Positions 1-30,091 of a DNA stretch of 30,091 nt are shown here, piece by piece. The stretch is from a virus. The translations under genes and the position numbers were made by a program. Each line of letters opens with the position of its first letter. Position 1 is the first letter of the stretch. Location: positions 1-30,091 of IMG/VR virus record IMGVR_UViG_3300045425_000019. One strand, 5' to 3'. The notes below the pieces were generated by a model, which was given only the letters and a program-made list of their open reading frames with translations, was not told the DNA's origin and did not search any database.

Positions 1-281
1 CCAAAGGATCTTCAGCTCCTTCCAACACTACTACTACTACTACTACTGATAAAACAGGTAGTTCGTATGCTTCATACGAAGAGCGACAAGAACGGTTTGC
101 TTTAGATAAGACTAAGTTTCAATTTGAACAAGATAAACAAGGGTTGATCATTAAACAATCATGCCTAGCACAGGCAGTTGCTTTCACTAAAGGTGCTGAT
201 GTAGATACAGATGCTGTTATTAAAACAGCTATTGAGTTCGAGAAATACATCATAGGGACTTGGATTGATGGCGACATTTAA
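1..281 (+). CDS. C-terminal part of an unknown phage protein (5' end outside window)
   Basis: The frame that starts at base 3 is open from the window edge to TAA at 279-281, giving the last 92 residues of a protein. A low-complexity linker with seven consecutive Thr codons leads into a charged helical region (ASYEERQERFALDKTKF...) and an Ala-rich helix (SCLAQAVAFTKGAD). The end (AIEFEKYIIGTWIDGDI) is acidic. A flexible linker followed by a short helical and acidic tail recalls phage proteins found beside replication genes, including some single-stranded DNA-binding proteins, but I cannot name the family from the tail alone. The next gene starts inside its last codons (ATG at 268), so the two are probably translationally coupled. 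Confidence 0.75.
   Translation, partial: KGSSAPSNTTTTTTTDKTGSSYASYEERQERFALDKTKFQFEQDKQGLIIKQSCLAQAVAFTKGADVDTDAVIKTAIEFEKYIIGTWIDGDI
27..47 (+). repeat. ACT trinucleotide microsatellite (7 units)
   Basis: Seven perfect ACT units encode a run of seven threonines in the linker of the partial gene at the window edge. The repeat is in frame, so unit gain or loss by slippage would only change linker length. Confidence 0.9.
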
Positions 282-438
282 ATTTAATGTTGGTGAGGTA
301 GTTGGCTATGGTAAAGATACCAAAGCTACCATAATAGCCATTCAACATTACGAGACTTCTCATCACAGCACAACAAGTTATCTTACAGATAAACATGTGT
401 GGGTTCCTGAGGAGGTGTTAGACGAGATACCAGCTTAG
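268..438 (+). CDS. small SH3-like hypothetical protein (56 aa)
   Basis: The ATG at 268 overlaps the end of the upstream gene by 14 bases, and the frame ends at TAG 436-438. The protein starts MATFKFNVGEVVGYG and ends HVWVPEEVLDEIPA. The pattern of a VGEVV turn, a central ATIIAIQ strand, and a final strand with a 'V(W)VPEEVLDEI' helix resembles small SH3-barrel-like phage proteins in which a hydrophobic strand alternates with loops. No catalytic motif is visible. It lies between an unknown gene and the exonuclease in the same direction with little spacing, so it belongs to the early or replication operon. The fold is a guess from the pattern; the coding call rests on the coupling and conserved-looking structure. 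Confidence 0.65.
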   Translation: MATFKFNVGEVVGYGKDTKATIIAIQHYETSHHSTTSYLTDKHVWVPEEVLDEIPA

Positions 439-459
439 CTGGTGGGATAACTACATGAT

Positions 460-1155
460 ATGATAGCATTAATCGACTCTGATACACCCGCATTTAATGC
501 AGCATCATCCGCAGAGAATGACCCATTATGGGTAGCAACATCGAGACTAGATAAGATTATAGAGGGTATTATAAAACGATCTGGTTGTACATCTTATAAA
601 CTATTTGTATCAGGTAAAGGAAATTTTAGATATGAAATCGAACCAAATTACAAAGCTAATCGCAGAAACCTTAAACAGCCTAAATGGCGCGATGCGTGCA
701 AAGATCATCTCATTAAAACCTGGGGTGCAATTGAAGCTACAGGAATGGAGTCTGATGATCTATGTGGAATACATCAGTCTAGTAGTAGCATTATATGCGC
801 GATTGACAAAGATCTCCTCCAAGTACCCGGCAAGCACTTTTCGTGGGCTATTTCTCGTAAAGGCAGCATCGTACGTGAAGAATTATTTAGAGAGGTCACG
901 CCACTTGAAGGGCTAAGAACATTCTATAGACAGATGCTAATAGGTGATACCTCAGATAGTATTATTGGGGTTCACAAGGTTGGTGAAGTTAAGAGTGCTA
1001 AACTTATCAATGAGTTATCATCTGAAGAAGATATGATAGCAGTAGTCAAAGAGTTGTATAATGATGATGAACGCTTTGAGATTAATGCTAATCTTCTTTG
1101 GATACTCAGATCACCGGGTGTAACATATTCTAATAGGTGGTTGGAGATGTTATGA
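460..1155 (+). CDS. phage 5'-3' exonuclease (FEN family, T7 gp6/T5 D15-like)
   Basis: A 231-residue protein with the metal-binding acid clusters of the flap endonuclease/5'-3' exonuclease family. These are IDSDTPAF near the start (D6, D8), the basic arch YKANR at about 64-68, GMESDDLCG (about 95-103), AIDKDLLQVPG (about 114-124) and the IGDTSDSIIGV helix-hairpin-helix region (about 160-170), followed by the GEVKSAKLI second hairpin. In T7-like phages this enzyme degrades host DNA and removes RNA primers. The upstream ATG at 455 runs into a stop two codons later, so 460 is the usable start, with only a weak ribosome binding site (GTGGGA). The end overlaps the HNH gene by ATGA. The length is typical of compact phage members. 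Confidence 0.93.
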   Translation: MIALIDSDTPAFNAASSAENDPLWVATSRLDKIIEGIIKRSGCTSYKLFVSGKGNFRYEIEPNYKANRRNLKQPKWRDACKDHLIKTWGAIEATGMESDDLCGIHQSSSSIICAIDKDLLQVPGKHFSWAISRKGSIVREELFREVTPLEGLRTFYRQMLIGDTSDSIIGVHKVGEVKSAKLINELSSEEDMIAVVKELYNDDERFEINANLLWILRSPGVTYSNRWLEML

Positions 1156-1523
1156 AGAGTAAAGAATGGACTGAAGCTAAGCTGCATGCCTTCATTATGG
1201 GTGTGCTAAGGAAAGGGTTATCACGCTTCCCTGCTAAATATAATGCGCTCAAAGGTGCATTCTTAGGTAAGAAGATTAATCCTTCTAGTGGTAGGATGTG
1301 TAGCTTTTATGTGTGTGCAGGATGTTCTGAAGGATACCCTTCAACGAAAGTACAAGTTGACCACATAAGACCTATAGTTCCTACTACTGGGTTTAAGAGT
1401 TGGGATGAAGTGATTAACCGGGCATTCTGTAAAGAAGATGGTTTACAAGTGTTATGCTTATCTTGCCATAAAGCAAAGAGCTTGAAAGAGAATGCTACAC
1501 GACGTGAGGGGAAGAAGAAGTGA
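1152..1523 (+). CDS. HNH endonuclease-like protein (123 aa)
   Basis: I start this gene at ATG 1152, which overlaps the exonuclease stop (ATGA) and has GGAG five bases upstream. An in-frame GTG at 1137 is less likely. The protein has a zinc-ribbon pair CAGC (about 55-58), an HNH core VDHIRPIVP (about 69-77; D70-H71), and a second Cys pair followed by His in the LCLSCHKAKS segment. This arrangement is the HNH/endonuclease VII-like fold that binds one catalytic metal. Small proteins of this kind often follow the exonuclease in T7-like podoviruses, so it may be a resident DNA-processing nuclease rather than a freshly arrived homing enzyme. The Lys/Arg-rich C-terminus should bind DNA. The precise substrate is unknown. 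Confidence 0.85.
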   Translation: MKSKEWTEAKLHAFIMGVLRKGLSRFPAKYNALKGAFLGKKINPSSGRMCSFYVCAGCSEGYPSTKVQVDHIRPIVPTTGFKSWDEVINRAFCKEDGLQVLCLSCHKAKSLKENATRREGKKK

Positions 1524-1822
1524 TTATACATTTAAAAGCATTATTACTAATACTACTGTCAATATTAGATAGTATCTTTACTATAGCTATAGTCGGTCAA
1601 GGAGGTATTGAGTTAAACCCAATTATGGGAAGTGTTCTTGAACAAGGAAATCTAATATTCTTCTTAATTAAGTTTACATCGGTAGTAATATGTGTTACAA
1701 TACTTGTTACTATACATAACGTATATAAGATTGAAGAGATTCAGAAAATTCTATCCTTCTTTATATTGGTGTACAGTGGTATCATCTCTTGGGAAATGTA
1801 TTTAATTATTTGGGGTATGTAA
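1520..1822 (+). CDS. small three-helix membrane protein, DUF5658-like (100 aa)
   Basis: A GTG start at 1520 overlaps the HNH stop (GTGA), with GAGGGG upstream. The protein has three predicted membrane helices at about 5-26, 45-66 and 76-98. An acidic residue inside helix 1 (LLSILDSIFTI) and the loop GGIELNPIM after it match the DUF5658 pattern, in which 'LD' and 'ELNP' are the recognisable words. The function of that family is not known to me. It could act in the inner membrane early in infection, for example by altering the host envelope. A holin role is possible from size and topology, but its place among replication genes makes that less likely. Confidence 0.8.
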   Translation: MIIHLKALLLILLSILDSIFTIAIVGQGGIELNPIMGSVLEQGNLIFFLIKFTSVVICVTILVTIHNVYKIEEIQKILSFFILVYSGIISWEMYLIIWGM

Positions 1823-2016
1823 TGGATAAAGTACAGAGGTTTTTAGATAAAGTAGAAACGGTGACTCTTACAGTAGAACAAGCAGCTGATCTTCTAGATG
1901 AAGTATTGCATGGTGTAGATTCCATGCCATCCAGTGCACTTAGTGGAGAACAACAAGAGAAGTACTTGAAACTAGCACGACGCTTTGAAAGAGCTGTAGA
2001 TAAACTGTGTAGTTGA
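1822..2016 (+). CDS. small acidic helical hypothetical protein (64 aa)
   Basis: The ATG at 1822 shares its A with the stop of the membrane-protein gene (TAATG), with GGGG about 7 bases upstream. The frame could extend back to 1789 but those codons lie in the upstream gene. The protein (MDKVQRFLDKVETV... to ...RRFERAVDKLCS) is predicted to be almost all alpha-helix, with a central loop MPSSALSGEQQ. It looks like two amphipathic helices, perhaps a helical hairpin. I recognise no family. It closes the first cluster of tightly overlapping early genes; a 34-base gap follows. Confidence 0.7.
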   Translation: MDKVQRFLDKVETVTLTVEQAADLLDEVLHGVDSMPSSALSGEQQEKYLKLARRFERAVDKLCS

Positions 2017-2024
2017 GTTATTAA

Positions 2025-2033
2025 TGCTATAAA
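2025..2033 (+). promoter_or_regulatory. possible extended -10 promoter before thyX
   Basis: In the short gap before thyX, TGC followed by TATAAA (2025-2033) forms an extended -10 box. The -35 area (about 2005-2010, CTGTGT) is poor, so the call rests on the extended -10 alone. Transcription would begin near 2040, giving a very short leader. Confidence 0.3.
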
Positions 2034-2050
2034 ATATTTACGAGGTGGTA

Positions 2051-2932
2051 ATGACTAATAAAGGTATATATGCTAAAGTAATAGCAGATTCTATTTCTCG
2101 TAGTGGAGTTAGACTCACCACTTTAGAGTTACAGTATCATCGCTTCGTGCATTCGGAAATGATGACTCACAGAATGTTTAGTAGGAATGCTTCTAGTAGT
2201 AGAGCAATACCTATTGAAAAGATGATGGGACAGGTATTAGATAATCCTGCAATGCCTATTCATTGGGGTGAAAACAAGCCGGGAATGCAAGCAGGGATTC
2301 AATTAGATTCTTTGGGTGTTTCTACTTGTAACAACATATGGAATAATGCATCACTTAACGCTGTTAAATCCACTAAACATTTGGCAGAGCAGGGGCTACA
2401 CAAACAAGTAGCAAATCGCCTACTAGAACCATTTCAATGGATTAAAGTAATTGTTACTGCTACAGAATGGGATAACTTCTTTAGATTGCGAGATCATCCT
2501 GATGCACAACCTGAAATACAAGAATTAGCTAGGTGTATGAAAGAGTCAATGCGACTATCGGAACCTAGCACTCTATCTGCTGGTGAGTGGCATTTACCTT
2601 ACCTGATTCCTGAAGATTGGTATAAATTTAATAGAGGATCTCTTACTCAAGAGGATTTAATTAAATGTTCTGTTGCAAGATGTGCTAGAGTGAGTTATAA
2701 TAACCATGATAATTCTTCTCCAGACATAGAGAAAGACATTGCTCTTGCAGATAGATTGTTAGAAGCAGGGCATTGTTCTCCATTTGAGCATCAAGGTATG
2801 CCAATGAATCCTTATTCCGGATTGGATCCAGTGTACTGGGAAGAAGGTGTAACACATATGGATACAAATAGCTGTTTGTGGAGTAACAATTTCTTTGGTT
2901 GGGTACAATATCGTGCTTTACTAGCGAGTTAA
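2051..2932 (+). CDS. thyX: flavin-dependent thymidylate synthase ThyX
   Basis: ThyX makes dTMP from dUMP using methylenetetrahydrofolate, NADPH and FAD, so it needs no separate dihydrofolate reductase. The signature HR-x2-S-x-N-x2-S-x-R is clear at HRMFSRNASSSR near residue 40, preceded by the helix LELQYHRFVHSEMMTH. Further along are VIVTATEWDNFFRLR and the C-terminal HCSPFEHQGMP motif, typical of the family's dUMP/FAD site. I chose ATG 2051 because GAGG (2042-2045) lies five bases upstream; a GTG at 2045 would sit inside that site. At 293 residues it is longer than the usual bacterial enzyme (about 220-250), as in several marine phage forms. It works with the reductase genes downstream to raise dNTP supply. 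Confidence 0.95.
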   Translation: MTNKGIYAKVIADSISRSGVRLTTLELQYHRFVHSEMMTHRMFSRNASSSRAIPIEKMMGQVLDNPAMPIHWGENKPGMQAGIQLDSLGVSTCNNIWNNASLNAVKSTKHLAEQGLHKQVANRLLEPFQWIKVIVTATEWDNFFRLRDHPDAQPEIQELARCMKESMRLSEPSTLSAGEWHLPYLIPEDWYKFNRGSLTQEDLIKCSVARCARVSYNNHDNSSPDIEKDIALADRLLEAGHCSPFEHQGMPMNPYSGLDPVYWEEGVTHMDTNSCLWSNNFFGWVQYRALLAS

Positions 2933-2933
2933 T

Positions 2934-3704
2934 ATGACAAGCCATATAATATTACCAGATGTACAGGTTAAACCAGGACAAGACTTTGAATTCTTACGAT
3001 GGGCAGGGCAATACTGTGCTGATCATACTCCAGATGTAATAGTGTGCATTGGCGATTTTGCAGACATGCAATCATTATCTTCATATGATGTAGGCAAGAA
3101 GGAGTTTGAAGGGAGGAGGTACACTGACGACATAAAATCCGCAATAGAAGCTATGGATAAGTTTATATCTCCTATACAAGAGGAGATTAGCCGACGTGAA
3201 GTTAACCATAAGAAACGATGGAGGCCTAGGCTAGTACTCACAACTGGTAATCATGAGCAGAGAATAAACACTGCAATTTCTAAAGATAGAAAACTTGAAG
3301 GGTTAATATCTATTGATGACTTACTATACAAAGAGTTTGGATGGGAAGTGTATCCATTCTTAGAGGTTGTAACCATTGATGGAGTGTGTTATAGTCACTA
3401 CTTCACTTCTGGGGTTATGGGTAGGCCAGTATCTTCACCAAGAGCTTTAGTTACTAAGAAGCATATGTCTTGTGTTATGGGACACGTACAAGAGTGCGGG
3501 ATTGATATGTCACAGTTCAGAGGGGATGGTGCGCCACTGATTGGTATATTTGCTGGAATATATACACCATATGATGAAACATATCTTAACAAACAAACTA
3601 ATGTCCAGCATAGGCAGATATGGCACTTACGTGAAGTTAAAGAGGGCTTCCACTACCCTACGGCAGTTTCACTGAACTACTTAGAGAAGAAATATGGGAA
3701 TTGA
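2934..3704 (+). CDS. calcineurin-like metallophosphoesterase
   Basis: A 256-residue protein with the metallophosphoesterase metal motifs in order: D9-V-Q11 (LPDVQVKPG), GD41 (IGDFADMQS), GN106-H107-E (TTGNHEQR), H155 (YSHYF) and GH184-V-Q (MGHVQEC). The first motif has Gln where the usual D-x-H has His, and the last has GHxQ in place of GHxH. I recall the PDVQVKPG form from phage members, so this may be a phage subfamily rather than a broken enzyme. Likely substrates are phosphodiesters or nucleotides, but this is not decided by sequence. It starts two bases after the thyX stop (2932) and overlaps the next small gene by 11 bases. Confidence 0.9.
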   Translation: MTSHIILPDVQVKPGQDFEFLRWAGQYCADHTPDVIVCIGDFADMQSLSSYDVGKKEFEGRRYTDDIKSAIEAMDKFISPIQEEISRREVNHKKRWRPRLVLTTGNHEQRINTAISKDRKLEGLISIDDLLYKEFGWEVYPFLEVVTIDGVCYSHYFTSGVMGRPVSSPRALVTKKHMSCVMGHVQECGIDMSQFRGDGAPLIGIFAGIYTPYDETYLNKQTNVQHRQIWHLREVKEGFHYPTAVSLNYLEKKYGN

Positions 3705-3864
3705 ATTAACTAGACCACATCTTGAACAGTTGCTTGATTACTTAGATATTATAGAGTATGAAGGGTATATATATCCATACACCTTAGCAGATAAAAGACA
3801 TAAAGAGATTGTATCTTGGATCCAAGACACTCTTGAAGATGATCCTTTGAAGGGTTTACTATAA
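3694..3864 (+). CDS. small hypothetical protein (56 aa)
   Basis: The ATG at 3694 lies inside the 3' end of the phosphoesterase gene (11-base overlap), with a GAGAAG purine run just upstream. The frame ends at TAA 3862-3864. The protein, MGIELTRPHLEQLLDYLD... to ...QDTLEDDPLKGLL, looks like two helices linked by a turn (EGYIYPYTLAD). It is acidic and has no cysteines or membrane segment. It is in the same operon between a phosphoesterase and phoH. I recognise no family. The coding call rests on the coupled start, the fit of the length to the gap and ordinary codon use. Confidence 0.65.
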   Translation: MGIELTRPHLEQLLDYLDIIEYEGYIYPYTLADKRHKEIVSWIQDTLEDDPLKGLL

Positions 3865-3879
3865 GTAATAGGATAAATA

Positions 3880-4590
3880 ATGAGAAAACAGAAAGAGGTG
3901 CGTAATCCTAGTTTCAATAGTGGTAATAAACTTAAACTGACTATTGATGATTTGTTAGTTGTAAATTCAATGACTGAAAACCAAAGTGATTTCTTGTCAT
4001 CTTACAGAGATCATACAGTACATATTCTCAGAGGGAGTGCCGGGGTAGGGAAGACATTCCTAGCCATTTACAGAGCGTTAGAAGATGTACTAGATAAGGG
4101 TACTCCTTACAACAAACTAATCATCACAAGAGCACCTGTTGAGGTTGGGAAGGGTATTGGAGCATTGCCCGGTGATCTAAGTGAAAAGGGTAGTGTATAC
4201 GAACTGCCATACTATGGTATATGTGATGGGTTGTTCAACAAGAATGGAGCATATGGAAGGTTGAAAGAGCAGGGTGTGATTGAGTTTATGCTCACATCCT
4301 TCACACGAGGGTTGACATTCGACAACACTATTTGTGTAGTAGATGAATATCAGAGCTTGACATACCATGAGTTATACTCTATAATGACTCGAATTGGTGA
4401 CAAAAGTAAGATACTTTTCTGTGGTGATACAAAACAGAGTGATTTAAGAAGTACAGTAGGTGTTACCAAGTTTGATACTATTATCAGTAGAATGACAGAC
4501 ACGCATGTCACTACATTCACTAGTGATGATATTGTGAGAAGTGATATAGTTAGAGAGTTTATTATAAATGACGAAAAATGGAATGATTAA
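3880..4590 (+). CDS. phoH: PhoH-like ATPase
   Basis: A 236-residue P-loop ATPase of the PhoH family. The Walker A box GSAGVGKT is at 52-59, followed by the family motif IITRAPVEVGKGIGALPGD (about 81-99). Walker B is ICVVDEYQ (D155-E156) and the sensor region LFCGDTKQSDLR is at about 179-190. In bacteria PhoH proteins are linked to RNA metabolism and helicase-type activity; in marine phages phoH is a common marker gene whose role is unresolved. It lacks any extra RNA-binding domain, so it is the short form. GGAT upstream of ATG 3880 gives a modest ribosome site. Its stop overlaps the next start (TAATG). Confidence 0.94.
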   Translation: MRKQKEVRNPSFNSGNKLKLTIDDLLVVNSMTENQSDFLSSYRDHTVHILRGSAGVGKTFLAIYRALEDVLDKGTPYNKLIITRAPVEVGKGIGALPGDLSEKGSVYELPYYGICDGLFNKNGAYGRLKEQGVIEFMLTSFTRGLTFDNTICVVDEYQSLTYHELYSIMTRIGDKSKILFCGDTKQSDLRSTVGVTKFDTIISRMTDTHVTTFTSDDIVRSDIVREFIINDEKWND

Positions 4591-5714
4591 TGGGAAAGAC
4601 ATTTGAAGAGTTGAATGGTTTGGTAGTTGATTGGGCAGAAGATAGGAACATCATTGGCGGGAGTACTGTGAGAGATCAGTATATTAAGATACTGACCCTA
4701 ACTATGAAAGAATTAAAAAACATCTCAATGGATCACAAAATGAAAAAGTATGAACTGACAGATACGTCAAAAGTTATGCCGACAGGCGAAACGGTGTATA
4801 GAATCAGAGCATTACGAGATTTCGACACAATCCATAAACCAGTGCAAGCAGGTGACTTGGGAGGTTGGGTACAGTCTGAAGCGAACTTATCTCATGAAGG
4901 TAATTGTTGGTTATTTGATGAGGCAACTGGTTATCAAGATTCACATCGCAGTGGCGACTCTGTGGGTTATGGCAACAGTCGTCAGTTGGAAAACAGCAGG
5001 CAGTACGACAACAGTCAGCAGTTTGGATGCAGTGTGCAATCAGGCATCAGCCACCAGTACGGCAACAGCCACCAGTTTGGCTGGAGTCGGCAGTTTGGTT
5101 ACAGCAGGCAGTACGACAATAGCCGCCAATATGGCGACAGCCGTCAATATGGCTGGAGTAGGCAGTATGGCTGCAGCCTTCAATATGGCTGGAGTAGGCA
5201 GTATGGCAACAGTCAGCAATACGAAAATAGCCAACAGTACGGTGTCAGTCGTCAGTATGGCAAAAGCCAGCAATTAGGAAACAGTCGTCAATATGACAAC
5301 AGCATTCAGTATGACAATAGCGAGCAGTTTGGCGACAGCAGGCAGTACGACAATAGCCGCCAATATGGCTGCAGCCGTCAATATGGCGAAAGCCAGCAAT
5401 CAGGAAACAGTCGACAGTACGGCAACAGCAGGCAGTTTGACAAAAGTTGGCAGTATGACAACAGCGAACAGTTTGATTACAGTTGGCAGTATGACAACAG
5501 CCAGCAATATGGTCACAGCAGGCAGAATGGGAACAGCGAGCAGTTTGGCGACAGCAGGCAGTACGATAACAGTTGGCAGTACGGTTACAGCCGTCAGTAT
5601 GGGAACAGCAGGCAGTTTGGCAAAAGCGAGCAGTTTGGCAAAAGCGAGCAGTTTGGCGACAGCGAGCAGTTTGGCGACAGCGAACAGTTTGGTCACAGTT
5701 GGCAGTGTGACTAA
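4590..5714 (+). CDS. hexapeptide-repeat protein with Ser-x-Gln-Tyr/Phe-Gly array (374 aa)
   Basis: Three parts are visible. Residues 1-45 (FEELNGLVVDWAEDRNIIGG...) look like the first helix of a MazG-like pyrophosphohydrolase, without the EExxE metal motif. Residues about 51-116 (KKYELTD... YRIRALRDF... AGDLGGWVQSEANLSHEGNCWLFD) match the head of a known phage/bacterial family that is followed by left-handed beta-helix repeats of the type [D/N]AxVYG. Residues 117-374 are 43 back-to-back hexapeptides, here of the type [N/D]S[R/Q/E]Q[Y/F][G/D]. An internal ATG at 4740 would produce only parts two and three. The gene overlaps phoH by TAATG. Its role is unknown; a beta-helix or a disordered low-complexity domain are both possible. 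Codon use in the array is richer in G+C than in neighbouring genes. Confidence 0.82.
   Translation: MGKTFEELNGLVVDWAEDRNIIGGSTVRDQYIKILTLTMKELKNISMDHKMKKYELTDTSKVMPTGETVYRIRALRDFDTIHKPVQAGDLGGWVQSEANLSHEGNCWLFDEATGYQDSHRSGDSVGYGNSRQLENSRQYDNSQQFGCSVQSGISHQYGNSHQFGWSRQFGYSRQYDNSRQYGDSRQYGWSRQYGCSLQYGWSRQYGNSQQYENSQQYGVSRQYGKSQQLGNSRQYDNSIQYDNSEQFGDSRQYDNSRQYGCSRQYGESQQSGNSRQYGNSRQFDKSWQYDNSEQFDYSWQYDNSQQYGHSRQNGNSEQFGDSRQYDNSWQYGYSRQYGNSRQFGKSEQFGKSEQFGDSEQFGDSEQFGHSWQCD
4938..5711 (+). repeat. 43-unit 18-bp coding tandem array
   Basis: Forty-three consecutive 18-base units with no gaps encode the hexapeptide domain. Counting by position: Ser at position 2 in 43 of 43 units, Gln at position 4 in 41 of 43, Tyr or Phe at position 5 in 36 of 43, and Gly at position 6 in 30 of 43 (Asp or Glu in the rest). 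Positions 1 and 3 vary, with Asn (18) and Arg (19) the commonest. The units at 5622-5639 and 5640-5657 are identical at DNA level and those at 5658-5693 nearly so, a sign of recent slippage or unequal recombination. Confidence 0.95.
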
Positions 5715-5741
5715 GAGATTAATCAACACAGGAGCAATAAA

Positions 5742-6002
5742 ATGAAGATTAAAGGTAAAGATTTTAGACAGGTGTACACAGCAGTATCTAAAGTGATGGA
5801 ATTGATTGCTGAAGTTGAGTTTAAGATCGATGATATTATTGAAACGGATAGTCGGTCAACATTGAGTGAAGAGGATGTTAACCGCTTGGATGTATTGATC
5901 AACTGTCTTACTGACTTGAACTTGATGTACGCTGCACTTAACCATACTCATAACCAATTGAGTGATTATATTCTGGAAGAATATCATGACAACCACAACT
6001 AG
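5742..6002 (+). CDS. small acidic helical hypothetical protein (86 aa)
   Basis: The ATG at 5742 has a good ribosome site (AGGAG about 8 bases upstream). The protein MKIKGKDFRQVYTAV... is acidic and probably helical, with two long helices (about 8-32 and 43-80) and a His/Asn-rich end (HTHNQLSDYILEEYHDNHN). Heptad-like spacing (VMELIAEVEFKIDDII) suggests a coiled coil or helical bundle. I recognise no family. It lies directly before nrdB, whose start is inside its last codons (17-base overlap), so it is likely co-translated with the reductase small subunit. A regulatory or accessory role is possible but is only position-based. Confidence 0.75.
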   Translation: MKIKGKDFRQVYTAVSKVMELIAEVEFKIDDIIETDSRSTLSEEDVNRLDVLINCLTDLNLMYAALNHTHNQLSDYILEEYHDNHN

Positions 6003-6566
6003 AATGCAACAGTTTACACCAGTGTTACGCTGCGAGTATCCAGTTATTGAAGAGTTTACTAAACAGCAACTAAAGGTATTCTGGACAGCTGAAGAGATTG
6101 CAGTGGAGAATGACATTCATGATGTATTGACCAACTTCACCCCTGCTGAAAGGCATGGGGTATTCACCACACTAAAACTATTCTCACTGTATGAGATGAA
6201 AGCTGGCAGTGAATATTGGACTGGTAGGTTCATGAAAGATTTTCAACGGCATGAGTTTCAAGCCATGGGGTCTGTGTTTGGTATGTTTGAATTGGCAGTA
6301 CACAAACCATTCTACAATAAGATCAATGAGTTACTTAATGCTACTAATGATAGTTTCTATACTGATTATGTAGATACTCCAGTACTTAAATCACGTATGG
6401 AGTTTATTGATAAATACATTGACCATGAAGATACTTTAGTATCCTTAGGTGTGTTTAGTATGGTTGAAGGAGTTATCCTATATTCTTCTTTTGCATTCCT
6501 TAAACACTTCCAATCATTAGGTAAGAATAAACTACTTAACATTGTTAGAGGTATCAATTTTTCCGT
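5986..6566 (+). CDS. nrdB: ribonucleotide reductase small subunit NrdB, exon 1
   Basis: First coding exon of the class I R2 subunit, which holds the metal/radical cofactor used to reduce ribonucleotides. The region FWTAEEI...LTNFTPAERHGVF...LFSLYEMKAGSEYW...MFELAVHKPFYNKINE is typical of phage R2 proteins and holds metal ligands (Glu and His) and a Tyr at H-x3-Y. I start at ATG 5986, which has GGAAG upstream. The frame then reads GINFSV and goes into five non-R2 residues and a TGA inside the intron. R2 proteins continue GINFSVRDENLHA, and this continuation is found at 7036. Joining 5986-6566 to 7036-7420 gives 966 bases, exactly 322 codons (321 residues). Confidence 0.93.
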
Positions 6567-7035
6567 TAGTAGAATGGCGGCGTGAGTCAGTGATGATCCA
6601 TGAAAACTCAGTTAACTCAGGGAACACCCAGACCGGGCAATCCTGACGTTTTACAAGAAACACTTATAATATATGAAAGAGCATCCAATATCTAAATATC
6701 TAGTTAGTCTTGATGGTAGGATAGTTAACCCTAAAACGGGGTATGAATTAAAACCTACTCTATCCCCAACTGGTTATCTTAAGATAGGAAATTATGTGTG
6801 CTCTAGTGGTACAGTACAGAATCTTTACTAAGTCAAACAAATATGAGTGTGTCTGTAGGACAGCAACGACTATCGAAACCATTGGATGAAAGGGAGTAGA
6901 GTACACCATAAGTATATGATGGTGGAAACGCTGAGGGACTCAATTAGAGTCTATGATATAGTCTGGTCTGCATAGGAATATGCAGAAGTTCATAAGAGAA
7001 CTAGGTACATCTTACGAATGTACTTGAACATAACG
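6567..7035 (+). ncRNA. group I self-splicing intron in nrdB
   Basis: The intron interrupts the conserved GINFSV|RDENIHA junction. The core is recognisable. P4 pairs 6617-6622 with 6641-6646, around the Q-like segment GGCAATCCTGACG. P5 is CCC 6627-6629 with GGG 6635-6637. P7 is GACTAT 6868-6873 with ATAGTC 6958-6963. P1 pairs exon CCGT (6563-6566) with GCGG (6577-6580), giving the expected U-G at the 5' splice site. The last base is G (7035). Peripheral hairpins are at 6937-6951, 6968-6985 and 7005-7023. The P7 words resemble those of T4 td-type (IA2-like) introns. Splicing restores Val (GT|A), Arg and DENIHAQAGA. Exact ends could shift by a base. Confidence 0.9.
6673..6831 (+). pseudogene. 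remnant of an intron-encoded HNH/NUMOD4-type homing endonuclease (52 aa)
   Basis: An ORF of 52 codons lies in a peripheral loop of the nrdB intron, between the Q and R core segments. Its sequence YLVSLDGRIVNPKTGYELKP, then SPTGYLKIG, is like the N-terminal half of NUMOD4/HNH homing endonucleases (pattern YxVSxxGRVxNxxxGxxLKPxxxxxGYLxV). It stops before the expected histidine-containing HRLVA segment and the nuclease core. A TATAAT at 6665-6670 just upstream of its start could be a relic promoter. The reading is that a homing enzyme was lost by deletion and the intron persists as a passive element or is mobilised in trans. Confidence 0.6.
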
Positions 7036-7420
7036 AAGGGACGAAAACATACATGCACAAGCTGGAGCATATGTATTCAAACAATTGATCAAAGAACGTA
7101 AAATGGGCTTGCCTAAGAATGTAAAAGATGCTATAATAGATGCATCTCAACATTTACTGGAACATGAGTTAGAAATTATTAACATGACCTTCTCCCAAGG
7201 AGAGATTGATGGCATCACAGCTACACAAATGTCACATTTTGTAAGTGAAAGGATAGGATATTGTTTAGCACAATTAGGATTAGAAAAAGAGGTTGCGCCA
7301 ACATCAGATATATCTAAATGGTTCTACAAAGGAATTAATAACATACAAGTTAATGACTTCTTTACCGGACAAGGAAGAGAGTACAGCCGCGATTGGAATG
7401 AATCTAAATTTACTTGGTAA
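7036..7420 (+). CDS. nrdB: ribonucleotide reductase small subunit NrdB, exon 2
   Basis: Second exon of the R2 protein. In the spliced frame it begins V-R-D-E-N-I-H-A-Q-A-G-A-Y-V-F-K-Q, matching the conserved RDENLHAxxG metal-ligand region. It continues through HELEIINMTF and ATQMSHFVSERIGYCL (further Glu/His ligands), and ends in a C-terminal tail FFTGQGREYSRDWNESKFTW. The acidic-aromatic end is the usual part that docks to NrdA. The open frame seems to start at TTG 7085 if the intron is ignored, but that is only an artefact of the split. The stop at 7420 is five bases before the nrdA start. Confidence 0.92.
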
Positions 7421-7425
7421 GGATA

Positions 7426-10095
7426 ATGAATAAATACGAAAGAATGCGGGTTGAGCGTAAAGAAGGTATTGCTAATGGTACTATTCCTGACTGGATGATT
7501 GGTGCAGGGTATCAATTATTCACTGATAAGTACTTGTGGGCTGATAGTATCAAAGAACAGTATCAAGAGATTGCACGTACAGCAGCACATTGGTGCATGA
7601 ACACCAAGTGGGAAGAGGTAGCTGAGAAGAAATTCTTCAACCTTATGTGGAATGGTTGGCTGTCTTTGAGTACCCCAGTGTTAGCTAATATGGGAAGTGG
7701 TCGTGGGCTACCAGTTAGTTGCTCTGGGCAGTATATTGAAGATAGCATTGATGGGTTTTACTCAGCACGGCGCGAGAGTGCTATTCTTACTAAGCATGGT
7801 TTTGGTACATCTGGTGACTTTAGTGCTATTAGGTCTAGAGGGAGTAAGATCAGAGTCGGTGGAGTAGCTTCAGGTAGTGTACCTGTATTCACTGGCTTTG
7901 TTCGTGATATGTCTGAAGTAGCACAGGGTTTGTCCCGCAGGGGAGCATTTGCTGGTTACTTACCAATTATGCATGGTGACTTTGATGAACTAGCCGATTT
8001 ACTCCATGCTACACCAGCTGGCTTGAATGTAGGGTGGATTATCCCACAGAGTTTCATAGATGACTTAGATAACAATGTACCAGAGGCTATACGACGTTAC
8101 CAGAAAGTCTTGAAGGTTAAGATGATTACTGGAAAAGGGTATTTCTTCTTTATTGATAAAGCTAATGAACTACGACCTATTGATTATATTGATAATGACT
8201 TAGATATCAAAGCAAGTAATCTTTGTGTAGCACCAGAAACATTGGTACTTACTGACGCTGGTCATGTAGAGATAAGCAGTCTAGCAGATCAAGAGGTTGC
8301 TGTATGGAATGGAACTGAATGGTCTAAAGTAATAGTTAGACATACTGGAGTTGATCAAGAGTTGGTTAAAGTTGTAACAGATTCTGGACAAGACTTGGAA
8401 TGTACTCCACAACATAAATTCTATGTAGTTACAGACTACAGTGGAAATACAGTTGAAAAAAGAGCGCATGAATTACAGAAAGGTGATAAACTTATTAGAC
8501 TGTCAACACCCGTTATTGAAGGGAATGAAGTGCTATCTCATCCCTACGCCAATGGATTCTACACAGGTGATGGTTGTTCTTTTAAAGGAGATTCTATTAT
8601 CTACCTGTACAACAGTAAACAAGATTTACTAGATGAATTCAAAGATGTAGCAAGTACTGTTAATGTACAATCTATCCAAAATAGAACAGTTATTAGGGCT
8701 AATGGGTTGCAACCTAAATTCTTTATTCCTGACAGTAACTACACTATAGAATCTCGTGTAGAGTGGTTAGCAGGTCTACTTGATTCGGATGGATGTCTGT
8801 TAACTAATGGTGACGCACAGACATTGCAGGTTGCGTCTACTGAGAAGGAGTTTCTTAAAGAAGTGCAGTTGATGTTACAAACACTAGGTGTACAGAGTAA
8901 GGTTAAACATGCACGTGACTCTGGCTTGTATAATCTTCCTAAGAATGATGGTAGTAATACCCTTGGTTTGTATGCATGTAAAGATGTATACCGTATTCTT
9001 ATAAGTGGTAATGGAGTTAATACATTGTTGTCTTTGGGTTTGAATACACGTAGACTAAAGATAACAAATCATGTTCCTAACAGGAACTGTGAAAGATTTG
9101 TAACAGTGCAAGAGGTTGTGTATACTCGTAGGCGTGATGATACATACTGCTTTACAGAGCCTAAGAAACATTTAGGAGTGTTTAATGGTCTACTTACCGG
9201 ACAATGTAGTGAGATATCCTTACATAGTAGTAAAGAGTACACATATACATGTGTTCTATCTAGTATGAATCTGGCTAAATACGATGAATGGCGTAACACT
9301 GACGCAGCATACTGGGCTACAATCTTCTTAGATTGTGTGGTGTCTGAATTCTTATACTTAGCAGAGAAGATACCGGGTTTAGAGAAGGCTGTGGCATTCA
9401 CAGAGAAGGGTAGAGCATTGGGTTTGGGAGTCTGTGGTTTACACACACTGTTTCAAAAGAGAGGGATACCATTTGAGAGTTTAGACGCACAATTTCTTAA
9501 TGATGAAATATTCAGAACGCTTGGACAAGAAAGTAACAGAGCATCATACGACATGGCTGAGCAGTTAGGGATTCCAGAGTGGTGTCAATCTAGTGGTCGT
9601 CGTAACACACACACAATGGCTATTGCTCCTACAAAGAGTACAGCATTGATCATGGGAGGTGTTAGTGAAGGGATTAACCCTGATCAGGGTATGACATACA
9701 CCCAGACTACAGCAGCAGGTGAAGTAGAAAGGATTAACCCTGTCCTATTGGACATTATGAAAAGTAGAGGTGTCTATGATGATAGACATGTTAGCGATAT
9801 TGTTAGTGCTTTTGGTTCTGTACAGGCTGTAGACTGGTTATCAGCTGAGGAGAAGATGGTATTTAAGACTGCCTTCGAGATAGACCAAGCGGTTGTATTG
9901 CGGTTAGCATCACAGAGACAGAAGTATATTGACCAGCTACAAAGTATCAACTTATTCTTCTCAGCTGAAGCTGGCGAAGAGTATATATCTAAGATACATA
10001 AAATAGCATTCAAAGATCCCAACATTGGTTCTTTATATTATTGTTATAGTAAGGCTGGTGTTAGTGCCAGTGATGGATGTGTGGTTTGCCAATAA
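7426..10095 (+). CDS. nrdA: ribonucleotide reductase large subunit NrdA with in-frame intein
   Basis: The ORF encodes 889 residues; removal of the 327-residue intein leaves 562. Class I R1 landmarks are STPVLANMGSGRGLPVSCSGQ (redox Cys99), ILTKHGFGTSGDF, then the finger-loop N-L-C-S-E-I (restored by protein splicing), VCGLHTLFQKRGIPFES, MAIAPTKSTALIMG, YY in the LYYCYSKAG radical-transfer segment, and the C-terminal GCVVCQ thioredoxin-type Cys pair. It is much shorter than T4 NrdA and lacks an N-terminal ATP cone, so dATP feedback at that site is probably absent. ATG 7426 is preferred (AAGG three to six bases upstream) over the in-frame GTG at 7414, which lies within nrdB. It pairs with the nrdB product. 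Confidence 0.94.
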   Translation: MNKYERMRVERKEGIANGTIPDWMIGAGYQLFTDKYLWADSIKEQYQEIARTAAHWCMNTKWEEVAEKKFFNLMWNGWLSLSTPVLANMGSGRGLPVSCSGQYIEDSIDGFYSARRESAILTKHGFGTSGDFSAIRSRGSKIRVGGVASGSVPVFTGFVRDMSEVAQGLSRRGAFAGYLPIMHGDFDELADLLHATPAGLNVGWIIPQSFIDDLDNNVPEAIRRYQKVLKVKMITGKGYFFFIDKANELRPIDYIDNDLDIKASNLCVAPETLVLTDAGHVEISSLADQEVAVWNGTEWSKVIVRHTGVDQELVKVVTDSGQDLECTPQHKFYVVTDYSGNTVEKRAHELQKGDKLIRLSTPVIEGNEVLSHPYANGFYTGDGCSFKGDSIIYLYNSKQDLLDEFKDVASTVNVQSIQNRTVIRANGLQPKFFIPDSNYTIESRVEWLAGLLDSDGCLLTNGDAQTLQVASTEKEFLKEVQLMLQTLGVQSKVKHARDSGLYNLPKNDGSNTLGLYACKDVYRILISGNGVNTLLSLGLNTRRLKITNHVPNRNCERFVTVQEVVYTRRRDDTYCFTEPKKHLGVFNGLLTGQCSEISLHSSKEYTYTCVLSSMNLAKYDEWRNTDAAYWATIFLDCVVSEFLYLAEKIPGLEKAVAFTEKGRALGLGVCGLHTLFQKRGIPFESLDAQFLNDEIFRTLGQESNRASYDMAEQLGIPEWCQSSGRRNTHTMAIAPTKSTALIMGGVSEGINPDQGMTYTQTTAAGEVERINPVLLDIMKSRGVYDDRHVSDIVSAFGSVQAVDWLSAEEKMVFKTAFEIDQAVVLRLASQRQKYIDQLQSINLFFSAEAGEEYISKIHKIAFKDPNIGSLYYCYSKAGVSASDGCVVCQ
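8224..9204 (+). mobile_element. NrdA intein with LAGLIDADG homing endonuclease (327 aa)
   Basis: The insertion splits the reductase sequence SNL|CSEI, the catalytic loop. It begins CVAPETLVLTDAGHVEI (block A, nucleophile Cys1). Block B is LECTPQHKFYV, with T61 and H64. The two endonuclease motifs are ANGFYTGDGC (109-118) and WLAGLLDSDG (181-190), each with an acidic residue. The end is TYCFTEPKKHLGVFNGLLTGQ, followed by Cys as the +1 residue. Blocks F and G are complete but the last two intein residues are Gly-Gln rather than the common His-Asn. The intein is in frame with no stops. It inserts at a site used by other NrdA inteins as I recall, consistent with homing to the most conserved codons. 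Confidence 0.92.
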
Positions 10096-10104
10096 GGATA
10101 TATT

Positions 10105-10506
10105 ATGAGAGAGGAAGAATATATTTATGTCACTTCTCTAGAACTTAGAGATATGAAATTTGTAATTGAATCTATTGAAGTAACATCATATCTCAAGGAC
10201 ATTTACAAAAAAGGGCCAAGAGATTTAGCGCCAATAAGAAATTATGCATCAGGAAGAATTACATTCGTACATGAAGATTATTTAAGATTTGGATTTAATT
10301 GGGTATCCTCATGGAATGAGGGAAGATTAGTAAAGTCTCTCAATACAGGAATGAGTATATTCGATTTAGATTTACAAGCAAATTTCAGACTATTGGGCAC
10401 TGGAGAAAAAATAGACACATTGGATGATAACCTACCACCCATATCTTTCTGGACTGATGAAGTGGTGAAGATGTTGAATCAAGATTACATTTCCAAAGAA
10501 GTGTAG
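10105..10506 (+). CDS. hypothetical protein (133 aa)
   Basis: The ATG at 10105 follows nrdA by nine bases, with AAGGAT upstream. The protein is acidic at the start (MREEEYIYVTSLEL) and mixed alpha/beta in pattern. It contains YKKGPRDLAPIRNYASGRI, FNWVSSWNEGRLVKSLN and IDTLDDNLPPISFW. No catalytic motif, membrane segment or cysteine is present. Its codons lean strongly to AT-ending and AGA/ATA forms compared with nrdA, so it may have entered the operon more recently. I recognise no family; an accessory ('moron'-like) gene is one option. Confidence 0.75.
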   Translation: MREEEYIYVTSLELRDMKFVIESIEVTSYLKDIYKKGPRDLAPIRNYASGRITFVHEDYLRFGFNWVSSWNEGRLVKSLNTGMSIFDLDLQANFRLLGTGEKIDTLDDNLPPISFWTDEVVKMLNQDYISKEV

Positions 10507-10511
10507 ATATT

Positions 10512-10787
10512 ATGAGAAAGAATATTATGACTTTGGATGTTATTAAAGCTATCAAGCAAGAGCAATACTATACGTTCCCTGATACACACGTTGTAGTGTG
10601 TTGTCTTTCTCTACATAATGGGTATCATGTTATTGGTAAGAGTTATCATGTAGACCCAGATCGATTTGACGAACAGTTGTCACGACATGCTGCGAGAGAG
10701 GAAGCTCTTAACCAAGTGTGGACGCTGGAGGAGTATGCGATGAAGGAACGAGTGATGAATGCTAAAGACATTGAGGAGGGTGTGTAA
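10512..10787 (+). CDS. N4 gp49 / Sf6 gp66 family protein (91 aa)
   Basis: The core YYTFPDTHVVVCCLSLHNGYHVIGKSYHVDPDRFDEQLSRHAAREEALNQVWTLEEYAM matches the small family named for N4 gp49 and Sf6 gene 66. Its hallmarks are an initial aromatic-rich YxFP, a VCCLxLxNGxxVxG strand pair, an xPxxFDEExGxxxAxxxAxxxxWxLEGY helix and an end in Leu/Met. The function is not known. The start is 10512 or, with equal plausibility, the ATG at 10527 (MTLDVIK). The end overlaps the next gene (TAATG at 10785-10789). It lies in the nucleotide-metabolism part of the operon. Confidence 0.85.
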   Translation: MRKNIMTLDVIKAIKQEQYYTFPDTHVVVCCLSLHNGYHVIGKSYHVDPDRFDEQLSRHAAREEALNQVWTLEEYAMKERVMNAKDIEEGV

Positions 10788-11062
10788 TGGAAGGAATTAA
10801 GTATGACCAAGGGAAGAGTAGGATGGAACTAGTTGATCCCAAGTGGTTGTTATCTGTTGGGTATGTTCTAGGACATGGTGCAGAGAAGTACGCACCTGAT
10901 AACTGGAAGAAGGTAGAAGAGAGTAGGTATGTAGCAGCAGCTATGAGACACTTGTTAGCTTATATGGATGGTGAAGTGTTTGATCAAGATAGTGGGTTGC
11001 ACCATATAGCCCACGCTTCTGCATGCTTAATGTTCATCTATGCACATAACACTAAGGAATGA
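10787..11062 (+). CDS. dATP/dGTP diphosphohydrolase-like protein (DUF5664)
   Basis: The protein KYDQGKSRMELVDPKWLLSVGYVLGHGAEKYAPDNWKK...RYVAAAMRHLLAYMDGEVFDQDSGLHHIAHASACLMFIY fits DUF5664, a family of MazG-fold proteins annotated as dATP/dGTP diphosphohydrolases. Metal-site candidates include the GAEKY helix (HGAEKYAPDNW), the RH/EV-D stretch, and HHIAHA. The reaction would remove pyrophosphate from purine dNTPs. Members in phages with 2-aminoadenine DNA work with PurZ, but no purZ is in this window. ATG overlaps the previous stop, and AGGAGG at 10773-10778 is a strong ribosome site. It probably balances dNTP pools made by the reductase. Confidence 0.82.
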   Translation: MEGIKYDQGKSRMELVDPKWLLSVGYVLGHGAEKYAPDNWKKVEESRYVAAAMRHLLAYMDGEVFDQDSGLHHIAHASACLMFIYAHNTKE

Positions 11063-11193
11063 ATATACAATTAGCTATGCTACTATTCATCATATTGATG
11101 GTAGTAGCTAATCAGTTTGGGCAGAGTAGTATGAAACAGAATGAAATCTATAACATCAATGGTGATGTTCAACATAAGAAGAGGTTCACATGA
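11059..11193 (+). CDS. single-pass membrane micro-protein (44 aa)
   Basis: The ATG at 11059 overlaps the previous stop (ATGA), with AAGG just upstream. The product has one hydrophobic helix near the start (about 4-18, LAMLLFIILMVVANQ), then a polar tail with a KKRFT end. Its own stop overlaps the next start (ATGA at 11190-11193). Size and topology (inside or outside unclear) allow a role in membrane perturbation, but nothing identifies it. The coding call rests on the two coupled junctions. Confidence 0.6.
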   Translation: MNIQLAMLLFIILMVVANQFGQSSMKQNEIYNINGDVQHKKRFT

Positions 11194-11375
11194 ATAAGTT
11201 TTATGACCTACATGATGTCCTACTAGACTATTTAGAGGAGGAGATATATTCTGGAGTGAATACACAATACTCTTGGGAATTACCAGAAGAGAATGTAATT
11301 ATTACAGTGACAGTAACAAAGATTAAAGATGGAGATGCAACACAAAACAATACCAGTGAATTTCAGGTTCACTGA
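11190..11375 (+). CDS. small hypothetical protein (61 aa)
   Basis: The ATG at 11190 overlaps the upstream micro-protein stop. AAGAAGAGG (11176-11184) is a good ribosome site. The protein starts MNKFYDLHDVLLDYLEEEIYSG, an amphipathic acidic helix, followed by a two-strand pattern (YSWELPEENVIITVTVTKIK) and a polar end. No family is recognised. It is the last + strand gene before the convergent junction. Confidence 0.65.
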   Translation: MNKFYDLHDVLLDYLEEEIYSGVNTQYSWELPEENVIITVTVTKIKDGDATQNNTSEFQVH

Positions 11376-11395
11376 TAAAACTCCTCGTCAGAAAC

Positions 11396-11464
11396 CTCTG
11401 TATTGCATTAAAAGAGATGTGTTGATACCTACCTATCAATAATCATCCATAATGCAGTACAGGG
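11396..11464. terminator. long hairpin between convergent operons
   Basis: The arms 11396-11409 and 11451-11464 pair along 14 bases (two as G-U in the + strand RNA). Inside, GATG 11416-11419 pairs with 11444-11447 and TTGATA 11422-11427 pairs with TATCAA 11434-11439, around a CCTACC loop. It lies in the 113-base gap between the last + gene and the last - gene, the place where a bidirectional terminator is expected. There is no U-tract after it on either strand, so it is not a classic intrinsic terminator. It could act as an RNA 3' end protector or a processing site. Confidence 0.55.
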
Positions 11465-11488
11465 CCTCCTACACCTACTACAATTGAT

Positions 11489-11803
11489 TTAGCTGTCTCC
11501 CCTACGTTTTGGCACATCCCTCAAGTAGTTTTCAATAGAAGAGAGCTTAGAATTTATAGGAGTTAGGAATGTAATCAACATTTGATTCATTTCAAACCTA
11601 AACTCTTTAAAATCTGCATGGCTCGGATGATCTTCAGCAATCTTCAACCGCACATCAGCCACACTCCTCGCCGTATGTTGTACATCTCTTTCTAGTTTAT
11701 CCACGTTAGATAGCAACCTCTTTATCAAGAAACTTATTATGGTTGACACAATACCTAATACGGATAGCCCTACCGTTATCCATTCATTACTTGTCATTAT
11801 CAT
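11489..11803 (-). CDS. membrane-anchored coiled-coil protein (holin- or spanin-like position), 104 aa
   Basis: The start overlaps the stop of the 779-aa gene (ATGA). One membrane helix near the start (about 7-30, VGLSVLGIVSTIISFLIKRLL) is followed by a charged coiled-coil stretch (NVDKLERDVQHTARSVADVRLKIAEDH) and a further helix ending in RRGDS. This shape fits XhlA-type, holin-like or inner-spanin-like phage proteins. It is the last gene of the late operon, where lysis genes often sit. No endolysin gene follows in the window, so the lysis role is an inference from position and topology. Confidence 0.75.
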   Translation of the reverse strand: MIMTSNEWITVGLSVLGIVSTIISFLIKRLLSNVDKLERDVQHTARSVADVRLKIAEDHPSHADFKEFRFEMNQMLITFLTPINSKLSSIENYLRDVPKRRGDS

Positions 11804-14139
11804 CTCATTTTATTTTCTGCCCAAGCTAGCACCTGACCAGCAGTTTTCCCTTTTAATACCCTCTCATTGCTTCTAATGGCATCAGCAGATGCTATATCTT
11901 CTATTGGTGTGTTAGGATCTGCTTTAATGATCTTAGATGCAGTACCTACACCAGCGAAGTGAGCAAGATAAGTATTCCTGTCGTTAGCTTCAATTCCTTT
12001 ATTTTGTAGTATCTTCTGATTATCTTTAGTTAACCCTCCTAGTATTTTTACATGGAAATCTTGATCATGGATCTTGTTAAGAATCTCACCACTAGTTAAA
12101 CCCTCAGCTTCTTCTGGTGCAAACTTCTTGACACTATCAACCCAAGTCTTTTTAGTGAATTGACCAAGACCAAAAGCACTGGTATCAGCATTCTTAGCTT
12201 TAGGATCACCAGCACTTTCAACTTTAATAATCTTATCTACTACTGAACTACTTGATTGATTACTTTTTTTTTCAGGTTCTTGTTTAGAATCCCCTTGTAT
12301 ACCAAATGCACCACCATGCATACTATTGATAATATTAGCAACAGCATTAGTACCTTGTCCACTAAGAACACTAATACTATTAATACTCTTATTATATCGT
12401 GAAGCATAGTCTGTATTCAATTTCAGTTGCAGCTGTCTATTAGATGGTACCTCGTAACGAACACCACCTCCCGGTAGGGAAGACACTGACACCTTGTCAA
12501 ATCCAACACCACTTTCTTCAATAGTCTTATTAAGGCGTGTTCCTAGATTAACAATATAGTTATTAACGTTATCAACCATCTCTAATACTAAATCATCACC
12601 AGCCCCTTGTATGTTAGCTCTAGCACTAGGGTTAGCTAAGTAGTCATTCAAACTATCCATGTATTTGAAATGATCTTGTTGTGATAACCTACCGTTCTTC
12701 TGAGCAGTATCTATGTTACCAAGAATAGTCTTGAAGTCTGCATTCTTACCTCCTAGTAGTATATCTATAGAGGCTGTAGCAGCGTCACTCTTTCCCGGTG
12801 TCAGATCTTGACTGTTAATCAGGCTTTTAGTCTGGTGACCACTAGCCAATGAATCATCCAACAAGCCTGCTATGGCTGTCATAAGACGCTGTGATGCAGA
12901 TGCATTCCTAAGTACCATCTTCTGTACTAGAGCATCAGGCATACTTTTAAGAGTGGTTATAGCAGCAGGGTTAACAACTTGGTTAACTTCCAACTGCCCT
13001 ATATTCCTTTCATACTCTTCTTGATTCTTAACAATACTCAATCGTGTAGCTTGTGTTTTACTATCTCTAATACCTTTCATTAAAGATTCTGTGTGAGCAT
13101 CAAATCTCTTAAGAATACGCTCCCCTTCAGGGAAGCGAAACATCCCGTTCTCTTCTAAGAATCCAATCAATTGATCTCTTTGTAGTGGTACTATATCTTG
13201 TTCTAACCTATTGATTTGCTCTTCAACAGGGAGACCACTCTCAACTACACTAATGAAGTCTTGGGACACACTAGCTATGTAGCCATTGTAAGTGCTATTC
13301 CCTTTGTTACTAGCCCATTGTCTAGCTTGTTGTGAACTCGTAATCTGTTCCACTTTATCACCAGTAACCACTTCTTCAACCAAACTCTGTTCATATAATC
13401 GCTTGTTCAACTCCTCTTGAACTTCCATCTGATAATCAGGATCTGTCTGTAATCTAAACCTATCCACATTAGGAATATTATGTTTAGCTACCGCTAAATT
13501 CAATTGCTTCAATCCTTCAGCACGTGCCTTAGCTTGTACATCTTCTACTGGCTTAGGGTCTCTAAGAGAGGATACACCAGATAACTCAAGAATACGATTG
13601 CTCTCTTGAATGATAGCATCTGCTGCACCCGGATTAGCATTAACATGCTGCCTAGTGATAGCCATAAGCCTGAGCTTAAGATCAGACGGAGTCATTAACC
13701 CTTGGTCAACAGCCCTCTTGTAGGCTTGTGCTTGTTTACGGAAACTCTCTGGGTTCTCAGATGTACTCTCTACTCTACTTAGTGCTTCTGATACATTAGC
13801 ATCACTACTCTTAAGAGCGTCTACTAAGTCTGGGTTCTGTTGCAATAGAGCAAAGTCATTGATAGCACTGTTAATATCTTTATTAACTTGTCCACGAATA
13901 TACCCTTCTTGAATCTTTAATCCATCATTAACTAGATCTGTAGCAGCGTCTGCGAATGAGTCAAGCACCCCACTCTTTGTTTCCATAGCAGATACTCTAG
14001 TCGCTGTAGCAGCATTGGTAAGTTGAGCTGCCACTGCAAACCCTTGACCAGCAACAGCTCCACTTTGGTCTACAACACCAGCTCGTACAGGTTCTTGTTC
14101 ACTGTTTGTAACTCTTACTGAAGCATCAAATTGTGCCAT
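11800..14139 (-). CDS. internal virion protein with C-terminal lytic transglycosylase domain (779 aa)
   Basis: Residues about 632-779 form an SLT-type lytic transglycosylase domain: catalytic E641 in IIKVESAGDP, the typical SAFGLGQFTKKTW motif, and NTYLAHFAGVGTA. The rest is a long helical body with coiled-coil stretches (for example QAQAYKRAVDQG, VNRLEQDIVPL types), as expected for a T7 gp15/gp16-like ejection protein. It would be injected into the host wall and open peptidoglycan so DNA can enter. In T7 the transglycosylase lies at the N-terminus of gp16; here it sits at the C-terminus of the smaller core protein. A run of nine A (sense strand) lies just before the domain (residues 623-626). 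Confidence 0.88.
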   Translation of the reverse strand: MAQFDASVRVTNSEQEPVRAGVVDQSGAVAGQGFAVAAQLTNAATATRVSAMETKSGVLDSFADAATDLVNDGLKIQEGYIRGQVNKDINSAINDFALLQQNPDLVDALKSSDANVSEALSRVESTSENPESFRKQAQAYKRAVDQGLMTPSDLKLRLMAITRQHVNANPGAADAIIQESNRILELSGVSSLRDPKPVEDVQAKARAEGLKQLNLAVAKHNIPNVDRFRLQTDPDYQMEVQEELNKRLYEQSLVEEVVTGDKVEQITSSQQARQWASNKGNSTYNGYIASVSQDFISVVESGLPVEEQINRLEQDIVPLQRDQLIGFLEENGMFRFPEGERILKRFDAHTESLMKGIRDSKTQATRLSIVKNQEEYERNIGQLEVNQVVNPAAITTLKSMPDALVQKMVLRNASASQRLMTAIAGLLDDSLASGHQTKSLINSQDLTPGKSDAATASIDILLGGKNADFKTILGNIDTAQKNGRLSQQDHFKYMDSLNDYLANPSARANIQGAGDDLVLEMVDNVNNYIVNLGTRLNKTIEESGVGFDKVSVSSLPGGGVRYEVPSNRQLQLKLNTDYASRYNKSINSISVLSGQGTNAVANIINSMHGGAFGIQGDSKQEPEKKSNQSSSSVVDKIIKVESAGDPKAKNADTSAFGLGQFTKKTWVDSVKKFAPEEAEGLTSGEILNKIHDQDFHVKILGGLTKDNQKILQNKGIEANDRNTYLAHFAGVGTASKIIKADPNTPIEDIASADAIRSNERVLKGKTAGQVLAWAENKMR

Positions 14140-14164
14140 TTGTATTCCTAATATCTATATAGAT

Positions 14165-14192
14165 AAGAGAACCGCCTTTCGGCAGCTCTCTT
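14165..14192 (-). promoter_or_regulatory. GAAA-capped 12-bp intergenic hairpin
   Basis: In the 60-base gap between two core-protein genes, the - strand RNA folds into a 12-bp stem (14181-14192 with 14165-14176) closed by a GAAA (GNRA) tetraloop. Two internal pairs are G-U only in - strand RNA. It is followed by UAUCU rather than a U-tract, then by a perfect 12-base palindrome (14153-14164). This suggests an attenuator, RNase III/E processing site, or stability element rather than a full terminator. Confidence 0.6.
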
Positions 14193-14199
14193 GCGTTGA

Positions 14200-17100
14200 T
14201 TACTTGGGAACCATCCCTTCTCTTTGTAACATTTCGAGAAACTCTTTATCCCTTTCTGTACCATTTGATAACGTAGATACCATATTGGAGATATATCTGT
14301 CATTCTCTTGAGTATGATGGTCAAGAAGATATAACATAATACTTTCCTTTCTGGTAGTGTAACTATCCCTATCCATAGATATAAACTTGCTCATAATCTC
14401 CTCTTTATCAGTTTCGTTAGTCACTGAGTTTAGGATATTACTTCTACGAACATATTCCATGAAGTCTGGATCACCTACCTTACCTTTCAGTTTAAGCATA
14501 CCATCATGTAATTCTTTAGCTCTGTTCTCAATGAAGGTATCTCTTTCTTTCTTATTCAACTGCATAGAGCGCAAGCGAACCTCTTGCTGTGATACAATAC
14601 CAAAAATCTGAGCGATAGCATGAGTGTAATTAAGCTCCAACCCTAAATTATTCCCAAACTTATCTTTCTTGTCACCCAACTCTTGTATCATCATAGCCTT
14701 AGCATAGTTGTTATAACCAGAAGTCATTTCAGCTACTTCAGTCATTACCATACCTAAAGCTTCTACAGTTTTAAACTCTTTAGTTTTCCATAGGTTATTC
14801 ATATCTGTAACAGCACTAAAAGCACTGCCAACAGCATTAGTGAATGGGAACCTAGGATTATCCGTTTTCTGTCCAGTAGCAAACATCAGCGTAGTGTACA
14901 GAGTATCTATTACAGGAAGATGATCACCTTGGAATGGTGCCACCCTATCAGTTATAGCTAAGTCTGAAGGGGGGAGATCAGGATCGGATAACATCATGTC
15001 AATACTCTTATTCAACAAGAGGTCAACCATCCCACCCTTATACTTCTCATACAGATCTTTCATATCTTGCGAGAATCCTTCTGTATGCTTATCTATCAGG
15101 TTGTATATCATTGTAGCACCCGGTACACCAGCTGCACCCCATAGAGCCAACCTAGCACCAGCAAGTTTAGCACGCGGCCCTACTATCTCACCCGGTGCCT
15201 TCTTGAGAGTCTTAGATGAGAATACTTGGAACATCTGTTTATGTACGATAGCTGCGAACTGTGTTAATACTCCCATGTATCCATCTTGGTACGGGAATGC
15301 ACCAGCTCTAGTATTCATACTTCCCATAATATCCCACCCATCAGCCGCTATACGTCTAATGTTTGTTGGTGTATTCCAGTCCAACCCCGGATTAAGTTTC
15401 TGCCATCTTTCCTTAGCAAATAAGAATCCAGCCATATCAGCCATCATCTGTGCTGGTGTATAACCCACCTGCTTACCCACTTGTCCGGGCTTACTTAACA
15501 CTTGTTGTGGTAGGTTCATAGCAGCCTCCCCCAACCCTTGTACCAATGGTTTACCTAGTTCATCAATCCCACCAGCTAACATCATATTCATGTCTACAGC
15601 TTGTGGTAGTCCAGCATCATATATAGCATCAGCAATCTTATTAAACTCTGCCTTATCTGACAATGATATATTCTCTGCCAACCTTCCCATAATACCAGCA
15701 TAAGGTTTAGAATGTCCAGCCCTACCCAACATATTAACTAACAATGCTGGAAGCATCTTCATACTATTAACAGCGAAGTTAGGGGAGATAGCAGCAAACT
15801 CAAGAATCTGAGGTGTCTGTACAACCCATTGTGCTACAGGACTTAGATTGATAAACAAGTTATTACTTAAACTTTTAATACCTTTTCTAAACAAATCTCC
15901 TTTATTAGCTATATCCCTAACCAGATCAGAAGGGACATTTAGTTTATATCCTTCTAACACATCTGCTAATGTGTGTCCCACACTCTTCCACACTTCATCA
16001 GATAGGTTTAGTTTATACCGTTGGTTAGAATATTGTTCAAACAGACGCTGTGCTGTCTTAAATGCTTTAACATGCTGCTCAGTAGCATTAACTGGTAAAT
16101 AGATGTCATGAATGGTATTAGGGAAATCTCCTTCTTTAACGTAATTACCAAACTCTTTAAGGAAGTTCTTTTTAAAGATAACGTCATAATCTTTCCATGA
16201 ATCCATACGGGCTATAGTTCGTGAACGATTAACCAATGCCACAAATGGATCTTCTAATCTGGAGAATCCATCCACAGTAGGTAGTCTGTCGCCACGAGTT
16301 TTACCAAAGGCCGCCATATCTTTAAATACTTTGTAGTCGGTCACAATAGCATTACCAGTATCACCCCTCTCTCTAACCAATGATATTTCATCATTAGGGT
16401 ATTGAGCTTTCAACCTATCAACCATCACACCACCATCTATCTCATTCCTAGCTGCTGCTATAGTAGTTGTATGTTCTTTCCTCAGGATATTAATATCTGT
16501 TACTCTAGTACCATTCTCAGTAACACCTTTAGGTGTGCGCTTAACATACCAGTTCTCAGTATTGATTCTAGGAATATACCCTTCAAGTTTAGGTACTACA
16601 CTATGTGGTAACATATTCAAAGATGATGCAACATCGTCAACCACAGCGTATGTGAACTTCTCACTACCACGGGTAATAGGTGTATCCAACCCTACTATAG
16701 TTTTACCTACAGTCTGTGCTGTATCAATACCAGTCTTAGTACCAAAGTCATACACTTTACGGACAGTAGAAGGAACTGTATTCACTTTATTACCAATCCC
16801 TAAGAGATCCCCATTAGCTGCATAGATCCCTTGCTTACTCTCAGAAAGCATCCTAGCACGTTCATTACGATTAGTCCAGTTCCATAAATAATCAGAGTTT
16901 CGTTTAACCAACTCTTGCTGTCCTTGTAGATGATCTAAGCTCTTCTTATCAAGGTAAGGGAACATAGAGGCTATATCACCCCTGCTCATGTATGCTTGGT
17001 TCTCAGCAATGTTATTAACAATGGCATTCAACTCTTTAGGATGTGTTGTATTCCTAATCTCCTTCTGTAACACCAAGAACCCTTCTTCAATCTTAGATGC

Positions 17101-19125
17101 ATTGACACCAGCAGAGAATCCACCTTTAGTTACCCATTCGTCAAGGCGCATAGTAGCAGGTAGAATATACTTACCTAACCAACTACGACCTAAACCATTA
17201 GCACCAATACCCAGAATAGAAGCATCTGTACTACTGTTACCAAATACTCTAGCGGAGAATGGATCATACTCTTTGTTCCAAAGAACATCTACATAGTATT
17301 GTCCACCATTATCTGTGACAATTTTAGTTTCATAAGATGATGTAGGAGTGTTAGTAAAGGTTGTTTTAATGTTCGCCTCTGCCAACTCTGCTTCTCTGAG
17401 AGTATTAAACCCAAAATCTTCATTCTTACCATAGCGAGCATTCCCTTTAATATGGGTTAAACTCTCCTCAAAAGAGGAATTAGGTACTTGATAATGAGCA
17501 CCACGAGCTTGTTGTAATGTCTCATAAATAATCTTTCTATCTGCTGCCCTTTCTGTTGTATTGACTAAATATGGATCAAGTTTAGCATCATCAAACAACT
17601 TACGAAACTTCTCATCCTGTTGTAATATCTTCTTGTAAGCATCTGGATTATCACGTATAAATACAGCATCGATCTTTGGGAGAACAATACTACCTAATAA
17701 CTCACCGGGTGATGTACCAGCTGCTGTAGCAGCACTAGGATTAAGAATAGCTTGAGCACCAACATTACCAGCATGTGTAGGATTAGCTGCTATAGTAGAC
17801 CCAATAGGTGATCCCGGATTAACTGAGGGAGTCACTGTATTAACTGGAGGAACTACTCCTTGGACACTCGGTGTAGCTGGAGGTGTTGGCACCCCTGCAC
17901 CGTTATTCACACCAGTAGGAGGATTACTAGCTATATTTTGTGTATGGTTAGCTGCCGCTGTAGCTGCTTGTTTTGTTATAGGTTGTGATTTACCAAAACT
18001 AGATGCTTTATTTTTGATAAAATGATATAACTTCTTTTCACTTTCATTAGTAGCCCTAGGTATTAGATTCTTCAATAACTTAACAGGTGAAGATATTGCC
18101 TTACCACCAAAGAAGGCATCCAGCAGTCCAATAGCATTCTCAAACTGTTCTTCCCATATGCTCAACTCACCTTGCAACAGCATATCTTGGATAGTAGACC
18201 ATTTGTTGTAGTCTGTTCCGGGAAGATTCTTAATATCTTCCAACATAGCTAATGTCATCTCTCTACGTTGTTCAGGATCAAGGGTATTACGCATGATACT
18301 AGCAATCTCTTTATTATTTGTACCAACAAGAATATATGATTGTATTGTATCAAACACCTCTTCATCTGTATCTACACCTAGACGCTCTCTAAACTTAGCA
18401 TTAATATACGCATTAGTACCAATGGATGTACCCGGGATGAGAACATCTCTAGCAATACCAGCAAGCATACTAGAGGCATCTTGACTGAAACCAACTGTGG
18501 AGGTTTCTCTAGCCAGTGTGGCCTCTTGGTGTCTCTCTAAGTTGGCGTTAAGAACATCAACTAATTTATCTTGGCTGATTTTGTTATCAACAAGATCATG
18601 ATCGTCTTGAGTAGCCACCTTCTCAATATACTTATCTCTAAGGTTTGGAGGAGTTGTTCCTCTAACATTATACGCATTTAATATGCTTTTACGTTGTTCT
18701 AAAGGAATAGTAGCATCAGATAAAGCATTTACAACTGCCTGCCTATGCATCTCAGCACTTTCACCTTCCCACACACGTAACTCTTGATCATACAGAGAGG
18801 ATTTACCTGTAGTCTCAAGATCAAATCTCACTTGTTCAAAGTTGGTATTAAAATCACCTTCTGCTAAAGAAGATGTGTAGAATGCCCTATCATTCACTTC
18901 TTTCTGTGGTAGTACTTCAGCAGTGTCTACTGGAGGTATTACAATGTTCTGTTGTTCAGCTTGTATATCATCACTAGGAAGTGTGATACCAGAATCAATC
19001 TCTTTGGATTTAATATCTTGTTCTGGAGAAGATGTAGCATCCGCTATGACCCAACTACCACCAACTTGACCAGATTTTGTAACTCCAGATGCTGAGTTTT
19101 TGAATATCTCTAATAATCCTGCCAT
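14200..19125 (-). CDS. large internal virion protein (T7 gp16-like position), 1641 aa
   Basis: The largest gene in the window. It encodes a protein of mostly helical character with an Ala/Pro/Thr/Asn-rich linker at about 384-474 that separates a helical N-terminal third from a long C-terminal body. The body contains predicted amphipathic helices and small-residue helix segments, such as LARARLALWGAAGVPGATMIYNLI-like stretches near 1340-1380. No enzymatic motif is visible; the peptidoglycan-cleaving domain is in the next gene. Position between the gp14-like protein and the transglycosylase protein, and the size, argue for an ejection protein that crosses the host envelope with the genome. Low similarity to known families is expected for such proteins. 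It begins one base after the gp14-like gene ends. Confidence 0.85.
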   Translation of the reverse strand: MAGLLEIFKNSASGVTKSGQVGGSWVIADATSSPEQDIKSKEIDSGITLPSDDIQAEQQNIVIPPVDTAEVLPQKEVNDRAFYTSSLAEGDFNTNFEQVRFDLETTGKSSLYDQELRVWEGESAEMHRQAVVNALSDATIPLEQRKSILNAYNVRGTTPPNLRDKYIEKVATQDDHDLVDNKISQDKLVDVLNANLERHQEATLARETSTVGFSQDASSMLAGIARDVLIPGTSIGTNAYINAKFRERLGVDTDEEVFDTIQSYILVGTNNKEIASIMRNTLDPEQRREMTLAMLEDIKNLPGTDYNKWSTIQDMLLQGELSIWEEQFENAIGLLDAFFGGKAISSPVKLLKNLIPRATNESEKKLYHFIKNKASSFGKSQPITKQAATAAANHTQNIASNPPTGVNNGAGVPTPPATPSVQGVVPPVNTVTPSVNPGSPIGSTIAANPTHAGNVGAQAILNPSAATAAGTSPGELLGSIVLPKIDAVFIRDNPDAYKKILQQDEKFRKLFDDAKLDPYLVNTTERAADRKIIYETLQQARGAHYQVPNSSFEESLTHIKGNARYGKNEDFGFNTLREAELAEANIKTTFTNTPTSSYETKIVTDNGGQYYVDVLWNKEYDPFSARVFGNSSTDASILGIGANGLGRSWLGKYILPATMRLDEWVTKGGFSAGVNASKIEEGFLVLQKEIRNTTHPKELNAIVNNIAENQAYMSRGDIASMFPYLDKKSLDHLQGQQELVKRNSDYLWNWTNRNERARMLSESKQGIYAANGDLLGIGNKVNTVPSTVRKVYDFGTKTGIDTAQTVGKTIVGLDTPITRGSEKFTYAVVDDVASSLNMLPHSVVPKLEGYIPRINTENWYVKRTPKGVTENGTRVTDINILRKEHTTTIAAARNEIDGGVMVDRLKAQYPNDEISLVRERGDTGNAIVTDYKVFKDMAAFGKTRGDRLPTVDGFSRLEDPFVALVNRSRTIARMDSWKDYDVIFKKNFLKEFGNYVKEGDFPNTIHDIYLPVNATEQHVKAFKTAQRLFEQYSNQRYKLNLSDEVWKSVGHTLADVLEGYKLNVPSDLVRDIANKGDLFRKGIKSLSNNLFINLSPVAQWVVQTPQILEFAAISPNFAVNSMKMLPALLVNMLGRAGHSKPYAGIMGRLAENISLSDKAEFNKIADAIYDAGLPQAVDMNMMLAGGIDELGKPLVQGLGEAAMNLPQQVLSKPGQVGKQVGYTPAQMMADMAGFLFAKERWQKLNPGLDWNTPTNIRRIAADGWDIMGSMNTRAGAFPYQDGYMGVLTQFAAIVHKQMFQVFSSKTLKKAPGEIVGPRAKLAGARLALWGAAGVPGATMIYNLIDKHTEGFSQDMKDLYEKYKGGMVDLLLNKSIDMMLSDPDLPPSDLAITDRVAPFQGDHLPVIDTLYTTLMFATGQKTDNPRFPFTNAVGSAFSAVTDMNNLWKTKEFKTVEALGMVMTEVAEMTSGYNNYAKAMMIQELGDKKDKFGNNLGLELNYTHAIAQIFGIVSQQEVRLRSMQLNKKERDTFIENRAKELHDGMLKLKGKVGDPDFMEYVRRSNILNSVTNETDKEEIMSKFISMDRDSYTTRKESIMLYLLDHHTQENDRYISNMVSTLSNGTERDKEFLEMLQREGMVPK

Positions 19126-19126
19126 T

Positions 19127-19780
19127 TTATTTATTCCCGAATATTGAGTCTAAAGCTGAAGTTGTTTTACCTGCACCAAAGACTGACCCAAACACACCAC
19201 TACCACCTATGCCACCAGCACCACCAGTTACACCAGCAGTAACAGCACTCTCTACTAACCCACCAATCTGTCCAATAGATTTTAGACCAGACAGAGATTT
19301 GTTGAGTTTAGCCTGCACAATCTGTGATTGTCCACCAAGAAGAGCACTCTCCCCCTGTAACTTAGCAACTCTACCTTGTGAGTCTAGTGCTTTAGATTGT
19401 ATTTCAGCATCTTTATCTTGTAATCTATTAAATATATTAGCAACTCCTAATGTATTCTGGAAACTAGAAGTCATAGCTCCTACAGCCCCTGTGACAGCCG
19501 CACTATTAGATTGAATACCTGAGGCTACAGCAGAGGATATTAAACCAGCCCTGCGAATCCTAGCGCTTCTGATACTCTCTATACGATCTAATTGTCTCTG
19601 TTGTCCAAGAGTAGCTCTACCAAGAGCGAATTGTTCTTTAGCTAACCCTGTTTGAATCTCAGTCTCTTTATTAGCTTCTACAGCTAACGCCTGTTGTTGC
19701 TCAGCAATCCTCTTCTGTTTCTTGGCAGCTTTCTTTTTCTTCTTTCCACCAATAATACCAGTAACAGCTCCTATTACCAT
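19127..19780 (-). CDS. internal virion protein, T7 gp14-like (217 aa)
   Basis: The product starts with a glycine-rich stretch (MVIGAVTGIIGG), a Lys-rich patch, then a long coiled coil (about 20-60, QKRIAEQQQALAVEANKETEIQ...), a helical middle with IRRAGLISSAVASGIQSNSAAVTGAVGAM, and a Gly-rich end (VTAGVTGGAGGIGGSGVFGSVFGAG). This domain order is typical of gp14-like core proteins in T7-type podoviruses, which enter the outer membrane on infection. AAGGAAAG is an adequate ribosome site. The gene follows the long leader region described at 19781-20202 and heads the run of three core-protein genes. Confidence 0.85.
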   Translation of the reverse strand: MVIGAVTGIIGGKKKKKAAKKQKRIAEQQQALAVEANKETEIQTGLAKEQFALGRATLGQQRQLDRIESIRSARIRRAGLISSAVASGIQSNSAAVTGAVGAMTSSFQNTLGVANIFNRLQDKDAEIQSKALDSQGRVAKLQGESALLGGQSQIVQAKLNKSLSGLKSIGQIGGLVESAVTAGVTGGAGGIGGSGVFGSVFGAGKTTSALDSIFGNK

Positions 19781-19808
19781 TGACTTTCCTTAATAATTAT
19801 GATATAAT
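19780..19808 (+). promoter_or_regulatory. near-consensus sigma70-type promoter on + strand, antisense to gp14-like leader
   Basis: TTGACT (19780-19785), a 17-base spacer, and a perfect TATAAT (19803-19808) point rightward, away from the gp14-like gene. Transcription would start near 19815 and run antisense to the leader of the core genes. A caution: the -35 box overlaps the complement of the gp14-like start codon and ribosome site, which constrains its sequence for other reasons. The -10 is not constrained in that way. Confidence 0.55.
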
Positions 19809-19814
19809 GCAAAC

Positions 19815-20190
19815 TAGTTTGAACTTTAATTAACAATTTAGTTCAAATACTTTATGTTCGTCGGGGCAACTACGGCAGGGACATGATGTTGAAGGATACT
19901 ACTGTGGGTGATGTACAAAGTATCCAGCGTGGGCTGACCTAGAGCGCGTACATTTACAAGTAATAAATGAGAGAGGCGGTGAGGGACATGTATTGCACAT
20001 GTGAAATCGAAGTCCTTATTTATTGTTGTAAGATAGTCTAGGGTTACATAGAAACTTCAAGGTTGCGCACTGTTAGTGTGTTTGTTACAAAGCCTAGGAG
20101 ATATGAGCTGCGTATGCGCTTAACTGCGTAGGCGCGAGCTTTATATTTCTTAAGGTTGATATATATTAATAGCAGTGCCTGAGCACTGCA
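19815..20190 (+). ncRNA. candidate structured non-coding RNA (about 375 nt)
   Basis: No ORF of note lies here. The + strand can fold into many helices. They are TTTGAACT 19818-19825 with AGTTCAAA 19840-19847; 19894-19900 with 19919-19925 (7 bp); 19954-19968 with 20018-20031 (14 bp, one bulge, two G-U); 19982-19987 with 20012-20017; 20037-20042 with 20093-20098; 20065-20071 with 20075-20081 (7 bp, two G-U); 20101-20112 with 20133-20146 (bulged); and 20172-20178 with 20183-20189. The G-U pairs exist only in + strand RNA, which agrees with the promoter at 19780. I recognise no known RNA family. Ends are guesses from the promoter and last hairpin. Confidence 0.45.
20172..20189. promoter_or_regulatory. 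perfect 7-bp GC-rich hairpin with 4-base loop
   Basis: GCAGTGC, loop CTGA, GCACTGC. On the + strand it would close the candidate RNA, but it is followed by an AU stretch without a U-tract. On the - strand it lies about 6 bases after the predicted start of transcription from 20202-20231 and could protect the 5' end of the core-gene mRNA. Confidence 0.6.
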
Positions 20191-20201
20191 TATAATAATA
20201 T

Positions 20202-20231
20202 ATTATAGTTTAAACAACCTATCTCCTTCAA
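20202..20231 (-). promoter_or_regulatory. possible sigma70-type promoter for the internal-core genes
   Basis: On the - strand, TTGAAG (20226-20231), an 18-base spacer, and TATAAT (20202-20207) point toward the gp14-like gene, with a start expected near 20195. It overlaps the 3' end of the gp13-like gene. It would give a leader of about 415 bases, all of it opposite the candidate + strand RNA. Confidence 0.45.
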
Positions 20232-20499
20232 TACTGATCCCAGTATACTTAAATCCAAATGCTTTAGCCCACTTACAGTTCTCATCTTCTACAGGGAGAC
20301 AGTAGATATTCTTAATACCGTTACTATGTAGATAATCTACCACTCCCTTCCATACCCTAAGACTCTTCTTCATTCTTGATACAGATAATGGTTTGTACAT
20401 TTCATTATGTACAAACACACCATTAATAAGATCCCTCTCATTCTCAATCGTTAAGAATATATCTTCATCTTGATATACAGCTGTCTCTTCCAAATACAT
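20203..20499 (-). CDS. gp13-like / GNAT-fold virion protein (98 aa)
   Basis: The protein has a short N-terminal part (LEETAVYQDEDIFLTIE) and a C-terminal half, LRVWKGVVDYLHSNGIKNIYCLPVEDENCKWAKAFGFKYTGISIEGDRLFKL. The latter has the layout of the last third of a GNAT acetyltransferase: helix, strand, NCKWAKAFGFKYTG (the motif B 'xxNxxAxxfYxklGF' position) and final strands. In T7-like phages a similar small protein (gp13) lies here and is needed for correct internal-core assembly. The acetyl-CoA pyrophosphate-binding loop is not evident, so catalysis is doubtful. AAGGA lies upstream of the ATG, inside the end of the preceding gene. Confidence 0.72.
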   Translation of the reverse strand: MYLEETAVYQDEDIFLTIENERDLINGVFVHNEMYKPLSVSRMKKSLRVWKGVVDYLHSNGIKNIYCLPVEDENCKWAKAFGFKYTGISIEGDRLFKL

Positions 20500-20511
20500 A
20501 TCCGTTCCTTA

Positions 20512-21309
20512 CTATCCAACTGGGTTAGCATATGTATCAATAGCCCACCCTAGTAATATACAATCTTCTCCACACCCTGCACTATACTTAATGGCTAGAC
20601 TTCGTCCACGTCCTCTAAGTTTATTCTTAGTAATAACAACAGTATCACCGTAATCAAAAGGTTGATTAACAGTAGTAGTTGCAGGAATCTTCTTAAGCAA
20701 TCTATAAGCTTCAAATGGCACTCCCCACTTACCTTGAGCTGTACTATTATTCCATTCCCACTGTGGTTGAATCTTACAGCTACTTTTATTAGCTAAAGTT
20801 CCTACTTTGTCCAAGAAATGTGTCTCAGTTCTTGTAAAGAATGTATGTAAGTATATACTCTGCTTCTTACGCATCATATCTTCTGTAAAATGGTAACCAG
20901 CAATGAGGTAGGCATTGTATGTTTTACCTACCCCATCAATACTTCTCCAATCTACAAAATTGTAATCATGATACTCAGACGCAAAGATATTAGTATCATA
21001 TGTAGTCAGATACTTGAAATTCTCTCTTCTTCTGTCAGTATGCCTCTTAACAGCCCGAGGTACAACATGAGTACCAGTGATGGTAGTATCGTTGTATGTA
21101 TTAACTGTATCTGCAACTACATAAAAGTCAGGGATTTGTATGTAATCCCTTATAAGAGGCCCTCCGTTATGTTGTAAATCATTGTAACTGAATGATCCTA
21201 GTGTCAAGTCCAACACCAACTCTCTATTATAACTATCATAATTCTCTATAATATTAAAGTCAGTGTCGTTCTGCTCGACATTACATAATGGTATAAATTT
21301 ATCTGTCAT
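20512..21309 (-). CDS. probable detached C-terminal part of gp12-like tail nozzle (265 aa)
   Basis: The start overlaps the stop of the nozzle gene (ATGA). The C-terminal 40 residues, ending NKLRGRGRSLAIKYSAGCGEDCILLGWAIDTYANPVG, match the ending normally found at the C-terminus of gp12-like nozzle proteins ('xxRGRGRxLxLxxxSxxGxDFxLLGWxVxxxxN'). In usual nozzles that segment is part of one polypeptide. Here it stands in its own gene, with 225 residues of mostly beta pattern before it (for example IQIPDFYVVADTV, HVVPRAVKRHTDRR, YNAYLIAGYHF). It may combine with the upstream product to complete the tail tip. No enzymatic motif is seen. Confidence 0.72.
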   Translation of the reverse strand: MTDKFIPLCNVEQNDTDFNIIENYDSYNRELVLDLTLGSFSYNDLQHNGGPLIRDYIQIPDFYVVADTVNTYNDTTITGTHVVPRAVKRHTDRRRENFKYLTTYDTNIFASEYHDYNFVDWRSIDGVGKTYNAYLIAGYHFTEDMMRKKQSIYLHTFFTRTETHFLDKVGTLANKSSCKIQPQWEWNNSTAQGKWGVPFEAYRLLKKIPATTTVNQPFDYGDTVVITKNKLRGRGRSLAIKYSAGCGEDCILLGWAIDTYANPVG

Positions 21310-23945
21310 AATACCCGTACAGCCTGCATTTTAAACTCCCCTGTTGAGCTATGAGCTGCCCATATGAACACCTCATCATTAATCTTCACAGCACTAGGAT
21401 TAGTCAAAAAACTACCAGCATCTACCGTTAATTTAGAAGTGCGTGCATTTATCTCAGGAACTGAGTAGTTATATGTTCTTACAGTCATGTCACCTGTACC
21501 AGTTATGTATGTATGTGCCAGAATTGAGCTAGTCATAACTATTGGTATGTTCGATCTGGAACTCCCACTGTTATCTGTTATAGTCGTCTCAATGAATTCA
21601 GACGCATCGTGACTAGAGATAATAGTGCCGTTAACTTCTAACACTCTCATCATAATTCTTGCTGGTGCCTCAAATACACTAAGTGCTGAGATAACAAATA
21701 CATTACTGCCTTGGTAGTTATCATACATATATAAAGTTGTGCTAGCAGCTTGGAATACTGGGTTGGATGTAACAAACTTACCAGTTTCATTGTATGACAC
21801 TGTGGTACCATCAGAAGATACTACCATTAATGTATCACTATTATCTGCTGTAACCATCAATGCTGTTGAATCTGTAACATTTTTTAGATACACTGCTGAT
21901 GCATACCCTGGTCTAACTATAGACCCTGGTGTTATGGTATCTCCAGATATATCCAAGACTAGCGCCGCTGCTTTATTGAACCCAGATGTATAGTTATACT
22001 GCATTATATATTTAGTAGCAGACATTCTTGATAGAGTTGGATAAATAACAGAGTATGGTTCAGTTATTATACTCTGTGTACTGCCTACGCTAAAAGATGT
22101 TCCACTCACTGTAATGATAACACCAGTGAATTTGTTAGGAGTGGCTAGGTGTATCAGTATTATCTTATTAGTGTCTACTAGGTTCATCACCCATCCTGAG
22201 AAGTCTGGGGCATTCGTTGTTGAGAAGATCGTGGTAGGTGTACCTACAGATATAGCCAACGTAGTTTGGTTAACAGTACATACTACACCTCTTACGCTAA
22301 AAGTTGCTGGATGTCTATATATTAAGAAGAATCTATTATCATCAATTCTTAGTACTGTTGGGTGTGTTCCACCAAGACTTGTAACAGATGTCTCACCCGG
22401 TGCAGTTACTGGTACCAAACCAGGGACATAATGTCCCTCAATAGGATCTCCCTCAACTCTTGTGCTAGGAGCATACAATAACCATCTAGCTTTATTGGCT
22501 GGTGCATCGTAAAACCCTCTTACATTACGCTTAAACACGTCAGGGTAAGAGTTATACATTCTCTGTATAGTAGACTCAGTTATATTATTAACATTGTATG
22601 TAGTTCCTCCTGCATCATTCTGAGGTGTTATAGAGTATATGCCACCCTCAGCCCAGTATATCAAAGTTCCACCAGCTTCAATTACGCTGTGTTTAGCAAG
22701 TAATCCAAAGTTGGAAACTTTACGTATTCTGTAGCTGGTTGCTCTAAATCCTTGGTCATCACTCGTGATAATCCACACACCATTAACTGCAAATACATAT
22801 AATCCAGCAGATGACGCGTGCAGCTTCAGTATCAATGAAGCATCTGGTATATTAATAATACCACCATCAGTATCAATAATATCATTGATCTCTATGTTAG
22901 TAGGGTCTGCTTCTGTGTAACACTTAACTAAATCTTCTTTGTTAGTAAACGTTTGTGAGAATAACACAGCTCCACTTAAGTTAGGTGATCTTATATCTCC
23001 AGTATTAATACTACTAAGAATACCAGAGTAGAACAATCTTCCTTGATGAGAAGCTATCGTTGTTATCCTACCTTGTTCAGCATCTGTTGGTAGTGTCAAC
23101 CCTGTTTTTGAGGACCTCCCTGCACCTCTGGAATATAGTGGGATTATATAATGCCCTCTAGCTTGTTGTCCTGTGTTGATAGATACTTTCTCGTACAAAC
23201 TCGGGTCATACTTGAATACATTAGGATCAGTAAGATCCTCTATTCTGCCAGAACTCCAATGATCACTATTAGATGGATATACACCTAGTGTAGAGAATGT
23301 GCAATCTATCGCATCAGTTCCACAAGTTGAAGTAATACCATCTGTCCACCCTTGGTTCCTAAGATTGTATTTGTGCGCATCACTTAATGTAACCGGCCTT
23401 ACGTCAACTGTAGTACCATCATCCACTCCCCATACATCCCTAACCATAATGGGTGCAGTTTCTGTAGTGATAGTATCTGTATTCTGATCATAACTAAACA
23501 GTACAGGATCATTACTACCATTAGATACCATTACCAAGTAATTATTAATAGTAGCAAATGACATAAGAGCGTCATTACGTGTGCCTATTACAACACCATT
23601 AGCTCCATTAAGTATAGTTGATGAAACAGCATCAGCATACAAATTTATAAAGAATAATTTACTACCTACCTGAACAACACCAATATCTATGTTAGGATTT
23701 CCATTAGGAGTTGACCAACGGTAGTGTTGTACTCTAGCAGCAGCTAAGATAACTTCAGTAAGACCGGTAGGCTGCATCAACCCACTCTGTTCCATATCCA
23801 ATCCTAGCCGCTTATCTCTAGTGCCATCACGACGTAGTACGAAGTTTGTCTCGTCTATTGACGCTCCAGCAGGGAAATTGATAGGTGAGGATTCAGTATG
23901 TAATCCTTTTACGAAATTCTGTACTTGTAAATCCCCACGTGCCAT
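21306..23945 (-). CDS. tail nozzle protein, T7 gp12-like, with added propeller-like domain (879 aa)
   Basis: The N-terminus VQNFVKGLHTESSPINFPAG, then DETNFVLRRDGTRDKRLGLD, is a hallmark of gp12-like tail tubular protein B. The core segment (about 322-490) continues the family pattern: LYVFAVNGVWIITS, VSNFGLLAKHSVIEAGGTLIYWAEGGIYSI, ITESTIQRMYNSYPDVFKRNVRGFYD. After about residue 512 there is a run of repeated beta-rich units with starts near 527, 584, 634, 682, 728, 800 and 849. These look like blades of a seven-bladed propeller. The usual nozzle C-terminus is missing here and appears in the next gene. The protein forms the tip of the short tail and contacts the host; the repeat domain is a candidate receptor- or sugar-binding module. 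Confidence 0.85.
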   Translation of the reverse strand: MARGDLQVQNFVKGLHTESSPINFPAGASIDETNFVLRRDGTRDKRLGLDMEQSGLMQPTGLTEVILAAARVQHYRWSTPNGNPNIDIGVVQVGSKLFFINLYADAVSSTILNGANGVVIGTRNDALMSFATINNYLVMVSNGSNDPVLFSYDQNTDTITTETAPIMVRDVWGVDDGTTVDVRPVTLSDAHKYNLRNQGWTDGITSTCGTDAIDCTFSTLGVYPSNSDHWSSGRIEDLTDPNVFKYDPSLYEKVSINTGQQARGHYIIPLYSRGAGRSSKTGLTLPTDAEQGRITTIASHQGRLFYSGILSSINTGDIRSPNLSGAVLFSQTFTNKEDLVKCYTEADPTNIEINDIIDTDGGIINIPDASLILKLHASSAGLYVFAVNGVWIITSDDQGFRATSYRIRKVSNFGLLAKHSVIEAGGTLIYWAEGGIYSITPQNDAGGTTYNVNNITESTIQRMYNSYPDVFKRNVRGFYDAPANKARWLLYAPSTRVEGDPIEGHYVPGLVPVTAPGETSVTSLGGTHPTVLRIDDNRFFLIYRHPATFSVRGVVCTVNQTTLAISVGTPTTIFSTTNAPDFSGWVMNLVDTNKIILIHLATPNKFTGVIITVSGTSFSVGSTQSIITEPYSVIYPTLSRMSATKYIMQYNYTSGFNKAAALVLDISGDTITPGSIVRPGYASAVYLKNVTDSTALMVTADNSDTLMVVSSDGTTVSYNETGKFVTSNPVFQAASTTLYMYDNYQGSNVFVISALSVFEAPARIMMRVLEVNGTIISSHDASEFIETTITDNSGSSRSNIPIVMTSSILAHTYITGTGDMTVRTYNYSVPEINARTSKLTVDAGSFLTNPSAVKINDEVFIWAAHSSTGEFKMQAVRVL

Positions 23946-23946
23946 A

Positions 23947-24144
23947 TTATCCTCGTTTTGGTTTAGGTATATCTATGCTATTTATGAATGTTTCAATTGC
24001 TTGATCAGCGAAGTAAGGTGAAGTGAATACTCCTTGTAAGCATCCGGGAAGCTCACCACCACTTAAAAACTTAACTCTAACACCATTACCTTCACGGAAT
24101 GTAGTAACCTCTTTACCTAGAGGAGTTGTGAAAATCTTCATCAT
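23947..24144 (-). CDS. small hypothetical protein (65 aa)
   Basis: A short protein (MMKIFTTPLGKEVTTFREGNGVRVKFLSGGELPGCLQG... to ...SIDIPKPKRG). It appears beta-rich at the start, resembling a small barrel with conserved-looking GGELPGCL and a final helix AIETFINS. The stop of the preceding gene abuts its start (24145). It lies two bases upstream of the nozzle gene. Small ORFs of this kind occur between tail genes in podoviruses, but I know of no function. Either Met1 or Met2 may be the true start. Confidence 0.72.
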   Translation of the reverse strand: MMKIFTTPLGKEVTTFREGNGVRVKFLSGGELPGCLQGVFTSPYFADQAIETFINSIDIPKPKRG

Positions 24145-24393
24145 TTAAATATCATCCAACATTTTCTTACGTTTCTGTGCAGCAGCACGTATCTTTGAAA
24201 TCATTCCAGTTCCTACTACTTTGTTTAGTCTTTGTTGTGCAGGAGATTGCTTAGGTTTATCTACTGCTTTCTTAATCTGAATCTTAGGTACAGGTTTCTT
24301 AGGTGTAGATGCTCTTCGCTTATCTAATGCTTTTGCTTCTTTATCAAATAGAGCCAACTCTGCTTTACGTTCTGCTTCAGTCATACGTGCCAT
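24145..24393 (-). CDS. small Lys/Ala-rich hypothetical protein (82 aa)
   Basis: The start shares its A with the stop of the upstream gene (TAATG). The product is very basic and low in complexity, with a helical acidic-basic start (MTEAERKAELALFDKEAKALDKRRAS), a Pro/Lys-rich linker (TPKKPVPKIQIKKAVDKPKQSP), and a basic helix (AAAQKRKKMLDDI). It resembles the small basic structural or DNA-associated proteins seen in podovirus tail gene clusters. No specific family is recognised. Confidence 0.7.
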   Translation of the reverse strand: MARMTEAERKAELALFDKEAKALDKRRASTPKKPVPKIQIKKAVDKPKQSPAQQRLNKVVGTGMISKIRAAAQKRKKMLDDI

Positions 24394-24647
24394 TATACAC
24401 TCCTTAATTTATTTAAATCATTCTTACGTACAAAATACACTTTCTCAATATTAAAGTACTCTTTAACAAATCTCAAGCATTCAAACATATTAAACTTATC
24501 TTTAGATACAAAACCTTTCATCCAATACTGTCCATGTATGTTCTGTACTACAGCTATGGCTGTGTAATCATCACAATAGCTGCAACCATCTTCATGCTTT
24601 CTTAATATCCACACAGAATTAGGTATAATCTCTTCTACTGTTATCAC
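24393..24647 (-). CDS. small hypothetical protein with CxxC pair (84 aa)
   Basis: A GTG start overlaps the end of the tail adaptor gene (GTGA). The protein holds a CSYC pair (residues 22-25) in HEDGCSYCDDYTAIAV, followed by QYWMKGFVSKDKFNMFECLRFVKEYFNIEKVYFVRKND. The second half looks like strand-helix-strand. The layout and length recall half of a small alpha/beta domain, perhaps GNAT-like, but this is not certain. It lies in the tail cluster between the gp11-like and nozzle genes. Confidence 0.68.
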   Translation of the reverse strand: MITVEEIIPNSVWILRKHEDGCSYCDDYTAIAVVQNIHGQYWMKGFVSKDKFNMFECLRFVKEYFNIEKVYFVRKNDLNKLRSV

Positions 24648-25399
24648 CTCTTGCCTCTACGTCCGAAACTAGGATATTTATCTTTCCTAGGTGCAGTCCA
24701 AGCCTCTCTAGCCATACGCCTACTCTGCATAACAGAATGTTGTTCAGCTTTAGGGTTAGGTTGTTGCTTCAATGACAAGAATGCTGTTGCTTTAGCTTCA
24801 GCTAATAAGTAACTAAAAGATTCAACTGGTAGATCTGGATAACCAGAACCATCACCTATTACAGCAAGTGGGTACTTCTTACCATATCCTATACATTTAG
24901 CGCTGGCTAAGAATGTATCAACATCACTGTCGAAACTATCCATAACAACCACTCTATCTGTAAAGCTGGTGTAATATGTTGGTGCAATGTTATTCTTAAC
25001 ATACAACACAATACCACTTGGATCAGTTACCGAAGTAACGTCAGTATTAGAACTATTCCGGGATAAACTAATATCTAAGAATTGATCTGGTACGAGGTAT
25101 TCAATTTCACTTATTTTATCACTAGTATCTAACAGCTTACGCTTGTTGTAGCGAATACTCTGAATCTCTGTTACATCTTCTGGAATCGTCAGATGTGTAG
25201 GAGTGAGGGCACCTGTTGCTGTTAATGTGAACAAGTTATAAAGATGCGGCCAGTCACGGCCATCAATAATATTAAAAAAGGTTGTACGTAGTATCTGAGA
25301 CACTTGTACAGCCTCAACAGTCTCATCTATTGTATCTACAGGATCACTATCCATGTCAGATAAAATATCCTGCACCATTTCCAACCAAGTCATCTTCAT
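24644..25399 (-). CDS. tail adaptor / tubular protein A, T7 gp11-like (251 aa)
   Basis: The protein begins MKMTWLEMVQDILSDMDSDPVDTIDETVEAVQVSQILRTTFFNIIDGRDWPHL, the typical start of gp11-like adaptor proteins (helices with 'VxxILxxxYxxIlxxxxWxFL'). The middle is beta-rich (FTLTATGALTPTHLTIPEDVTEIQSIRYN, GIVLYVKNNIAPTYYTSFTDRVVVMDSFD). The C-terminal part (PVESFSYLLAEAKATAFLSLKQQPNPKAEQHSVMQSRRMAREAWT) contains the long helix seen in the family. It is longer than T7 gp11 (196 aa). It would form the ring between the portal and nozzle. Gene order (head protein, basic protein, adaptor, nozzle) supports this. Confidence 0.88.
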   Translation of the reverse strand: MKMTWLEMVQDILSDMDSDPVDTIDETVEAVQVSQILRTTFFNIIDGRDWPHLYNLFTLTATGALTPTHLTIPEDVTEIQSIRYNKRKLLDTSDKISEIEYLVPDQFLDISLSRNSSNTDVTSVTDPSGIVLYVKNNIAPTYYTSFTDRVVVMDSFDSDVDTFLASAKCIGYGKKYPLAVIGDGSGYPDLPVESFSYLLAEAKATAFLSLKQQPNPKAEQHSVMQSRRMAREAWTAPRKDKYPSFGRRGKR

Positions 25400-25408
25400 G
25401 ATATATAT

Positions 25409-26005
25409 TTATTTTAGTTTTGTGTCAAACTTCTTACCTCTGAATTCAAACTCTTTCAATCCTTCAGCACGTGCACTTTTAAATGTTTTATTAAATTCTA
25501 CCCGCGTCTTAGAAGGACTTTTTTTTTTGGCAGCACCACCAGAACCAGTGAATACACCACCAGATTTAGCGAACTCTTGTGCTTTCTGTAATGCTGTTTT
25601 CTTTGGTGCAGCTTTGGGTGCAGATTTAGTAATAGTACGTTTAGCTTTAAGAACTATCTTTGTACTTTTCCCTTTAGAATCAACATTAGGTGTACCACTC
25701 TCTTTACCACTAGGTGATATAGCATCTACTATTTTATCGCTGATCTTGAATTTCTTATTTAATGCGGTACCTATATCGAAGCCAGCAGAACCAGCAGCAC
25801 CTACGGCACCAGCACGACTAGCTAGACGAATAGCAGCGCGTTTAGCACCACTCACAACAGCTTGTCTTGCAGCCCCTTTTGCTTTAGTCTGTGCAGCTTT
25901 CTTAACTCGCGTCACATCTTCTGATACACCTGATCTAACATTCTCTCTAGGAGAGGCTACTCTAAGTGATCCTTTTGTTGCACCAGTTTTCTTATCTATT
26001 GGCAT
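25409..26005 (-). CDS. basic Gly/Ala/Lys-rich structural protein (198 aa)
   Basis: The protein is strongly basic throughout. A small-residue helix (about 60-90, IRLASRAGAVGAAGSAGFDIGTAL) looks like a glycine zipper that could pack in a membrane or helix bundle. Lys/Ser/Ala-rich segments follow. The C-terminus, RVEFNKTFKSARAEGLKEFEFRGKKFDTKLK, has a short motif ('FxxxFxxARxxGxxxFxxxGKxxxT') that recurs at the end of several phage structural proteins, as I recall. It could be an ejected minor virion protein or a DNA-binding one. A run of ten A in the sense strand (25519-25528 on +) encodes part of a KKK stretch near residue 160. Confidence 0.75.
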   Translation of the reverse strand: MPIDKKTGATKGSLRVASPRENVRSGVSEDVTRVKKAAQTKAKGAARQAVVSGAKRAAIRLASRAGAVGAAGSAGFDIGTALNKKFKISDKIVDAISPSGKESGTPNVDSKGKSTKIVLKAKRTITKSAPKAAPKKTALQKAQEFAKSGGVFTGSGGAAKKKSPSKTRVEFNKTFKSARAEGLKEFEFRGKKFDTKLK

Positions 26006-26023
26006 TTCATATCCTCATGTAGA

Positions 26024-26043
26024 TGATCCCCCGAAGGGGATCA
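26024..26043 (-). promoter_or_regulatory. UUCG-capped 8-bp hairpin after the head-protein gene
   Basis: The - strand RNA folds as TGATCCCC, loop TTCG, GGGGATCA, a C(UUCG)G tetraloop of very high stability. It lies between the head-protein stop (26051) and the start of the basic protein gene (26005). No U-tract follows (CUACAUG), so partial termination, RNA 3' end stabilisation or processing is more likely than full termination. It would give more mRNA for capsid genes than for downstream tail genes. Confidence 0.65.
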
Positions 26044-26050
26044 ATACTAA

Positions 26051-26539
26051 TTAAGCTGGTACAGCAGCAGGAGTTAGATACTCAACAATGATCTCAGCGC
26101 GTCCAGCAGTGAATGTACCAGAAGCGGCAACAACCAATTCACCATCAAGAGTTGCACTAGACACTGCACCAACCAATGCACCAGTACCAGTGACCAACTT
26201 ACCAGCAGGGGTAAGAGAGGCCAAAGGGAGGTTAGCAGCAGTGAATAAACCAGTAGCATTGATAGGAGTGCCATCAGCTTGAGCCAAACCCACTGTGTAT
26301 GACGTACCACCAGCAAAGGCAGTAACAACACGCAGAAGAGCACGTACAATAGTGCTACCAGCAGGGATGACTTGTTGAAGGTTGTTAACACCAGGAGCAG
26401 GAAGATTGTCATAATCCATAGTCCAAACGGCAGTGTGGATCAATGCTGTACTATGGGACTCAGCACCTAATTCTAAGTTGGTAACACGAACACCGTAGTT
26501 CTTAGCAACATTACGGATTTTTTGAATTTCAATAGCCAT
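26051..26539 (-). CDS. head protein (probable decoration/head-stabilising protein), 162 aa
   Basis: A protein of mainly beta-strand pattern rich in Ala, Thr and Gly (AAVWTMDYDNLPAPG-type segments, VIPAGSTIVRALLRVVTAFAGGTSYTVGLAQADGTPI, LVVAASGTFTAGRAEIIVEYLTPAAVPA). It directly follows the major capsid gene, with the strong ribosome site GAGGAG at the end of that gene. Small beta-rich Ala/Thr-rich proteins at this site often bind the outside of the capsid shell. No family is named with certainty. High-level expression is implied by the good ribosome site and by a stable hairpin just after the stop. Confidence 0.75.
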   Translation of the reverse strand: MAIEIQKIRNVAKNYGVRVTNLELGAESHSTALIHTAVWTMDYDNLPAPGVNNLQQVIPAGSTIVRALLRVVTAFAGGTSYTVGLAQADGTPINATGLFTAANLPLASLTPAGKLVTGTGALVGAVSSATLDGELVVAASGTFTAGRAEIIVEYLTPAAVPA

Positions 26540-26545
26540 GATTTA

Positions 26546-27535
26546 TTACACTCCTCTTTGTGGTGAAGTCCAGATAACACCCAGTGTGTCATTCCGTTGT
26601 GCACCAAAGCCAAATTTACTTACTGTTTGGAAACGATCTGTACGGCTTTCGTGATCATGCCATCCTTCAACAGATGGTTGTTTACGCCATGCGTGCATCA
26701 GAGGTTTAGTATTATCATCAGCAATACACATGAAGATAGAAGCTATATCACCAACTTCAGCAACATCATTAGCCAGATTGTATGCACTAGCATCCAGAGC
26801 TTCTGTAGTGGTTTTACGTGGCAGACGTGTGCTAGTCCAAATATCCCATCCATACAGGTTCATGATGAATTTATGGTTACGGGCAAAGCCTGTTTCCAAC
26901 ACTTGCATCATCATAGGGTTAGGGGACAGAGTACCAGTGATGTTAGCCAAACCAGCTAATGTTGCACCAACAGCAGGAGGAACAATAGCCACACGTCCTT
27001 CAGCAGGAGCATCAGCTTCATCAAATGCGAATTGCATTGCATTCAAATCGCCATAAGTCATAAACCGGTTAGTAGCAGAGGCACCACCAGCAACCCAACG
27101 ATGAGGAACACCGTTTACCAAGTTTACATTGGCATTGTTTTGTGAAGTAGCAGCAGTAGCTAAGAAACGTGATTCATGATGTTGTGCCAAAGCACGAGTA
27201 GATGCCATACCACGCATTGACATCAGTTGATCGATTTGACTACCTTCTAAACGAAGATCATCAGTAACAGACCAAGCATCGCCGACATAATCACTGATAG
27301 TCAGTGTAATGTTTCCGGTGTCAATTGGGTTGTAGTTCAGAGGTTGAAATTCATCTGCTTCTTGCAGTACAACATCACCCACTGTTTTTATATTTAATAC
27401 AGTGCCTTTCGCGAAATCCGTAACATCACGATAGAAGATTTCAGGAAGAAGGACTGGTTCCAAGTTATCAATGATAAACTTGCTGTAGACCTGTGCTTCA
27501 GTAAAAGCAGTTGTGTTTAATGTATTTTGACTCAT
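26546..27535 (-). CDS. major capsid protein (HK97-fold expected), 329 aa
   Basis: The protein begins MSQNTLNTTAFTEAQVYSKFIIDNLEPVLLPEIFYRDVTDFAKGTVLNI, and continues with VQEADEFQPLNYNPIDTGNITLTISDYVGDAWSVTDDLRLEGSQIDQLMSMRG, a spine-helix-like start. The rest has mixed alpha/beta, including VAIVPPAVGATLAGLANITG and MLMQVLETGFARNHKFIMNLYGWDIWTSTRLPR. It lies between a scaffold and a small head protein in canonical podovirus order (portal, scaffold, capsid). Length (329) is usual. A modest AAGG ribosome site precedes ATG 27535. No protease gene is in the window, and T7-type capsids do not need one. Confidence 0.9.
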   Translation of the reverse strand: MSQNTLNTTAFTEAQVYSKFIIDNLEPVLLPEIFYRDVTDFAKGTVLNIKTVGDVVLQEADEFQPLNYNPIDTGNITLTISDYVGDAWSVTDDLRLEGSQIDQLMSMRGMASTRALAQHHESRFLATAATSQNNANVNLVNGVPHRWVAGGASATNRFMTYGDLNAMQFAFDEADAPAEGRVAIVPPAVGATLAGLANITGTLSPNPMMMQVLETGFARNHKFIMNLYGWDIWTSTRLPRKTTTEALDASAYNLANDVAEVGDIASIFMCIADDNTKPLMHAWRKQPSVEGWHDHESRTDRFQTVSKFGFGAQRNDTLGVIWTSPQRGV

Positions 27536-27547
27536 TATATAACCTTA

Positions 27548-28279
27548 TTAGTTTAATCGTTTAAGAACATCTTGTCTAGCCGCAGCCATAGCTGCTGCCA
27601 TCTGTTTTGACGTTGCAAATGCTGGTACACGTGAAGATACTGTTTCTTTGTTGCTTTGTATTGCTGTTGTTTGAACGTCACTGGAAATCTTCCCAGATGA
27701 TTGTTTAACATCACCAATACCAGCTAACTTCAGAAGAGCATTAGGTGAAGTCATAGCTAATTTATCCAAAAATTCAATACTCATTCCATTAGAAGATGCT
27801 AGTGATATATAAGCTTCACGAGCTTTATCACCATACACCTCTTTAAGTTTAGTAACTACTGATTGAGCATTACCCTTTGCTACAGCTTCAGTCTGTTTCT
27901 TCTCTAGTACACGTTCTACTAATTGTGATAAAACTTCAGGGTCTGCCTCTACAGCCGTGGGGGTAACCACATCGTTTTGTTTCCCTTTGTTCATCTCGGT
28001 AAGAAGTTCTTCAGCTGTTCTACGTCTCTGTAACTCAGCCATATTCTCTGCATCTTTTGCTCTAAGCTCTGCCAACTGCTGTTCAAGCGTTCTAATGTGC
28101 TCTTGAGCATGTGGTACAGATTTAAGGGCATCTTCAACAGATTTGTACTTCTTACCTTCCCCAATAAACTCATACTCTACGGTAGTAGGAGCAGTTGTCT
28201 TTTGTGGTTGTGCTTCAGCTACCTGAGTAACTTCAGCTTTACTTGATTCATTGTCAGAATCAAAAATGTTATTTGTCAT
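27548..28279 (-). CDS. capsid scaffolding protein (243 aa)
   Basis: An acidic, helix-rich protein with a disordered start (NNIFDSDNESSKAEVTQVAEAQPQKTTAP), a short motif VEYEFIGEGKKYKSVEDALKSVPHAQEHIRTLEQQLAEL that leads into a coiled coil (about 45-85), a second helical part (VLSQLVERVLEKKQTEAVAKGNA) and a basic C-terminus (MAAAMAAARQDVLKRLN). The order matches scaffolds of the T7 gp9/HK97-type kind, where the basic end contacts the capsid protein. It lies directly before the major capsid gene and overlaps the upstream small gene by 11 bases. Confidence 0.88.
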   Translation of the reverse strand: MTNNIFDSDNESSKAEVTQVAEAQPQKTTAPTTVEYEFIGEGKKYKSVEDALKSVPHAQEHIRTLEQQLAELRAKDAENMAELQRRRTAEELLTEMNKGKQNDVVTPTAVEADPEVLSQLVERVLEKKQTEAVAKGNAQSVVTKLKEVYGDKAREAYISLASSNGMSIEFLDKLAMTSPNALLKLAGIGDVKQSSGKISSDVQTTAIQSNKETVSSRVPAFATSKQMAAAMAAARQDVLKRLN

Positions 28280-28496
28280 TAGTATTCTTTGGTATAAAAT
28301 TTAATAAACGATCAATACACTTGATTGACCCATTGTTATAGGCTTGTTTGAGCGCCCAACTAGGCGAATTGAAATCTTCGTCAGATATATTATCTTTTTG
28401 AACACTCTCCTTGACACTACACAAATACTCTGTTATAATAGATGCTACTTCAATAGAAGAGTATTCATGTATTGGTTTATCTTTTAAGTTTCTCAC
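28269..28496 (-). CDS. small hypothetical protein before scaffold (75 aa)
   Basis: A GTG start at 28496 is preceded by AAAGG at short spacing; an upstream ATG (about 28512) hits a stop after two codons. The protein, MRNLKDKPIHEYSSIEVASIITEYLCSVKESVQKDNIS... to ...FIPKNTNDK, looks helical. It contains DEDFNSPSWALKQAYNNGSIKCIDRLLNF. It overlaps the scaffold start by 11 bases. Its place between portal and scaffold is where T7-like phages carry small head-assembly genes (gp7 position), but I cannot match it to a family. Confidence 0.7.
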   Translation of the reverse strand: MRNLKDKPIHEYSSIEVASIITEYLCSVKESVQKDNISDEDFNSPSWALKQAYNNGSIKCIDRLLNFIPKNTNDK

Positions 28497-28586
28497 TACC
28501 TTTAATATCTCATGTTAATGTTTTGGCATATAGTTAACTTGACAACATTTATATGTAAAGGTTCAATATATTTGTAAATATATGTA
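28497..28586. other. 90-base AT-rich spacer between portal and small head gene
   Basis: The gap is very AT-rich. On the - strand TTGTCA and TTTACA words occur but no good -10 lies at 16-18 bases. On the + strand TTGACA (28539-28544) is present with no good -10 at normal spacing. I see no convincing promoter or terminator. Confidence 0.4.
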
Positions 28587-30091
28587 TTAAATCTCCTCTT
28601 GTTGTGTTTGTGCTCCTGCCTCTGCTTGTAGATCCATACTAGCTTGTTGTACCAACCTCTGTGTTTCAGCAGTTTCAGTAACAGCAATGTTATCTTTAAA
28701 GAGTTTGTACTTCGTCAATCCCATTGTTTCCTCTACCATTTTAGTCAATTGCTTACGAGACAAGTCAGGTTTAATGAATTCACCTAATGGACTATTGAAT
28801 AATTGAGTCATGTTTTGAATCAATTGTGCTCTAGCTGCAAAGTGACGACTGCCAACAGGGCGAAGTTTACCAATTGCTGTAATGTCCTCCTTAGTGATCT
28901 GCACGAATGTTGCTGCACCAAAATCATCATCAACTACTTTAAGTGTATCTGACACTGATATATTACGTTTGGCTGCCTCCAACATAAGATTCAACACTGG
29001 CTCTAAGAATTGTATCTCAAACTTATTAGTTTTAGACATGAAATTCCTACCAGCATTATTCTCCAATGTCTGTACTTCAAATGCTGTTTTCTCCCCCGGT
29101 GTACGAATACCCATAGCTTGTTTAGGAGCACCTGCCATTTCTTCCATCATTTCCATTAAGAAGCCAATCTCGTTGTTAACTTGGAAGGCTGCTGGATTAG
29201 GAGGCATTGGTACTACATCCCCTTCACTTTGTCCACCCGGTATGTATATATTCTCATTTGGCCCCCAACTGAATGGATCTACTTGTCCGAATATCTTCTT
29301 AGGGGGCATAATAGTTTGATCTAGAGCGTCAGCTTTGGTATTCTCTAAATGATCCAACCTATATTGCATACCAACCAAATTAGCCAGAGGAGACATACCA
29401 TATAGATTATCTGGGCGTTCACGCCAAGTGACCATAGTTTTATTAGTCTTACCAAACCAGTTGGGATTGGCTATGTTTCTAAGAATATACCTACCATCTG
29501 CTATGGTTACAATACGATTCTCATGGAGTGTATCTGTTTTCTCATCATATATATCTCCTTCAAATTCAATGATTTCAACCAACCCACTACCATAATATTC
29601 GTTCAGACTACCAAAACCATCAGCAAAATAACCATCTGCTTTGTTCCAATCTTCTAACTTGAATGTAGATACTGTACTTCGTATCTCACGAACCTTCTTA
29701 AATCCCTCTCTATCAAACTTAAGATCAGGGCGTGTTTCTAAGTCTTTCTTGAGGTCTCCAACATTCTTGAGGTATCTAGTAAACTTAGGTGTCTTGTCAT
29801 AAGTAGATGCTGTTGGGTTAAAGTAATGATCCCAGGGGGATATTCTTTCTAACTTAGGCCCGGTGTATGTAGTAACATCCTCATCTGTCTCAACGTCTTT
29901 ATGCTTCTCTGTAACAAATACCACTTCACCAAGAACAATACCATAGTCTATATAATCATATAGAAGTTTTGATATTGTCTCCCTGAGACCAGATTGTTTA
30001 GCCTTATTCTTGACGTACATCTCGATGATTCGTCGTTTCTCTTTAGTCACACTCTCTTGGTCGTCACCTTCCCATACTAGCCAATCATCAT
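28587..30091 (-). CDS. portal (head-tail connector) protein, 5' end outside window
   Basis: The open frame runs through the window edge. A GTG at 30050 is not the start, because the frame continues upstream as DDWLVWEGDDQESVTKEKRR. Portal landmarks include YGIVLGEVVFVTEKHKD, RISPWDHYFNPTASTYDKTPKFTRYLKNVGDLKKD, GLVEIIEFEGDIYDE, IANPNWFGKTNKTMVTWRERPDNLYGMSPLANLVGMQYRLDHLENTKADALD, a MPPNPAAFQVNNEIGFLMEMMEEMAGAPKQAMGIRTPGEKTAFEVQ segment, and a long helical C-terminus ending QAEAGAQTQQEEI. This pattern matches SIO1/VpV262-type portal proteins rather than T7 gp8. It forms the dodecameric ring for DNA packaging and tail attachment. The missing N-terminus probably lacks fewer than 150 residues, judged from usual portal lengths. 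Confidence 0.9.
   Translation of the reverse strand, partial: DDWLVWEGDDQESVTKEKRRIIEMYVKNKAKQSGLRETISKLLYDYIDYGIVLGEVVFVTEKHKDVETDEDVTTYTGPKLERISPWDHYFNPTASTYDKTPKFTRYLKNVGDLKKDLETRPDLKFDREGFKKVREIRSTVSTFKLEDWNKADGYFADGFGSLNEYYGSGLVEIIEFEGDIYDEKTDTLHENRIVTIADGRYILRNIANPNWFGKTNKTMVTWRERPDNLYGMSPLANLVGMQYRLDHLENTKADALDQTIMPPKKIFGQVDPFSWGPNENIYIPGGQSEGDVVPMPPNPAAFQVNNEIGFLMEMMEEMAGAPKQAMGIRTPGEKTAFEVQTLENNAGRNFMSKTNKFEIQFLEPVLNLMLEAAKRNISVSDTLKVVDDDFGAATFVQITKEDITAIGKLRPVGSRHFAARAQLIQNMTQLFNSPLGEFIKPDLSRKQLTKMVEETMGLTKYKLFKDNIAVTETAETQRLVQQASMDLQAEAGAQTQQEEI

Follow-up and report, generated by a model that had tools for sequence, protein, structure and literature searches.

A non-coding gap between two late genes

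The window analyzed here, by which we mean the whole stretch of 30,091 nt (positions 1 to 30,091 of IMG/VR record IMGVR_UViG_3300045425_000019), comes from a Zobellviridae-like podophage, as judged by its tail protein. Two late-operon genes on the - strand, encoding proteins of 217 aa (19127-19780) and 98 aa (20203-20499), are separated by a gap of 422 nt (19781-20202) in which there is no ORF of 60 aa or more. A first-pass annotation, made from the letters alone, had called this the only long non-coding stretch; the one at 6586-7084, which interrupts nrdB, is longer (499 nt).

The promoters that this annotation had placed on both strands around the gap were found again. On the + strand, a sigma70-type promoter with an extended -10 element (TTGACT-17-TATAAT with TG; 19780-19808) matches at 11 of 12 positions, and the + strand RNA is expected to start at about 19815. 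The opposing promoter-like site on the - strand (TTGAAG-18-TATAAT; 20231-20202) matches at 10 of 12 with a spacer of 18; it lies inside the AT-rich end of the 98-aa gene, is less convincing than the + strand promoter, and is given low weight here. These two sites are the best of 13 promoter matches in 2 kb, against a background in shuffled sequence of 6.1 matches on average (sd 3.0).

The nrdB gene (5962-7420, + strand) has its N-terminal part at 5962-6585 and its C-terminal part from about 7050; about 480 nt inside it resemble a broken HNH/NUMOD-type endonuclease, either an intron or an insertion, and Rfam called no intron at this interruption. The ribonucleotide reductase large subunit gene (7414-10095, + strand) carries an intein with Intein_splicing and LAGLIDADG_3 domains. 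At 20512-23945 (- strand), two overlapping ORFs, 21306-23945 and 20512-21309, share between them what in relatives is one tail appendage gene (phrog_8094); the former has about 390 extra residues at its end. Finally, a 374-aa protein (4590-5714, + strand) contains a long run of short NSRQYG-type repeats and has no Pfam match.

A folded + strand RNA related to RF02932

The + strand of the gap folds to -120.4 kcal/mol, compared to -97.7 kcal/mol for shuffled sequences (z -4.36; none of 100 shuffles as good), whereas the - strand gives z -1.32, with 10 of 100 shuffles as good. This bears out the preference for the + strand that had been proposed from G-U pairs, and the three helices named in that proposal all belong to the minimum-energy fold of the + strand or lie close to it.

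The predicted RNA is a free-standing one and extends over 19815-20190 (+). It begins with a hairpin of the minimum-energy fold, UUUGAACUUU...AGUUCAAA (19817-19848), that was not seen in relatives. Next comes P1 (19852-19886; 8 pairs), with outer arms at 19852-19859 and 19879-19886, inner pairs GUCG/CGGC, and the motifs GUCGGG (19860-19865) and ACGGCAG (19872-19878). P2 (19894-19925) is a helix of 7 bp between GGAUACU (19894-19900) and AGUAUCC (19919-19925); its loop opens with ACUGUGGG (19901-19908) and continues with GAUGUAC (19910-19916), which can form 7 pairs with GUACAUU (19948-19954), a pseudoknot that encloses the short hairpin P3. The 3′ domain was not alignable to relatives over 19952-20031, where the helices of the first reading (about 19952-19969 with 20013-20031, plus an inner hairpin) come from the minimum-energy fold. 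It also holds a long hairpin at 20091-20156 (local fold z -2.9) and an inverted repeat, GCAGUGC-CUGA-GCACUGC (20172-20189), that could form the 3′ end; no clear U run follows this hairpin, and it was not called as a terminator.

At the gathering threshold, Rfam gave no match in this region. With permissive thresholds, RF02932 (Betaproteobacteria-1 RNA) matched 19850-19934 (+) with 30.0 bits (E 8.2e-4 in a 601-nt search), short of its curated cut-off of 49.4 bits; both the P1 (GUCGGG/ACGGCAG) and the P2 (CUGUGGG) features of the family are present. A search of viral contigs for GTCGGG-N-ACGGCAG-N-CTGTGGG returned at least 120 stretches. Among the matches listed, the gaps have tightly clustered lengths of 6-8 and 19-22, which is not expected of chance matches; the minority with other gap lengths look like chance. 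Many of the relatives listed score 70-102 bits with RF02932, and others, more like the window, score 34-39 bits.

Because the search pattern had been derived from the window, the window was kept out of a covariance model of 20 relatives. The sole match of this model in the window is 19842-19968 on the + strand (52.2 bits, E 1.2e-13), so that membership in a wider class, comprising RF02932 and its long-form relatives, is well supported in spite of the missed Rfam cut-off; we regard the window RNA as almost certainly a divergent member. The first-pass annotation had recognized no known RNA class, and on this point it must be amended: the RNA is a distant member of one that is known (30 bits, against 70-102 bits for relatives). 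Its central proposal, a selected and structured + strand RNA, here of about 350-375 nt, holds up well, since the model built from relatives matches that strand only.

Helix covariation is strong among the relatives. In 43 nonredundant sequences, 6.70 of the 7 outer pairs of P1 are formed on average, compared to 3.19 when arms are swapped between sequences; all Watson-Crick types occur at most positions, and P2 covaries likewise, with compensatory changes. In most relatives the P2 loop can pair with a segment about 20-34 nt past P2, although the excess is modest in these sequences (5.1 Watson-Crick pairs on average, 4.2 when swapped). The window has this feature too, with GAUGUAC/GUACAUU at the conserved offset.

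The class is widespread in phages and nearly uncharacterized; a literature search found no paper naming RF02932 or Betaproteobacteria-1. No tRNA or tmRNA was called by ARAGORN in the window, and the window region had no blastn match among phages. Among 50,697 phage records, Acidovorax phage AP1 was the sole isolate found to carry the RNA, which starts there at 11856. When 257 billion bases of bacterial and archaeal genomes were scanned for the exact pattern, 27 matches came up, of which about half are credible from their pairing; blastn against plasmids with one class member found nothing. The class is mainly a phage RNA. Some chromosomal copies are truncated, being joined directly to unrelated sequence in Caballeronia/Paraburkholderia chromosomes (L140, L364), and Acidobacteria MAGs (Bryobacterales) hold a distinct, well-conserved subgroup with its own flanks (L131, L135, L139, L147).

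An insertion in the late operon

In six related phages (Podoviridae ctOsX528, MEP401, MEP402, GX1, CVT22, and CRP-5), the counterparts of the genes flanking the RNA abut within a few bases. A profile of seven sequences yielded 80 relatives of the window phage for comparison of the locus; a pattern search found the core motif near the locus in none of the 80, and the covariance model found no RNA in 36 such locus stretches. Searches of viral contigs with the 217-aa and 879-aa proteins turned up no close relatives. Given that the flanking genes abut in the six phages, the RNA and its own, host-type promoter are an insertion between two late genes, directed opposite to them. The - strand site at 20202-20231 could restart transcription of the internal-core genes beyond it.

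This bears on the purpose first suggested for the RNA, antisense control of the internal-core operon. In the window phage the RNA is indeed antisense to the late transcript, with promoters facing each other across the gap. However, the RNA is inserted here, the same junction is free of it in relatives of the window phage, and members of the class are located in a wide range of other contexts, where they often point the same way as the gene that follows; moreover, perfect antisense pairing does not account for a covarying structure. A cis-antisense regulator is therefore improbable as an explanation, and a local antisense effect, possible in the window phage alone, would be incidental.

Matched words in the 3′ domain of relatives

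The RF02932 model ends after about 120 nt, and in the relatives conservation continues 3′ of this point; RF02932 describes only the 5′ part of a longer RNA. In class A, the RF02932-like members, a second pseudoknot covaries (GATAG/CTGTC, GTTAG/CTGAC, GCTAG/CTGGC). Many class A RNAs are preceded, 30-80 nt upstream, by a hairpin and then a T run (L009, L010, L012, L024, L054, and others), which may terminate an RNA encoded further upstream or belong to the expression unit of the class A RNA itself.

The 3′ part of the relatives reads, in order, GGCUCC, a word that we call R1, a hairpin, CACC, and a second word, R2. Within one RNA, R1 is nearly equal to R2, and the word varies among phages. The two are about 51-69 nt apart in class A and 86-98 nt apart in a longer form, with a few spacings between. 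Of 46 nonredundant pairs, 38 have words that match at 6 or more of the 9 positions, and mean agreement is 6.8 of 9, compared to 3.6 with swapped words, in sequences that are related and so not phylogenetically independent. In the RNAs that precede a T7-like primase-helicase gene, both copies of the word change together, even among related phages. The differences that do occur run one way. Across the 38 best pairs, going from R1 to R2, positions 1-7 show 17 changes of G to A, 2 of C to T, and none in reverse; at position 0, which is in the conserved core, G is replaced by A in 28 pairs and by T in 2. Position 8 and those beyond vary freely.

A second regularity lies just past R2, where the next 70 nt rank on average at the 96th percentile for local AT content (36 loci), compared to the 64th for the 70 nt upstream of the RNA.

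Some bacterial sRNAs have duplicated seeds, and one can envision a trans-acting phage sRNA of this kind, with R1 in a hairpin loop and R2 at a single-stranded 3′ end, both directed at a single transcript of the host or of a competitor. The presence in each RNA of two phage-specific words that are nearly identical would suit this explanation, as would the promoter of the window copy. A shared third partner, however, would give changes in both directions, A to G as well as G to A, whereas only G to A and rare C to T are found inside the word. The AT-rich tract would be left without explanation. Nor does a complement of the R word point to such a partner: none is consistent inside the RNA, and none stands out in the seven full or near-full phage contigs searched. 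We consider such an sRNA possible but doubtful. The one-way bias agrees better with R1, as RNA, pairing to the DNA strand that faces R2, where G·T pairs would allow it; structural constraint on the R1 loop could account for part of the bias, and sequence of a promoter or terminator for part of the AT tract.

A clear near-consensus sigma70 promoter is absent in most relatives and was seen only in the window and in the group upstream of the primase-helicase gene, where TTGACA/T-17/18-TATACT precedes the RNA in the same arrangement as in the window. In some relatives of the primase phages of L071, a different structured-looking, RNA-like sequence, AUAAACGAG...GCC...AUCC...GGGUNAGGUU, lies some 300 nt ahead of the primase-helicase gene (L160, L168-L174, L178, L182). 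It has no Rfam match, has a similar promoter ahead of it in L160, and may represent another RNA class occupying that slot.

Candidate words in the window

In the window, the word AAGGUUG occurs at 20059-20065 and again at 20152-20158 (+), and these are our tentative R1 and R2. Their spacing of 93 nt is within the range of the long form, and a direct repeat of this length and spacing arises in 14% of simulated sequences (P 0.14). The tentative R2 is inside a predicted stem. The AT-rich tract that follows it (20159-20228) has 73% AT, the 97th percentile of the window.

We also considered that the window copy is recently acquired cargo, partly decayed, in which the function of R1 and R2 has been lost. 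The lack of significance of its repeat would agree with this, as would the existence of truncated chromosomal copies. A strong promoter, significant folding, and intact P1, P2, and pseudoknot speak against decay, and we think this unlikely to be the case. Because the words in the window are tentative, the mechanism of the window copy is taken from the relatives, by way of homology in the 5′ domain and this candidate repeat.

The window shows no switch of GC skew at its RNA. Many relatives do show one, which tracks gene orientation (mean percentile 0.78 vs 0.73). A skew minimum was rejected as proof of an origin, being confounded in this way, and skew was left out of the evidence since gene orientation also switches in the relatives.

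Proposed mechanism

Many of the neighbors of the relatives' RNAs are replication or recombination genes, encoding DnaB-like helicase, primase-helicase, RecE-like exonuclease, Erf, and ParB-like proteins; several relatives adjoin genes without a known replication role. In Acidovorax phage AP1, the RNA is positioned after the helicase and primase genes. Together with the G-to-A bias and the AT-rich tract, these neighbors and the position in AP1 suggest that the 3′ edge of the RNA gene forms an R-loop. To extend what is seen in relatives, the folded RNA would present R1, the phage-specific word of its 3′ domain, and R1 would pair at the 3′ edge of the gene, where R2 lies, with the opposite strand of the DNA. 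We imagine that this pairing, beside the AT-rich tract, would hold the DNA open as an R-loop that might prime replication or open the DNA for it, much as for ColE1 RNA II and T4 oriF.

Matched words could also belong to a mobile RNA element, with R1 as the guide, R2 as the target site, and a partner protein maintaining the element. The insertion in the window would be consistent with mobility, and so would a patchy distribution (within one family, 4 of 251 genomes carry the RNA), integrase genes, of the tyrosine type, near three chromosomal copies, and the replacement of the RNA by the other RNA-like sequence at the primase locus in some relatives. Against this, there is one copy per record with a match (one bacterial genome has two), the neighboring gene is not consistent, a reverse transcriptase is absent from 19 records, and no empty site containing R2 was found; Burkholderia and Paraburkholderia chromosomes had RNA homologues and gave no clean empty site. 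Such an element seems rather unlikely. A template RNA of the template-jump (DRT2-like) or retron type was rejected, as RVT_1 is absent from 19 RNA-bearing records, many of which are fragments.

The R-loop is, in our view, the most likely single mechanism for the class, although still a tentative one. We would give roughly 40% to the combined reading, in which the window RNA is an inserted member of the class with its own promoter and the class acts through an R1/R2 R-loop, perhaps in replication. The broader suggestion, that folded RNAs across phages use a matched word to recognize the DNA downstream of their own genes and set up R-loop origins as an analogue of ColE1 RNA II, is offered tentatively as well.

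The 120-nt Betaproteobacteria-1 motif proves to be part of a longer, widespread RNA, mostly of uncultured phages. Words that match with one-way G-to-A differences, next to an AT-rich edge, lead to specific and testable predictions of RNA-DNA pairing; should the R-loop reading be true, the start of replication in these phages becomes directly testable.

Comparison with known systems

RF02932 and the window RNA share a core in which P1 (GUCGGG...ACGGCAG) precedes P2 (CUGUGGG). Its model, at about 120 nt, is without the extended 3′ domain and the R1/R2 words of the class relatives, and despite its name the hosts found here go beyond Betaproteobacteria.

GOLLD and ROOL are large pseudoknotted RNAs of phages and prophages, with function unknown (PMC12286853). 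They differ in sequence from the RNA described here, and the window has neither an Rfam match to them nor a tRNA; the likeness is that of phage-encoded, pseudoknotted RNAs.

For ColE1 RNA II, an rG stretch of the RNA must pair with a dC stretch of the template (PMC4412123; PMC5043065). The likeness is confined to how the two would work, with a folded transcript, an upstream promoter, and pairing of RNA with template near an origin. It is drawn from the sequence signatures of the relatives.

The T4 origins oriF and oriG offer a similar likeness in working, a promoter followed by an AT-rich element with an R-loop of the transcript; at oriF, the R-loop forms in an AT-rich unwinding element (PMC3016281). 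R-loop formation in T4 is independent of specific sequences (PMC3016281), whereas the RNA of the present class is conserved and folded.
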